57,340 nt of DNA from Anaerocolumna sp. (GTDB lineage Bacteria; Bacillota; Clostridia; Lachnospirales; Lachnospiraceae). Shown here in pieces: positions 1 to 57,340 of this stretch. How positions within the stretch are numbered: position 1 is the stretch's first letter; every line of letters starts with the position of its first letter. The notes under the pieces were generated by a model that was not told where the DNA came from, made no database searches, and saw only the letters and a list, made by a program, of their open reading frames with translations. Position numbers and translations under genes: made by a program. The stretch is from positions 1 through 57,340 of the forward strand of contig JARBTX010000017.1 in the NCBI GenBank assembly GCA_029239975.1, written 5' to 3'.

Positions 1-136
1 TCTGAATTAACCCAAAGTTTAATGGAACAATATACGGATATTCCTTATCAAAAAAAGCTAATCTACATACATCACATCGTTTCATAATATCAACAATTTG
101 GTTTAAATCTGTAATTTCTCTATCCGTTCTTCTCAT
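1..136 (-). CDS. Pyridoxamine 5'-phosphate oxidase-like flavoprotein (NimA type), 3' part outside window
   Basis: The first 45 codons of a minus-strand gene are visible, starting at ATG 136-134 after the ribosome binding site GGAG. The visible protein begins MRRTDREI and contains CDVCRLAFFDKEYPYIVPLN, the N-terminal signature of small split-barrel FMN-binding proteins annotated as pyridoxamine 5'-phosphate oxidase family or nitroimidazole-resistance (NimA-like) proteins. The rest lies left of the window. Family assignment rests on this short N-terminal stretch; substrate cannot be inferred. Confidence 0.7.
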   Translation of the reverse strand, partial: MRRTDREITDLNQIVDIMKRCDVCRLAFFDKEYPYIVPLNFGLIQ

Positions 137-344
137 ATATAATTGCTCCTATCTTTCTGTATTTAGTCACTAATAATAATTTACTGCCCACTGTATATTG
201 TATCATGCGCTATTTGTGGACAATAAAAGCATCACCAGTGGTTGTTCCTAATTTTACCACATGGTAATGCTTTTATCTACTATATTCAATATGAAATTCA
301 AACATCCGTAGTGATTAAAGCTAATTATTTATCACTCGATTTGT

Positions 345-2534
345 TTACTTTGCTTTTAAGCGGAATAATTTACTTCTAAAATCACCCCAAGCTAAATCTG
401 TTGGCATATTCAAACCATAATTCATTAACTGAGCACCACTAATTGTATCTTCACCATTCACTACATATTCATATTCTGTACTTAATCCATTTAATTTAAA
501 ACGGAATAATGAAGCATTTGGAGTCGTTAATACTTTATAGAAAAATACAGCAGCATCTCGTTTATCAACAGACACATACATCCAAGCTGTAAAATCACCG
601 TCAAATGGACTCATTAAGCGGTAGAATTCACCATATTGGATTAATTCACGCATTTCTTTATAGGTCTCAACTTGTTTTTTTACTAATTCCTTTTCATTGT
701 CCGACATTTTGGTTACATCAAGCTCATAACCAAAATTTCCTGCCATTGCCACATCACCTCTAAAATCAACGGAAGTACTTCTACCAGTTTGATGATTTGG
801 TACAGCGGAAACATGAGCAGTCATAGCACTAGTTGGATAAACCATACTTGTTCCATATTGAATCTTAAGGCGTTCTACTGCGTCGGTATCATCACTGGTC
901 CAATTTTGTGGCATATAATGAAGGATACCTGGATCAAATCTGCCACCACCACCGGAACAACTTTCAAAAAGTACATCTGGGAATTTACTCGTAATCGTTT
1001 CCATTACATGATATACACCTAACATATAACGATGAGCAGTTTCCATCTGACGATTGTTTGGTAATAATGCAGAACCAATCTCAGACATATTACGGTTCAT
1101 ATCCCATTTTACATACGTAATATTAGCACTAGATAATACACTGGATAACATTTCAATAATTGCATCTTGTACATCTTTTCGTGAGTAATCTAATATTAAC
1201 TGATTTCGTCCTAAACTTCTATGTCTATCAGGTACATGAAGACACCAATCTGGGTGTGCTCTATATAAATCACTATCAGGAGAAATCATCTCTGGTTCAA
1301 ACCATAAACCAAATCCCATTCCATAACCATTTACGTCATCTACTAATGCTTTAAGTCCATCTGGTAATTTATTTTTATCTACATACCAGTCACCTAAGCT
1401 ACAGTTATCAGAATTTCTTTTACCAAACCAACCATCATCTAAAACTAATAATTCCACTCCAAGTTCTGCTGCATCTTTTGCGATTGCTTTTAACTTATCT
1501 GCGTTAAAGTCAAAATACGTTGCTTCCCAGTTATTGATAACAATAGGTCTTACAGCGTTACGATATTTGCCACGAGCTAAACGATTGCGGTATAACTTAT
1601 GATAAGTTCTAGACATATGTCCAATTCCACAACCGGAGTATACCATTACCACTTCAGGGGTCTGGAAAAACTCTCCTTGTTCAAGCAACCATTCAAAATC
1701 AAATGGATTAATTCCCATTACAACTCTAGTTGTTTTATATTGATCTACTTCTACACTTGCTAGGAAGTTTCCACTATAGACAAAACTAAAACCGTAAACA
1801 TCTCCATTGGTTTCAGTCGCATCTTTGCTTAATAAAGCAATAAATGGATTCTCTGAATGACCACTTGCTCCACGTCTGCTTTCTATGGATTGTGTTCCAT
1901 TTACTACTGGTCTTCTAACCACATGACGTTCTCTTGCCCAGCTACCAGATAAACTCATTAAATCATAGTCATAATGATCAAAATCCACACTTGCACTTAA
2001 AGCTCTCAATACTTTAAAGTTTGAATTACCATCATTTATTAATTTCGCTGAACGAATTACCGCATCATATTCCTTAAATACAGTATAGGATAAAACAACT
2101 TTTAAATGAATTAATTTATCTACTAATGTGATTAATAGTGTATCTGCTTCTTCTTCCTTTTCTGTATAAACAGCTGGTAGACCTTCTAATTTAGGTTTTC
2201 CAGTTACTATTTCATAGGAATCAAAGGATAAATCTGTTATTCTTGTTCCATTTTCAAGTTGAATTTGATAAGCAGGCATACGAAGATCTGTATTACCATA
2301 GGAAGGATATTCAGCTGGAAAATCATCTAATGTAAATGAACCATCTTCATCTGGATTTGCACTAAAAGAAGCTCTTCCTGCACTATGAATAATGGAATCT
2401 ACAACTGGATTTTCAATTTTACCACCCCAATATACATGTGATAAGTACTTGTCTTTTATAATTTTAATAATATACGTTGAATTTTTTGCCTGAAGTATAA
2501 AGCTATTCTGGCTTTTGTCAAAGGTTATACTCAT
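345..2534 (-). CDS. GH36 alpha-galactosidase
   Basis: Encodes a 729-aa cytoplasmic-looking enzyme (no signal peptide) that should hydrolyse terminal alpha-1,6-galactose from raffinose-family sugars or galactomannan fragments. The nucleophile motif KWDMNR lies near residue 478 and the acid/base motif SCSGGGGRFDPG near 530-540; both are intact and characteristic of bacterial GH36 enzymes of about 720-740 aa. WFEPEMISPDSDLY, the W-rich (beta/alpha)8 barrel strand, is also present. Start ATG 2534 follows GGAG. The gene is followed by an empty region on the left and preceded by the 17-nt repeat tract, so it appears monocistronic. Galactosidase activity could contribute to the plant-polysaccharide theme of the window. 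Confidence 0.93.
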   Translation of the reverse strand: MSITFDKSQNSFILQAKNSTYIIKIIKDKYLSHVYWGGKIENPVVDSIIHSAGRASFSANPDEDGSFTLDDFPAEYPSYGNTDLRMPAYQIQLENGTRITDLSFDSYEIVTGKPKLEGLPAVYTEKEEEADTLLITLVDKLIHLKVVLSYTVFKEYDAVIRSAKLINDGNSNFKVLRALSASVDFDHYDYDLMSLSGSWARERHVVRRPVVNGTQSIESRRGASGHSENPFIALLSKDATETNGDVYGFSFVYSGNFLASVEVDQYKTTRVVMGINPFDFEWLLEQGEFFQTPEVVMVYSGCGIGHMSRTYHKLYRNRLARGKYRNAVRPIVINNWEATYFDFNADKLKAIAKDAAELGVELLVLDDGWFGKRNSDNCSLGDWYVDKNKLPDGLKALVDDVNGYGMGFGLWFEPEMISPDSDLYRAHPDWCLHVPDRHRSLGRNQLILDYSRKDVQDAIIEMLSSVLSSANITYVKWDMNRNMSEIGSALLPNNRQMETAHRYMLGVYHVMETITSKFPDVLFESCSGGGGRFDPGILHYMPQNWTSDDTDAVERLKIQYGTSMVYPTSAMTAHVSAVPNHQTGRSTSVDFRGDVAMAGNFGYELDVTKMSDNEKELVKKQVETYKEMRELIQYGEFYRLMSPFDGDFTAWMYVSVDKRDAAVFFYKVLTTPNASLFRFKLNGLSTEYEYVVNGEDTISGAQLMNYGLNMPTDLAWGDFRSKLFRLKAK

Positions 2535-2689
2535 TCTTAACTCCTATCTGCATTTTAGCTTTTACTAATAATAAATATTTAGCTTAATCCATTTATATTT
2601 GTCCATAATCTATTGTAGCTTATAAAAATTCATATCTCAATGTATTATATTCTAATTTCATTATGTTTTTTTATTCAATATAATTTTCT

Positions 2690-3050
2690 TTATTTTCTTT
2701 ATTTTCTTTATTTACGAAATTTCGCTTTTCATTATTTTTGTAATTTCATATTTCATTATCTTTTTAATTTCATTATCTTCTTAATTTCATTATCTTCATA
2801 ATTTCATTATCTTACTTAATTTCATTATCTTCTTAATTTTATTATCTTCTTAATTTCATTATTTTCTTAATTTCATTATTTTCATAATTTCATTGTCTTC
2901 TTAATTTCATTATTTTCGTAATTTGATATTTTTTTAATTTCATTATCTTCTTAATTACATTATTTTCGTAATTTCATATTTCGTTTTTTTCATATTTTCA
3001 TTATCTTTTTTTCTATATTTTCTTAATTCATTATTTTCATTATTAATCAT
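2690..3050. repeat. Degenerate 17-nt tandem repeat tract, AT-rich
   Basis: About 15-20 imperfect copies of a 17-nt unit close to TTAATTTCATTATCTTC run head to tail between the GH36 gene and the DUF1622 gene. Copies differ by single substitutions and a few length changes. No open reading frame or promoter is supported inside it. It accounts for most of the 670-bp gap 2535-3208. Confidence 0.85.
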
Positions 3051-3208
3051 TTTTAATTCTATAAAATAAAAGCATATATTAAATTTCATATCATTTCATA
3101 TCTTTAATTATTTCTACATTGTGTGTTATAATCGTATATAGCCAGTAATAAGGAAAATCTATCTATACTGAAATGGTATATAATTATAGTAAATAAGGAG
3201 TAAATTAC

Positions 3209-3565
3209 ATGGAATTTTTACATGGATTTTTGATTGAAATTGTAGATATCGCTATCTTAATCTTTGAACTAATGGGCGTCATTGTATTAATATTATCTGG
3301 GCTTCAAGGTGTGATGAATTATTTTCATAAAGATCCGTTAACAAGATTAAATCTTGCAAAAGGAATGGCTATGGGATTAGAGTTTAAGTTAGGCAGTGAG
3401 ATACTAAGAACTGTTGTAGTACGCGATCTTAAGGAAATACTTATTGTTGCTGGAATTATTTTATTACGTGCAACGCTTACCTTCTTAATTCATTGGGAAA
3501 TAAAAAATGAAGAAGCTCAACACATAATAAGCGAAAAGTTAGAAGATAAAAAAAATAATAATTAG
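3209..3565 (+). CDS. DUF1622 family membrane protein
   Basis: A 118-aa protein with a hydrophobic helix at about residues 8-32, a short cytosolic loop and a second hydrophobic stretch at about 75-97, ending in a charged tail. The segment GLEFKLGSEILRTVVVRDLKEI is typical of the DUF1622 family of small membrane proteins of unknown function; length matches the family (about 110-125 aa). Start ATG 3209 follows AAGGAG. No partner gene is adjacent: the next gene is convergent. Function unknown. Confidence 0.85.
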   Translation: MEFLHGFLIEIVDIAILIFELMGVIVLILSGLQGVMNYFHKDPLTRLNLAKGMAMGLEFKLGSEILRTVVVRDLKEILIVAGIILLRATLTFLIHWEIKNEEAQHIISEKLEDKKNNN

Positions 3566-3640
3566 ATAATTAAAATAATTAGGATATACGGATATCCATT
3601 TAAACCATTAAAAGTTATATAAAAATATTATAGGAACTTT

Positions 3641-3745
3641 TGCAAAATAGCTACAAGACAATATTTATGGATAGGTATATATTTATACATTTTAGCGTAG
3701 AAGGTTACACCTAAACGTTAAAATAAGTAGCTGTGCTATTTTGCA
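3641..3745. other. Nested inverted repeat between convergent genes
   Basis: An outer perfect 11-bp inverted repeat (TGCAAAATAGC at 3641-3651, GCTATTTTGCA at 3735-3745) encloses a second stem (ATTTTAGCG 3689-3697 with CGTTAAAAT 3716-3724, one G-T wobble when read as RNA). It lies between the convergent DUF1622 and KamA-family genes, where a bidirectional terminator is expected, but the 105-nt span and lack of a clear U-tract are unusual for one. Confidence 0.45.
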
Positions 3746-3764
3746 TGCCCTATATATATTTATT

Positions 3765-4859
3765 CTATATCCAACACTGTTCTTCTGCTAGATCCAGTGT
3801 AAATATTCTTTCTTGATCTATTTCGTATTTAGCCTCATGATATTTAAATATCATAGTTTTCTCAAATAAGGTACCTAAGACTTCAATTTTACCTCTTTTA
3901 TTAGAAAGGACGTAATGAAAACATTTACCTTGACCACTTAATTTTGCTTTTGTTTCCCTGATAATTGAGTATCCTTTTAATATAGGTACTTGAAATTGGC
4001 TCTTAACTCCAGTCACTGGGCGACATTGAAAGATATAATATGGCACAATACCAAACTGGGTTAATTTTTTAATTAACTCAACTAAAACTTCGGAACTATC
4101 ATTAACACCTTTTAATAAAACTGTCTGGTTTTTAATAATAATACCAGCATTAAGCAGTGAATCTATCGCTTTTTTTGCTTCATTCGTTAATTCATTGGGA
4201 TGATTAAAATGGGTGACAACATAAATCTTCTTTAATTCTGAATACTTTTTTAATATAGAAAGTAATTCATCATCACCATAAATTCTAGATGGAAGAACCA
4301 CTGGAGTCCTAGTTCCAAAACGGATATAGTCTAAATGCTTAATACGAGCCAATTCATCTAAATACGTTTTTATCATTTCATTACTATTTAAGAATGCATC
4401 TCCACCTGAAATCAATACATTATGTATTTCATTGTGCTCATTAATATAGTCTATCATTTCATCAAAATGCTTGATTATCTCTCTACTATTTAACCCAACT
4501 AATCGTTTCCGGAAGCAATGTCTGCAATACATAGCACATTGGTTCGTTGATAATATCAAAGCAGTTTGTTTGTATTTATGTTGTAATCCTGTAACAACGG
4601 TATTATCAGCTTCACCACTGGTATCTAAATTCCCTGTTAGGTCCGTCTCTTTGTAAGAAGGAATGCACATTCTTCTGATGGGATCATGTTCATTGTCCGG
4701 TTCTATTAATGATAAATAATATTTCGGAATAGACATTGGGTACAAATCAATAATTTCATTAAATTTTTCTGCCTCCTCCGTAGATAATTGTAAATCAAAA
4801 CTACTTTGTAGCCCTTTTACATCAGTTACATTACTTTTTAATTCTTGTTTCCAATCCAT
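3765..4859 (-). CDS. KamA-family radical SAM enzyme (lysine 2,3-aminomutase-like)
   Basis: 364-aa radical SAM protein. The [4Fe-4S] binding motif CAMYCRHCFRKR (CxxxCxxC) lies at about residues 108-119, preceded by TALILSTNQ and followed by LISGGDAFLN (the SAM-binding GGD region), TRTPVVLPSRI and VVTHFNHPNEL, all typical of lysine 2,3-aminomutase relatives. At 364 aa it is shorter than classical KamA (about 415 aa) and nearer EpmB or short aminomutase homologs, so the substrate (lysine, glutamate or another amino acid) is not certain. It is transcribed divergently from the two aspartoacylase-like genes at 5147-7022, a possible functional partnership. Confidence 0.85.
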   Translation of the reverse strand: MDWKQELKSNVTDVKGLQSSFDLQLSTEEAEKFNEIIDLYPMSIPKYYLSLIEPDNEHDPIRRMCIPSYKETDLTGNLDTSGEADNTVVTGLQHKYKQTALILSTNQCAMYCRHCFRKRLVGLNSREIIKHFDEMIDYINEHNEIHNVLISGGDAFLNSNEMIKTYLDELARIKHLDYIRFGTRTPVVLPSRIYGDDELLSILKKYSELKKIYVVTHFNHPNELTNEAKKAIDSLLNAGIIIKNQTVLLKGVNDSSEVLVELIKKLTQFGIVPYYIFQCRPVTGVKSQFQVPILKGYSIIRETKAKLSGQGKCFHYVLSNKRGKIEVLGTLFEKTMIFKYHEAKYEIDQERIFTLDLAEEQCWI

Positions 4860-5146
4860 TCATTTTTCTCCTTTCTATAAGTGGGTGCTTACGGAAACTT
4901 CATAGTTAGTACAAAATGTGGTGTTGGTTCCCTATTAACATGTAACATAATAATTTTAACATTGATGTTATGTCAGGTCAAACCTTATAGTCAAATTTTT
5001 ACATATTTGTTCTGATTTATGGACTAAGTCTTTACACTTTAACTAATTTATAGTATTATTATTGACAGCAAGGGTGTCACGAAAGGCTGTAATAGATGTT
5101 TCAGCTCTTTTGGACTCCCCTTTTTTAAAGAAGGGATGTTTACATT

Positions 5147-6094
5147 ATGATTAAAACTGTATTTTCTATTGACCTTCCGGTATTAGAAAATATGCACATA
5201 TTAAAAAATAGCTTAGAGCCAATTCATAAAACTGGTAATGAAAAAAGAATATGTGTTGTTACAGGTATACACGGTGACGAATTAGAAGGACAGTACATCT
5301 GTTATGAATTGTTAAGAAGAATACAATCAAATATAGAATGCCTACATGGTATTGTTGATATTTATCCATGTTTAAATCCAATGGGAATGGACTCCTTAAC
5401 TCGTGGTGTACCAGCATTCGACTTGGATTTAAACCGTTGCTTTCCTGGTAATCCCGATGGCGATATGATGGAACATGCAGCAGCTAAAATCGTCGATGAC
5501 ATATTAGGTGCTGATATCTGTGTGGATCTTCATGCAAGTAATATTTTCCTTAGAGAAATACCACAAGTTAGAATGATAGAAGAAAATGCAAATTTATTAC
5601 TTCCATATGCGAAATTATTAAATCTAGATTTTGTTTGGGTTCATCCATCTGCTACAGTACAAAATGCTACTCTCACACATGCACTTAATTCAAATGGTGT
5701 ACCTACTCTAGCGGTCGAAATGGGAACTGGAATGAGAATTACGAAACAATATGGAGATCAAATTACTGAAGGTATTTTTTGCCTTTTAAAAGAAATCGGA
5801 GTTTGGAGTGGCGAAGTTATTACACCTAAGACTCCTATCATATCTAGCGAAGGACAAAGAGAAGTTACCATGGTTCATGCTGAAACATCTGGTATTTTTC
5901 TTCCTGCAGTAGAACATTGGAAAGGAATAAAAAAAGGGGATCCTATTGGAGTAATTGTAAATACACTAACAGGTTGCATTGAGCAGCAAATTATCGCTCC
6001 ATGTGATGGTATGGTATTTACTCTACGAGAATATCCCGTTGTAAACAGTGGTTCTTTGATTGTTCGTATATTAGGAGGTGATATGGATGACTAA
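5147..6094 (+). CDS. Succinylglutamate desuccinylase/aspartoacylase-like metallohydrolase
   Basis: 315-aa M14-related amidohydrolase. Zinc ligands are visible in VTGIHGDELEG (HxxE, about residues 40-50) and CVDLHASN (His, near 127); the catalytic glutamate candidate is in TLAVEMGTGM (near 194). The last 100 residues form a beta-rich tail (SGIFLPAVEHWKGIKKGDPIG), as in the AstE/AspA group. The family removes an acyl group from an amino acid or amine. The start ATG 5147 lies after an AAGGGA site. The downstream paralog overlaps by 8 nt (stop 6094, next start 6087), so the two are translationally coupled. Regulation: a 287-bp divergent intergenic region separates it from the KamA-family gene; no known riboswitch was recognised there. 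Confidence 0.85.
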   Translation: MIKTVFSIDLPVLENMHILKNSLEPIHKTGNEKRICVVTGIHGDELEGQYICYELLRRIQSNIECLHGIVDIYPCLNPMGMDSLTRGVPAFDLDLNRCFPGNPDGDMMEHAAAKIVDDILGADICVDLHASNIFLREIPQVRMIEENANLLLPYAKLLNLDFVWVHPSATVQNATLTHALNSNGVPTLAVEMGTGMRITKQYGDQITEGIFCLLKEIGVWSGEVITPKTPIISSEGQREVTMVHAETSGIFLPAVEHWKGIKKGDPIGVIVNTLTGCIEQQIIAPCDGMVFTLREYPVVNSGSLIVRILGGDMDD

Positions 6095-7022
6095 AGACGT
6101 ACTCTTTTCCATAAAATCACCTTTTCGTGGTGAAATGAATATTCTTGGTTATCGGTTTGGTAAAGGAGATAAGGCAGCGTGTATCGTAGGTCCAACAAGA
6201 GGTAACGAGGTTCAACAGCTTTATATCTGTTCTCAAATTATAAAAACTTTGTCAAAACTTGAGAAAACAGGTGCAATCATAAATAATAATGAAATTATGG
6301 TTATACCCTCTATAAATCATTATTCTATAAATATAGAAAAACGTTTCTGGGCAATGGATAACACCGATATTAATCGTATGTTTCCTGGACAAGAGGATGG
6401 GGAAACTACAAAACGAATTGCTGCTGGTATCTTTGAAAATGTGAAAGGATATAGTTACGGAATCCAATTTGCTAGTTTTCATACTCCTGGTGATTTTATA
6501 CCACATGTACGTATGATGGAAACAGGTTATGAAAATTCCAGTTTGGCAAACCTGTTTGGTCTTCCCTACGTTGTCACACGTAAACCAAGGCCAATTGATA
6601 CCGCTACACTTAACTATAGCTGGCAGATGAATGGAACTAATGCATTCTCTGTCTATACAAGTGCAACTGACCGAATTGATGAAAAATCAGCAAAACAAGC
6701 TGTTTCATCCGTGTTACGATTTCTAACTCGTATGGGAATTATAAAATATAATTGCCACAATGGTTTTATTGCTACAACGTTAGAAGAAGAATCCTTACTA
6801 TCCATCCGTGCTGATGTGTCTGGTATCTATAGACGATTAAAAGATCCTGGTGATGAGATAACCTTTGGCGAAATATTAGCGGAAGTTGTTGACCCAATTG
6901 AAGGTGAAGTGATATCTCAAATTGCAGCACCAAGCGATGGTATCATCTTTTTTGCACATGCTAAACCTTTAGTCATAGAAAATTGCACCGTATATAAATT
7001 AATACGAAGGCTTCATGAATAG
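6087..7022 (+). CDS. Degenerate paralog of the aspartoacylase-like protein (probable pseudoenzyme)
   Basis: 311-aa paralog of the preceding protein with the same domain order. The zinc HxxE motif is replaced by PTRGNEVQ (His changed to Arg), the second His region reads FASFHTPGD (His kept), and the catalytic VEMGTG region reads VYTSATD (Glu lost). It is therefore unlikely to be a functional zinc hydrolase by itself and may be a regulatory or structural partner of the upstream protein. ATG 6087 is chosen because AGGAGGTG ends 6 nt before it; a GTG at 6078 lies inside that site. Overlap with the upstream stop is 8 nt. Confidence 0.8.
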   Translation: MTKDVLFSIKSPFRGEMNILGYRFGKGDKAACIVGPTRGNEVQQLYICSQIIKTLSKLEKTGAIINNNEIMVIPSINHYSINIEKRFWAMDNTDINRMFPGQEDGETTKRIAAGIFENVKGYSYGIQFASFHTPGDFIPHVRMMETGYENSSLANLFGLPYVVTRKPRPIDTATLNYSWQMNGTNAFSVYTSATDRIDEKSAKQAVSSVLRFLTRMGIIKYNCHNGFIATTLEEESLLSIRADVSGIYRRLKDPGDEITFGEILAEVVDPIEGEVISQIAAPSDGIIFFAHAKPLVIENCTVYKLIRRLHE

Positions 7023-7163
7023 TCCTAGATAAAGTAAGTAGATTCTGTGAACTTTATGTTACGGCTTGACTTATCTAAAAAAAGGTTTAAAATAATAAGT
7101 ACGTGTATGCATGTCAAGATTCATGATATTGCACAAGTATTTATATTAAATGGAGGAAGTAAA

Positions 7164-8273
7164 GTGAAGAAAACAAGAAGAATAATGTCTCTTCTATTAG
7201 TATGTGTATTGGCTATTGGAATGACATTAACAACAGGATGTAGTAAAAAGGATAAAGCTACTACAAGTCCAGTGGTAGTTACAGTTGGAGACAAAGAAAT
7301 TCAATTGAATGAAATGATGTACTACATCTATGCTGTAGAAACTACAGGAGCATCCTATGATGCAGCATACCAATCATATTACGGAACTAGTTATTGGGAT
7401 ATGGAATATTCCGAAGGTGTAACAATGCGTGAGCAAACTAAGAAATACGTAATGGATACTGCAGTTATGTATGAAATTCTTTATGAAAAAGCACTTGCTG
7501 CTGGTTACACTATGACAGATGAAGAAAAAACTGAAGCAGAATCAAATGCTGATCAGATTATGACTAATATTACTGAAGAACAATTAAAAGTAACTGGATT
7601 TACAAAAGATGTTTTAACTAAAGTTCAAGAAAAATTAATCGTTGGAGAAAAATACTACAACGAATTAGCAGAAGGTTATGATATCAACGAAGATGAAATC
7701 AAATCTGGTATTAAAGCAGAAGACTATAAACAATATGATACTGAGTATTTATTTGTACCAACTCAAACTTATGATGCAAATTACCAACCAGTTGTTTTAA
7801 CAGATGAAGAAAAAGAAGCTGCACTTACTTCCATTAAAAATGCACTTGATAAAGTAAAAGCAGGCGAAGAATTCTCTGCTATAGCTGAAGCTGATACAAC
7901 ATTACAAAATAGTACAGTAAATTTTGTATATGGAGATACCAATGCTGAAACAGCTTATCAAGATGCTGCTATTAAATTAGATAATGATGCTGTTACGAAT
8001 GATATAGTAGAAACAAGCCTTGGTTATTATATTATTAAAATGGTAAATAATAATTCAACTGAAAGCTATGATGCTGCAGTGGATGAAGCGATCAAAGCAA
8101 AACAACAAGAAGCTTTTGATGCTGATTATGAAAACATTAAAAAAGAATATACAATAACTGTTAATGATGCAGAATGGGATAAAATTGTAATGGGTCAAAC
8201 TACTATTATTTCTACCCCTGCACCTACACAAGCTGCTACTACTGTAACACCAACACCAACTGTAGCAGAATAA
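7164..8273 (+). CDS. PrsA/SurA-like peptidyl-prolyl isomerase lipoprotein
   Basis: 369-aa secreted lipoprotein. GTG 7164 is preferred because GGAGG lies just upstream and the signal peptide then starts VKKTRRIMSLLLV and ends at lipobox LTTGC. The mature protein has an N-terminal helical chaperone-like part followed by a parvulin-like region (EYLFVPTQ, about residues 190-300, ending with LGYYIIKMVNN) and a C-terminal Thr/Pro-rich tail (TPAPTQ). Such proteins fold exported proteins on the outer face of the membrane. It is followed by a strong terminator at 8297-8325. Confidence 0.8.
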   Translation: MKKTRRIMSLLLVCVLAIGMTLTTGCSKKDKATTSPVVVTVGDKEIQLNEMMYYIYAVETTGASYDAAYQSYYGTSYWDMEYSEGVTMREQTKKYVMDTAVMYEILYEKALAAGYTMTDEEKTEAESNADQIMTNITEEQLKVTGFTKDVLTKVQEKLIVGEKYYNELAEGYDINEDEIKSGIKAEDYKQYDTEYLFVPTQTYDANYQPVVLTDEEKEAALTSIKNALDKVKAGEEFSAIAEADTTLQNSTVNFVYGDTNAETAYQDAAIKLDNDAVTNDIVETSLGYYIIKMVNNNSTESYDAAVDEAIKAKQQEAFDADYENIKKEYTITVNDAEWDKIVMGQTTIISTPAPTQAATTVTPTPTVAE

Positions 8274-8296
8274 GTATAAAAATAGTAAACAATATT

Positions 8297-8325
8297 AAAA
8301 CGCCATTCATTTGAATGGCGTTTTT
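8297..8325 (+). terminator. Rho-independent terminator after the PrsA-like gene
   Basis: Stem AACGCCATTCA/TGAATGGCGTT with a 2-nt loop followed by a T-run. The run of A on the left side means it could also act on the minus strand for the GH3 gene ending at 8372. Confidence 0.9.
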
Positions 8326-8371
8326 AAGTATAAATTAAGTTGTTATAGTAATTATCCAAATCGTTATTTAC

Positions 8372-11230
8372 TTAGATTAGTTTTATGCTTAATAGTGAGA
8401 CACCTTTGTTTGGAACTAAATACAAATCATGTACTCCATTTATCTCAGTGATATCACCTTGACAAAGTACAAATTGTTCACCACCACCAGTGATCGGTAC
8501 TACTACTTCTCCAATTGGATCACTATTAACTAAGTCTGCAAATACTTGAATTGTAGCCTTACCAACAGGTGTAGCGGCAACTAACTCAATCATTTTTACT
8601 CCAGTGAAATCAACATCACCAAACTTAATAAATGGTTCTTCCATCCCAAAAGTACATAAGTAATGTTTATTTTTATCTTTATTAAAGTTCATTTTAACAC
8701 CAGATTTATCATCATAATTAATGATTGGAGTTGTGTTTCTTAATGTCTGAGCAGGGATTACTTCACTATCAATATAAATTGTTTTTTCTAATCGGATATC
8801 TTTGCTGCTTGCACCAGCCATAAATGTGTATTCGCCAGATTCAACACAGAATTTCTCTCGAGTTACATCATAAAATTCTAACGCATTTCCCTTTATTGTA
8901 AATTCGACTTTGACTTTTTCACCTGCATTAATATGAACACGTTTAAAAGCACAAAGCTGTCTTAAAGGACGCTTAACTCTAGGTGAATTTGCTTTATAAT
9001 ATATCTGAACAACTTCATCACCATCGGTATTAGATATATTTTCAACATCCAAAGTGATTCGTAATTTTAATTGCTCGTCTTTATTCTGTTCAAAAGCACA
9101 TAACTTCTCAACGGTTAAATTACTATAAAAATACTCTGAGTAACTTAACCCAAACCCGAACGGATACAATGGTTCACCATCATAATATAGATAAGTCATA
9201 TTATTTTTTATAATATCATAATCCATAATATCTGGTAATTCACGTATAGATTTATACCATGTCATAGGAGTTCTACCAGCCGGATTGAAGCGACCATACA
9301 ATACATCTGCGATTGCATGTCCTAACTCTGGACCTGCATGTGAGGTATAAAGAATCGCTGGCACATTATCATTCTCCCAATTTAGGGCATATGGATAACT
9401 TGAAACAACAACTACTATCGTATTTGGATTTGCTTCATATACAGCTTTAATAAGTTCTGTCTGATGTTTTGGTAAAACAATATCAGGTCTGTCATAACAC
9501 TCTCTTGCAACTTGAAGTGGATCATTTCCTACACAAACAACAGCAATATCTGATTCTTTTGCTAATTTTACAGCACGTTCTATACCATCAGAAATGGTTT
9601 CTTTTATAAATTGTTTATTAGGAGTCAACCTTGACTTTTGACAAGTAGTTAATCTATCATCCGTATCAACCATTACTTCGTGGTCATTCCAAGTATCAAA
9701 AGTGTAATAAGAAGATTCTTTCTCCTGATATTCCTTCGTTTTCAACCATTCTTTTACGAACCATCCATACGTATTATTACCAGATGCTTTTATATCTTTT
9801 TCATCTCTTAAAAACTTATGATTCTTTAATGAGAACAGATTTTGAGAACCAAAATCCCAATCATGGTATTCAAATGTTTCATCTAAACTAATTAGCTCTG
9901 ATAAAGCTCCTACTGTTTCATCTTCATTTACACTTACATACTTACCAGTTGATTTTGATTTGAATGCAACATGATCATAGGCATTATCAAATGTAACATT
10001 TTTTTCACCTAATAATTCTTTTAAACCATTTGCTACAGAGATATTATAATTTGAATACCCCGTATACCAATCCATATAATTTTTATCAGCAAGGGGACCA
10101 ACTACTGCAATTTTTTGTTTGGTATCTTCATATAATGGCAATAACCCAGTATTTTTTAACAATATTACCTGTTCTTTTGCGGCTTGATTATTTAATTTTT
10201 TATATTCATCACAATTAAGTAGTGAATCTGGTACATTAGCATATGGATTCTTTTCATCTGGATCAAATTCTCCTAAACGAAAACGTACAGCCAATACTCT
10301 TTTAATGCTCTCATCTAATTCTTCTTCTGTTAACAATCCCTTTTTTAATGCTTCTAAAACAGATTCTTGAACTAAATCAGCTTCATCAGTCATAATATCA
10401 GCACCTGCTTTAATAGATAAAGCAACACTTTCTGCATGAGTATCAACATAATGATGATCCGTTACAGTCTGTGAAAAATCAGCACCATCACTAACTATGA
10501 AATCAAGTCCCCACTGGTCTTTTACAATTGTTTTAAGATCAGGATTTAAAACAGCAGGTACACCAGATAATTCATTATAAGCTGTCATCATGGATACTGC
10601 ACCACCTTCCATTATAGAAGGTTTAAATGCATTATAATAATACTCATGTTTTGTTCTAGGTTCTAGATTGGATGAACTACTTATTCGATCCACTTCGTTA
10701 TTATTTGCACAGAAATGTTTTAGTGTTGGAACCGTTCTTAGATAATATGGGTCATCACCTTTTAGTCCCTTCGTATAAGCAATGGTCATCTGACCAGTAA
10801 GATAAGGGTCTTCTCCGTATGCTTCTTCTGTTCTACCCCACCTAGGATCACGCTCCATGTCTACTGTTGGACCCCAAATCATTAACTTACCCTTTTTGTT
10901 CTTTTGATAATATATTCTAGTTTCATTTCCAGCCAGTTCACCTAATTTGTACATAAGATCTGGATCAAACATAGCCGCCATGCCAATTGGTTGTGGTAAA
11001 ACGGTAGACGGTTCCTCTTCCGTTCGTCCTACATAACCTCTGGCAATTTCCCATCCAACATACCATTCTGAAATGCTTAGCCTTTCAATTCCTTTTTGCT
11101 TTGATGATACAAGTCCAGCTTTTTCCTTTAGTGTTAATCTTGATACTAAATCATTTACTCTAACATCTAAAGGTAAATCTGCATTACGGAATAACTCAGA
11201 ATTAAAACCATTGCCTTTTTTCTTATCCAT
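8372..11230 (-). CDS. GH3 beta-glucosidase-like enzyme with inserted domain and CBM6-like C-terminus
   Basis: 952-aa GH3 enzyme. The N-terminal barrel contains LKHFCANNNEVDR and FIVSDGADFSQ (nucleophile Asp in VSDG, near residue 248); the second GH3 domain starts around NQAAKEQVILLKNTGLLPL and carries VVCVGNDPLQVARECYDRPD. Between residues about 410 and 520 there is an inserted segment (STGKYVSVNEDETVG, FSLKNHKFLRD) resembling a beta-trefoil/fascin-like fold. A fibronectin III-like domain (GDEVVQIYY) follows, then a C-terminal CBM6-like beta sandwich (about 840-952, VKMIELVAA, GKATIQVFAD). No signal peptide. ATG 11230 is chosen because AGGAGG lies 7 nt upstream. Likely acts on beta-glucosides or beta-xylosides inside the cell. 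Confidence 0.88.
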   Translation of the reverse strand: MDKKKGNGFNSELFRNADLPLDVRVNDLVSRLTLKEKAGLVSSKQKGIERLSISEWYVGWEIARGYVGRTEEEPSTVLPQPIGMAAMFDPDLMYKLGELAGNETRIYYQKNKKGKLMIWGPTVDMERDPRWGRTEEAYGEDPYLTGQMTIAYTKGLKGDDPYYLRTVPTLKHFCANNNEVDRISSSSNLEPRTKHEYYYNAFKPSIMEGGAVSMMTAYNELSGVPAVLNPDLKTIVKDQWGLDFIVSDGADFSQTVTDHHYVDTHAESVALSIKAGADIMTDEADLVQESVLEALKKGLLTEEELDESIKRVLAVRFRLGEFDPDEKNPYANVPDSLLNCDEYKKLNNQAAKEQVILLKNTGLLPLYEDTKQKIAVVGPLADKNYMDWYTGYSNYNISVANGLKELLGEKNVTFDNAYDHVAFKSKSTGKYVSVNEDETVGALSELISLDETFEYHDWDFGSQNLFSLKNHKFLRDEKDIKASGNNTYGWFVKEWLKTKEYQEKESSYYTFDTWNDHEVMVDTDDRLTTCQKSRLTPNKQFIKETISDGIERAVKLAKESDIAVVCVGNDPLQVARECYDRPDIVLPKHQTELIKAVYEANPNTIVVVVSSYPYALNWENDNVPAILYTSHAGPELGHAIADVLYGRFNPAGRTPMTWYKSIRELPDIMDYDIIKNNMTYLYYDGEPLYPFGFGLSYSEYFYSNLTVEKLCAFEQNKDEQLKLRITLDVENISNTDGDEVVQIYYKANSPRVKRPLRQLCAFKRVHINAGEKVKVEFTIKGNALEFYDVTREKFCVESGEYTFMAGASSKDIRLEKTIYIDSEVIPAQTLRNTTPIINYDDKSGVKMNFNKDKNKHYLCTFGMEEPFIKFGDVDFTGVKMIELVAATPVGKATIQVFADLVNSDPIGEVVVPITGGGEQFVLCQGDITEINGVHDLYLVPNKGVSLLSIKLI

Positions 11231-11407
11231 AAGTAATCCTCCTAACGTAAACACCTATATGTAATTCTGTACTTATATTGTACCATCTATACTATGAATA
11301 ACAATGTAGATAATCACTATTAGAATGTACATTCTTGTGTAAACAAAATGCTCCTGTTATCAGTATTTATTAGTGTTGTAATGGTTTATAGCATTTGCTT
11401 TTAAGAT

Positions 11408-11450
11408 AAAAAAATCTCCTATATAGCAGTTCATCACTGTATAGGAAATT
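11408..11450 (-). terminator. Terminator after the YesL-like gene
   Basis: On the minus strand a stem of TCCTATA with TATAGGA plus an inner CAGT/ACTG stem precedes a run of seven T. It lies 36 nt after the stop of the gene ending at 11486. Confidence 0.75.
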
Positions 11451-11485
11451 TAATTAGTTTACATATTCACTTAAAACTCTTCTTC

Positions 11486-12238
11486 TTAATTCTCTTTGTA
11501 TCCATTTTCATTCTCTTCATGGTCATTATAATTCTCTTCATCCTGATTATCATTCAAAATATCATCTATATCTTCTGCATTTTCATCTGATATCTGCTCA
11601 CCATGTTCTTCATCCCATTTTTGCTTTTGTACTTCCAAATTCTCAAATATCTTCATCACATATGCTGAAACTACGAAAGCAACAACACCAACTCCAAACA
11701 TTAAAGCAAAGAATAATGTTGTAGTAGAATAGAAGCCTAAAAATGTTAAAACTGCAATCATTAAAATAATAATTATTGTTCGAAAGATATAACGAATGGA
11801 TATAGCGACAGAGTTCATAATTGTTCGTCCAATGGTATTTTCATACCTTGCTATAAGTGGGAAAGCGTATAGTATACAAAATGCATAAAGTATACTAGCT
11901 AATACGGTTATTCCTTTTAAGAATAAAGAGGGATTGTCCGATAAGTTAAAAAGATAATAATAATCTGTGCCTAGTATTACTCCAAATGCTAAAAATATTA
12001 ACCACATAATGGTACTTTGTTTAAAATTTTGTTTAAAGGAGTGAAAGAAACTTTTTACAATATACTCTTCTTCATTTTTTACCATCTTTAAACTTACATA
12101 ATAAATGGCTGTTGTTGATGCTCCTATTGTAACAATTGGTATGCTACATAATATCCACAGCAGATTCAATATTAAAATATCAGTTAACTTTGTTGCAAAT
12201 CTATAAAATGGACTATCAATACTAAAAAACTTCCCCAT
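11486..12238 (-). CDS. DUF624 (YesL-like) membrane protein
   Basis: 250-aa integral membrane protein with about five hydrophobic helices between residues 15 and 195 and a highly acidic, Asn/Glu-rich C-terminal tail (DENAEDIDDILNDNQDEE). The N-terminus FYRFATKLTDILILNLLWILCS is typical of DUF624/YesL, a family found next to LplB/LplC-type sugar transporters and carbohydrate two-component systems; here it lies just downstream of such a transporter. Role unknown; presumably an accessory of carbohydrate uptake or signalling. The acidic tail of about 45 residues is longer than usual. Confidence 0.85.
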   Translation of the reverse strand: MGKFFSIDSPFYRFATKLTDILILNLLWILCSIPIVTIGASTTAIYYVSLKMVKNEEEYIVKSFFHSFKQNFKQSTIMWLIFLAFGVILGTDYYYLFNLSDNPSLFLKGITVLASILYAFCILYAFPLIARYENTIGRTIMNSVAISIRYIFRTIIIILMIAVLTFLGFYSTTTLFFALMFGVGVVAFVVSAYVMKIFENLEVQKQKWDEEHGEQISDENAEDIDDILNDNQDEENYNDHEENENGYKEN

Positions 12239-12617
12239 GTTTCATCCTACCTTTTCTTATTTTTATATTATTATAGCATTCACATCTTACTTTATCTACA
12301 CAAGTACTACTAAATAAAGTATAAATTTTTAGATATATAAATGAATACCATCGCAATGAATATTGTTTTATATAAATACGATTTCACACTAAAGACATTT
12401 AATATTTGATTTTAATCATACTAATAGACATTAACTATTAGATTTTAATCATACTAACAGAGATTACATATTGTACTTAGCGTTAAAATCATTCATTCTA
12501 TTAGATGATTTGTTATATTATTCTAACAATTTATACATAACAATGTTCACTTCATAATTATAAAATTACTAAAAAATATAGGGGCTTACGCCCCTATATC
12601 CATTTATTTGTAGATAA
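12239..12617. other. Intergenic region with a two-copy direct repeat
   Basis: This 379-bp AT-rich gap holds the terminator at 12577-12598 and a two-copy direct repeat, GATTTTAATCATACTAA at about 12409-12425 and 12441-12457, with TAGA on both sides of each copy. The repeat lies upstream of the YesL-like gene and could be an operator, but nothing proves it. No other gene is supported. Confidence 0.5.
12577..12598 (-). terminator. Terminator after the solute-binding lipoprotein gene
   Basis: Perfect stem TATAGGGGC/GCCCCTATA with a 4-nt loop; on the minus strand it is followed by TTTTTT. It lies 20 nt after the stop of the gene ending at 12618. Confidence 0.92.
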
Positions 12618-14351
12618 TTATTGTTTCCAGAAAGCTGCTTTTGCTTGAAGAAGAGCTGTCATTTCTGCATTTGCTTCTTCTAAACCAGCATCTTTTAATT
12701 TGCCTTGGAATTCATCCCATAAAGCATCAAATTCTGATGGTTCACAAACTACAACTTGAACTAAATATTGCCATGAAATTTCATCTGCTTGAGTTACGAA
12801 ATCACTTAACATAGAATCAGATGGTACAGCAGTTTGCCATACAGCGCCGTAATCTGAAACTGGGAATTCTGCTGTTTGTGGGAAAATGTCTTTTAACATT
12901 TTAACACCCCAAGCTTCTGTAGCTGCTTTTTCAGCTGGATTATAAGTAGCAATCTTAGTATTTTCGTTTACTGTTGTATAAGTTTCGCCGTTAGCATCAA
13001 CTCTACCATCGCCGTATTCTGGGAATGGATAGCTGTGGAAACCAACACCTGTTTTCTTAGAATATTCAGAATCAGATTTACTATATTTGTATTCGTCTTC
13101 TGGAACAAAACGTTTACCATTGTCATCTAATTGATAGTTAACTCCTTCAATACCCCAGTGAGTTAATACTTGAGCTTCATCAGTACATAACCAATCAAGA
13201 TATTTGATAGCTGCTTCAGGATCTTCACAAGCTGTTGTAATACCAACACCCCATCCGCCTGAGTAACCTTGATCTGCAAGTGCTGCACTCTTAATGGTGT
13301 CATTTAAAGTAATTGGAAGACCTGCATAACTTCTATCATACATTTCTGCTGCAAGTAATGGAGCTACACCTTCAGCGAAATCCCAGCCAGCATCTGCAAG
13401 ACCTAATACACGACCTGTAGAAATTTTAGCAAGATAATCATCATGTGTTTGTGTAGCGAATTCTGGGTCTAATAAACCGATATCATACATATGGTTTAAC
13501 CATTTGTAGTATTCTTTTTGTCCTGGAGCTGAATGTTTGTAGCTTGCAGAGTAGTTATTTGCATCATCTACAATCCATTGTCCATTGTCAGGTGATCCTG
13601 AAGCAAAACCAGATGGATTAGATAATGTAATGTACCAATGCCAGTCAGCTGTAGAAAGTGTCATACCGATTGTATCATAAGTACCACCATCTGGACCGGT
13701 AACTGTTGGATTTTTAGCAACATAGCTTGCAATTAAATCTTCATATTCTTGAAGAGTTTTTGGTACTGGATAACCAGCATCAGCTAATACTGCATATTGT
13801 AATTGCATAGTACCATCTGTTGCATATTTTACAGCACCAACGCCACCAGATCCAAGTGTATAGATAGAAGGATCAGCTTCACTATACTTTAATCTTGAGA
13901 AATTGTCGCCATATAATTTTTTAATGTTTGGACCATATTGTTCGATAAGATCAGTTAAATCAATTAATGCACCAGCATCAACTAATTCAGCTGTACCACC
14001 CTTAGCGAAAATCATATCAGGATATTCCTGAGATGCAATCATAAGAGCGATTCTTTGATCATCACCATCGATAGGATAATCAGTTTGTAATGTTACACCT
14101 GTAAGTTCTGTAATTTTTTGAGCTACTGGATCTGTCCAAGGATCTTCTTGACCATCTGCATTGTAGAATGTTAATGTGATTGGTTCAATAGGAGCCTGTG
14201 TTGCTGCGTCTGTTGGTTCTTCTCCGGATGTTGTAGGCGCTGCAGTTGGTTCTGTAGTGCTTTTGCCATCATTTTTTTTGCCACAGCCAACTAACATAGT
14301 AGCTACCATAGCGATTACTAACAGAATTGATAAAAGTTTTCTGTTTTTCAT
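12618..14351 (-). CDS. Extracellular solute-binding lipoprotein of a carbohydrate ABC transporter (LplA-like)
   Basis: 577-aa binding protein. A signal peptide (MKNRKLLSILLVIAMVATML) ends at lipobox LVGC, followed by a Lys/Asn and Thr/Pro-rich linker, then a large family-1 solute-binding fold (PITLTFYNADGQEDPWTD, GGWGVGITTACEDPEAAIKYLDWL). The size (about 550-580 aa) and the partner permeases place it with the LplABC/YtcQ group that imports oligosaccharides. No ATPase gene is in the cluster; such systems normally use a shared MsmX-like ATPase encoded elsewhere. It lies 87 bp after the LplC-like gene and ends in a strong terminator. Confidence 0.92.
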   Translation of the reverse strand: MKNRKLLSILLVIAMVATMLVGCGKKNDGKSTTEPTAAPTTSGEEPTDAATQAPIEPITLTFYNADGQEDPWTDPVAQKITELTGVTLQTDYPIDGDDQRIALMIASQEYPDMIFAKGGTAELVDAGALIDLTDLIEQYGPNIKKLYGDNFSRLKYSEADPSIYTLGSGGVGAVKYATDGTMQLQYAVLADAGYPVPKTLQEYEDLIASYVAKNPTVTGPDGGTYDTIGMTLSTADWHWYITLSNPSGFASGSPDNGQWIVDDANNYSASYKHSAPGQKEYYKWLNHMYDIGLLDPEFATQTHDDYLAKISTGRVLGLADAGWDFAEGVAPLLAAEMYDRSYAGLPITLNDTIKSAALADQGYSGGWGVGITTACEDPEAAIKYLDWLCTDEAQVLTHWGIEGVNYQLDDNGKRFVPEDEYKYSKSDSEYSKKTGVGFHSYPFPEYGDGRVDANGETYTTVNENTKIATYNPAEKAATEAWGVKMLKDIFPQTAEFPVSDYGAVWQTAVPSDSMLSDFVTQADEISWQYLVQVVVCEPSEFDALWDEFQGKLKDAGLEEANAEMTALLQAKAAFWKQ

Positions 14352-14438
14352 GAATTTTCCCCCATTCTTGAATTTGTGGTTTTTTATTTAATTCCTTAAG
14401 ATTATGGGTAGTTTAATCTTAAAGATTTAAATCTTAAG

Positions 14439-15344
14439 TTAGTTTTTAACAGCACCTAATGTCATTCCTCCTACAAAGTATCTTTGTAAGAATGGATAAA
14501 CAGCTACAATCGGAACGGTTACTATAACTGTAATAGCCATTCTAACTGACTGTGGTGTAATGGATGCTACTGTTTCTAACGCATTTGCTTGGTGCATATT
14601 ATTTTGATTGATACCTGTGTCATTTAGTATCTCATATAACTTATATTGTAATGTAGGTAAGTTTCTGGCATAAAAATAAGTATCCATAAATGAATTCCAT
14701 TGTCCAACTGCTACGAATAGAGCTACTGTAGCTAAAACTGGCTTACATAATGGTATAATTATTTTGTAGAAAATGGTAAAGTCATTGGCACCATCAATTC
14801 TAGCAGATTCTTGTAATGCATCTGGTAGTCCATCTATAAATGATCTTACAAGAAGAATGTTATAAACCCAAATTAAACCAGGTATAATATAAACTAGAAA
14901 ATTGTTTGTAAGATGTAATGTTCTACCAATTAATAAGTATTCAGGAACTAATCCGCCACCAACATACATAGTGATTATAAATATGATAGTAAATAGTTTA
15001 TTGAAATAAAAATCTCTTCTGCTAAATACATAGGAAATCATTGCAGTAGCCATTAGATTAACGATTGTTCCAACTAAAGTTCTTAACACTGAAATAACAA
15101 ATGGTGTAAATAATTTTTCTTCTTTAAATAATTTTTCATAATTTGCAGTAGTAAATTTTCTAGGAATAATAAAATTCATACCCCTAACTGTATCTAATGA
15201 ATCATTTAATGAAATCGCTAATACATTTAAAAACGGATATAATGTTGCAATAATTACACTAAAGAAAAATATTAATAAGAAAATATCAAATCCAGTTAAC
15301 TTTTTATTTGACTTTAGATGTGATGTTTTGTTTGAATTTTTCAC
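14439..15344 (-). CDS. lplC: Carbohydrate ABC transporter permease (LplC-like)
   Basis: 301-aa permease with six membrane helices and the ABC ATPase contact (EAA) loop at LPDALQESARIDGANDFTIFY (about residues 185-205). The ending YFVGGMTLGAVKN is characteristic of LplC/YtcP proteins. It forms the transport channel with the LplB-like partner encoded 12 bp upstream. The substrate is inferred from the surrounding glycoside hydrolases only. Confidence 0.92.
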   Translation of the reverse strand: MKNSNKTSHLKSNKKLTGFDIFLLIFFFSVIIATLYPFLNVLAISLNDSLDTVRGMNFIIPRKFTTANYEKLFKEEKLFTPFVISVLRTLVGTIVNLMATAMISYVFSRRDFYFNKLFTIIFIITMYVGGGLVPEYLLIGRTLHLTNNFLVYIIPGLIWVYNILLVRSFIDGLPDALQESARIDGANDFTIFYKIIIPLCKPVLATVALFVAVGQWNSFMDTYFYARNLPTLQYKLYEILNDTGINQNNMHQANALETVASITPQSVRMAITVIVTVPIVAVYPFLQRYFVGGMTLGAVKN

Positions 15345-15356
15345 GATGATGACCTC

Positions 15357-16337
15357 CTATACTAATGTTCCTTCGCCAAAATGTTTAGCGAGTTTGTTAG
15401 CAACGAATATTAAAATCAAACTAATTGCAGATTTAAATATACCAATTGCAGTACCAAAGGAGTAGTCATTTTTACCGATACCATATGTGTAAGCATACCA
15501 GTCAAGTACATCAGCGAAATCTTTTGTGATGGCATTACTCATTAACATCTGACGTTCCATTCCGACATTAAGTACAGAACCAATACTTAAGATTAATAAT
15601 ACGATAATAGTCGGTCTGATACCTGGTAATGTAATGTGCCACATTCTTCTGAATCTACCTGCACCATCTACTTTTGCTGCTTCATATAGTCCTTGGTCAA
15701 TACCTGTCATAGCTGATAGATATATAATTGCATCCCAACCAACTTCTTTCCATACGTTAACCAAACATACAACGACCCAAAATCTCGGTCCAGATTTACT
15801 TAAAAATCCGATTGGTTCAGATATGAAACCTATTTTCATAAGTATTTCATTTAATACACCTGCATCTTTTAAGAAGATTTGGGCAATACTAGCAATAATT
15901 ACCCAGGATACAAAGTGTGGTAAATAAGAAATTGTTTGTGTTAATTTTTTAAATCTTATCGCACGTAATTCATTTAATAATAAAGCAAAACCTATTGAAG
16001 TAAAAAAGCCAAGTACTATACCTAAACCACTCATGGCTAACGTATTTCTTAATACTTCATAAAATCTGTCTCTACTAAATAAATCAATAAACTGTTCAAA
16101 TCCAACCCATTTTCTGTCCCAAATCGGTAATGCAAATGACTTAGGCCTTACATCTTGAAACGCCATAGTCCAACCCCACAATGGCACATATTTGAATATG
16201 ATAATCCAAATAACAAATGGTACTGACATATAATATAAATATCTCTGTTTATATATTAATTTCCATGTCAACTTTTCACGTTTTGGTTTTTGTACCAACA
16301 TACCATCTACCTTATGATACTTCACTTTCTTTTCCAT
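15357..16337 (-). CDS. lplB: Carbohydrate ABC transporter permease (LplB-like)
   Basis: 326-aa permease with six predicted helices and the EAA loop GLYEAAKVDGAGRFRRMW (about residues 215-235). ATG 16337 (protein start MEKKVKYHK) is chosen because an AGGGG site lies about 10 nt upstream and the longer reading frame adds a non-membrane N-terminus untypical of the family. It is the first gene of the transporter unit, downstream of a 190-bp region that follows the response-regulator gene. Confidence 0.9.
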   Translation of the reverse strand: MEKKVKYHKVDGMLVQKPKREKLTWKLIYKQRYLYYMSVPFVIWIIIFKYVPLWGWTMAFQDVRPKSFALPIWDRKWVGFEQFIDLFSRDRFYEVLRNTLAMSGLGIVLGFFTSIGFALLLNELRAIRFKKLTQTISYLPHFVSWVIIASIAQIFLKDAGVLNEILMKIGFISEPIGFLSKSGPRFWVVVCLVNVWKEVGWDAIIYLSAMTGIDQGLYEAAKVDGAGRFRRMWHITLPGIRPTIIVLLILSIGSVLNVGMERQMLMSNAITKDFADVLDWYAYTYGIGKNDYSFGTAIGIFKSAISLILIFVANKLAKHFGEGTLV

Positions 16338-16473
16338 TTGGTGTTGTCCCCTTTCACTCTTTGATACTATTATAAACATATTTATTCACTACGAACACCC
16401 TAATTTATTTATCTAAAATACCCTAATAATTTTATATTTATGTATTAATTTTAAAGATATATACTAATTTTAA

Positions 16474-16518
16474 AAGGGATTATTGCAATTATTTTGTAAA
16501 TAATTACAATAATCCCTT
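16474..16518 (-). terminator. Terminator after the response-regulator gene
   Basis: Long imperfect stem AAGGGATTATTG with CAATAATCCCTT, an inner stem of about 8 bp and a short T-run on the minus strand, 8 nt after the stop at 16526. It separates the regulatory operon from the transporter operon. Confidence 0.75.
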
Positions 16519-16525
16519 CCATATT

Positions 16526-18043
16526 TTACCTGCTTTTAAATTCCTTTGGACTTATACCAACGTATTTCTTAAACTTTGAATAGAAGTAGTCAATATTACT
16601 ATACCCAACCTTTTCAGATACCTGATAAACCTTTAAATCCGTATCCATTAGTAATCTTTTTGCATTTTTAATCCGTATTGAATCAAGAACATTATTAAAA
16701 TTTTCACCTGTATATTTCTTAAATATTTTACCTAAATAAGCACTATTGTAATTGAACATTTTAGCAATGGATTCTAGTTTTAAATCCGAGTTATAGTTTT
16801 TCTCCATATAGCTTAACATTCTTTTAACAACATTATCGCTACTTGCCACCCCTATGGCATCACTTATTCTTATACAATAGATATAAATTCCTTCTATGAT
16901 AGTTTCTAAGGTATCACCGTTTTTTATCATATTAAGCATATCTGAAACATCTGGCAGTGTAACTTTTTCTTTCTGATAATTCATATTAAATTTGTCATGT
17001 ACTTTCATCATATTATGTGTAATTCTTACTTTTGCCTCTGTTTCTTTGTATAATTGGCTTTGATAGTAATCTTTTCTACTATCTAAGTATTCTTTCATAC
17101 CATTCGTATCACCTATTTCAATCAGGCTACTTAATTTATCAGACACTGTATCATCATCTTTTATTTTATTTAATTCAAGTAATTTAATCGTAATAATACC
17201 TTTTTCTTCCACTAAGAATTGATACGCTATTAACATCCTTGCGCATTCATAAGAAAAATGTATATCCTCCCAGTGTGTCACATTATGACCTATTGTTATA
17301 AATAAATTATCACCTTGAATATTTTTAATTTTGTCGTTGTATTGCTTTAATACTTGTTCAAATTGTTCATAGGAATAACCTTTACCTATAAAGACTTGTC
17401 TTTCATCTAGATTTATCTTTTCAACATCACCTAATATATCTAAACCAAAATCTTCTGCCTCATCATAAGTTAATTCTGTAGGATCTGCATATTTTCTCTT
17501 TCTACTTAGTATAGCCACACAATATTTATTATGGTGAAAATCTAATCCATATTGCTTTATTTCACGTCGCAATACTTCCTTTTCACCTGTATATAGTAAA
17601 AGTCTTCGAAGAAACTCTTTTTTTGCTTTTAATTCACTTTTACTATAATAGGCGTCCAAATGCTTTTTTGCATTTAATTCTTCCACCATACCTTCAATAT
17701 TCTCAATTAATTCATCTTCATCAATTGGTTTTAATAAATAAGCTCGAACCCCTAAGGAAATTGCTGATTTTGCAAATTCAAAATCAGAATGCCCTGTTAA
17801 AATAATAAATTTACCATTAAACCCTTGTTCTTTCGCTTTTTTAATCAAATCAAGACCTGATAAGCCTGGCATCTTAATATCAACCAAAACTAAATCTGGT
17901 TGATATTCTAATACTTTATTTAAACCATCTTTACCATCAATGCCCTCTGCACAAATTTCAAACCCGTACTTTTCCCAAGGTAGTAAAATTTTTATACCTT
18001 CTCTTACTATTGGTTCATCATCAATAATCATAAGTTGATACAT
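16526..18043 (-). CDS. AraC-type response regulator (YesN-like)
   Basis: 505-aa two-component regulator. The receiver domain occupies residues 1-120 with the phosphoacceptor Asp55 in LVLVDIKMPG and acidic pocket IIDDEP at 6-11. A long helical linker follows, then two AraC helix-turn-helix motifs in the last 100 residues (LESIAKMFNYNSAYLGKIFKK, VGYSNIDYFYSKFKKY). It should bind DNA upstream of carbohydrate-use genes in response to the kinase encoded 30 bp upstream. Likely targets are the transporter and hydrolases on both sides. Confidence 0.93.
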   Translation of the reverse strand: MYQLMIIDDEPIVREGIKILLPWEKYGFEICAEGIDGKDGLNKVLEYQPDLVLVDIKMPGLSGLDLIKKAKEQGFNGKFIILTGHSDFEFAKSAISLGVRAYLLKPIDEDELIENIEGMVEELNAKKHLDAYYSKSELKAKKEFLRRLLLYTGEKEVLRREIKQYGLDFHHNKYCVAILSRKRKYADPTELTYDEAEDFGLDILGDVEKINLDERQVFIGKGYSYEQFEQVLKQYNDKIKNIQGDNLFITIGHNVTHWEDIHFSYECARMLIAYQFLVEEKGIITIKLLELNKIKDDDTVSDKLSSLIEIGDTNGMKEYLDSRKDYYQSQLYKETEAKVRITHNMMKVHDKFNMNYQKEKVTLPDVSDMLNMIKNGDTLETIIEGIYIYCIRISDAIGVASSDNVVKRMLSYMEKNYNSDLKLESIAKMFNYNSAYLGKIFKKYTGENFNNVLDSIRIKNAKRLLMDTDLKVYQVSEKVGYSNIDYFYSKFKKYVGISPKEFKSR

Positions 18044-18073
18044 TTCCCATCCATCCCTTCTACCTTACGTAAT

Positions 18074-19873
18074 TTAGAACTTTGCCCCTTTTGGTAATAC
18101 AATTGATATTGCTGTTCCAACATTTATTTTACTATTTATTGTAATTCCATACTCATCACCATAAAGTAATCGTATTCTTTGATTTACGTTACTTAAACCA
18201 ATATTACTTCTGTCTAACTTATCGTAATCATTTAAATTATTCTTTATTTCATTTAATTTTTCTTCACTAATTCCTACTCCATTATCAATTACATGTATTA
18301 CTAATCTATCTTTCTCTTCTGTATAGATATAGATTTCACCAGTTCCTTCTTTCGTTTCTAGTCCATGAACAAATGCATTCTCAACAATTGGCTGTATAAT
18401 AAGTGGTAAAATCTTGTATTTTTCATAATCACAAAATGAATCTATAGTATACTTAATTTTATCACCAAATCGGTATCTTTGTATTTTAAGATAATATTCA
18501 ACCAATTCCATTTCAGATTTTAAAGTAACAAGCTTATCTCCCACTTCAATATTCCTACGCATAATTTTAGCTAACATTTTTACTAATTCTTCTATCTCAG
18601 GTTCATTTATGCATCTAGCTTTCATTCGAATTGTTTCTAATGTGTTATATAGGAAGTGTGGATTTATTTGGCTTGCTAGCATCTTAAATTCAACATCTTT
18701 TTGCCTAGAATTTAATTTCTCTTTCTGTAATTTTTCTTCATAGATTGTCGCATAAAGCTTTTTAATACTATCAATCATAGTATATAAATCATCATATAAT
18801 AGACCTATTTCATCTTTTCCTTCCATCTGAATCGGAATATGAAAATTACCAGTGGCAGCTTTATGCATTTGCTTTTGAAATAATTTAACTCTCACACTAA
18901 ATCGATCTGAGAAGAATAATATTAATAACAGAGATAAAAATACGCTACCAATAATAAAAGCAAATCCTTCCCTACTTCTTTCATTTGCTGCTGAAAGAAT
19001 TTCACGATATGGTTGAAGACTTAGAATTACTCCCTTACTTTTGGTTTTTGAATAACGGATTTCTTTTACTGTTAAGACACAATCTTCTCCCTTATATGTT
19101 ACTCGTTCGCTATTATTTTTTTTATAATTTTCTAAAATCTTAACTATTTCTTCTTTATCTGTATCCTTTCGATTACTAATGACTAATTGGTCCCCATTCA
19201 TTATAATCGCAGTTTCAAAAGGTCTTGATTTTACTAAAGATTCTATTAAATCATTTTGTAATGCAATCGCTAATACTCCAACATCCTGATTTTCTTTCGT
19301 TCGAATTAATCTCGTAAGACATAGATAATTTCTTCTGGTTACATCATCATATATGTAATTCCATACTGAACTACCATTGGCATTAATAGTTTCTTGATAC
19401 CATTCTTTACTTTTCACGGTATCATCAATTTTACTGAATCGATTATTACTAGTTATGGTGGGATTATTCACATAGATTCTTATATTTTCAATTTCTTTAT
19501 AATAATAACTCATCCAGTCTTGACTTAAATAATCTTGATAGTCCGAATATACTTCATAATAATTTTTGTATTCATGAAAAGCAATATGTTCTAACTTTTC
19601 ATCAAAATACATACGAATAGATACATCTGTTACAATTCTCATGGTTTCTAGTAAACTTTTTCCCATTGATGTTAATTCAGATTGTTCCGATGTTTTTGTT
19701 TGTTCAATTACAATATTTTTAGTACCATTAATCAGATAGGTAGCAAGAAAAATCAATGGAATTAGTCCACCTATTAAATATATCGTTATAATTTTCTGCT
19801 TAATTTTCATATTAAGAGTTATATCTTTTATTTTTTGTAAGATTTTATTCAATAGGTTAAAGACTGATTTCAT
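18074..19873 (-). CDS. Sensor histidine kinase (YesM-like)
   Basis: 599-aa membrane kinase. One membrane helix lies near residues 25-50 (IYLIGGLIPLIFLATYLI), an extracellular Cache-like sensor spans to about 285, a second helix follows (FAFIIGSVFLSLLLILFF), then a HAMP region and His_kinase motif QINPHFLYNTLETIR with the phosphorylated His. The ATPase part has QPIVENAFVHGLE and VIDNGVGIS. ATG 19873 is chosen because GGAGG lies directly before it; an ATG 12 nt earlier contains that site. It pairs with the response regulator downstream and lies 18 nt after the exporter-like gene. Confidence 0.92.
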   Translation of the reverse strand: MKSVFNLLNKILQKIKDITLNMKIKQKIITIYLIGGLIPLIFLATYLINGTKNIVIEQTKTSEQSELTSMGKSLLETMRIVTDVSIRMYFDEKLEHIAFHEYKNYYEVYSDYQDYLSQDWMSYYYKEIENIRIYVNNPTITSNNRFSKIDDTVKSKEWYQETINANGSSVWNYIYDDVTRRNYLCLTRLIRTKENQDVGVLAIALQNDLIESLVKSRPFETAIIMNGDQLVISNRKDTDKEEIVKILENYKKNNSERVTYKGEDCVLTVKEIRYSKTKSKGVILSLQPYREILSAANERSREGFAFIIGSVFLSLLLILFFSDRFSVRVKLFQKQMHKAATGNFHIPIQMEGKDEIGLLYDDLYTMIDSIKKLYATIYEEKLQKEKLNSRQKDVEFKMLASQINPHFLYNTLETIRMKARCINEPEIEELVKMLAKIMRRNIEVGDKLVTLKSEMELVEYYLKIQRYRFGDKIKYTIDSFCDYEKYKILPLIIQPIVENAFVHGLETKEGTGEIYIYTEEKDRLVIHVIDNGVGISEEKLNEIKNNLNDYDKLDRSNIGLSNVNQRIRLLYGDEYGITINSKINVGTAISIVLPKGAKF

Positions 19874-19891
19874 ATTCTCCTCCATGGTACA

Positions 19892-20977
19892 TTAATGGTT
19901 GACTTTCCAGTACTTTTCTAGTTGTTTTTCATCCATATTTTTCACAAAGTTACGTTTTAATACAAGAAAATTCTCAAGATCACTTAGAATAACATATAAA
20001 ATAGCTCTATTTTCAAATTCATCTCTTGTAATTGGGTTTGGTTCATTTTTATACATTTTTTTAATATCATCTAGTTCTTTTAATAAAAGTTCTGCATTAT
20101 TAAACTCATGGAATTGATCTGCAATACGATTAATAAATATAGATAATGTATTTGCTTGTTTTGGTATATCTGTTAACATACATAATTGTTCTTTGATACC
20201 TTTTATAATTTCAAATTGACTTTTTCTCATCATAAAATATTGGATATAATACCTAGTATCACTTAGAAGGGTATTATTCATGTTATTATAAGCTCTAGCT
20301 AGTGCACTGGATAAATAAGAATCTACATTAGAAAAGTCTTCTTCTAAAGAGCAATAGTATCCACATGGCTGCTTTTCCGATACTAAATCGCATGAAGGCG
20401 AATCTGCTATACTGCAATTTGTTAACCCACATTCTTTATTCGCTAATATACAAGTACCAAATACCCTTAATATTTTTCTGTATTCGTCTTCAATTAATCT
20501 TATATCTGCTTTCACGGCTTCAATATTTTTTGGCATGTACAAATTAACTATAATTCCAACCAAAGTTCCAATAAACATAATTAGCAATTCATTTCCTATA
20601 AATGAGATATTCATATTTTTTTCAATTAAGAAATGCGTAACTAACACAGAGCACATAGAGATACCATCTTGTATATGAAGTAGATAACTACCACTAATAA
20701 ACACGAGAAGAAATAATCCAAAAACAATGGTATAAAAACCAAGTGATTGAAAAAGTATATATGCTATGGCTATGGCAAATAAAAATGCAAGCATTCTTTT
20801 TAATGCAATAAGTAATGTTTCTTTCTTTGTATCCTGAATACTAAGTAAGGTAATAATTCCTGCACTGGCACTATATTGTAAACCTAACATATTAGCAATA
20901 ATAATTGCTATACTACTGCCTAAAGCAATTTTTAGTATTTTTAAAATATTTATTTGATATCCTTTTAATATTTTCAT
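19892..20977 (-). CDS. Aromatic acid exporter family (DUF939-like) membrane protein
   Basis: 361-aa protein with about six membrane helices in the first 150 residues (LKIALGSSIAIIIANMLGL, LLLVFISGSYLLHI) and a soluble helical C-terminal half. This arrangement matches the ArAE_1/FUSC-like family (DUF939 with its C-terminal domain), thought to export aromatic acids. Unusual is a Cys-rich insert near residues 175-210 (ECGLTNCSIADSPSCD, QPCGYYC) with five Cys, which may be a metal or redox site. It is the first gene of an operon with the kinase and regulator, so it could export an inhibitor released from plant material. Confidence 0.75.
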   Translation of the reverse strand: MKILKGYQINILKILKIALGSSIAIIIANMLGLQYSASAGIITLLSIQDTKKETLLIALKRMLAFLFAIAIAYILFQSLGFYTIVFGLFLLVFISGSYLLHIQDGISMCSVLVTHFLIEKNMNISFIGNELLIMFIGTLVGIIVNLYMPKNIEAVKADIRLIEDEYRKILRVFGTCILANKECGLTNCSIADSPSCDLVSEKQPCGYYCSLEEDFSNVDSYLSSALARAYNNMNNTLLSDTRYYIQYFMMRKSQFEIIKGIKEQLCMLTDIPKQANTLSIFINRIADQFHEFNNAELLLKELDDIKKMYKNEPNPITRDEFENRAILYVILSDLENFLVLKRNFVKNMDEKQLEKYWKVNH

Positions 20978-21332
20978 GTTAACTCCATTCTACTATATTT
21001 TATCACATATTCATTCAAAATGAAAAGGCATAAGCTACCAGTGTAACCTATACCTATATTAATTCTATTAAATAGACTAACTATAATTTTGTCAAGTGCT
21101 TCGTAAAAAACATGTTGCTAGAATTTAATAATAAAAATAGCACTGGATCGAATATCTCAGTATGATTTAGCTGAATCATACCCTAAAGCTTGACAAAGAG
21201 CAAAAAAAACCTGTCAATAACTCTTATATACTGTTTCGAATAACAGTATAACTGGTTAATGACAGGCTTTTTTAATCCTATTTCATTATTTTCTAGATAT
21301 AATTATTTAGTTGAAGAGTAAAACTATTCGAA
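20978..21332. other. Intergenic region, mostly terminator
   Basis: 355 bp between the exporter-like gene and the GH31 gene. It carries the terminator at 21202-21273. The rest is AT-rich and shows no supported gene. Confidence 0.6.
21202..21273 (-). terminator. Bidirectional terminator after the GH31 gene
   Basis: Outer stem AAAAAAACCTGTCA with TGACAGGCTTTTTT and an inner hairpin TATACTGTT/AACAGTATA. A-runs and T-runs on both flanks allow termination in either direction. Confidence 0.88.
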
Positions 21333-23702
21333 TTATTTAAGTGTACAAACAATTGTAGTTGTAGAGTTATTACCAATAGTACTAGGAATAATATCAGTAC
21401 CTTGTTCGCTCACTGCAAAGGATGCGTTATCTACAGTTTCAACCGATTTAACACCATGTAAGTAAACTTTATATGGTTTACCTTCTCCAAAGTTTTGAAC
21501 TGTAATTGTTATCTTGTTACCTTCTTTTATTACAGATGCACTTAATTCAAGTTCTGCATTCATGTTATACACATCTGTTTTTGCTAAAGTACCATCTTTT
21601 AATTCATAAACTTTTAGAGTTACATCACTTGCATAATCATATTCTGGTTTATTATCAACTGCACCAACAGTAATAATTGAATTTTCTTTTACAAGGCATG
21701 GAATACTTAAGTAGTTATGATGTTCTTTTATCCATCTACCACCAGTAACTTTTTCTCCTGTTAAGAAATTAGTCCAGTTACCTTCTGGAATATAATATTC
21801 TGCAATACCTTCATCGTTAAAGATAGGTGCAACTAAAAGACTATCACCAAACATATATTGTTTATCTAGGTATTGGCAAGTAGGGTCATTTTGGTATTCT
21901 AATACCATACTTCTCATGGTTGGAACACCCGTTTTATTGGTTTCAATTGCATTTCTGTAAAGATAAGGCATTAAGGATGCTTTTAATTTTGTAAAGTATC
22001 TAGCAACTTCAACGGATTCTTCATCATAAGCCCAAGGAACACGGTAGGAAGTACTTCCATGTAATCTAGAATGAGATGACATTAAACCAAATGCAACCCA
22101 TCTCTTATAAACATCAGGAGTTGAAGTATCTTCAAATCCACCGATGTCATGGCTCCAGAAACCAAATCCAGACATAGTTAAGGATAAACCACCTCTTAAA
22201 CTTTCTGACATAGATTCAAAATCAGACCAACAGTCTCCGCCCCAATGAACTGGGAATTTTTGACCACCAACAGTAGCACTTCTTGCAAATAATACTGCTT
22301 CGCCTTTTCCACGTTTTCTTTCAAGCAAATCATAAACTGTTTTATTATATAGGTAAGTGTAATAGTTATGCATTTTAACTGGGTCTGCGCCATTGTGGTA
22401 TACAACATCCACAGTAGGAATTCTTTCGCCGAAGTCAGTTTTAAAGCAATCAACACCCATATCCATTAATGCTTCTAATTTAGAAGCAAACCATTCACAA
22501 GCTGCTGGATTTGTAAAGTCAACTAGGGCCATTCCTGGTTGCCACATATCCCATTGCCATACATCACCATTTGTTCTCTTTACAAAATATCCATGTTTCA
22601 TACCTTCTTCAAAAAGAATGGATTCTTGTGCAATATAAGAGTTAATCCAAACACAAATTCTTAATCCTTTTTCTTTTAAACGTTTTAACATACCTGCTGG
22701 ATCTGGGAATACTTCATTATCCCATTTAAAATCTGACCAGTTAAAACCTTTCATCCAGAAGCAGTCAAAATGGAATACGCTAAGTGGAATATCTCTATCA
22801 GCCATACCATCAACAAAGCTAGTTACAGTTGCTTCGTCGTAGTTTGTTGTAAAGGATGTAGATAACCATAAACCAAATGTCCAAGGAGCTGGAAGAGATG
22901 GTTTACCAGTTAAATCAGTATAACGAGTAATTGCTTCCTTCATAGTTGGGCCGTTAAAGATAAAGTAATCTAAACTTTCTCCAGGAACAGAGAATCCAAC
23001 CTTTTTAACCATTTCGGAACTTACTTCAAAAGATACTTTATCTGGGCTATTAACAAATACACCATAACCACGATTGGATAGATAGAATGGAATGTTCTTA
23101 TATGATAATTCTGTAGATGTACCACCATCTTCATTCCAAATATCAACTGTCTGTCCATTTTTAATAAATGGTGTAAAACGTTCCCCTAAACCATAAATCA
23201 ATTCACCAACTGAAAGGCTTAATTGTTCTCTCATGTAAGCATCATTGTTATTTGTTTCGTATGCAAGACCTTTAAAATCAGTCTTCATATATGCAAGATC
23301 ACGCCATTTACTAGTTGTAAGTTTGTAATTGTCATTATTAAATTGCATTTGTGCATTGTACTTATTAATAATTAAATTTAATTTTCCACTAGATAATTTA
23401 TATGCATCTCCTAAATCTTCAATCTGTAGGGAAGCATTCTCATCCATTTCTAATTCAAAATTAGGTCCGTGGTCTACCACACCCATATAGTGGAATGTTT
23501 GTACACGTAAAACTTCTTTCGATGGAGCAGATATTTTAATTGTTAAATTTGGTCCACCTAATGTGTCACCTCTGTGGTTGATTTTATGAGTAGGTGCGCA
23601 AAAAGTAATACTGTTATTCGTTCTTCTAGTCTCTGAAATCTCAGCTGGACTAAAACATTCGGTTCTTTCTTTTTGTATCCAACATCCATTACTAAATTTC
23701 AT
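21333..23702 (-). CDS. yicI: GH31 alpha-xylosidase (YicI-like)
   Basis: 789-aa intracellular GH31 enzyme. The nucleophile motif FKTDFGERIP (Asp near residue 422) is the alpha-xylosidase variant of the family, with the acid/base motif GGDCWSDFESM near 487-497; both match YicI. WGFWS-type barrel sequence GFGFWSHDIGGFED follows. No signal peptide. It should remove alpha-1,6-xylose from the non-reducing end of xyloglucan oligosaccharides, working with the GH95 gene just upstream and the GH3 enzyme. A cre/LacI-like palindrome lies upstream at 23725-23734. Confidence 0.92.
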   Translation of the reverse strand: MKFSNGCWIQKERTECFSPAEISETRRTNNSITFCAPTHKINHRGDTLGGPNLTIKISAPSKEVLRVQTFHYMGVVDHGPNFELEMDENASLQIEDLGDAYKLSSGKLNLIINKYNAQMQFNNDNYKLTTSKWRDLAYMKTDFKGLAYETNNNDAYMREQLSLSVGELIYGLGERFTPFIKNGQTVDIWNEDGGTSTELSYKNIPFYLSNRGYGVFVNSPDKVSFEVSSEMVKKVGFSVPGESLDYFIFNGPTMKEAITRYTDLTGKPSLPAPWTFGLWLSTSFTTNYDEATVTSFVDGMADRDIPLSVFHFDCFWMKGFNWSDFKWDNEVFPDPAGMLKRLKEKGLRICVWINSYIAQESILFEEGMKHGYFVKRTNGDVWQWDMWQPGMALVDFTNPAACEWFASKLEALMDMGVDCFKTDFGERIPTVDVVYHNGADPVKMHNYYTYLYNKTVYDLLERKRGKGEAVLFARSATVGGQKFPVHWGGDCWSDFESMSESLRGGLSLTMSGFGFWSHDIGGFEDTSTPDVYKRWVAFGLMSSHSRLHGSTSYRVPWAYDEESVEVARYFTKLKASLMPYLYRNAIETNKTGVPTMRSMVLEYQNDPTCQYLDKQYMFGDSLLVAPIFNDEGIAEYYIPEGNWTNFLTGEKVTGGRWIKEHHNYLSIPCLVKENSIITVGAVDNKPEYDYASDVTLKVYELKDGTLAKTDVYNMNAELELSASVIKEGNKITITVQNFGEGKPYKVYLHGVKSVETVDNASFAVSEQGTDIIPSTIGNNSTTTIVCTLK

Positions 23703-23724
23703 AGATATCTCCTTTCATTATATA

Positions 23725-23752
23725 CAAGCGCTTGAATTTTAGATCCAAACGC
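23725..23752. promoter_or_regulatory. cre-like or LacI-family operator upstream of the GH31 gene
   Basis: A perfect palindrome CAAGCGCTTG is followed 10 nt later by AAACGCTTATG. The CG-centred AAGCGCTT core is typical of CcpA/LacI-family operators. Position 23-50 nt before the GH31 start fits repression. Only sequence resemblance supports it. Confidence 0.5.
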
Positions 23753-23878
23753 TTATGATTTTATATATAGTTTAATAATAAAACAAATGTACTTTACAAA
23801 CAATGTTTTATTTCATATCTTAAATGTATTATTGTAACAAAAATATAATATATTCTACATTTAATATTATGAAAGTCA

Positions 23879-26167
23879 TTATTTATATATATTTAAGAAA
23901 TATAATCTATCTTTTATAGTATGGAAGACTAATTTACCATGTTCCATTCTGTAATCTACTGGATTGCCCCAACTATCAATTATTCCGAATTTTTTACCTT
24001 TTGTTAGTATTGTACAGTCACGGTCTGTAATAGATATAATTCTTACTTTCTGAAGTTCTAAATTATCCCATTCTAAATCTACTGTAAATCCACCTCTTGC
24101 ACGAATACCTTTGATTTTACCCGCTTTCCAAACACTTGGAAGTGCAGGAAGAAAATCTAATTCTTCATAGTAACTTTGAAGTAACATCTCTAGTATTGCT
24201 GCTGTACCACCAAAATTACCATCAATTTGAAAAATTCTTGGTGGGTGTAAATCAAGTAAACTTTCTGTAGCAAAATCTCCAATGAGTGCTCTTAAATGTT
24301 CCCAAGAGGAGTCACCCTCACCCATTCTTGCAAATAAGCAGGCTGTCCAAGCACGACTCCAACCAGTGTATCCACCACCTGCTGCAAGTCGATGTTCTAA
24401 AGAAATTCTTGCTGCTGCAAAAAGATCTGGTGTACGTTCTTCACTGATTTGTTCCCCTGGATAGAGTCCGATAAGATGGGAAGTATGTCTATGATATGGT
24501 TCAACTTCTTCGAATTCTTTATTCCATTCCAATAATTGACCTTTACTTCCAATTTTTAATTCTGGTAGGTTATCAAGTAATTCTTGCCAGATTAATTGTT
24601 TCTCAGTATCGACATTAAGAAGTTTCGCCGCACGAATCGCATGAGTTAGCGCATCAAATGCCAATTGGATATCTGCGGCAGTTGACACACATATAGTTAC
24701 AGGCATATCACCACCACCTACAAATCTGTTTTCAGGTGATTGAGATGGCATAAACTGATAGATTCCTTCTTCATCTTTCTCTAAGAAACTTTCATAAAAG
24801 ACTGCTACCTCTTTAATAAATGGATAACCCCTTTTTCCTAAGAATTCAAGGTCTTGACTATACTCATAATGCCACCACATATGTTGAGCCAACCACGCTG
24901 CTACACCTACCCAAACACTCCAGCCATAGGTTTCAGGTGTTGCTAATCCCCAAGCATCCGATGATAAAGGAAGCCATAATCCGTCACAACCAAATAATTT
25001 TTTAGCTGCTTCTTTACCATATGGCAACATTTTTTCTAAATACACAATTAGAGCTTCTGTGTATTCCTGAAGATGTCCACTCTCTGCTAACCAATAATTC
25101 ATCTGTAAATTTATATCATTGTGATAATCACAATCCCATGCTGGATAAATCTCTTCATTCCATTTACCTTGAAGATTTGCTGGTAATTCACCGTTTGCTG
25201 ATGATGCACATAATAAATATCTTCCATAATTAAAGTACAATAATGGCATCGTGATATCATTATTTCCATTTCGATATGCTTTTACTCGCTCATTTGTCGG
25301 AATGTCATGCATGCAATCTGGAATCGTTAACTTAAGTCTTCCATAATGTTCTTCATGTTCATTCACATTTTCTTGATATAATTTATTCCATGGTTTTACA
25401 GGTAATTGATATCTTCTACATTCTTCAATTGGTAGTTCACCTTTCACATCCGTTCCCATGTTAATAAATATTAGAATTTCTGTAGCAGCTTCTACTCTTA
25501 GTCTGTTTTCACCAACAGGAATTATTGTTCCGTCTGAGATTTTAATATCTGCTTTTGCACAAAAATTAAGACCCCCGTGGAAGGATCCATTCATGATTAT
25601 TGTAGCATCACCAGTTTCAAAACTTATACTACATCTTGGATCTTCTATGCGTTCTAACCAGAATTCACCGCTAACTGGTTCACCATCTGCATAGATACGA
25701 GCTATAATATAATCCGCTGTTAAGTGAGCAATTGTTGTTCTTGTTATATGACGGCCATCTGAATTATAAGATATTTCAACCTTTGCTTTATCTAAATCTA
25801 GTTCTCTTTTATAATTACTACAATCACCTTGGTCTAGGGTAAATTTAAAGTCACCAACCGGCTGATATGCATCTTCCCTAGTAGGCCTTCCACTGATGCC
25901 ACCATTACCACCCCATGCTTCATTGGCAAGTAAGGTTGCTTCATCATATTTTTCTTGTTTTAATAATTCACGGACTTTAGGAAGATAGTCACTTTTATCA
26001 TCATTTTTTCTGTCGCGATTACATCCAACCCATAACCATTCATGGTTTAACGCTATTCTTTCTTCTTCTATGCCACCTAATATCATACCAGCTAATCTAC
26101 CAGTACCAATAGGTAATCCTTCTTTCCATTCCGATGCAGGTCTCGTATACCATAGTCTGTTATTCAA
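23879..26167 (-). CDS. GH95 alpha-L-fucosidase
   Basis: 762-aa glycoside hydrolase of family 95 (alpha-1,2-L-fucosidase or alpha-L-galactosidase). N-terminal signature [22 protein letters not shown] sequence is present, as are the catalytic-barrel motifs [48 protein letters not shown] and [15 protein letters not shown]. No signal peptide, so it acts on imported oligosaccharides. The start is TTG 26167. Fucose in the alpha-1,2 linkage caps xyloglucan side chains, which fits the adjacent alpha-xylosidase. A 176-bp gap separates the two genes. Confidence 0.92.
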
Positions 26168-26279
26168 GGAAAATCCCCCCTATACAAATTCTTAAGATGA
26201 AACATCATAAGTATATCTGTATTGGGGGGATTTTTCTATCCATAAAATTGTAGTTAAATCACCTAAATTTTTAGTAGTA

Positions 26280-28910
26280 TTATACAAAATATGAATGGTT
26301 GTGCATAATCAACTCCTCGAACTCATTGATTGGCATTGGTTTTGAATATAAATATCCTTGAGCCATATCACAAGACACACTCTTTAAGAACTCTGATTGT
26401 GTTTTTGTTTCAACTCCTTCTGAGAGAACTTTCATATTTAATTGCTTCGCCATACTTATAATACTTGATACAATAATTTGTTCTTCTCTTTGCATTTCGC
26501 CTTGACCGAAAAACTCTTTATCTAACTTGATTACGTCAGTTGCCATATCTTTTAATAAATTTAGCGATGAATATCCAGCTCCAAAATCATCAATTGAAAC
26601 ACCAAAGCCTAACTGTCTCAATTTTTTTATAGCAGATAAAGCGACTTCCGTATTATTTAAGAAGATACTCTCCGTTAGCTCTAATTCTAGCAAATAATAT
26701 GGAATTTCATATAAATCTACTAATTTTTTTATTTCATTAACAAAATTCTCATCGTTTAAATGTATTCTGGAAACATTAACGGATATAGGTACAACTGTTT
26801 TTCCTTGATCTAACCACGTTCTTAGTAATTTTAATACTTCTTCATATATATAAAAATCTAAATTTACAATAAACCCATTCTTTTCAAATATAGGGATAAA
26901 ATCATTTGGTGGCATTAACTTAACACGATCTTTATTCCATCGAACCAAAGCCTCAGCCCCAACCAATTTATTTTCACTAAGACCGATTTTAGGTTGAAGA
27001 TAAACTATAAATTCTCCGTTTTTTAATGCTTGTTCCATGCTATTCGTAATCTCAGCTTCTTTTAGTAACTTTAATTTCATTGATGAATTAAAGAATTTAC
27101 ATGTGGTTTTAGTTGCTGGCTTTATGCTTTTTCTTGCTAAATTGGCATTATCAATTGCAACTGTAACATCTTCTCTAGAATCAATTAAAGAAACACCACT
27201 AATAACAATAAATTTATTGGCAGGATATTTACTCTTCATAGATGCATTAAATTGTTCATTAAAATTAATAATTTTATCTTCTAATGATTTTTCATCTTGA
27301 TATAAAAGTACTGATAAAAAGCTATCACCGGAAATTCTAGCAAAACATAAGCTGTCTGTTTGGTCACTGGTTAACATAGAAGCAAAACTACATAAAATTT
27401 TATCTCCTACATCATACCCTAAGGTATCATTAATATACTTAAATTCACTAATATCTGAATACACAATTGCATATTGACTTTCAGGATGCTCACTTAATAA
27501 TTGCTTCAAATCTTTTTTAAATTTATGTAATGTTGGCAACCCAGTTAATGCATCATAATTTTTTATATAATATAATTGCTTACTAGCTTTTTCTGAAGCA
27601 CGCATTTTCAATAAATAGGATGAAATAATTCTCGTTATCGTAACCAAAGAGTCAACTTCATATTGTGACCAGTATCTAGGTTTTTCGCAATCATCAATGC
27701 TTACACAGCCTTTAAAGACACCATTTTCAAACATGGCACATTGTAAAATTGCTTGCACCCCTTTTTCTTCTAGTAAATAACCTTTTTCAGACCAATTTGA
27801 CTGACCGGCTTCATTCACATAGAAGATTCCGTTCTCATCAAAATATGGTAACATGTTTTTAAATCCATTCACTATACTTTGATCTATATGTTCTTGATTA
27901 ACAATCCCTTCCTTACTACTAAAGTAAGTGATATGGAAATCAGAATCCGTTAGGTTATTCTCTATGATACAGATATGACTACAATCAAACTGTATTCTTA
28001 CCTTATTTAATAGTAAATTAATAGCACTATTTACATCTTTCGTTCGTGACATGATATCAAAAGCAAAAGCGGTTATTTCTTTATCAAAATTACTACTTCC
28101 ATATGCTCTAGTTTTGGTGATATTATATTTATCAAATATGTCTTCTTCATGTGTACTGTGTCGATGTTTTATTTGAGAATAAAAAGTGTAATGGGTATTC
28201 TTGCTTTCTCTTGCATCAATTAATGCACAATCGGCATTTTCAAATAATTCCATGTAGTTTTTACCATCTCCAGGATACATTGCAATGCCTATGCTACAAG
28301 ACATGGAATAGTCACTATTTTCGCCTGTATATGTATTGTAAAAAATAGAATAAATTTCCTCTGCTTTTGCCTTCAATAAATCCATACTAGAAATATTCTT
28401 AAGGAATATGATAAACTCATCTCCACCAATACGCCCAGCAATATCTGTGTCATAAAAGATTTTTCCAAGATTTTCTGCTATATTTACTAGAACTGTATCT
28501 CCAAAGAGATATCCTAAATTCTCATTTACAATACTAAAGTTATCAATATCTACTATCATTAAAGCATGATTTAATCCAGGCTCACTTGACTCCAAAAAAT
28601 TCTCTATTAAATGTTTGCTATATTCTTTATTAAATAATTTTGTTAATTCATCACGTTTTTCTAAATCTCTAATTCGGTTATGTTCTTTGATCTTACGTTC
28701 TTTTTGTATAAGCAATTCTAGTTTTATCTCATCCCAATTATCCCCATTAACCAATGCGGCATATATCTTGCCATCATAAATAAATTCGATATAATCCTCT
28801 TTTTCAACAAAATTACTTATAACGTCATTTGGCAAAGAAATATTGGAAAAGAAATCCATTAGTTGTCTTATTGTATAATTGTTATTTAATTTATTATCTT
28901 TTCCATCCAT
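26280..28910 (-). CDS. Tandem GGDEF, GAF, GGDEF, EAL cyclic-di-GMP protein
   Basis: 876-aa soluble signalling protein. Order: short N-terminal region (1-85), first GGDEF domain (about 90-250) with intact GGDEF in RIGGDEFIIF, GAF-like domain (about 290-440), second GGDEF domain (about 450-600) with degenerate SGDSF, and EAL domain (about 610-865) with EAL in GAEALVRW and IDDFGAGYSSLN. The intact first GGDEF suggests diguanylate cyclase activity and the EAL domain phosphodiesterase activity; the degenerate domain may be regulatory. No membrane segment. Monocistronic; link with neighbouring sugar genes unknown. Confidence 0.9.
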   Translation of the reverse strand: MDGKDNKLNNNYTIRQLMDFFSNISLPNDVISNFVEKEDYIEFIYDGKIYAALVNGDNWDEIKLELLIQKERKIKEHNRIRDLEKRDELTKLFNKEYSKHLIENFLESSEPGLNHALMIVDIDNFSIVNENLGYLFGDTVLVNIAENLGKIFYDTDIAGRIGGDEFIIFLKNISSMDLLKAKAEEIYSIFYNTYTGENSDYSMSCSIGIAMYPGDGKNYMELFENADCALIDARESKNTHYTFYSQIKHRHSTHEEDIFDKYNITKTRAYGSSNFDKEITAFAFDIMSRTKDVNSAINLLLNKVRIQFDCSHICIIENNLTDSDFHITYFSSKEGIVNQEHIDQSIVNGFKNMLPYFDENGIFYVNEAGQSNWSEKGYLLEEKGVQAILQCAMFENGVFKGCVSIDDCEKPRYWSQYEVDSLVTITRIISSYLLKMRASEKASKQLYYIKNYDALTGLPTLHKFKKDLKQLLSEHPESQYAIVYSDISEFKYINDTLGYDVGDKILCSFASMLTSDQTDSLCFARISGDSFLSVLLYQDEKSLEDKIINFNEQFNASMKSKYPANKFIVISGVSLIDSREDVTVAIDNANLARKSIKPATKTTCKFFNSSMKLKLLKEAEITNSMEQALKNGEFIVYLQPKIGLSENKLVGAEALVRWNKDRVKLMPPNDFIPIFEKNGFIVNLDFYIYEEVLKLLRTWLDQGKTVVPISVNVSRIHLNDENFVNEIKKLVDLYEIPYYLLELELTESIFLNNTEVALSAIKKLRQLGFGVSIDDFGAGYSSLNLLKDMATDVIKLDKEFFGQGEMQREEQIIVSSIISMAKQLNMKVLSEGVETKTQSEFLKSVSCDMAQGYLYSKPMPINEFEELIMHNHSYFV

Positions 28911-29113
28911 GCTGTATATTGTCCCATCTTCCTTGATGCTCTTTCTTTTTATGTATATTCCAACTAAATTATATCATGCCTGTGCTTCTCATACAACCCA
29001 TAAATGCTTATAAATCGACTAATAGTATCTTATTAATAAATTTATTCATTTATTAATTTTAAAATCATATAATTAGTAAGTGGATAGAACATACGGAAAT
29101 CCTGCTATACATA

Positions 29114-29141
29114 GAATAATAAGTATATTAACTCATATATT
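29114..29141 (+). promoter_or_regulatory. Candidate sigma-E-type promoter for the tandem Csp genes
   Basis: GAATA at 29114-29118, a 15-nt spacer and CATATATT at 29134-29141 match the mother-cell sigma-E pattern (-10 CATANNNT). It lies 33 nt before the start codon. AT-rich context makes chance matches possible. Confidence 0.4.
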
Positions 29142-29174
29142 TTAATAATTAATTCATTATGGAGATGAATAACA

Positions 29175-30878
29175 TTGGATCAAAATTGTCGTGAGTATAT
29201 TCTGAGTGAAGATTACGCAGATTTTATAATAGAATATGGGACTGAACTAGCTATTAATCCATCTGCTGGTACTGTTTGTTATCAGATGATCAACTTTACG
29301 CACACTGCTGTTTATGCCCCAATTGCAGGACTTCCTGATAATTTAATTCAGACTTATGGTTATAGTATATATCCAAGCTGTTTTGGCTTATTAGATATAG
29401 CAAGTTTAGAAGCTTCTGGTATAACCAGAATAAGAAATATTCCGAATTTTAATTTAAATGGTCAGGGAGTTCTTATCGGGATTATTGATACTGGTATAGA
29501 TTATACTCACAATGCATTTAAAAATGCCGATGGTTCTTCTAAAATCATATCTATTTGGGATCAAACGATACAAGAAGGGACACCTCCAGAAGGATTTGTA
29601 TTTGGGTCAGAGTATACTCAAGAACAAATTAACACTGCTTTACTAAGTAATGATCCCTTATCCATTGTTCCTAGTGTAGATACAAATGGCCATGGTACAT
29701 TTTTAGCAGGAATTGCAGCTGGTACAAGAAGCGACGAGAATAATTTTACTGGGGTAGTACCAAATGCAGAAATAGTAGTTGTAAAATTAAAGCAAGCAAA
29801 ACAATTTCTAAGGGATTTCTTTGTAATTCCGAATGATGCTGTTTGTTTTCAAGAAATAGATATTATGTTTGGGTTGAATTATTTGCTCAACGTTGCTAAT
29901 CGTTTAATGAGACCAATATCAATTTGTGTTGGGTTTGGCACTTCACAAGGTGGGCATGATGAACGTGGTATTCTAAGCACTTATCTCTCCACAATTGCAA
30001 CACAACGTGGTGTAGCTGTTACTACTGCGGCTGGTAATGAAGGTAACAGAGGACACCATTTTTATGGCACTATCGAAAGTGGAAGTCAATTTGAAACAGT
30101 TGAATTAAGGGTAGGTGCAAATGACCCAGGGTTCTCCATGGAATTATGGGGTGAAGCACCCAGTTCTTACTCAATAGACATTTTATCGCCAACTGGTGAA
30201 TATATTCCAAGAATCCCTGCTAGATTGGGAGAAACAAGAGTAATACGTTTTATTTTTGAATCCACTATAATAAATGTTGATTATCAATTAGTTGAATCGC
30301 AAACTGGTGATCAATTAATCTTGGTACGTTTTCATAATCCTACAGAAGGAATATGGCGTTTTAGAGTTTATTCCAGTAGTGATCTAACTACGTCTTTTCA
30401 TATATGGTTACCTATTCATAATTTTTTAACTGTAGATACTTATTTTACACAACCAGAGCCTTATGTAACGTTAACATCTCCAGGTAATACCTATATACCT
30501 ATTGTAACTACTGCTTATGATTATACGAATCAAAGTTTATTTATCAATGCAAGTAGGGGTTATACACGAACAGATACGATAAGCCCAGACCTAGCAGCAC
30601 CTGGAGTTAATTTAATTGGACCCACTTTTAACAATGGTTATACCACAATGACTGGAACAAGTTTAGCAGCTGCTCATACTGCAGGTGTGGCGGCAATGGT
30701 GCTCCAATGGGGTATTGTAGAAGGGAATTATACGCAAATAGATACCGTTGAAATAAAAAATCTACTATTGCGTGGGGCTAGAAGGGATCCAAATAATACT
30801 TATCCTAACAGAGATTGGGGTTACGGTATTTTAGATGTATATAATGCTTTCAATAGTTTACGTGGTGATATTCAATAA
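29175..30878 (+). CDS. Csp-like subtilisin-family protease (first copy)
   Basis: 567-aa S8 peptidase of the clostridial Csp/germination type, without signal peptide. Catalytic residues are Asp105 (IIDTGID), His173 (GHGT) and Ser496 (GTSLAAAH); all intact. The long insertion between His and Ser (about 300-420) is the jelly-roll domain known in CspB. Csp proteases sit in the spore and activate the cortex hydrolase SleC at germination; sleC is split 8 kb away in this window. The start is TTG 29175 after GGAG. The second copy follows after 30 bp, so they form an operon. Confidence 0.9.
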   Translation: MDQNCREYILSEDYADFIIEYGTELAINPSAGTVCYQMINFTHTAVYAPIAGLPDNLIQTYGYSIYPSCFGLLDIASLEASGITRIRNIPNFNLNGQGVLIGIIDTGIDYTHNAFKNADGSSKIISIWDQTIQEGTPPEGFVFGSEYTQEQINTALLSNDPLSIVPSVDTNGHGTFLAGIAAGTRSDENNFTGVVPNAEIVVVKLKQAKQFLRDFFVIPNDAVCFQEIDIMFGLNYLLNVANRLMRPISICVGFGTSQGGHDERGILSTYLSTIATQRGVAVTTAAGNEGNRGHHFYGTIESGSQFETVELRVGANDPGFSMELWGEAPSSYSIDILSPTGEYIPRIPARLGETRVIRFIFESTIINVDYQLVESQTGDQLILVRFHNPTEGIWRFRVYSSSDLTTSFHIWLPIHNFLTVDTYFTQPEPYVTLTSPGNTYIPIVTTAYDYTNQSLFINASRGYTRTDTISPDLAAPGVNLIGPTFNNGYTTMTGTSLAAAHTAGVAAMVLQWGIVEGNYTQIDTVEIKNLLLRGARRDPNNTYPNRDWGYGILDVYNAFNSLRGDIQ

Positions 30879-30908
30879 ATAAAATATATATAATTTAAGG
30901 AGTTTATC

Positions 30909-32615
30909 GTGGATCAAGATTGTATTAGTAGAATAATGAGTGAAGATTATGCAGATTTTATTTATGAATATACTAGAGAATATGAAGCAATTAGAGCAGA
31001 TCCGAATACATGTATGGATATTGTAGATAATGTATATGCCATACTTTATTACCCAATAAGCTTAATCCCAGCAAATTCTATACAATTATATGGTTATAGT
31101 GTTTATCCAAGATGTTTTGGTTTACTTGACATAAGTAGTAATGAAGCTTCGGGTATTCGTAGACTTCAAAATATTCCTTCCTTAGATTTAAGAGGGAACG
31201 GAGTTCTTGTAGGTATTATTGACACGGGAATTGATTATACCCATAAAGCTTTTAAGAATGCAGATGGTACTACCAGAATACTCTCTATCTGGGACCAAAC
31301 AATTCAAGATGGTCCACCACCAGAAGGCTTTTATTATGGTACGGAATACACCAAAGACCAAATTAATGTGGCTCTTTTAGATGAAAATCCAATCTCTTTG
31401 GTTCCATCCATAGATGAAATTGGTCACGGTACTATGTTAGCAGGAATAGCTGCTGGTTCTATCGATGAAAGTAATAGCTTTACTGGTGTTGCAAACCAAT
31501 CTGAAATGGCTATCGTAAAATTAAAACCAGCTAAACGATTTATTAAAAACTTTCTTCGAATACAAGAAGATAAGTTATGCTTCCAAGAAAATGATATCAT
31601 GCTTGCAGCAAAATATCTGATTAATTATGCAGCCAGACTAAAAAGACCAATTTCTATTTGTATCGGACTAGGCTCAACACAAGGAGCACATGATGCACGC
31701 GGAAATTTAAATTCTTATTTAACATCTTTAGCACAACAAACTGGTGTCGGAATGGTCATTGCAGCTGGTAATGAAGGTAATAGTGGAAGTCATTTTCAAG
31801 CAACTTTAAACCCTGGTGCAAAATCTGTCCCTCTTGAGCTTCGAGTTGGTGCCAATGAATATGGATTTACCATGGAACTTTGGGGTGATGCTCCAAATAC
31901 CTTTTCCATTGATATTATGTCGCCTACCGGTGAATACATACCTATAATACATGCTAGATTAGGAGAATCTAGAGTGTTAAACTTTATTTTTGAAGAAACT
32001 ACAATAAATTTAGATTTTCAGTACGTAGAGGCACAAACTGGCGCTCAATTAATTTTAATAAGATTCCTAAAACCTACAGAAGGAATCTGGCGATTTCAAG
32101 TATACCCAAGCTTAAATTTTAATGCTCACTTCCATATATGGTTACCACTGAGACAATTTCTAAATAGTGAAACATACTTTACAGCACCTGACCCAGAATA
32201 TACTTTAACATCACCAGCAAATTCAATTATACCTATTGTAAGTACTGCATATGACCATGTAACCCAAAGCTTATACTTAAGTGCTAGCAGAGGTTATACT
32301 AGAACAAATAACATAAAACCTGACATAGCTGCTCCTGGTGTAAACTTAGTAGTCCCTACTTTTAATAATGGATATATAACAGGGACTGGTACTAGTCTTG
32401 CTGCTGCACATGTTACTGGTATTTCGGCTTTATTACTAGAATGGGGAATTATTATGGGAAATTTAACTACAATGGGTAGTGTCGAAATAAAAAATTTACT
32501 AATTCGTGGTGCAAGACGTGATGTAAATGTAATGTATCCAAATAAGCAATGGGGATATGGAATTGTAGATGTTTATAGAGCCTTTGAAAGTTTACGTGGT
32601 GATTCTGGTCAATAA
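30909..32615 (+). CDS. Csp-like subtilisin-family protease (second copy)
   Basis: 568-aa paralog of the preceding gene with the same layout and intact Asp105, His173 and Ser496. Start GTG 30909 follows AAGGAG. Because both copies keep the triad, neither is an obvious equivalent of the catalytically dead CspC or CspA receptors of Clostridioides difficile. Expression is expected in the mother cell together with the upstream copy. The pair ends in a branched terminator. Confidence 0.9.
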   Translation: MDQDCISRIMSEDYADFIYEYTREYEAIRADPNTCMDIVDNVYAILYYPISLIPANSIQLYGYSVYPRCFGLLDISSNEASGIRRLQNIPSLDLRGNGVLVGIIDTGIDYTHKAFKNADGTTRILSIWDQTIQDGPPPEGFYYGTEYTKDQINVALLDENPISLVPSIDEIGHGTMLAGIAAGSIDESNSFTGVANQSEMAIVKLKPAKRFIKNFLRIQEDKLCFQENDIMLAAKYLINYAARLKRPISICIGLGSTQGAHDARGNLNSYLTSLAQQTGVGMVIAAGNEGNSGSHFQATLNPGAKSVPLELRVGANEYGFTMELWGDAPNTFSIDIMSPTGEYIPIIHARLGESRVLNFIFEETTINLDFQYVEAQTGAQLILIRFLKPTEGIWRFQVYPSLNFNAHFHIWLPLRQFLNSETYFTAPDPEYTLTSPANSIIPIVSTAYDHVTQSLYLSASRGYTRTNNIKPDIAAPGVNLVVPTFNNGYITGTGTSLAAAHVTGISALLLEWGIIMGNLTTMGSVEIKNLLIRGARRDVNVMYPNKQWGYGIVDVYRAFESLRGDSGQ

Positions 32616-32713
32616 AAAAAGAGTTTCGCAATATGCTCAATTTATAGTAGGTTATGTAACTGTGTAACAGTTTACCTATAAAGAAAAGCTTATAAATGCG
32701 AATACTCTTTTTT
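32613..32713. terminator. Branched bidirectional terminator between Csp genes and carB
   Basis: AAAAAAGAGT-TTCGCA pairs with TGCGAA-TACTCTTTTTT across 100 nt, with an inner hairpin TAGGT...AACTGT/AACAGT...ACCTA. It serves the convergent Csp and car operons. The following 32714-32850 stretch is low-complexity T-rich sequence without genes. Confidence 0.75.
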
Positions 32714-32850
32714 ATTTTTTACGTTAATTTTTTTACTCTAATTTTTATATTAAATTTTTACTCAAAATTATTACTTTATTTTTTATTTTTATTTTTTTAC
32801 TTTACTTTTTCCTTATAATTTTCTAAGTTTTTATCAATTATTTTAACTTT

Positions 32851-35800
32851 TTATTTAACTTTTGATATATCTATTAAGGAAATATGATTTAAATCTGCAT
32901 TTTCAAGACTTGTTAATAATGCATTGGCTGTATCAAGTGAAGTTAAGCAAGTTACACCTGTTTCAATGGATGTTCGTCGAATGATAAAACCATCTCTTGA
33001 TTTGTCTCTACCTTGTGTAGGTGTATCAATTACTAAATCAATTTCATGCCCTAATATTAAATCGATGATAGTTGGTGCTTCTCCATCTAATTTATTGACT
33101 GGGATTGCATCAATTCCATAATCATTTAAGAATTTTGCAGTACTTCTTGTTGAATAAATCTCATATCCTAGTGCTTTGAATCGTTTGCCAACTTCTACTG
33201 CTTCTAATTTATCAGCATCTTTTACAGTCATAATCATTTTCTTATGTTTTGGAAGATTAATTCCTGCACCTAAGAAAGCTTTGTATAATGCTTCATTAAA
33301 TGTTTTAGCAATTCCTAGACATTCACCAGTAGATTTCATTTCTGGTCCTAAACTGATATCTGCTCCATGCAATTTCTCAAAAGAGAACACTGGCATCTTA
33401 ATCGCTATATAATCAGCATCTGGTGCTAACCCAGTTCCGAATCCTAAGTCTTTTACTTTTTCTCCTAATATTACTTTAGAAGCGAGTGAAACTATTGGAA
33501 TACCAGTTACTTTACTAATGTACGGAACTGTACGGCTAGAACGTGGATTTACTTCAATTACATAAACTTCGTCATTATAAACGATAAACTGTATGTTGAT
33601 TAAACCGATTACATTCAAGGATTTTGCTAATTTTCTTGTATAATCAACAATTACGTTTTTAACTTTTTCATTAATATTTTGTGCAGGATATACTGAAATA
33701 CTATCACCAGAGTGTATACCAGCTCTTTCAACGTGCTCCATAATTCCTGGGATTAATATTTCTTCTCCATCACATACTGCATCTACCTCAACTTCTTTAC
33801 CCATCAAATACTTATCTACAAGGATTGGATGTTCTTGTACATTGAGATTGATGATATCCATAAATTCTCTAATATCATCATCCGAAATAGCGATTTGCAT
33901 ACCCTGTCCGCCAAGTACATAAGATGGTCTTACTAATACCGGATATCCTAGTTCATTGGCTACTTTTATAGCTTCTTCTGTTGTAAATACTGTTTTACCA
34001 GCTGGTCTTGGAATACCGCATTCTTCTAGTATTGCATCGAACAACTCTCTATCTTCTGCTGCATCTACATTTTCTGCTGAGGTTCCAAGTATTGGTACAC
34101 CCATCTTTAGTAGAGCATCAGTAAGCTTAATAGCAGTTTGACCGCCAAATTGAACTACTGCACCATCTGGTTTTTCTAAGTCAACGATATTCTCTACATC
34201 TTCCGGTGTTAATGGCTCAAAATAAAGTTTATCTGCAATATCAAAGTCTGTACTTACTGTTTCTGGATTGTTATTTACAATAATCGTTTCAAATCCCGCT
34301 TTTCTTAATGCCCATACACTGTGTACAGAGCAATAATCAAACTCAATACCTTGACCGATTCGGATTGGCCCAGAACCAAGTACCATAACTTTTTTCTTGT
34401 GTTTTTCTGGATTCACTTCATTTTCACTACCAAAGCAGGAATAATAATATGGTGTGGTTGCCTCAAACTCAGCTGCACAAGTATCTACCATTTTATAAGA
34501 AGCTGTAATATTGTATTCCTTTTTACGAAGAGTTTTAATTTCTTCTAATGTTTTACCGGTTAATTCTGCTATTACTCGGTCAGGGAATTCAAGACGTTTT
34601 GCATCCAATAATAGTTCTTTTGTTAAAGGAGCTGTTTTTAGTTCCTGCTCCATTTCTACTAAGATAGCAATTTTATCTAAAAACCATCTATCAATCTTAG
34701 TTATACTATAGATTTCATCAAAACTGATTCCCCTTCTAATTGCTTCTGCAATTACAAAGATTCTTCGGTCATCTATTAAGTGTAACTTTTCACGTATCTC
34801 ATCAATTGGGAACTGATCATAATTTCCATAGTTTAAGCTGTATATATTTTGTTCTAAGGATCTAAGAGCCTTCATTAGGGCACCTTCGAAATTCGTACAA
34901 ATACTCATAACTTCGCCAGTTGCCTTCATCTGAGTGGTTAACGTTCTTTTTGCCATAATAAATTTATCAAATGGCCACTTTGGAATTTTAACAACTACAT
35001 AATCAAGAGCTGGTTCAAAACTTGCATATGTTTTTCCGGTTATAACATTTTGAATTTCATCTAGGTGATATCCTAACGCTATCTTAGCTGCTACTTTTGC
35101 AATCGGATATCCAGTTGCTTTAGATGCTAATGCAGAAGAACGGCTAACTCTTGGATTTACTTCGATTACACAATATTCAAAAGTATCAGGATGAAGTGCA
35201 TATTGGACATTACATCCACCGGTTATGTTTAATTCAGTAATAATATTTAACGCAGATGATCTTAACATCTGATATTCTTTATCAGAAAGCGTCTGGGAAG
35301 GTGCAACTACGATACTATCTCCAGTATGAACACCAACCGGATCAAGATTTTCCATATTACATACTGTAATACAGTTTCCTTGGCTATCACGCATTACTTC
35401 ATATTCAATTTCTTTCCATCCAGCGATGCAACGCTCAATTAAGCATTGACCTACACGGCTAAGACGTAATCCATTGGTGCAGATTTCTTTTAAGTGTTCT
35501 TCGGACTCTGCAATACCACCACCACTACCACCAAGTGTATAAGCTGGTCTTACAACAACTGGATAGCCAATTTTATTTGCAAATTCAATTGCATCAGCTA
35601 CGGTTGTAACAACCGTACTTGGAGCACATGGTTCACCGATTTTTTCCATGGTAGTTTTAAACTCAAGACGATCTTCCGCTTTCTTAATGGTTTCTGATGT
35701 TGTTCCAATTAAATTCACACCATTTTCCCTTAAAAATCCGGATTCTTCTAATTCCATTGCTATGTTAAGCGCTGCCTGACCACCAAGAGTTGGAAGTACA

Positions 35801-36054
35801 CTGTCTGGTTGTTCTTTTAAGATAATCTTTTTTACTATCTCAGGTGTAAGTGGTTCAATATATACCATATCCGCAATATCTTTGTCTGTCATAATAGTTG
35901 CAGGATTAGAATTAACTAAGACTACTGTGATTCCTTCTTCTTTTAAGGAACGACAAGCTTGTGTTCCTGCATAATCGAATTCCGCTGCTTGACCTATAAT
36001 AATTGGACCAGATCCAATAACCAATACTTTTTTAATACTATCTATCTTAGGCAT
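32851..36054 (-). CDS. carB: Carbamoyl-phosphate synthase large subunit
   Basis: 1067-aa enzyme, normal length for CarB. Two homologous halves each begin with a [13 protein letters not shown] or [13 protein letters not shown] nucleotide-fold start and contain ATP-grasp sequences ([26 protein letters not shown]) and EVNPR metal-binding motifs; the C-terminal 120 residues form the MGS-like allosteric domain. It makes carbamoyl phosphate from bicarbonate, ATP and ammonia delivered by CarA, for pyrimidine and arginine synthesis. Its ATG overlaps the carA stop by one base (TAATG), so the two are translationally coupled. Confidence 0.98.
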
Positions 36055-37193
36055 TATTTTGACACCTCCATCATCTGAATAAACTCGTCGAATAGAAACT
36101 CAGAATCCTGTGGTCCTGCACAAGCTTCTGGATGGAACTGCACGGTAAAGATATTCTTTCCTAAATAATGATATCCTTCTATTGTTTTGTCATTTGCATT
36201 GATAAAACTCACTTCTGCTATATCATCGCTTAGGCTACCGCTCTCTACCACATAACCATGATTTTGTGATGATATATATACTCTTCCTGTTTTTAAGTCC
36301 TTTACTGGATGGTTGGCTCCTCTATGACCATATTTCAATTTCTTTGTGTCGCCACCATTTGCCAAAGCCATTAATTGATGTCCAAGACAGATTGCAAAAA
36401 TAGGAACATTACTACTATATAATTTCTTGATTTCTTCTATAATAGTAACACATTCTTTTGGATCTCCAGGTCCGTTGGATAACATAATTCCATCTGGTGC
36501 ATCTGCTAAGATTTCATCTGCTTTGGTTAAAGCAGGATATATTGTAACATCACAATCTCTTTTCAATAAACAATCTTTAATATTATCTTTTGAACCATAA
36601 TCTAGTAATGCAACTTTAAAATTACCCTTTTTATAAGGATGTAATTTAAGTCCGCTTCTTGCATTATCTGCATCCGTTGCAACATAATCTTTTGAAAGAT
36701 ATGTAGTCTTTTCTTTGCACGTTACTTTCTCTACAACGCCTGTAACTTTATGCTGCTTTAACTGTTTGATTACATCATCAAGATTAAAATTCTCGTTGGT
36801 TGTAATCATTCCGTTCATAGTACCTTTTTCTCTTAAGATTTTAGTTAATGCTCTGGTATCAATTCCTTCTATACCAGGAATATCTTTTTCCTTAAGAAAA
36901 GTTTCTATATCGGACTCACTTCGGAAGTTACTTGGGCGTCTTGCAATTTCTCTTACAATATATCCGTCCACCCATGGTTTTCGCGATTCCATATCTTCAT
37001 AGCAGATTCCGTAATTCCCAATTAATGGGTACGTCATAACAACGGCTTGACCTGCGTAAGATGGGTCTGTAAGCACCTCCAGATAACCTGTCATTGAGGT
37101 GTTAAACACTATTTCACTAATCATATCTCGGGTTGAACCAATACTCCTACCTGTAAAAACATTTCCGTCTTCCAGTATTAGATAAGCTTTCAT
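36054..37193 (-). CDS. carA: Carbamoyl-phosphate synthase small subunit (glutaminase)
   Basis: 379-aa CarA. N-terminal CPSase domain starts [10 protein letters not shown] and the class I glutaminase domain contains the catalytic Cys in [11 protein letters not shown] and the His/Glu in [14 protein letters not shown] 37193 is chosen because AGGTGG lies 6 nt upstream; a GTG at 37202 overlaps that site. It supplies ammonia to CarB. It is the first gene of the operon; a promoter and hairpin leader are at 37194-37375. Confidence 0.97.
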
Positions 37194-37375
37194 AACTTCC
37201 ACCTGTTCCTTTCAAATAATATACAGCAACTTAAGAAATCAAGCAGCCAATTACTCGAAAGTATTTTGACCCGTAAAATCCGGTATATCAATGCCTTGAT
37301 ATACATTCTCTCGCTTAATGTGGCTACAGGTTCCCAAATTGTTACGATTTTATCATATCTCTTTTTAAAATACAA
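37194..37375 (-). promoter_or_regulatory. carAB promoter and hairpin leader
   Basis: TTGTAT (37375-37370), a 17-nt spacer and TAAAAT (37352-37347) form a good sigma-A promoter. The 150-nt leader contains a perfect 9-bp hairpin GTATATCAA/TTGATATAC at 37283-37304 with a 4-nt loop. No PyrR binding consensus or T-run terminator was recognised, so the mode of pyrimidine control is open. Confidence 0.65.
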
Positions 37376-37739
37376 GCGCTAATTCTTAGGTTTTGTATAA
37401 AATTTATTATTATACATTTTCATTAATAATTATAAATCAATGGATGGATATTTGCAAGTAAAATATTTATCACAAAAGTCTATACATAGATATATAAAAG
37501 AAATAAGCCTTGTATCTAATAATGTGTTAATTGTGTGAAGAATAATAATTATTCTTATAAACAATCAATTCCACTATTAATTACAAGGCATACATAAGTG
37601 ACATCTTGGGATTAAATTTTAGAGTTGAAATAATGTAGAAAAAGGTATAAATATAACATATTAGATTTTCTACTTTTATTTATAAATACATATTATAATA
37701 GTCATTTCCTTAAGTTTTTAGCGAGTTAAACTATTCTTA
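37376..37739. other. Intergenic region with a long imperfect hairpin
   Basis: The 364-bp gap between carA and sleC holds a GCCTTGTA/TACAAGGC stem (37507-37514 with 37582-37589) enclosing an AAGAATAAT/ATTATTCTT hairpin. On the minus strand it is followed by TTATTTCTTTT, so it may terminate sleC transcription. No gene is supported. Confidence 0.5.
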
Positions 37740-38128
37740 TCAGCTTAGTTCAGCAATTCTAGTAACAGCTACATAAACAGCCGATATTTTATACCAAGTT
37801 GGTAAATCAACAATTCCATTAGCTGGCAAACCAAACACTTGCTGGAATGCTCTTACTGCAGCTTCTGTCTGTGGTCCAAATACGCCGTCTACGGCAATCT
37901 TTGGAATTACTGTATATACGTCAGAAATCGCATTTAATTGTTCTTGCATTTGTCTAACACTTGCACCTCTTGACCCTATGGTTAGATTCGAACCCGGCCA
38001 TGATGAAGGTACACCTGCAACTTCATTGGTTGAGTTAATATACATATTAGAACCATAAAAATTCCTTAGTATTGAAATTGCATCCATACCTTGGTCACCT
38101 AAATCTTTTGAACCCCATTGGGTCATCC
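37740..38128 (-). CDS. sleC: SleC cortex-lytic enzyme, C-terminal segment (gene split by element)
   Basis: This reading frame encodes the last 127 residues of a SleC-type spore cortex-lytic enzyme: TQWGSKDLGDQGMDAI, the end of the SpoIID-like catalytic part, and then a peptidoglycan-binding domain (IGSRGASVRQMQEQL, VDGVFGPQTEAAVRAFQ). It has no ribosome binding site before its first ATG (38126), as expected for the 3' part of a gene. It lines up in the same frame with the N-terminal part at 43799-44684 when the two copies of GGTCATCC (38121-38128 and 43791-43798) are joined, giving ...QCPGWM-TQWGSKDL... The intact protein would be 424 aa, close to known SleC lengths (about 430). SleC is made as a zymogen and cut by Csp proteases at germination. 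Confidence 0.88.
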
Positions 38129-38140
38129 GTATTGTAGTAG
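38112..38140. other. Left junction of the sleC element (attL-like)
   Basis: Reading the plus strand: sleC-derived CCCCATTG, core GGTCATCC (38121-38128), then element-derived GTATTGTAGTAG. The element half is the reverse complement of the half at the right junction (TTACAATAC), so the circularised element would have arms TACAATAC and GTATTGTA around the core. Confidence 0.85.
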
Positions 38141-38259
38141 GGTATGGTGAATTATAACGAATGTTAAGCAGGAGAATTCTTCAATTTAAGACCAAATTGC
38201 TCTATTACATATTAGAATGGATTTAACCTAATATTCATATTAAAAACTAGTAATTAAAA

Positions 38260-38283
38260 AGCCCCATAGTTTATAATGGGGCT
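38260..38283 (-). terminator. Terminator after the element's coiled-coil genes
   Basis: Perfect AGCCCCAT/ATGGGGCT stem with an 8-nt loop, followed on the minus strand by TTTTT. It lies 20 nt after the stop at 38303 and keeps element transcripts from reading into the sleC C-terminal part. Confidence 0.9.
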
Positions 38284-38302
38284 ATAGTAAATAATATTAA
38301 TT

Positions 38303-38764
38303 TTAAATTTCCTTCTGTTTGTTAATAATTATTTTATCGACTTTATCCATAAATTTTTTTTTATCATTACCAAGTTGTTTTTCATACTTTTTAGCAAGTG
38401 ATTCAGCATATACACTTAACTCATAATCAATACGATTTATTTCATTTTGTCTAAACAAATAAATTTCACTCGCACTTTCTATTTGCTTCATTAATATATA
38501 AGATCTTATATCATATATATATTTTAAATGAAATCCGTTCATACTTTGATCGATAGATTGGAGATGTTTCTGTGTCTGAGATTCAAAGATTTGAATAATT
38601 TTACTTGAAATCAATTTATTCGTTGCTGATACCGTATTAATATCCACTGTGTTTTGCACTTCTGAGATATTGTTAGGAGCTGCTTGTACATAAAAAGTGC
38701 CAAATAAGATATTGAAACTAATTATTAAAATAATAATTCGGTTTATATACTTTTTATATATCAA
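38303..38764 (-). CDS. Secreted coiled-coil protein of the sleC element (hypothetical)
   Basis: About 153 aa. TTG 38764 is the likely start, since AGGAGGGGG lies a few bases upstream; an earlier ATG at 38797 would place the site inside the gene. A signal peptide (INRIIILIISFNILFGTFYVQA, cleavage after AQAA-like QAA) precedes a charged, helical mature region without Cys. Family not recognised. It is the second gene of a pair with 38824-39270 (gap about 60 bp). Its location inside the element and export suggest a spore-envelope or cell-surface role, but this is not shown. Confidence 0.6.
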   Translation of the reverse strand: MIYKKYINRIIILIISFNILFGTFYVQAAPNNISEVQNTVDINTVSATNKLISSKIIQIFESQTQKHLQSIDQSMNGFHLKYIYDIRSYILMKQIESASEIYLFRQNEINRIDYELSVYAESLAKKYEKQLGNDKKKFMDKVDKIIINKQKEI

Positions 38765-38823
38765 ACAACCCCCTCCTTCTCTCTTCGTTTTTAACATGAA
38801 TAAAGTCTACTAACTAAGTTATC

Positions 38824-39270
38824 TTATTTACCTTTTAAATATCTGTTAATTTCAGCATCTATCGCTGCTTTTCCTTCGGTTACTTTTGTATTAACTTTAT
38901 TTTTTATTTCATTTTCAGCATTTGTTTTTCCTTGATTAATACCATCTTTTATTTCGGCCTTTGCTGCTTCTGTATATTCTCTGACCTGAGCTTCACCTGA
39001 TGTAACGTGATTTTGTTTTATTTGATCTAGTTCTCCTATTGCTTTATCAACATTTGCTAAATCAGCTTGTAGGGATTCTTTATAACTATTATTTACTCTA
39101 TCCATATCGCTATTTGTGGTATTTATTAATCTATCTTTAACATTGTCAAATACCTGTTTTACCATTATAAATATATTAGAGTTATTTGAAGCTGCGTAAG
39201 CCTGTACACTACCTAGTGATAGACAAAGTACCATAAATGCAATTAAAAATGTTGATTTTTTCTTGTTCAT
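38824..39270 (-). CDS. Secreted alanine/lysine-rich coiled-coil protein of the sleC element (hypothetical)
   Basis: 148 aa with a clear signal peptide (STFLIAFMVLCLSLGSVQAYAA) and a mature part of long amphipathic helices (VNNSYKESLQADLANVDKAI, TEAAKAEIKDGINQGKTNAE) resembling apolipoprotein-like or stress-type helical repeats. Start ATG 39270 follows GGAGG. Family unknown. It is divergent from the Csp-like gene at 39487 and shares a 216-bp control region with it. Confidence 0.7.
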   Translation of the reverse strand: MNKKKSTFLIAFMVLCLSLGSVQAYAASNNSNIFIMVKQVFDNVKDRLINTTNSDMDRVNNSYKESLQADLANVDKAIGELDQIKQNHVTSGEAQVREYTEAAKAEIKDGINQGKTNAENEIKNKVNTKVTEGKAAIDAEINRYLKGK

Positions 39271-39486
39271 ATTTATCCTCCATTTGAATGTTTAGATTTA
39301 TATTCTTTTTGTTCTTTAACACAAATCAGATTATAATATATATTATGTAAACTAACAATGTAAAATTATTGGGAAAAATAAATGCTTAGTCAAGAAGAGA
39401 ATATCTATCTTTCACGAATAGAGGGTATTTTCATTATATATATATCATACTAATTAATATAATTAATTAACCCTTTGAGGTATATA

Positions 39487-41184
39487 ATGGATGATCATTG
39501 TATTGAACGAATTACAAGTAATGATTATGCTGACTTCTTAACCGATTATTCGAGAAATTTAGAAGTACTACGAAACGATCCCAATATCTGCTTAGATATA
39601 ATTGACGAAAATATTGCAATTGTTTATGTTCATCAAAATCTTGTCTTACCAAACGCGGTTCAGGTTTATGGGTATAATGTTTTTCCAAGGTGTTTTGGAT
39701 TATTAGATACGAAAAGTGTTGAAGCATCTGGTGTGACAAAATTAAGAAATATACCAACACTCAATCTCCAGGGGCATGGAGTATTGATTGGGATAATCGA
39801 TACAGGAATAGATTATACTCATAATGCTTTTAAAAACATTGATGGTACGTCAAAAATATTATCTATGTGGGATCAAACAATTCAAAGTGGACCACCACCA
39901 AAAGACTTTTTATTTGGTACAGAATATACAAAAGATCAAATTAATGAGGCATTACTTTCTGATAACCCTATGTCAATAGTTCCTAGTATGGATGAAATAG
40001 GACACGGTACATTTTTAGCAGGTATTGCTGCTGGTTCTATTTCACAGGAAAATGGTTTCTCTGGAGTTTCCCCAGGTGCTCAATTAGCAGTTGTCAAATT
40101 AAAACCTGCCAAACCATACTTAAAAGAATTCCTAGCAATACCACCAGATGCCATTTGTTTTCAAGAGAATGATATTATTTTAGGGGCAAAATACCTTGTT
40201 AGCGTTGCTAGCAGACTACAAAGACCACTTGCTTTATGTATTGGACTTGGAACTTCACAAGGTGCACATGACGAAAGTGGATTTTTAAGTTCCTACCTTT
40301 CAACAATTGCTAGAAAAAATCTAGTAGCAGTAGTTATAGCCGGTGGAAATGAAGGTAATAGTGGTCATCATTATTACGGCGTATTCAAAAATGATGATAA
40401 ATATAAAACAGTAGATTTAAAAGTTGGACCTAATGTGTACGGTTTTACCATGGATCTATGGGGAAGTGCACCTAGTTCATTTTCTATTGATATTTTATCC
40501 CCCACTGGTGAATTAATTGAAAAAATACCAGCAAGAATAGGTGAGTCACGTAAGCTAAAGTTTCAAGATGAAAAAACAATTATTAAGATAGATTACTTAT
40601 TTGTTGAAGCTCAAACTGGTTCTCCTTTAATTTTGATGAGATTCCATAATCCAACGGAAGGTATTTGGCGATTTAATATATACAATAATTTAGGGTTTGA
40701 TTCAGATTTTAATATATGGCTACCTGTAACTTCATTTTTAGATAACCAGACTTATTTTTTAGAGGCTAATCCTTATACTACAATGACTCATCCAGCAAAT
40801 ACTATTATACCAATAAAAGTTACTGCATATGATCCTTCTGATAGAAGTTTGTATATTGATGCTAGCAAAGGTTTTACTAGGAATAATTTTGTAAGTCCTG
40901 ATATCACTGCTCCTGGAGTTAATATAATTGGACCTGCACTTAATAATGGATATATTACTAAATCAGGAACTAGTATAGCTGCTGCACATGTAGCAGGTAT
41001 TGCAGCCATTCTATTAGAATGGGGCTATGTTCGTGGTAATTTTACACGAATTAATAGTGTAGAGATAAAAAACTTTATTATTCGCGGAGCAATCAGAGAC
41101 ACAAGTATAACCTATCCTAGCAGAGAATGGGGTTATGGCATATTAGATATTTATAATTCGCTATTAAACTTATATGATGATTAA
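39487..41184 (+). CDS. Csp-like subtilisin-family protease carried by the sleC element
   Basis: 565-aa S8 peptidase, paralog of the two at 29175-32615 with identical spacing of Asp105, His173 and Ser496 (IIDTGID, GHGT, GTSIAAAH). ATG 39487 is chosen because GAGG lies 7 nt upstream and the protein then starts MDDHCIE like the other copies; the TTG at 39475 overlaps that site. Csp proteases activate pro-SleC, so the element that interrupts sleC carries a relative of the enzyme acting on its product. It could also be a plain cargo gene. Upstream sequence has an AC-N16-CATTATAT stretch that resembles mother-cell promoters with one mismatch. Confidence 0.88.
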   Translation: MDDHCIERITSNDYADFLTDYSRNLEVLRNDPNICLDIIDENIAIVYVHQNLVLPNAVQVYGYNVFPRCFGLLDTKSVEASGVTKLRNIPTLNLQGHGVLIGIIDTGIDYTHNAFKNIDGTSKILSMWDQTIQSGPPPKDFLFGTEYTKDQINEALLSDNPMSIVPSMDEIGHGTFLAGIAAGSISQENGFSGVSPGAQLAVVKLKPAKPYLKEFLAIPPDAICFQENDIILGAKYLVSVASRLQRPLALCIGLGTSQGAHDESGFLSSYLSTIARKNLVAVVIAGGNEGNSGHHYYGVFKNDDKYKTVDLKVGPNVYGFTMDLWGSAPSSFSIDILSPTGELIEKIPARIGESRKLKFQDEKTIIKIDYLFVEAQTGSPLILMRFHNPTEGIWRFNIYNNLGFDSDFNIWLPVTSFLDNQTYFLEANPYTTMTHPANTIIPIKVTAYDPSDRSLYIDASKGFTRNNFVSPDITAPGVNIIGPALNNGYITKSGTSIAAAHVAGIAAILLEWGYVRGNFTRINSVEIKNFIIRGAIRDTSITYPSREWGYGILDIYNSLLNLYDD

Positions 41185-41344
41185 GCATTTATACAATACA
41201 TTAATTAAAATTACTAGCAATTAAACGTGAGCTCCTTATTTTGTTTAAGAGCTTATGTCTAAAGTACTCCTGATGGCGCAAAAACCCACATTACACTTAC
41301 CAGCTAAAGCAATTTATTAGGTTTGTCCAACTAATCCATACCGC

Positions 41345-41509
41345 TTAAGAGGTTTTATCTTCAGCTACTGGCTTATAACCAACGGATCGTAAAGACTTAT
41401 CATTTAACTTAAGTCCAATCTCTTTTTGCTGTTCTGATGGTATAGAATCCCATGACTGATACTCACCATTAATTTTTACTTGTGCTCTTCCTATTATTAC
41501 TTTACTCAA
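41345..41509 (-). CDS. 54-aa small protein of the sleC element
   Basis: Short gene starting at TTG 41509 after AAGGGTGAT and ending TAA 41345. Protein starts MSKVIIGRAQVKINGEYQSW and contains PSEQQKEIGLKLNDKSLRSVGY. It is basic-acidic mixed, without Cys or membrane helix. Small proteins of this kind are, as I recall, common companions of large serine recombinases in Clostridia, but the family name is not known to me. A directionality factor for excision is one possible role. Confidence 0.6.
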   Translation of the reverse strand: MSKVIIGRAQVKINGEYQSWDSIPSEQQKEIGLKLNDKSLRSVGYKPVAEDKTS

Positions 41510-41655
41510 ATTTATCACCCTTAATATATGTATGATTAACTGCTTGTACTTGTTGATTTATTTTTAATATCATATTTGGTCTCATAACTATATAAACCTA
41601 TTAAAAATATTTTAATAAGCATCGCTTTTCTCACAGTAAAATACGATTAAAATTA

Positions 41656-41874
41656 ATGGAAGAAAAGAATTTTATGCTAAAATATCATAACGCAGCTGTT
41701 ACTACATCTAAGGATAAACGGGTTCAAAAGTATTATTATTTCGTAGTAAAATATAAAACATCCGAAGGAGATGATAAATATCTTGCTTTTTGGAGTACAA
41801 TAATGGAGTACTCAAAATTAAATAAAATGAAAAATTTAAAGTTAAATGATAACCCAACTTCTTATCAATTGTAA
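41656..41874 (+). CDS. 72-aa hypothetical protein of the sleC element
   Basis: Protein starting MEEKNFMLKYHNAAVTTSKD, with many Lys, Tyr and Ser residues. No motif is recognised and the upstream ribosome binding site is weak, so the start may be the internal ATG at residue 7. A hairpin followed by TTTT lies about 80 nt downstream. Confidence 0.4.
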   Translation: MEEKNFMLKYHNAAVTTSKDKRVQKYYYFVVKYKTSEGDDKYLAFWSTIMEYSKLNKMKNLKLNDNPTSYQL

Positions 41875-41949
41875 AATAAAAAAGGCATCTCTACTACCAA
41901 AATATCGTTCGTCCATAAAAATTCGCACTAAATATATTTGGTACATAAC

Positions 41950-41990
41950 AAGGATTGGATTCTGTATTGTACAGGGCTCAGTCCTTTTAG
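41950..41990 (+). terminator. Possible terminator after the 72-aa gene
   Basis: AAGGA/TCCTT outer stem with an inner CTGT/ACAG hairpin followed by TTTTAG. Weak but in the expected place. The rest of 41875-42230 shows no gene. Confidence 0.45.
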
Positions 41991-42234
41991 TTTGCATCTA
42001 ATTTTTTCTATTTTTATTGTCGTATTGTACTTATTATTATCTGTATTTGTTCTACAACATATATTATAAATTCATCACTTCATTTTGACATATCTCATAC
42101 GTAAACCATCCATGATATGTTCCTTATAAGCGTCACCATTTTTTTGGTAACTTAACTCCTAATGTGACTGTTTCTACTCATATTCAATTTCACTTACACA
42201 ATATCGCAATAACACTCTGGTTTGGCTAACCAGG

Positions 42235-42263
42235 GTATTTTTATGCCCTGAATATCATACAAT
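42235..42263 (+). promoter_or_regulatory. Candidate sigma-E promoter of the serine recombinase
   Basis: GTATTTT (42235-42241), a 14-nt spacer and CATACAAT (42256-42263) match the Bacillus sigma-E consensus closely (-10 CATACANT). B. subtilis spoIVCA, the skin recombinase, is sigma-E dependent. Weakness: transcription would begin about 42270, within or at the ribosome binding site AAGGAG (42269-42274). Confidence 0.45.
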
Positions 42264-42282
42264 TTGATAAGGAGCTGATAAT

Positions 42283-43734
42283 ATGCGAACAGCGGCACTC
42301 TATATCCGTGTAAGTACGGATAAACAGGAGGAGCTTTCTCCTGATGCCCAAAAAAGACTTTTAATTGAATATGCAGAGAAACATGGTATTCTGATATCTG
42401 AACAGTACATCTTCATGGAAGGTGGTATCTCTGGTAAAAAAGCGGATAAACGTCCAAAGTTTCAGCAAATGATAGGATTGGCCAAGTCTAAGAATCATCC
42501 CTTTGATGTAATCTTAGTTTGGAAGTTCTCTCGTTTTGCTAGAAATCAAGAAGAAAGTATTGTTTATAAATCTCTATTAAAGCAAAATAATATTGATGTT
42601 ATTAGTATATCTGAACCGTTGATTGATGGACCTTTCGGCTCTCTTATTGAACGTATCATTGAATGGATGGATGAATACTACTCTATTCGACTTGCTGGTG
42701 AAGTTTACAGAGGTATGACTGAAAAAGCTCTTAAAGGTGGATACCAAGCAAGTCCACCCCTTGGCTATAAAATAGTCCATGCTGGTGAACTTCCTGAAAT
42801 TGTTCCCGGTGAAGCTGAAATTGTAAAGACCATATTTCAAAAGTATGTAGTTGAAGGACTTACTTTATTTCAGATTGCTAGATACTTAAATGCTCTTGGA
42901 TTTAAGACTAAGCAAGGCAAGAACTTTGAAAGACGATCCGTGGAATACATTATTCAGAATCCTATGTATAAAGGTTACATCCGATGGAACCGTGTCAATA
43001 ATGCAACCAAAGAAATTAAGGACGAGTCTGAATGGATCACAGAAAAAGGTCAGCATGAACAAATCATCTCAGAAGAACTATTTGACCAAGCTCAGAAAAA
43101 GTTCACAACCGAATGTACTCCTTCTAAAGCAAGACCTGTTACGGAATACAAACATTGGTTATCCGGTCTTATCAAATGCTCAAATTGTGGTCGTAGTATG
43201 ACAGCATCTAAAGTAAAACAGTCTCGCTTTATGCATTTTACCTGTAATGGATATACCAAAGGTAAATGTCCGGTTTGTAATAGTGTCTCTGAAAATCAAT
43301 TAATACCTGCTATTCTTGGTGTGCTTCAGAAAGTTATCTCTTCTGGAGAAGTTGAATACACTGTTGCTAAGAGAGTAACTAATTCATCCGATACATATCT
43401 ACTTGAACAACAGCTCTTAAGATTGGATGAAAAATATAAACGAATAAAGGCTGCATACATAAACGGAATCGACACTTTAAAAGAGTATAAACATAATAAA
43501 GAATTAATTCAGAAAGAATCAGACAGTCTTAATAATCAATTAAAAGAGCTAAAGAAAACAATGGTCCAGGACAACAATCAAGAGATGGTGAATCGGATTA
43601 ATAGCGTTTATAAATTAATCACGGATGATAAAATAGATAATCTGACTAAGAACGCTTCTATGAAATCAATTATTGAAAAGATTGTCTTTAATAAAAAGGA
43701 AGGGTTATTGGATGTTTTCTTTTACTATGACTAA
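42283..43734 (+). CDS. Large serine recombinase (SpoIVCA/CisA-like) of the sleC element
   Basis: 483-aa site-specific recombinase. The N-terminal resolvase domain has catalytic Ser11 in YIRVSTDKQ, VWKFSRFARN and the helix E region; the recombinase domain (about 160-270) contains PPLGYKI and NPMYKGYIRWN; a zinc ribbon (IKCSNCGRSM...CPVC, about 300-345) and a coiled coil follow. Length is normal for phage and skin recombinases (about 480-510). Start ATG 42283 follows AAGGAG. Its stop lies 57 bp from the right core, the usual attP-side position. It should excise the element by recombining the two GGTCATCC-containing junctions. Confidence 0.93.
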   Translation: MRTAALYIRVSTDKQEELSPDAQKRLLIEYAEKHGILISEQYIFMEGGISGKKADKRPKFQQMIGLAKSKNHPFDVILVWKFSRFARNQEESIVYKSLLKQNNIDVISISEPLIDGPFGSLIERIIEWMDEYYSIRLAGEVYRGMTEKALKGGYQASPPLGYKIVHAGELPEIVPGEAEIVKTIFQKYVVEGLTLFQIARYLNALGFKTKQGKNFERRSVEYIIQNPMYKGYIRWNRVNNATKEIKDESEWITEKGQHEQIISEELFDQAQKKFTTECTPSKARPVTEYKHWLSGLIKCSNCGRSMTASKVKQSRFMHFTCNGYTKGKCPVCNSVSENQLIPAILGVLQKVISSGEVEYTVAKRVTNSSDTYLLEQQLLRLDEKYKRIKAAYINGIDTLKEYKHNKELIQKESDSLNNQLKELKKTMVQDNNQEMVNRINSVYKLITDDKIDNLTKNASMKSIIEKIVFNKKEGLLDVFFYYD

Positions 43735-43775
43735 CATCCATAACCCGCTTGAACAAAGGATTTCTTAACCTACAT

Positions 43776-43806
43776 ACCTTATTACAATACGGTCATCCAA
43801 CCCGGA
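43776..43806. other. Right junction of the sleC element (attR-like)
   Basis: Reading the plus strand: element-derived TTATTACAATAC, core GGTCATCC (43791-43798), then sleC-derived AACCCGGA. The phase of the core relative to the sleC reading frame is the same as at 38121-38128 (ATG at 43796-43794 and 38126-38124). Confidence 0.85.
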
Positions 43807-44684
43807 CACTGTACGTTTCTACCATCACAATATTGAGTAAGTATAGGCTGTTTTACATTAGGTCTTGATAGGTAATTATTAAAAAGACTATCAACAATTG
43901 TACTTATATTACTGAAAATATTTCTACCAGGCATCCATTTATGATCAAATGCGGTTGAAGACGTTATGGTAAAATTGTAGCCTTGATTTCTGTACCATTC
44001 TGTAAATACACGGTTTAAAGTAAAAGACATAATTGCTAATACATTCGCCTGAATGGTTGATTCTGGCCAAGTAGCATATATTTCACTGGATGCAACATTC
44101 TTAATATAATCTCTATAACGTATATAATAATTTGCAGCTGATGTATCAGATGGTGGTCCATCATGTACGACAACAAACTCTGGTATTACAACATTTAATA
44201 ATACGATTTCGCCAGATTCCTGGGTTGGTTTTATTTCTGCTTCCGCAATTTTAGGCGGATAGTCACCAAATAAAGTGTGAGGTCCTATTACAAAAAGGTT
44301 AGTCGCAGCTTCATTTACTGCTGGTAACAAAGAAATTGGTTGAACGGCTGTAACCTGTGGTAATATTTCTGCTCCGTTTACTTCAACAGTTCGAAAACCT
44401 TCTGCTATCGTTCGAATGGTGTATTCTGAATAAGGTTGCTCTACAGAAGATGAATCTAGGCTATATTCGATAGGTGGTGCTGGTAACTCAATTTCTGGAG
44501 TTCGACCAATTTCATCCGTAGTAACTTCTTCTACTACAGAGGTTGGATCACCTGTATAAGATATTTGAACCCTTGCATTCGGAATAGGTCTGAAACCTGC
44601 TTCTGTTGCAACATCTACCTGCAATCTACCAGTTGATTGCGTCTCCATCTGTGCAGGATAAACTCTATAATTTCTAATATCCAT
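43782..44684 (-). CDS. sleC: SleC cortex-lytic enzyme, N-terminal segment (gene split by element)
   Basis: 300 codons as it stands: 297 are native SleC (44684-43794) and the last few, reading into the element, are artefactual before stop TAA at 43782. It starts MDIRNYRVYP, has N-terminal Ig-like pro-region (GRLQVDVATEAGFRPI) and a SpoIID-like catalytic part (YATWPESTIQANVLAIMSF, LNRVFTEWYRNQGY). The usual remaining SleC sequence, including the peptidoglycan-binding domain, lies at 37740-38128. ATG 44684 follows AAGGAAT. A truncated product without the binding domain is probably inactive, so germination cortex hydrolysis would need excision of the element. A sigma-K-like promoter is upstream. 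Confidence 0.88.
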   Translation of the reverse strand: MDIRNYRVYPAQMETQSTGRLQVDVATEAGFRPIPNARVQISYTGDPTSVVEEVTTDEIGRTPEIELPAPPIEYSLDSSSVEQPYSEYTIRTIAEGFRTVEVNGAEILPQVTAVQPISLLPAVNEAATNLFVIGPHTLFGDYPPKIAEAEIKPTQESGEIVLLNVVIPEFVVVHDGPPSDTSAANYYIRYRDYIKNVASSEIYATWPESTIQANVLAIMSFTLNRVFTEWYRNQGYNFTITSSTAFDHKWMPGRNIFSNISTIVDSLFNNYLSRPNVKQPILTQYCDGRNVQCPGWMTVL

Positions 44685-44713
44685 GTTTATTCCTTAAATA
44701 ATATGATCACTGT

Positions 44714-44740
44714 TAATATATGCTATAAAAAGCGGAAAGT
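44714..44740 (-). promoter_or_regulatory. Candidate sigma-K promoter of sleC
   Basis: On the minus strand AC (44740-44739), 16 nt, then CATATATTA (44722-44714) fit the sigma-K pattern AC-N16/17-CATANNNTA. The start codon is 30 nt downstream. Mother-cell expression agrees with SleC biology. Confidence 0.5.
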
Positions 44741-44754
44741 GATTATCTAACCGA

Positions 44755-45654
44755 TTATTTACCAAACTGGTATGGTTCTCTATTGTTTAAGGTATCAAAT
44801 CCATATCCTTTATCCATAATTTTTTCTATAATATCTGGTAACGTCTTTGCAGTTAAACGATTTACAGCTGCATCATGCATTAAAATAATAGGATTGTTGT
44901 AGCGCTCTAAATCTTTAAATACGTTCTTTTTAATGCGATATTCTGTAGGGTTACCAACAGAATCTTCTGCACTAACATTCCAATCGTAATATGTAAATCC
45001 TCTTCTCTCCATTTCAGCTACCAGTTCTTTTTTAATTTTTTTATTATATCCATTTGTACTTCCCCATGGGAATCGAAAAATATTAACTTTTACTCCAGTA
45101 ACTTCATATATTAGATGATAAACCTGATAAAAATCTTCAAGATATGCTTCGACCGAAGCATACAATTTTTTGTAATTGTGAGAATAAGTATGTATACCAA
45201 TGGTGTGACCTTGTTCAACCATCTCTTTTAAACACTCCTCACCTTCTTCTGTAATCGTACTACCTAAAACAAAAAAGGTAGCTTTCACTTCGTATTCTTC
45301 CAGAATATCTAATATTTGATTCGTAATATGGCTCGGACCATCATCAAAGGTTAAGTATGCAATCTTTTTTTCATCCAACATGATTACTGGTTTTATACTT
45401 TCTACATACATATCTGGATACATATCCATATATTTTTTTCTTTTTTTATCTCTGGATAACACCTTATCTTTTGCTAATTCATTTTCATCAAAAAATAGTT
45501 TTTTTGTACTGTTAGAAATAGATACTGTAACGGATTCTTTATGTATATCCATTTCTTGCTTTGTTATATTATCGTTTACAATATAAACCTTAAATACTAT
45601 AAAAATAAAAAGTCCCGACAGTAATAGCAAAATTATATTTATGTTTTTTTTCAT
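44755..45654 (-). CDS. Polysaccharide deacetylase, membrane-anchored (PdaA/NodB type)
   Basis: 299-aa protein with an N-terminal membrane anchor (IILLLLSGLFIFIVFKVYIV) and a NodB deacetylase domain (about 115-295). Metal-binding motifs are AYLTFDDGPS (first Asp pair) and GHTIGIHTYSHNY (HxxxH); FRFPWGSTNGYN and LMHDAAVNR complete the active site. ATG 45654 is preferred over the ATG at 45753 because the longer frame adds an unlikely 33-residue leader. It deacetylates cell wall or spore peptidoglycan, and its position next to sleC suggests a cortex role. Confidence 0.88.
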   Translation of the reverse strand: MKKNINIILLLLSGLFIFIVFKVYIVNDNITKQEMDIHKESVTVSISNSTKKLFFDENELAKDKVLSRDKKRKKYMDMYPDMYVESIKPVIMLDEKKIAYLTFDDGPSHITNQILDILEEYEVKATFFVLGSTITEEGEECLKEMVEQGHTIGIHTYSHNYKKLYASVEAYLEDFYQVYHLIYEVTGVKVNIFRFPWGSTNGYNKKIKKELVAEMERRGFTYYDWNVSAEDSVGNPTEYRIKKNVFKDLERYNNPIILMHDAAVNRLTAKTLPDIIEKIMDKGYGFDTLNNREPYQFGK

Positions 45655-45945
45655 GTTTTTTAAACCTTTTTTTAAGAAGTTATCAGTTACTATTTCATCA
45701 ATTTTAATAATAACACTTATAACTTCATCGTTTGTTTTTATAATCATATGCAATAATATGGATTACAATTCGTGTGTCCTATTAAACTGTAAATTAGAAA
45801 TAATACGAAAATCAGATTTTATTATATATCAATCTAAAATCTCTTAATGTCTTAAAAATATAAAGATTGACTTATAAAATTGGCTATACTAAAATGGTTA
45901 AAATAATAATTATTATAATAACAATAATTAGGAGTACAATTACTT

Positions 45946-46506
45946 ATGAATATCAATCATGGATTTTTACAACTTGAAGAAAATATAGAAACAACAATTT
46001 ATGAAGGGCTTTTGAAATTAGGTTTTGAAAATGATGATAGTTTCAGCATCTATTATGACCTTGATTTATTGAATCATCTTTTAGAAACGTCTTTTACAAC
46101 AAATGAAGAGTGTCTTTTGCATTTGAATGATTTTATTGTATTTGTTAGTAACAGGTTGAAAGATATTAAAATTACCCTGGAACGTAATCGGTTTAATTTT
46201 ACTGTTTTTCAGAATGGGATTGAATATATTAATCAACATAATGGTGATAATATGTTTTTAAAAGATTTAATCACGAAAGTGAAAGGACATGTTTTTACGT
46301 TAGATGATATACTGGAGATATTTAGAAAGTATTCTGGTGATTTTGTATGTGAAGAGATAGAGAATTCGGAATTTCAATATGTGATTTATTTTAAAGATAA
46401 TGCTGTTGATAAATTTAAGTATTGTTTTACGTTTGATCAAATGGGTGGGTATTATCATAGGTTGTTGGATTTTAGTTATTGGAAGGTTATGGATGAAGAG
46501 AGTTAA
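45946..46506 (+). CDS. Hypothetical protein, 186 aa
   Basis: Soluble acidic protein starting MNINHGFLQLEENIETTIYE, with no signal peptide or recognised motif. The C-terminus (FKYCFTFDQMGGYYHRLLDFSYWKVM) is well ordered in appearance. It resembles small DUF3877-type proteins of Lachnospiraceae from memory, without certainty. ATG 45946 has a TTAGGAGTACAATT site upstream. It lies at the left edge of the island that contains integrase remnants. Confidence 0.7.
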   Translation: MNINHGFLQLEENIETTIYEGLLKLGFENDDSFSIYYDLDLLNHLLETSFTTNEECLLHLNDFIVFVSNRLKDIKITLERNRFNFTVFQNGIEYINQHNGDNMFLKDLITKVKGHVFTLDDILEIFRKYSGDFVCEEIENSEFQYVIYFKDNAVDKFKYCFTFDQMGGYYHRLLDFSYWKVMDEES

Positions 46507-46815
46507 TTTGTAATGAGAGTTGGGATAAAGAGAACGATTTCGTTATCCGCTTAGATAAAATTATTTTGAAGTCTTGATTTTTCAAGGCTTCTCAATTTTT
46601 TTAATTATAGGTAGTTTTGATTACTCTTGATTGCAATGAACATTAACCACAAAGTGTCTTTTCTAGAATATCTTCTGTTTGTTTCGTTGAGCATCTACTA
46701 AAGCAGTAATTACTATAGGTAGTTGGCTTATGTTTATGACTACTGTTTCCATAATCGTATCAATGCTTACATTTTTATCAATTAAAGTGGAAATATAAGT
46801 CTTGAGAATCTTACG

Positions 46816-47184
46816 CTAAGACTTCTTAGATATCCCTGCTTTTTTACAACACTTCTTTCTTCGGTAAGTAAGAGAAGGAACATGTATTCTTCCTTTATCA
46901 TTAAGAAAGAAAAACTCATCATTGTTATACCCATTTCCAAGATTTAACTTTCTAATCAATTCAATGATTTCTCTTGCCTTAGAAGTAAAATATACTTTTT
47001 GTAATTCTGCCTTTGTCTTTGCATTATCTACAACAATGTACTTTGAAATATTCCAAGAACCATCCGTTTTTTGAATCTGTTCTTTTACTTTGATACGTTG
47101 AATATTAAGATAATTCACCTCAATATCACTGAATATCAAAGCTACAATCTCACCTAATCTTAGTGAAAGCCAATAATATTGCAA
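46816..47184 (-). pseudogene. Tyrosine recombinase fragment (middle part)
   Basis: 122-aa piece with the box I arginine region SLRLGEIVALIFSDI and the following strand region of a Tn916-type integrase; the HxLR and catalytic tyrosine regions are missing after SKKS-stop. Remnant of an integrase whose ends have been lost. It faces away from the plus-strand fragment at 47300-47482, so the two are from different elements or an inversion. Confidence 0.8.
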
Positions 47185-47299
47185 GCAGACTTACTGAATT
47201 GGTTATTTTAAATCTTTGCATGCTTATGCTTCAACTTTGGGTTGTTCATAATTTAGTGAGACTTGGGTTGAAGCCTCTTTTATTGTATTTCTGTTGGTA

Positions 47300-47482
47300 T
47301 TGAATCTGGTACAAGTCATAAAATCCGTTTTACGGTGGCTACTACTTTATAAAAATGGTGTTCCACCTACTACCTTACAACGTCAGTTAGGACACTCTAC
47401 TTTAGCTCTGACGCTTCATTATCTTAAGGACGCTATGCCAGTGGAAGAATCCTTTAATGCCATAAAAGCCGTTTTAGGATAG
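47300..47482 (+). pseudogene. Tyrosine recombinase fragment (C-terminal catalytic part)
   Basis: Contains TSHKIRFTVATTL (degenerate HxLR box) in one frame, then after a one-base shift near 47350 the sequence YKNGVPPTTLQRQLGHSTLALTLHYLKD with the catalytic Tyr. The broken frame and absence of an N-terminal part mark it as a remnant. The left direct repeat (47537-47600) lies 55 bp after its stop, the usual position of an attachment site. Confidence 0.8.
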
Positions 47483-47536
47483 TTAAAATTACTTTGCATA
47501 CATTTACATACGAAAACCCAAAAATAAAAAATACTT

Positions 47537-47600
47537 CAAACCCCTGATTTACAAGGATTTGAAGCACTTACTTAGAGTGGCGACAACCAGATTTGAACTG
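47537..47600 (+). repeat. Left copy of an attachment-like direct repeat flanking the retron
   Basis: About 64 nt related to the copy at 51751-51813. Identical blocks are AAGGATTTGAAGC (47553-47565) and a 22-nt block starting GGCGACAACC (47579-47600). The latter reads on the minus strand like the T-arm and acceptor end of a tRNA (CAGTTCAAATCTGG). It lies directly after the integrase C-terminal remnant. Confidence 0.75.
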
Positions 47601-47792
47601 ATTACATATCTTAAACCCATATAGAAAGGAGGGTTTTGTGATATCCGATTTTATTTGCATACACTTTGCATACATTAATCATAAATTAGTATAATAATTA
47701 AATATCACCAGATTAGTCGAAACTCCATTTGGTAAATAAGTTACTTATTAATTAATAGAAACCATTTTTTTCTAACATTTCTGTCTAGAAGA

Positions 47793-48380
47793 TTATAGCT
47801 TCTTTATAATATCAATATCATCCATGTTTATTCCAGATATGGCATTCAAATTAGCGATTATGTATTTTTGAGCTTCTATAGAGTATTCATTTACAATATA
47901 TTCCTCATCATAATTATTAATTCTTGTGGTAGACGTAATACCTATATCCTTACCTTTATCCGTAGGAGTTTTGAAACCGTTATCATGTTTATATATCATT
48001 TTCAAATATCCTCTATTTAAAAGCCAAGAAGTTATATCTGTTGCTCTTAACTTTTTAGTATTTGTATTATTTGTTACAGCGTTTATTGAATATGTAAGTT
48101 TACTTATTGCAATAGGTCTCTCTGATAATTCAATTTCATTGCACTGTTCAGAAGTAATATAGAAGGGGAATTTTCTTTTAACACTTGTTTTTTGTACTTC
48201 TCCTCCATTTTTTATTAATATCTCTTTAATTAAATTAGAAGTTTCATGAAAGAAACTGGATAATTGTTTATTATTTAGTATAGTATCATTAGGAAATGTT
48301 AAATTAGTAATTGGATCAATTCCAGTAGCTAATTTGTCTAGATAACTTTTAGTTCTTAATAAATCCGTTTGTAAATTCAT
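47793..48380 (-). CDS. Retron-associated protein downstream of the reverse transcriptase, 195 aa
   Basis: ATG 48380 (MNLQTDLLRTKSYLDKLATG) is preferred because GGGAG lies 6 nt upstream; an ATG at 48392 immediately follows the reverse transcriptase stop (TAAATG) and would read MGEK first. The protein starts with a helical region containing DPITNLTFPNDTILNNKQL and has a winged-helix-looking C-terminal half (ATDITSWLLNRGYLKMI, TPTDKGKDIGI). No catalytic motif recognised. Being co-transcribed and directly adjoining the RT, it is probably part of the retron system. Confidence 0.7.
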   Translation of the reverse strand: MNLQTDLLRTKSYLDKLATGIDPITNLTFPNDTILNNKQLSSFFHETSNLIKEILIKNGGEVQKTSVKRKFPFYITSEQCNEIELSERPIAISKLTYSINAVTNNTNTKKLRATDITSWLLNRGYLKMIYKHDNGFKTPTDKGKDIGITSTTRINNYDEEYIVNEYSIEAQKYIIANLNAISGINMDDIDIIKKL

Positions 48381-48392
48381 TTTTTCTCCCAT

Positions 48393-49415
48393 TTAATAAT
48401 CCCATGAAATCTTTTCAAGTTTTTTTAGTAACTTTTTACCTAACTCTGGTTCTATACTATTAATAAAATAAACTTTTCCGTATAGATGCTCTTTGTAAAA
48501 AGATTTATTACAATTTATATAAGACAAGTGATCTGATACACCGTATTTTATACAATAATATATTTCCTGTTCTAGTTCTTTTTTATATTTTTTCGGGACA
48601 GTGACTTTATTATTATTAACAATTAAGCCAGTTACCTCTTGGCGCTGATTTTTGTATGAAATACGAGTTTTTTTATCGTTCAAATCAAACCCTTCATCAT
48701 TTATAATTGTTGTAACCATATTTAAAATATTTTTAATACCCTTATTACCTGATATAGATATATCATCTGCATATCTTGTATAATCGCATTTATATTTTTT
48801 TGACAAGGATGATATTCTCTTGTCTAATTTTAAGCAAACAATATTAGACAATGCTGGGCTTGCAGGTGATCCTTGCGGTAAATAGCCCTCAAATGTACAA
48901 AGTTTTGACAAGACATAACTTATGTCTTTTGTATAACCATAATAATAAAAAATTCTAAAAATACTTTCTTGATCAATTGATGGAAAAAAATCTTTAATAT
49001 CAATGTTAATAACACAATCTTTATTTGTATGAACTATTGCATTTGTAACTATTGATTTATTTTTACAAAATCCATTTGCATATTTCGATACATGTAAATT
49101 ATTTAGAATATTATCTAGTATCCATCTTTGTATATATTTTAAAATTAAAGCAGGTGACTGTATAATACGTTGACCACCACTTTTTTTTGCAATATTATAT
49201 TCGGTATAATAATTATATTCACAATTTATAATAGTATTTAATTCAGCATATTTTATTCCAAGTAATAATGCTAAATGTACCCTGTCAAAAATTACAGGAA
49301 GATTTGCTTTGAATAATCTTGAAGCATATTGCATACACCTATTTATAAATTCATTGTCCTTATTATGCTTTAATAATTCATTTTTTAATTCTTCTAAATA
49401 ATTTTCTTTTTCCAT
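48393..49415 (-). CDS. Retron-type reverse transcriptase
   Basis: 340-aa RT. Retron-specific motifs are both present: NAIVH (NAxxH, region X) and EVTGL (VTG, region Y). Catalytic palm motifs are INIDIKDFFPSID, LPQGSPASP and YADDISIS (YADD). Length is normal for retron RTs (about 300-340 aa). It would reverse-transcribe part of a noncoding RNA to give multicopy single-stranded DNA joined to RNA. Start ATG 49415 follows AGGTGA and lies 20 nt after the closing arm of the second ncRNA unit. The product presumably binds its RNA and the upstream effector proteins. Confidence 0.95.
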   Translation of the reverse strand: MEKENYLEELKNELLKHNKDNEFINRCMQYASRLFKANLPVIFDRVHLALLLGIKYAELNTIINCEYNYYTEYNIAKKSGGQRIIQSPALILKYIQRWILDNILNNLHVSKYANGFCKNKSIVTNAIVHTNKDCVINIDIKDFFPSIDQESIFRIFYYYGYTKDISYVLSKLCTFEGYLPQGSPASPALSNIVCLKLDKRISSLSKKYKCDYTRYADDISISGNKGIKNILNMVTTIINDEGFDLNDKKTRISYKNQRQEVTGLIVNNNKVTVPKKYKKELEQEIYYCIKYGVSDHLSYINCNKSFYKEHLYGKVYFINSIEPELGKKLLKKLEKISWDY

Positions 49416-49435
49416 AACTTCACCTTTTATAATAG

Positions 49436-49622
49436 CTTAATATACTTACTACTCAATCTTTAATTGAAAATCTTCGTAGGATCTTTTCAGATACTACGAT
49501 GATAAATATGTGTTTTAACATATATTTATCATCATGGAAAACTTGTTTTTCATGATGATAATTTAAGTTGCATTTAAAATTTGAAAATCAACTTGATTTT
49601 CTATTCTAGTAAGTATATTAAG
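49436..49622 (-). ncRNA. Retron msr-msd-like RNA, unit B (proximal to RT)
   Basis: Closed by a perfect 16-bp inverted repeat CTTAATATACTTACTA (5' arm, 49622-49607) with its complement (49451-49436), the a1/a2 arms of a retron. Right after a1 comes GAATA and a hairpin GAAAATC-AAGTT-GATTTTC (49601-49583), then a 34-nt hairpin (49560-49527), an alternative 12-bp stem (49533-49522 with 49509-49498) and a TCGTAG/CTACGA hairpin (49499-49474). The reading frame is closed on all strands. It sits directly before the RT start. Confidence 0.75.
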
Positions 49623-49637
49623 TTATTTACATATTAT

Positions 49638-49806
49638 TTTTATAGCAAGCACTACTAATACTGTTTTTGAAACTTAAGATCTGGGTTCCTAAGTTTATTC
49701 AACTTAGGAAGAGAAATTAAACTATTAGTTTAATTTCTCCTGCTATAAAGTCATATTTACAAAAGAAATGCAACTAGCATTTCATCTTCTAGTGCTTGCT
49801 ATAAAA
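49638..49806 (-). ncRNA. Retron msr-msd-like RNA, unit A (distal)
   Basis: Closed by a perfect 17-bp inverted repeat TTTTATAGCAAGCACTA (5' arm, 49806-49790) with its complement (49654-49638). Inside are hairpins GAAATGC-TAGTT-GCATTTC (49783-49765), GAGAAATTAAAC/GTTTAATTTCTC (49739-49711, 12 bp) and TTCCTAAGTT/AACTTAGGAA (49710-49686, 10 bp), the latter two directly abutting. Plan and ACTAGAA start equal unit B; closing arms are unrelated. Fifteen nt separate the units. Confidence 0.75.
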
Positions 49807-49808
49807 TC

Positions 49809-50116
49809 CTAAAATTTAATCGGAACATATGGTCTATAAATATCCCATTTATCCTTTTTCTCGTATGTATTTTCAAAAATATTATTTTTATTACTATTAT
49901 TATACATGTTTGCTGATATTAACATTCTAATTCCTTTTTCTCCCAATGTTAGCATGTTATTTTTATATTCTAACATTGATTCTTCTAACATAAGGTCAAT
50001 TATTTTATCTAGCATTATCGTTGAAATACCTAACATTTCCTTTATATCACGAAACAAATAATCATTCTTTTCATTTCTAAATATGACAATATTAAAAGAA
50101 TAATATAATCATCCAT
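49809..50116 (-). CDS. Winged-helix protein of the retron operon, frame broken
   Basis: The gene starts ATG 50116 directly after the stop of the PRTase-like gene (TAGATG, no gap). The first codons read MDDYIIL; a one-base loss in the run CTTTTAA (near 50095) moves the frame, and in the next frame the protein continues FNIVIFRNEKNDYLFRDIKEMLGIS to LTLGEKGIRMLISANMY and stop at 49809. Total would be about 102 aa with a winged-helix DNA-binding look. The downstream part alone could start at TTG 50057 (82 aa). It may be a sequencing error, a mutation or a programmed shift. In related retrons a winged-helix protein accompanies the effector. Confidence 0.65.
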
Positions 50117-51007
50117 CTATTTACTCCTAATTTTATTATTATAATTTTGAGCGTTACGCTCCTTTTTTTTATTTTTCATATACCAAGGTGGTTTAACATC
50201 GTCTAATCTTGGGAATATAGATTTATGATTATCATTATCATACCAAAAGAAACCTAAGGTATTATTTGGTGTATTATTATAAAACGCCATAAGGCTTTCG
50301 CTATTCTCATATCCCAATATATGATTGAGTGGAATACCATTTTTTTTTGATTCATTAAAATAAATTCTTTCAGCTTCTGCACATGATAATTCAGCTAAGC
50401 TTTCAGCAAAAGCCTTTTTTTGTATAACCCCATATAAAATTTTGATTTTCAAGTTGGATTCAATTTCCAAACCTTTAATTTTATTATAAGCATCTTCCAT
50501 AATATGAACTGCAATTAAATAAACCTGTTTATTTACAAATAATTGTTTATTTCTTTGTAAATATTTATAAAATGTATCACCAGAACCTGAACAATCATCA
50601 ATAAAAACGATATTATGAATATCTTCCCATTGATCTTCGGATATCTTCCGTATATTATCAAAAAATAAATATTTACTAATCCTATTATAATGTTTAAATT
50701 CTATTACATATTCATCAGAACTATTTACAATTCCCGTTGAAGATTCGATACTAGTATAAATAGTATTGGTCATAGATACATCTTTTTCAGATAACAATCT
50801 TTGATATAATGTACCTAATAGCTGATTTGTAATATCATGAGGATAATAGCAAAATTTTTTTAGTAGTTCTATAAACAAAGGTCTATTTTCTACACTAACA
50901 TTATCAAGCCATGACGATAGCAATTCTGAAAATAATTGTGTTCTTTCATCTTCAGATCCCCATTTTTTTATACAATCACTAATTAATGTATTAAAATTAT
51001 TATTCAT
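50117..51007 (-). CDS. Phosphoribosyltransferase-like protein of the retron operon
   Basis: 296-aa soluble protein. The motif IVFIDDCSGSGDTFYKYL (about residues 130-147) matches the PRPP-binding loop of type I phosphoribosyltransferases (two acidic residues followed by SGxT). A helical N-terminal region precedes it and the C-terminus is Lys/Asn-rich. First gene of the retron operon, start ATG 51007 after GGAG. PRTase-like proteins are known effector components in one class of retron defence systems (type III in the Mestre classification, as I recall). It presumably acts when phage disturb the retron complex. Confidence 0.8.
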   Translation of the reverse strand: MNNNFNTLISDCIKKWGSEDERTQLFSELLSSWLDNVSVENRPLFIELLKKFCYYPHDITNQLLGTLYQRLLSEKDVSMTNTIYTSIESSTGIVNSSDEYVIEFKHYNRISKYLFFDNIRKISEDQWEDIHNIVFIDDCSGSGDTFYKYLQRNKQLFVNKQVYLIAVHIMEDAYNKIKGLEIESNLKIKILYGVIQKKAFAESLAELSCAEAERIYFNESKKNGIPLNHILGYENSESLMAFYNNTPNNTLGFFWYDNDNHKSIFPRLDDVKPPWYMKNKKKERNAQNYNNKIRSK

Positions 51008-51030
51008 ATTAACAACTCCATTTCTGTTAT

Positions 51031-51059
51031 ATTATACCATAAAAGACAAAATATATCAA
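51031..51059 (-). promoter_or_regulatory. Retron operon promoter
   Basis: On the minus strand TTGATA (51059-51054), a 17-nt spacer and TATAAT (51036-51031), an almost perfect sigma-A promoter. The PRTase start codon is 24 nt after the -10 box. Confidence 0.85.
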
Positions 51060-51303
51060 CATATACTACTCTCTGTCATGGTATTTCACACTATAGATGA
51101 AAAAGCGTTTGCATTTTGGGGCTGTGAAAGGCGTTAGTCCAAGCGATAGTGAGGACTAAAATTTCTATTTTAAATTTAGCTTTTTTCTTAGTATATTACA
51201 TGGATATAAAGCGCAGAGTCACGCAAGGTATACGAATATAATCGGTTTATGGACAGAAGTCCATATTACATGCGTCCTTCCACCCGAAAAAGTTTAAAGC
51301 CGA
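51060..51303. other. Region upstream of the retron promoter, no gene
   Basis: About 240 bp with more G and C than the neighbours (for example GCGTTAGTCCAAGCGATAG near 51130). No open frame or known RNA is recognised; it has the look of mobile-element leader sequence. Confidence 0.4.
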
Positions 51304-51540
51304 ATGGTTACAGAAAATGAAAATTTAGATACCATACAACAACTATTACGAAGAATAACGACGGTATCTTACCATTATAAAAACAATAATGAGTATAAGC
51401 GCTTTGATCTACCCATTAATGAATATCACGGTTATGAAAACTTAAAAAACCAATCCAAAAGTGATGAAAACGGATTCCTTCCAGTTTCTAAACTCACAAA
51501 AGAAGAACAGATTTCATTGCCATTCTTGGATACAGAATGA
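51304..51540 (+). CDS. Hypothetical 78-aa protein near the island's integrase remnant
   Basis: Starts MVTENENLDTIQQLLRRITT; acidic, soluble, ends PFLDTE. No family recognised and the ribosome binding site is poor. It precedes, by 30 nt, a fragment with a strong ribosome binding site, suggesting both belonged to the regulatory end of an integrated element. Confidence 0.45.
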   Translation: MVTENENLDTIQQLLRRITTVSYHYKNNNEYKRFDLPINEYHGYENLKNQSKSDENGFLPVSKLTKEEQISLPFLDTE

Positions 51541-51570
51541 CGGTGTAAATAGAAAGGAGTGAAATAAGCA

Positions 51571-51768
51571 ATGAATATGCGTATACATAATAAAAAAGAG
51601 CTTGTAAATTGTTTGTTGCACTCCTTGTCTTCCTGTGATAATATTTCGTTATCGGATGTTGCAGAACTACAAGAATTCATGAAAAAAGAAAGTAAACTAA
51701 AGGAAGTTCTTGATTTTACCAAAATCAAGCATAGACCTGATGGTAGACTCCAAACCCTTTATTTATAA
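51571..51768 (+). pseudogene. Integrase N-terminal fragment cut off at the attachment-like repeat
   Basis: Starts ATG 51571 after GAAAGGAGTG. The protein MNMRIHNKKELVNCLLHSL...DFTKIKHRPDGR resembles the start of Tn916-type integrases of Lachnospiraceae, in which KxRxDGR is followed by the arm-binding domain. Here the frame reaches the direct repeat (51751) within a few codons and stops at 51768. The body of the gene has been replaced by the repeat. Confidence 0.6.
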
Positions 51769-51813
51769 GGATTTGAAGCTTTTCTAAGAGAGGCGACAAC
51801 CAGATTTGAACTG
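51751..51813 (+). repeat. Right copy of the attachment-like direct repeat flanking the retron
   Basis: Matches 47537-47600 with the blocks AAGGATTTGAAGC (51767-51779) and the 22-nt block starting GGCGACAACC (51792-51813), which here extends to a full T-arm palindrome ACCAG/CTGGT. The cassette between the two copies is about 4.2 kb. Confidence 0.75.
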
Positions 51814-51939
51814 GTGATCAGTGTGTTTGAGCCCCTATTATTAATGCTTCTATAAACCCATTATTCCTTGATTACACTCTTGATTACACTTTGAAAGATG
51901 ATGTAAGTAATGCCCTTTCTATCGATATTTTTTAGACGC

Positions 51940-52270
51940 TGTAGAATAGTTAAGAACATCAGCCCGAAAGCCGATGCTCTATAATGGTTAGGGAGCGTCG
52001 CCAGGATAGATGACAGGAATGGGGTATTACCTGGGGGCGATAGGTCAAATAATTAAAGCCAGTGTTTTTTATTCGGTAGAGACCGTCAAGTATGACAATC
52101 TATGATAGCTGTCGATAAATAGTTGGGCTTCCAAAAGGCGTAAAACGAAATATTTAAGCTAGGTAGTCTTCGAGACGACTGATGGGCGACTATAATCATA
52201 CTGTATCTCTATTAATGATGGCACGGTGGACTGAACTAATCGATGACAGCGAATTAAATTTTCACTCAAT
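51940..52270 (+). ncRNA. Candidate structured noncoding RNA, family unknown
   Basis: A G-rich stretch between protein genes with many paired segments and no long open frame: CATCAGC/GCCGATG hairpin (51957-51976), CGCCAGG with CCTGGGGGCG (51999-52005 with 52030-52039), GTAGTCT/AGACGAC hairpin near 52165-52185, and long-range GCTGTC/GACAGC (52108-52113 with 52245-52250). Composition contrasts sharply with the AT-rich flanks. The raiA-type RNA family of Clostridia is one candidate to test. Plus strand is favoured by its G-richness. Confidence 0.4.
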
Positions 52271-52338
52271 GCTTAGGATGATTTCAAAATCTATATAGTA
52301 TAGCTATCTTCTTATCATGATGAGAGCAGGAATAAACT

Positions 52339-53163
52339 TTAAAATTTATCTATATACAATGGACAAATATCTTTTTTATAAGCAAAATAAGTAGTTTGCT
52401 GAATTAAAGTCATCCCTACGCCTTCATCCTTTGAATAAGTTTGATTTTTGTATTTTAAATGTATAAACATAAGAGTACCTTCTTCAGTTATAGCAGATAT
52501 CCATATATAATCATAATTATTTTCTTTATAGTTATTATTAACTAAATAAAAATATCTCTGCCTATTCGCATCATCATTGTTTATTAACTCACATGTAGGT
52601 TTTGCTGCACAATATATAGGATTTGATTCAGTAATATTCATACAATATGTATAGTAATCATGAATAATAGCCTTTTTGTTATTTTTAAAGTAATTATCGC
52701 TAAAAGCCATAACATTCTTTAAATTTGAGCTTTTATCTTTAGATGTTAAAAACTTAATTGGGACAATACAAGTTTTTCCGTACTCTTTGAAATTATCGCT
52801 TTCATCATTCAATATGTTGACTACTGGTAAGCTTAACCCCTTAAGACTATTTGGGTTCAATGAAAATGCCATCATATAATGACCTATAGATTTGATTTTT
52901 TCCTCTATTACTTTATCATTCGCTTTAAATGCATTATAACTATTATAAAAAAAAGACACAATTATGCCAACAAGTAAAGTGCTATATACACCCATATTCT
53001 TCAAAATCAGTTGCATTACAGAAAAAAACTCATTAACCTTATATTCAGATATAACAATCCAAAGAAAGGTTGCAGCAGTAAAGACTGTCGATAATAATAA
53101 AATTGCAACAATCGTAGGTATAACAACTTCCCCTATATATGCTAGCTTAAAAAACTTTTTCAT
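52339..53163 (-). CDS. Hypothetical membrane protein with cytosolic domain, 274 aa
   Basis: ATG 53163 is chosen because GGAGG lies just upstream; an ATG at 53196 would place the site inside the gene. Two strong membrane helices (IPTIVAILLLSTVFTAATFLW and VYSTLLVGIIVSFFYNSYNAF) at about residues 12-75 are followed by a 190-residue soluble part with VGMTLIQQTTYF near the end. No family recognised. An orphan gene in the island, adjacent to the candidate RNA. Confidence 0.65.
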   Translation of the reverse strand: MKKFFKLAYIGEVVIPTIVAILLLSTVFTAATFLWIVISEYKVNEFFSVMQLILKNMGVYSTLLVGIIVSFFYNSYNAFKANDKVIEEKIKSIGHYMMAFSLNPNSLKGLSLPVVNILNDESDNFKEYGKTCIVPIKFLTSKDKSSNLKNVMAFSDNYFKNNKKAIIHDYYTYCMNITESNPIYCAAKPTCELINNDDANRQRYFYLVNNNYKENNYDYIWISAITEEGTLMFIHLKYKNQTYSKDEGVGMTLIQQTTYFAYKKDICPLYIDKF

Positions 53164-53736
53164 TTTATCCTCCGTTGATTGAATTAATATTACCAAATAA
53201 TCACATAATCATTGACCTCAAAGCTTTACAAAAAATTCTATTTATCTACTTCTCTGTAAGCTCATGATCTAAATCCACTAAACAGCATTCTGCATCACAT
53301 TCAAGCCTTTTAATCGGCTTCTAAAGTATTTTAGCACTTTAACTCTATGTCATTTTCTCTTTATCGGAAGAGTTTTCAAGCGATAAGAAAATGAAATAGG
53401 ATATATCTTTGGAATGACTTATGTAATAAGCTCATATTGGATTATTATTTTTTCTCCTTAATGTATATCTGAGTTTTCAATGACTTTTATTAATAATTAG
53501 TTTTCTTCTATTTTGATATTATCCTATTTCTTATAGAAATAAAATGTGTTACGGCTCGATATTTTGTAATGTATAGATAGGCATAGCCTTAACCTTTTAG
53601 CAATCATATCCTTGCCATCAAACAAGTATAATGGTCTCCTGAATCATTAATTTTTAGATGAAGAATAACATGACCCATTATTGTGTTTTCTTCCTTCATT
53701 TAATTTTTATATGTATTTACATATTTTTAATTAAAT
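53164..53736. other. Gap without supported gene
   Basis: AT-rich sequence of 570 bp. A minus-strand reading near 53250-53330 (IKRLECDAECCLVDLDHELTEK-stop) looks like the end of a lost gene but lacks a start. No promoter or RNA is clear. Confidence 0.4.
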
Positions 53737-54405
53737 TTAATCTTTTTTGTTATTATAGAATATTAAAACTTGCTTTAGATCATATATTAAGTCATCATAG
53801 CGCAAAGAATCTCTATTTATAATTTCCTTAACAATCGGTGATATTGAAAAAAGTATCGCAAAGGCACATATTATAATCATAACTATTTGTATACACATTG
53901 TAATTAATTGATCGGTTGTGGTAGCGTATCCTAGTTTTTGAGCAACAAATGCAATAATAGGAATTATAATTGCTCCAAGAGTTTTTATTGGTTTTTTTAA
54001 TGGTAAAAAAACATCATATTTTATCTTAGCCTCACCTGCTTGTTCAATTAATAGTTTTATACTCTCTTTATCTAATGGATTAATATTATATTTCTTTATT
54101 AATTTCAAAAAGGCATCCATACGCTTTTTTGAATATTTAGAATAATGCTCATCCAACATTTTTCGTTGGTTTTTTTCTGTTGAATCAATGATTATAAAAA
54201 TAAACATTAATAAGAAACATAATGTGAGTAGAATTAAAGCTGGCATTTTATATCCAAGAATTATGACAATTAATCCTATAACACCTAATATAAAAATTAA
54301 AATAACAGCTAGTTTTCGATAAAAAGGTAGTTCATTCCATGGAATTGTAGATTTTATGCTTTTTAATTCAAGTTTATAATCAATAAAAAAGTCGCAAAAA
54401 CGCAT
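53737..54405 (-). CDS. Hypothetical four-helix membrane protein, 222 aa
   Basis: Start ATG 54405 follows AGGAG. Hydrophobic helices occur at about residues 31-50, 53-73, 140-160 and 168-190, with a charged helical loop containing DEHYSKYSKKRMDAF between the pairs. No enzymatic motif. The layout resembles small SLATT-like membrane proteins found with defence systems, but this is only a topology comparison. Its neighbours are the membrane protein at 52339 and the tRNA-like remnant. Confidence 0.65.
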   Translation of the reverse strand: MRFCDFFIDYKLELKSIKSTIPWNELPFYRKLAVILIFILGVIGLIVIILGYKMPALILLTLCFLLMFIFIIIDSTEKNQRKMLDEHYSKYSKKRMDAFLKLIKKYNINPLDKESIKLLIEQAGEAKIKYDVFLPLKKPIKTLGAIIIPIIAFVAQKLGYATTTDQLITMCIQIVMIIICAFAILFSISPIVKEIINRDSLRYDDLIYDLKQVLIFYNNKKD

Positions 54406-54779
54406 ATATTACTCCTGCCTTTCATTAATTTAATGATATATCAGATATATCAGATATCTTTATACCTTAAACCTTTGTGTATACTTAATTTACTTACCAC
54501 TATGTTATTTTACATATTATACCACTTTATTGCTTTTATAGCTATAAATTTTATATTATTATTCTTAGTTCGACATTTGTCTAAATTCACACTAAATTTT
54601 TATGTATTTAAATATGTTACCAATATAAAATTTAAGAGCTCCTCACCTAGACTTTTGGACTTACCCTCAAATACGAACCAACCTCATTTATCTTCTATAT
54701 AATTAAAACAACTTACACGGCTACCGAACGTCTCCTATTTTCACTAAATTTATATTTTTTTTATTAGCAACTATCACCT

Positions 54780-54878
54780 GGGGACCATGTCCTTACCATA
54801 TGACATGCTTTAAATAAGGCTTTACAGGATTCTGTAGGTGTTCGATTCCCATTATCCGCTTAATCAAAAAGACATACA
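54780..54878 (+). other. tRNA 3'-end-like remnant, possible attachment site
   Basis: GTAGGTGTTCGATTCCCATTATCCGCTT (given here as pattern GTAGGTG-TTCGATT-CCCATTATCC) looks like a T-arm and acceptor 3' strand, but no matching 5' acceptor (GCGGATA) is found upstream and the T-stem has mismatches. It is probably the relic of integration into a tRNA gene. The stretch 54406-54779 holds no supported gene. Confidence 0.35.
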
Positions 54879-55158
54879 ATGCCGACTTTCAGGTATTTTA
54901 TGTCAAATGTAACCATACCCGATGGTAAATCTCTATGGTTGAATAGTTATTGTACTCTTAAAGTTAAAAAGGGCGTGACTCTAACAATAAAGGAAAAGAT
55001 TGAAACCTTCAATCAACCTGTCATTTTGGGAAAAGTAACTGAAAAAGTTGATGTATTAAGATAATTACCGTTTTTAAATTATATCAGTAAACACATGGTC
55101 TCTATGAATATTTTAGCCAGCAGACTAAAGCAAACACAATAATACTAATAATAATAAT

Positions 55159-55204
55159 AGCGCAATCCACTGGAATAATGATTTTCTCTGGACTGCGCTT
55201 TTTT
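55159..55204 (+). terminator. Terminator on the plus strand
   Basis: AGCGCA...TCCA pairs with TGGA...TGCGCT, followed by TTTTTT. It would end a plus-strand transcript from 54879-55064, where a 61-codon frame without a ribosome binding site is seen. Confidence 0.7.
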
Positions 55205-55424
55205 GTATTACCTAATTAAATTCTGTAGTCTCTGCAACATGACCATTTAGTGAACGACATCGAGATTTACCTCCTTGAAACTTTATGAATGTCCAACGGA
55301 CGAACAGGCATCTAGTTTCATAATAAATTGAATCTTTATACTTGGATTTTCGAACCATTTCTTGGTATGATCGAGCTTCTTCATTTTTGAACTCCACTTC
55401 AGAAATGAAGAAATACTAATTTCC
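55205..55424. other. Small gap before the M23 peptidase gene
   Basis: A 61-codon minus-strand frame (55397-55212, GTG start) exists but no ribosome binding site or family supports it. Nothing else is recognised. Confidence 0.3.
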
Positions 55425-56498
55425 CTATCTTGTATGAACAATAAGATTATTTTCATTTATTATCCCAACCGGGTTTCCACACACATCTTCAATATTTGTA
55501 AATGAACATGGTAAACCCCTGCTGCTTGAAAAGTCTGGTCCATCCATAAGCTGAAAGTGTAGATGCGGACAGTTTGACATTCCAGTATGTCCAACCTTAC
55601 CTATCACCTGTCCTTGTTTTACTTTATCACCTATGTTTACAGCTACACTTCCCATTATAATATGCCCATAAAAAGAATACTCCCCATTTGCATGTTTTAA
55701 AGAAACATAGTTTCCACACTGAGAAGGTAGCTCACCATACTTATCAAAATACGGTTTTATTTCTTCCCAAACCCAAGAAGATGTGAAAGGAAAATCATTA
55801 TAACAATCCATCACTTCCCCGTCGGCAATAGCAATGATCTCCTTCCCGTAAATAATGTGATCTTCTTTTTGCATATCTTCCTTAAAAAATAATTTTTGCT
55901 CTTCATTATATTGTGCCATATCCACAGCAAATTCCATTGAATAATGTTGTCTGTGATCTAAAAGGTTATTATAATTACCGCAGGTGGAAAAACATCCTTT
56001 CAGCGGGAAAATGTAATCATTTTTATTCTGATATTGAATTAATGGAAGTGCTAGCTCTTCCTTGTAGTCCTGTTCATCCATACTATAAGTTACAACAGCT
56101 ACTAGCCTATCTATAATCTCAGTATATATCACGATAAAATATTCATTAAATATGCCAGTTTCTTGGTTTACTTTTAATAACATGGAACTACTGTATTCTT
56201 GTGGATTGTAAAACCTGTCTTCTCCAAGAAATAATCTAGCACCAAAACCTTCACCTAACCAAGTACACTCCTTAGCAAATTTCTTAATTGCATAATCAAG
56301 TGCTTTGCCTTGATAGGATATTTGTTTTACAAAATTATCAGAAGCATATAATTCAAAATTTATCTCTTTTAATATGATATCTTTTTCTGAGTTGTTTTTA
56401 ATACTTAGTCCATGTAGAAGAAAATTAGATTCTGTTTTTCCATGATCTGAATTGATCATATTTATAATAAAATTTTTGGGTATTGTTTTTAGTTGCAT
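55425..56498 (-). CDS. M23 (LytM-like) metallopeptidase, 357 aa
   Basis: The C-terminal half (about 180-330) is a LytM domain: HYSMEFAVDMAQ (metal-binding Asp), GNYVSLKHANGEYSFYGHI, GQVIGKVGHTGMSNCPHLHFQ (catalytic HxH). The N-terminal 170 residues show no known domain and there is no signal peptide, which is unusual for a cell-wall endopeptidase; it may be cytoplasmic, spore-located or substrate-adapted. Start ATG 56498 follows GGGGAG. A single gene. Confidence 0.85.
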   Translation of the reverse strand: MQLKTIPKNFIINMINSDHGKTESNFLLHGLSIKNNSEKDIILKEINFELYASDNFVKQISYQGKALDYAIKKFAKECTWLGEGFGARLFLGEDRFYNPQEYSSSMLLKVNQETGIFNEYFIVIYTEIIDRLVAVVTYSMDEQDYKEELALPLIQYQNKNDYIFPLKGCFSTCGNYNNLLDHRQHYSMEFAVDMAQYNEEQKLFFKEDMQKEDHIIYGKEIIAIADGEVMDCYNDFPFTSSWVWEEIKPYFDKYGELPSQCGNYVSLKHANGEYSFYGHIIMGSVAVNIGDKVKQGQVIGKVGHTGMSNCPHLHFQLMDGPDFSSSRGLPCSFTNIEDVCGNPVGIINENNLIVHTR

Positions 56499-56946
56499 GA
56501 TATTCTCCCCATATAATTTATATTTGATATAAAACGCATCATAAGAAATGCACTTTACCTATTACTCTTTGATTTACTTTCTTTAATATAAAACTTCTAC
56601 TATTTAACCACCAGTATCACCTTCTCATTTTAATAAAATAATGATAACACCTTGTATAGAGTAATAAAACCTCATTAATTTTTAAGTAATAAAGTTGAGA
56701 TTTATTTAAGATTTCGTTTATTTAAAATCTCTTTTACACTGACAACTTCTCACAATTTTATATCATCAACTAACTTCATACACACATAGCAAATAGTATG
56801 TGAAACTTTTATGTACTGTGTGAAGCAAGTAAGAATAACATTTAAACTATATTATTTTAAACAAAAAGACCTATGCACTTTTCAGCGACATAGATCTTTA
56901 AGTTATTTCACAACAAAGCAAGAATGAATATCTCCCTACCAGTACA
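56499..56946. other. Intergenic region upstream of the M23 peptidase
   Basis: AT-rich 448 bp that contains a CACATA/TATGTG hairpin near 56785 and the terminator at 56863-56901. No gene is supported. Confidence 0.5.
56863..56901 (-). terminator. Terminator after the RNA ligase-like gene
   Basis: AAAGATCTATG pairs with CATAGGTCTTT (one mismatch), followed by TTTTT on the minus strand. Confidence 0.75.
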
Positions 56947-57340
56947 TTATCTATCCTTCTCCCTTTGTAGTTCACTTCGATAAACTTCTGTATAAACCAA
57001 CTTGCCATTAATTCTCTCTGATTTCATAAGACTAATATAATTCACATCCATCTCTAGTATTGGAATACCATTCTCAAACTGAGCTATATTAAAATCCTTT
57101 TTGACATAAACTCTTCTTCCAAGGGTTAGATGTGGTTTATACTCTTTTTCTTCTATCTTAAATTCAAACTTTTTAAGCTCATCCGTCAGAGTACGATTTA
57201 TTTCCCACAATACATCATTTTTTTCTACATTAATATAGTAGATATCTCCTTCATTTCGCTTAAATCTGCCAAGTCCACCAATGGATAGTCGAAATGGTTC
57301 TATTGTTCTCTTCATCACCGCATTATCCATGGCTTGTTTT
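56947..57340 (-). CDS. thpR: RNA 2',3'-cyclic phosphodiesterase (2'-5' RNA ligase-like), 5' end outside window
   Basis: The C-terminal about 130 residues are visible. The second HxTx motif is in YKPHLTLGR, and FRLSIGGLGRF is the central strand of the family. The reading frame is open to the window edge (KQA before the first visible ATG at 57330), and the first HxTx motif and true start lie beyond it. Full length in the family is about 180 aa. Proteins of this 2H phosphoesterase family act on 2',3'-cyclic or 2'-5' linked RNA ends. Ends in the terminator at 56863-56901. Confidence 0.88.
   Translation of the reverse strand, partial: KQAMDNAVMKRTIEPFRLSIGGLGRFKRNEGDIYYINVEKNDVLWEINRTLTDELKKFEFKIEEKEYKPHLTLGRRVYVKKDFNIAQFENGIPILEMDVNYISLMKSERINGKLVYTEVYRSELQREKDR

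Follow-up and report, generated by a model that had tools for sequence, protein, structure and literature searches.

When a bacterium forms a spore, the mother cell dies and the forespore carries the DNA that is inherited. Phage directionality factors generally act by turning a recombinase to excision. The closest described systems are the skin elements in sigK of B. subtilis and C. difficile (skin-Cd), in which a large serine recombinase acts on a late mother-cell gene and exact excision restores the reading frame. In skin-Cd, a small directionality factor, CD1234, is under the control of sigma-E and SpoIIID (PMC5025042). In B. cereus ATCC10987, gerE carries gin, a non-phage gene-intervening element with a serine recombinase and an extra factor, GirX (PMC5595907). 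Phage or phage-like DNA is also described in other spore genes, SPbeta in spsM, vfbin in spoVFB and yin in yabG (PMC10747680; PMC4191935).

Can a germination gene be interrupted in the same manner? The window, the whole 57,340-nucleotide stretch of Anaerocolumna sp. DNA analyzed here, contains sleC, which encodes the enzyme that breaks down the spore wall during germination, on the minus strand at 37740-44684, and the open reading frame list and the sequence place a 5,670-bp element at codon 297. As in skin, a large serine recombinase and a late mother-cell gene are involved, and exact excision, here predicted, would restore the frame. The features are as follows.

37740-38128, minus strand: C-terminal part of sleC, with the end of the SpoIID/LytB-like domain and a peptidoglycan-binding domain (ORF 37740-38126, 128 aa)
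38121-38128, no strand: attachment-site core GGTCATCC, C-part side (sequence and cross-genome comparison)
38129-38146, no strand: element-side arm, inverted match to 43773-43790 (17/20 positions, core edge included)
38303-38797, minus strand: cargo, exported-looking protein, 164 aa (ORF; family matches weak)
38824-39270, minus strand: cargo, exported-looking protein, 148 aa (ORF; family matches weak)
39475-41184, plus strand: cargo, Csp-type subtilase, 569 aa, a relative of pro-SleC-activating proteases
41345-41518, minus strand: p57, a small protein of 57 aa and candidate recombination directionality factor, of a family common to the elements
41531-41554, minus strand: conserved promoter-like motif AACAAGTACAAGCAGTTAATCATA upstream of p57, resembling AC-spacer-CATA mother-cell promoters
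42256-42263, plus strand: CATACAAT box upstream of the recombinase, like a sigma-E/K -10 element (sequence inspection)
42283-43734, plus strand: large serine recombinase, 483 aa
43773-43790, no strand: element-side arm, inverted match to 38129-38146 (17/20 positions, core edge included)
43791-43798, no strand: attachment-site core GGTCATCC, N-part side (sequence and cross-genome comparison)
43791-44684, minus strand: N-terminal part of sleC, codons 1-298 to the junction (ORF 43782-44684, 300 aa)
44698-44722, minus strand: two CATA-type boxes (CATATATT, CATATTAT) upstream of sleC (sequence inspection)

The original prediction, that two same-strand SleC parts are separated by a 5.67-kb serine-recombinase element and that joining them restores a 424-aa frame, is borne out. 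The open reading frames lie as proposed, with the copies of GGTCATCC 5,670 bp apart, and omitting the element in silico yields WM-TQWGSKDL in frame, an open stretch of 427 codons from stop to stop and 424 from the ATG. Thus, a germination gene is interrupted within its reading frame, and the N-part frame extends past the junction into the element, ending at 43782. Residues 60-351 of C. difficile prepro-SleC (9h68) align with residues 18-298 of the N-part (E 4.8e-87), and this relation to a solved structure, together with a PG_binding_1 domain in the C-part (1.6e-17), supports the SleC identity. Orthologs of the N-part are 73-79% identical in most genomes of the genus, and a natural relative, P0006 (423 aa), is an uninterrupted SleC with 92% identity to the N-part. 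Of 13 stretches upstream of sleC compared within the genus, 10 contain a CATATATT or CATATACT box; C. difficile sleC is a sigma-K gene (PMC3789822).

Might the two parts instead be separate functional genes of a split SleC? In each of the 16 elements read, the first codon of the C-part is NTG, which could serve as a start. However, NTG is found there because TG is the exchange point, and it is CTG in G030 and G201; visual inspection shows no ribosome-binding site ahead of the C-part. Moreover, the cut falls inside the SpoIID_LytB match at 296-319 of intact P0006, a weak match below the curated cut-off that spans the junction position. We therefore reject two working parts as highly improbable, the start codon being an accident of the exchange point.

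The inverted arms at the element ends are typical of large-serine-recombinase attachment sites. They are not due to chance, since not one of the 281 GGNTGNCC sites present in 80 host loci has an arm-like inverted match of at least 11/16. Direct repeat and inverted arms are thus present at both ends of a segment whose removal restores the frame. The junction repeat noticed originally stands, as GGTCATCC occurs at both junctions, but the exchange point is refined: sequence comparison favors the central TG of GGATGACC, read on the sleC strand, since the surrounding bases differ among genomes on the element side and are nearly constant on the chromosome side.

The interruption recurs. We detected sleC interrupted at this codon in 23 genomes, window included, from five families of one order, and in 17 of these both halves are present and flank a recombinase gene. 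The smallest complete element measures 2.6 kb and the largest, a tailed prophage in G009, 43 kb, and the frame is restored in 16/16 of those read, the 17th (G492) lying outside the search pattern. That the window comes from a 180-contig metagenome bin (92% complete, 6.5% contamination) could suggest an assembly artefact, the least probable explanation of all and one refuted by the identical split structure in single-contig genomes G005, G007, G009 and G010. Among the 120 closest SleC proteins listed, 38 end at the cut position. Fetched loci did not include short frames with only partial matches (G003, G004, G039, G058, G069 and G352). Several candidates proved not to be insertions: G353 and G663 (intact, at a contig edge), G042 (a contiguous gene with an in-frame stop) and L128 (sleC intact). 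G502 has a frame change of ambiguous kind.

The recombinase combines Resolvase, Recombinase and Zn_ribbon_recom domains in one protein (PHROG integrase, 7.9e-115), and its intact catalytic motif, YIRVST, aligns with the TP901-1 integrase; YIRVST or YVRVST is present in 21/21 recombinases compared. Its closest NCBIfam families are those of Ccr (SCC; CcrB 8.1e-48) and XisF (fdxN element; 7.5e-32), both matches far below the curated cut-offs, and the targets of these enzymes differ from sleC. The serine recombinase had been recognized originally; the remaining content, namely the Csp-type subtilase, the two exported-looking proteins and p57, had not been listed. The subtilase matches NCBIfam CspC (8.8e-90) and CspBA (1.5e-88), both scores below the curated cut-off, and the closest other copy in its own genome is G000:C25 (69%).

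Is the element simply an integrated phage or phage remnant with sleC as its landing site, so that sleC is lost meanwhile and excision follows only phage induction? Phage ancestry itself is likely. In related phages whose recombinase is 54-55% identical, an unsplit attP lies between phage genes, and from its core and arms we infer that sleC is the target of these phages. A sleC part occurs in 14 of 75 IMG/VR loci with the same recombinase type, and the G009 element is a tailed prophage. An exact search of viral contigs for three attP arm types returned none, and the best recombinase match in a phage collection is 39% identical. The landing-site explanation also gains from the presence of another, intact SleC and of SleB/CwlJ-type proteins, discussed below. 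Against it, 15 of 17 complete elements are smaller than 8 kb, yet 15/17 keep a p57-like gene alongside the recombinase, and the window's element, the one small element scanned in full, has no phage family besides the integrase in Pfam, NCBIfam or PHROG.

Selection on the host gene argues in the same direction. Within Anaerocolumna, the genus to which this analysis was applied and where dS values are near saturation, the median dN/dS of the N-part is 0.088 in six interrupted members and 0.063 in seven uninterrupted ones; the C-part gives 0.055 versus 0.057, and carA, for comparison, 0.051 versus 0.055. Both halves are under purifying selection, like uninterrupted sleC, and the gene appears selected as a whole. 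The same holds in three species with one common small element (G005, G007 and G010), in which the recombinase, p57 and a gene of 118-132 aa follow one order; the three cluster together in both recombinase and sleC trees, and dN/dS is 0.035-0.093 for both sleC halves and 0.047-0.077 for the 118-132-aa gene. In these three, p57 (0.18-0.26) and the recombinase (0.10-0.15) change faster than sleC, which counts against programmed excision. We regard a mere landing site as unlikely. Overall, the recombinase and sleC trees are congruent only in part, making several independent insertions likely; a Mantel test (r 0.75, 0/5000 permutations, n=21) is compatible with vertical descent and with host-bound phages alike.

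What would direct excision to the right cell? p57, of a new small-protein family, is a candidate directionality factor, judging by position and resemblance. It was not found in the elements of G049 and G544, a protein search returned only 4 close relatives, and Pfam, PHROG and PDB sequences gave nothing convincing, only weak, chance-level matches; its predicted structure (pLDDT 86.7) had no match at E 0.001. The AC-N17-CATA motif upstream resembles sigma-E/K boxes, with the mother-cell elements described in PMC3789822 for comparison with AACAAGTACAAGCAGTTAATCATA, and may be a putative promoter. It occurs in 6/6 genus elements, about 130 nt before the p57 start in G005, and was not found at the chosen threshold in G030 and G091. 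A looser motif also turns up at a distance from p57 in two elements, those of G091 and G002, and 1.58 Mb of host loci contain it 13 times. The p57-like gene of the G014 prophage has a repressor-like gene close by, so that the motif might instead serve in phage control.

Excision might also be random and non-developmental, a clone then yielding spores with and without SleC as germination bet-hedging. Excision of the yin element occurs in a fraction of the cells at every time point examined (PMC10747680), and the CATACAAT-type CATA box is not conserved, being absent upstream of some recombinases compared. The conserved mother-cell-like motif upstream of p57 speaks against random excision, which we hold to be quite improbable.

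Recurrence at one codon, purifying selection acting on the two sleC halves, p57 as a candidate directionality factor and an unsplit attP in related phages together make reversible excision of the sleC element very likely on sequence grounds. Probably, the element is excised in the sporulating mother cell, where full-length SleC would be rebuilt and packed into the spore. The recombinase would integrate at the TG in GGATGACC, and p57 would switch it to excision. A sigma-E/K-type promoter would restrict p57 to the mother cell, placing excision just ahead of sigma-K-type sleC expression. The mother cell then dies, while the forespore would retain the element and pass on split sleC unchanged. The elements most likely derive from temperate phages using sleC as attB, with little left in some lineages besides the recombinase, p57 and some cargo.

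Does germination depend on this rearrangement? The original prediction held that it does and that sleC is rebuilt as in skin. The anatomy and the likeness to skin stand; dependence is not established here, as the genome has SleB/CwlJ-domain proteins and an intact second SleC, G000:C62 (51% identical). Dependence is more plausible elsewhere: in 15 of the 23 interrupted genomes (some are incomplete bins), no SleC besides the split copy was found, which also counts against sleC as a mere landing site. Another spore gene, cotJC, which encodes a coat protein, is likewise split: of the 8 Anaerocolumna genomes searched, 6 show this, the window's among them, and in two genomes the gene is in three pieces. 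More tentatively, and with the balance slightly against it, phages may have wired their recombinase and directionality factor into the mother-cell program, so that SleC across the order and CotJC in Anaerocolumna would be rebuilt and germinable spores would need several deletions.

No described interruption of sleC was found in the open-license literature, as the original prediction had supposed. Annotation may call SleC truncated in many bacteria, given the 38 proteins ending at the cut, and so misjudge germination. Cultured hosts of split sleC include Anaerocolumna sedimenticola, whose element measures 3.3 kb, Mediterraneibacter massiliensis and Anaerostipes butyraticus, and elements of 2.6 kb with a candidate directionality-factor family offer a handy view of the link between phage recombination and development.

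Compared with skin, the target is a germination hydrolase gene rather than a sigma factor. p57, a putative counterpart of the skin-Cd factor, has no recognized relative in the libraries searched. Like gin, the window's element is non-phage in content and pairs serine recombination with a further, here putative, factor, but gin has 28.6 kb and three recombinases whereas sleC elements shrink to 2.6 kb with one. As in spsM, spoVFB and yabG, phage or phage-like DNA sits in a spore gene; the gene differs, and sleC is hit at one codon in five families, by anything from full prophages to tiny elements. The spore-gene rearrangements found in the literature act on the building of the spore, whereas that of sleC would act on its ability to germinate.

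The sleC gene of the window (37740-44684, minus strand) is interrupted at codon 297 by an element of 5,670 bp that encodes a large serine recombinase. The two parts of the gene share GGTCATCC and join in frame as originally predicted, and the rebuilt frame has the expected 424 codons when the element is left out. The source is a metagenome bin of 4.8 Mb in 180 contigs, the window being contig 151. The features at and around the locus are as follows.

29175-32615: two Csp-type proteases, outside the element
38121-38128 and 43791-43798: GGTCATCC repeats, spaced 5,670 bp
39475-41184: Csp-type subtilase inside the element, its D, H and S catalytic motifs recognisable by eye
41345-41518, minus strand: p57, a 57-residue candidate recombination directionality factor, inside the element
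46816-47184: tyrosine-type integrase fragment near sleC, judged from translation only
48393-49415: reverse-transcriptase-like open reading frame near sleC, judged from translation only

On the sleC strand, the chromosome contributes GGA-TG next to the N-part and TG-ACC next to the C-part; the element-side bases of the window also match by chance, which gives the 8-bp repeat. The element-side arms form an inverted repeat identical at 17 of 20 positions, and none of 281 GGNTGNCC sites across the 80 host loci fetched reaches a dyad match of 11/16. In its sequence, this arm-plus-core layout corresponds to a large-serine-recombinase attP that integration has divided. Comparison with relatives lacking the element was suggested with the original prediction: a metagenome protein of 423 residues (P0006; N-part identity 92%) has the same join without the element, and seven genomes of the genus are intact.

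How widespread is the cut? Interruption was flagged by open-frame length, candidates being short frames with a near-complete N-part noticed among the matches listed. Twenty-six were fetched (8, 10 more, and 8 from three listings); 22 of them and the window are cut at codon 297, giving at least 23 genomes: six in Anaerocolumna, 11 elsewhere in Lachnospiraceae and six in four other families of Lachnospirales. The listing that gave 10 candidates covered 397 genomes (253 matching) and the one that gave the last eight covered 344 (199 matching), overlapping the former; these counts are lower bounds because only part of the matches in both sets were listed. The remaining candidates (G353, G663, G042, G502) were judged to have no insertion or to be unclear. 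In G042 (L046) sleC is contiguous with an in-frame TAG directly after the usual cut site, possibly a pseudogene or a sequencing error. Within the genus, six genomes are cut, seven intact and two (G003, G004) too incomplete to judge. The sleC loci of 80 named records (some from genomes already counted; L128 rechecked by eye) comprise 70 intact and 10 cut; Mediterraneibacter massiliensis and Anaerostipes butyraticus belong to the cut group. Among the best 120 of 7,995 scored SleC-N proteins, 38 end at the cut, 79 are intact and three lack the search motif.

In 17 of the 23 cut genomes the two sleC halves were recovered flanking a recombinase gene. These complete elements, a set biased to small ones by a fetch span of about 20 kb, measure 2.6, 2.6, 2.6, 2.7, 3.3, 3.3, 3.7, 3.8, 4.7, 5.7, 5.9, 6.0, 6.5, 7.8, 7.8, 24 and 43 kb. 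G231 has a recombinase and no C-part within 14 kb, and five genomes (G065, G203, G247, G343, G686) show the junction only. Sixteen complete elements served to compare the exchange point; the search pattern did not pick up G492. All 16 yield the joined peptide WM[TS]QWGS followed by 127-129 residues to the end, with GGA-TG on the N-part side and TG-A[CG]C on the C-part side; the core bases on the element side differ between elements, and arm identity ranges from 10 to 18 of 20 positions. The recombinase adjoins the C-part and runs parallel to sleC in G262, G290, G467 and G447 (L061, L064, L231, L234) and is antiparallel in the other 13 of 17, an arrangement that suggests separate origins.

Is a split sleC still under selection? 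Pairwise Nei-Gojobori dN/dS was compared between the six interrupted and seven intact genus members. The medians, rough because synonymous sites are near saturation, were 0.088 (12/15 pairs unsaturated) and 0.063 (13/21), respectively, for the N-part, 0.055 (9/15) and 0.057 (14/21) for the C-part, and 0.051 (12/15) and 0.055 (8/15, one genome without carA omitted) for carA. No internal stop codons were met in either sleC half of this set. The elements of G005, G007 and G010 carry the recombinase, p57 and a 118-132-residue gene in one order, and these genomes form one group in both trees (support 90/79 for the recombinase, 95/91 for sleC), the branching inside it differing weakly. Their sleC halves have dN/dS of 0.035-0.093, from which sleC appears to have remained a selected gene while split; p57 (0.18-0.26) and the recombinase (0.10-0.15, with one saturated pair) evolve faster. 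The 118-132-residue gene (L033:9212-9601, L034, L035) is strongly conserved (0.047-0.077), and its G007 copy has no PHROG family. The window's recombinase groups not with this trio but with the recombinases from G002 and G009 (92/86), which points to a probable separate acquisition of the window's element.

Relatives of the recombinase occur in 75 IMG/VR loci, 14 of which include a sleC part. The 43-kb element carries portal, head protease, tail sheath and tape measure genes, and the 24-kb element a tape measure gene. An unsplit attP (dyad 13/16) adjoins the recombinase in L163-L166 and L168-L169. In L163 an endonuclease lies to one side of it, an endolysin and a pre-neck appendage to the other; in L168 an endolysin and tail fibre lie beyond the site and an unnamed phage family before it. 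Such sites amid phage genes indicate that relatives of the sleC elements exist in non-integrated form, and from core and arms we infer that these phages would use sleC. Looking for exact matches to three arm types revealed no further attP.

Csp-type proteins are numerous in the window's genome (11 matches), and the copy inside the element therefore looks like recruited cargo; tblastn found no Csp-type gene in 11 other sleC elements, the 24-kb and 43-kb ones covered in pieces. In other species Csp proteases act as activators of pro-SleC, so the window's element may also influence SleC activation.

What could couple excision to the mother cell? The recombinase is present in all 12 elements compared. 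The other widespread small gene is p57, found in eight by a profile built from those eight and weakly in a ninth (G262); the remaining shared open frames overlap the recombinase gene. An enlarged profile of 25 sequences, some chosen by motif, matches a gene in 15 of 17 complete elements, 11 in the training set and four outside it (G441, G447, G467, G492; E 5.5e-6 to 3e-10), with no match in the G049 and G544 elements. It also matches 41 of the 75 viral loci and four of the 80 named sleC loci, all four among the 10 cut; of these, L078 belongs to the training set under a different name and the remaining three do not. A 29-column motif matrix from six genus sites, used at a threshold of our choice, has sites in four of six other elements, directly before a small protein in three (G201, G262, G290), and in 29 of 75 viral loci, where an open frame of at least 35 residues starts within 45 nt in 26; 1.58 Mb of host loci hold six sites, one inside a sleC element. 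In 15 whole genus genomes, AAYAWGTACAR-N9-CATA has 11 occurrences (backward control, 2): in the sleC element of all six interrupted genomes (about 130 nt before p57 in G005), once before the p57-like gene of the G014 cotJC prophage, and four times elsewhere. Depending on the genome, the upstream motif includes AC-N17-CATA or AT-N17-CATA, close to the C. difficile promoter forms for sigma-K (AC) and sigma-E (ATA) described in PMC3789822. A CATATATT or CATATACT box accompanies sleC in 10 of 13 stretches compared. In C. difficile, CD1234, the factor of the skin element, is expressed under sigma-E and SpoIIID (PMC5025042). From this precedent and the sigma-E/K-like motif, we infer that p57 is a candidate excision factor, one that would couple excision of the element to the mother cell.

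Another intact sleC doing the work had been posed as an observation that would speak against rebuilding. The window's genome contains a second, intact SleC, 51% identical and of about 428 codons (G000:C62:11636-12508, L048). The split copy is the only SleC found in 15 of the 23 interrupted genomes (some incomplete bins); eight, including all six Anaerocolumna, have another. The second gene lacks the GGATGACC site and should thus be immune to sleC elements. SleB/CwlJ-domain proteins were present in all 17 interrupted genomes tested of the 23.

The spore coat protein gene cotJC is split in six of eight Anaerocolumna genomes searched, and all eight have at least one intact copy. The loci are listed by genome.

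G000 (window's own genome), contig C14: L256
G005: L257
G007: L258, L260
G010: L259, L261
G009: L262, L263
G014: L241, L264

In G009 and G014 the cut follows about residue 31, and the adjacent recombinase is of the sleC type (61-63% identical); in the other four it follows about residue 62-64, and the elements (about 6-7.5 kb) have a distant recombinase (27%). G007 and G010 have an additional cut near residue 170.

No described sleC case was found in open-licence literature, in keeping with the original prediction, which knew of none. Spore genes described as split by elements in PMC10747680 and PMC5595907 include sigK, spsM, spoVFB, gerE and yabG. The sleC elements share the principle of skin-like elements, with excision itself presumed by analogy; they differ, and are new, in their target class, a germination enzyme, and in their small-protein family, very small size and order-wide recurrence.
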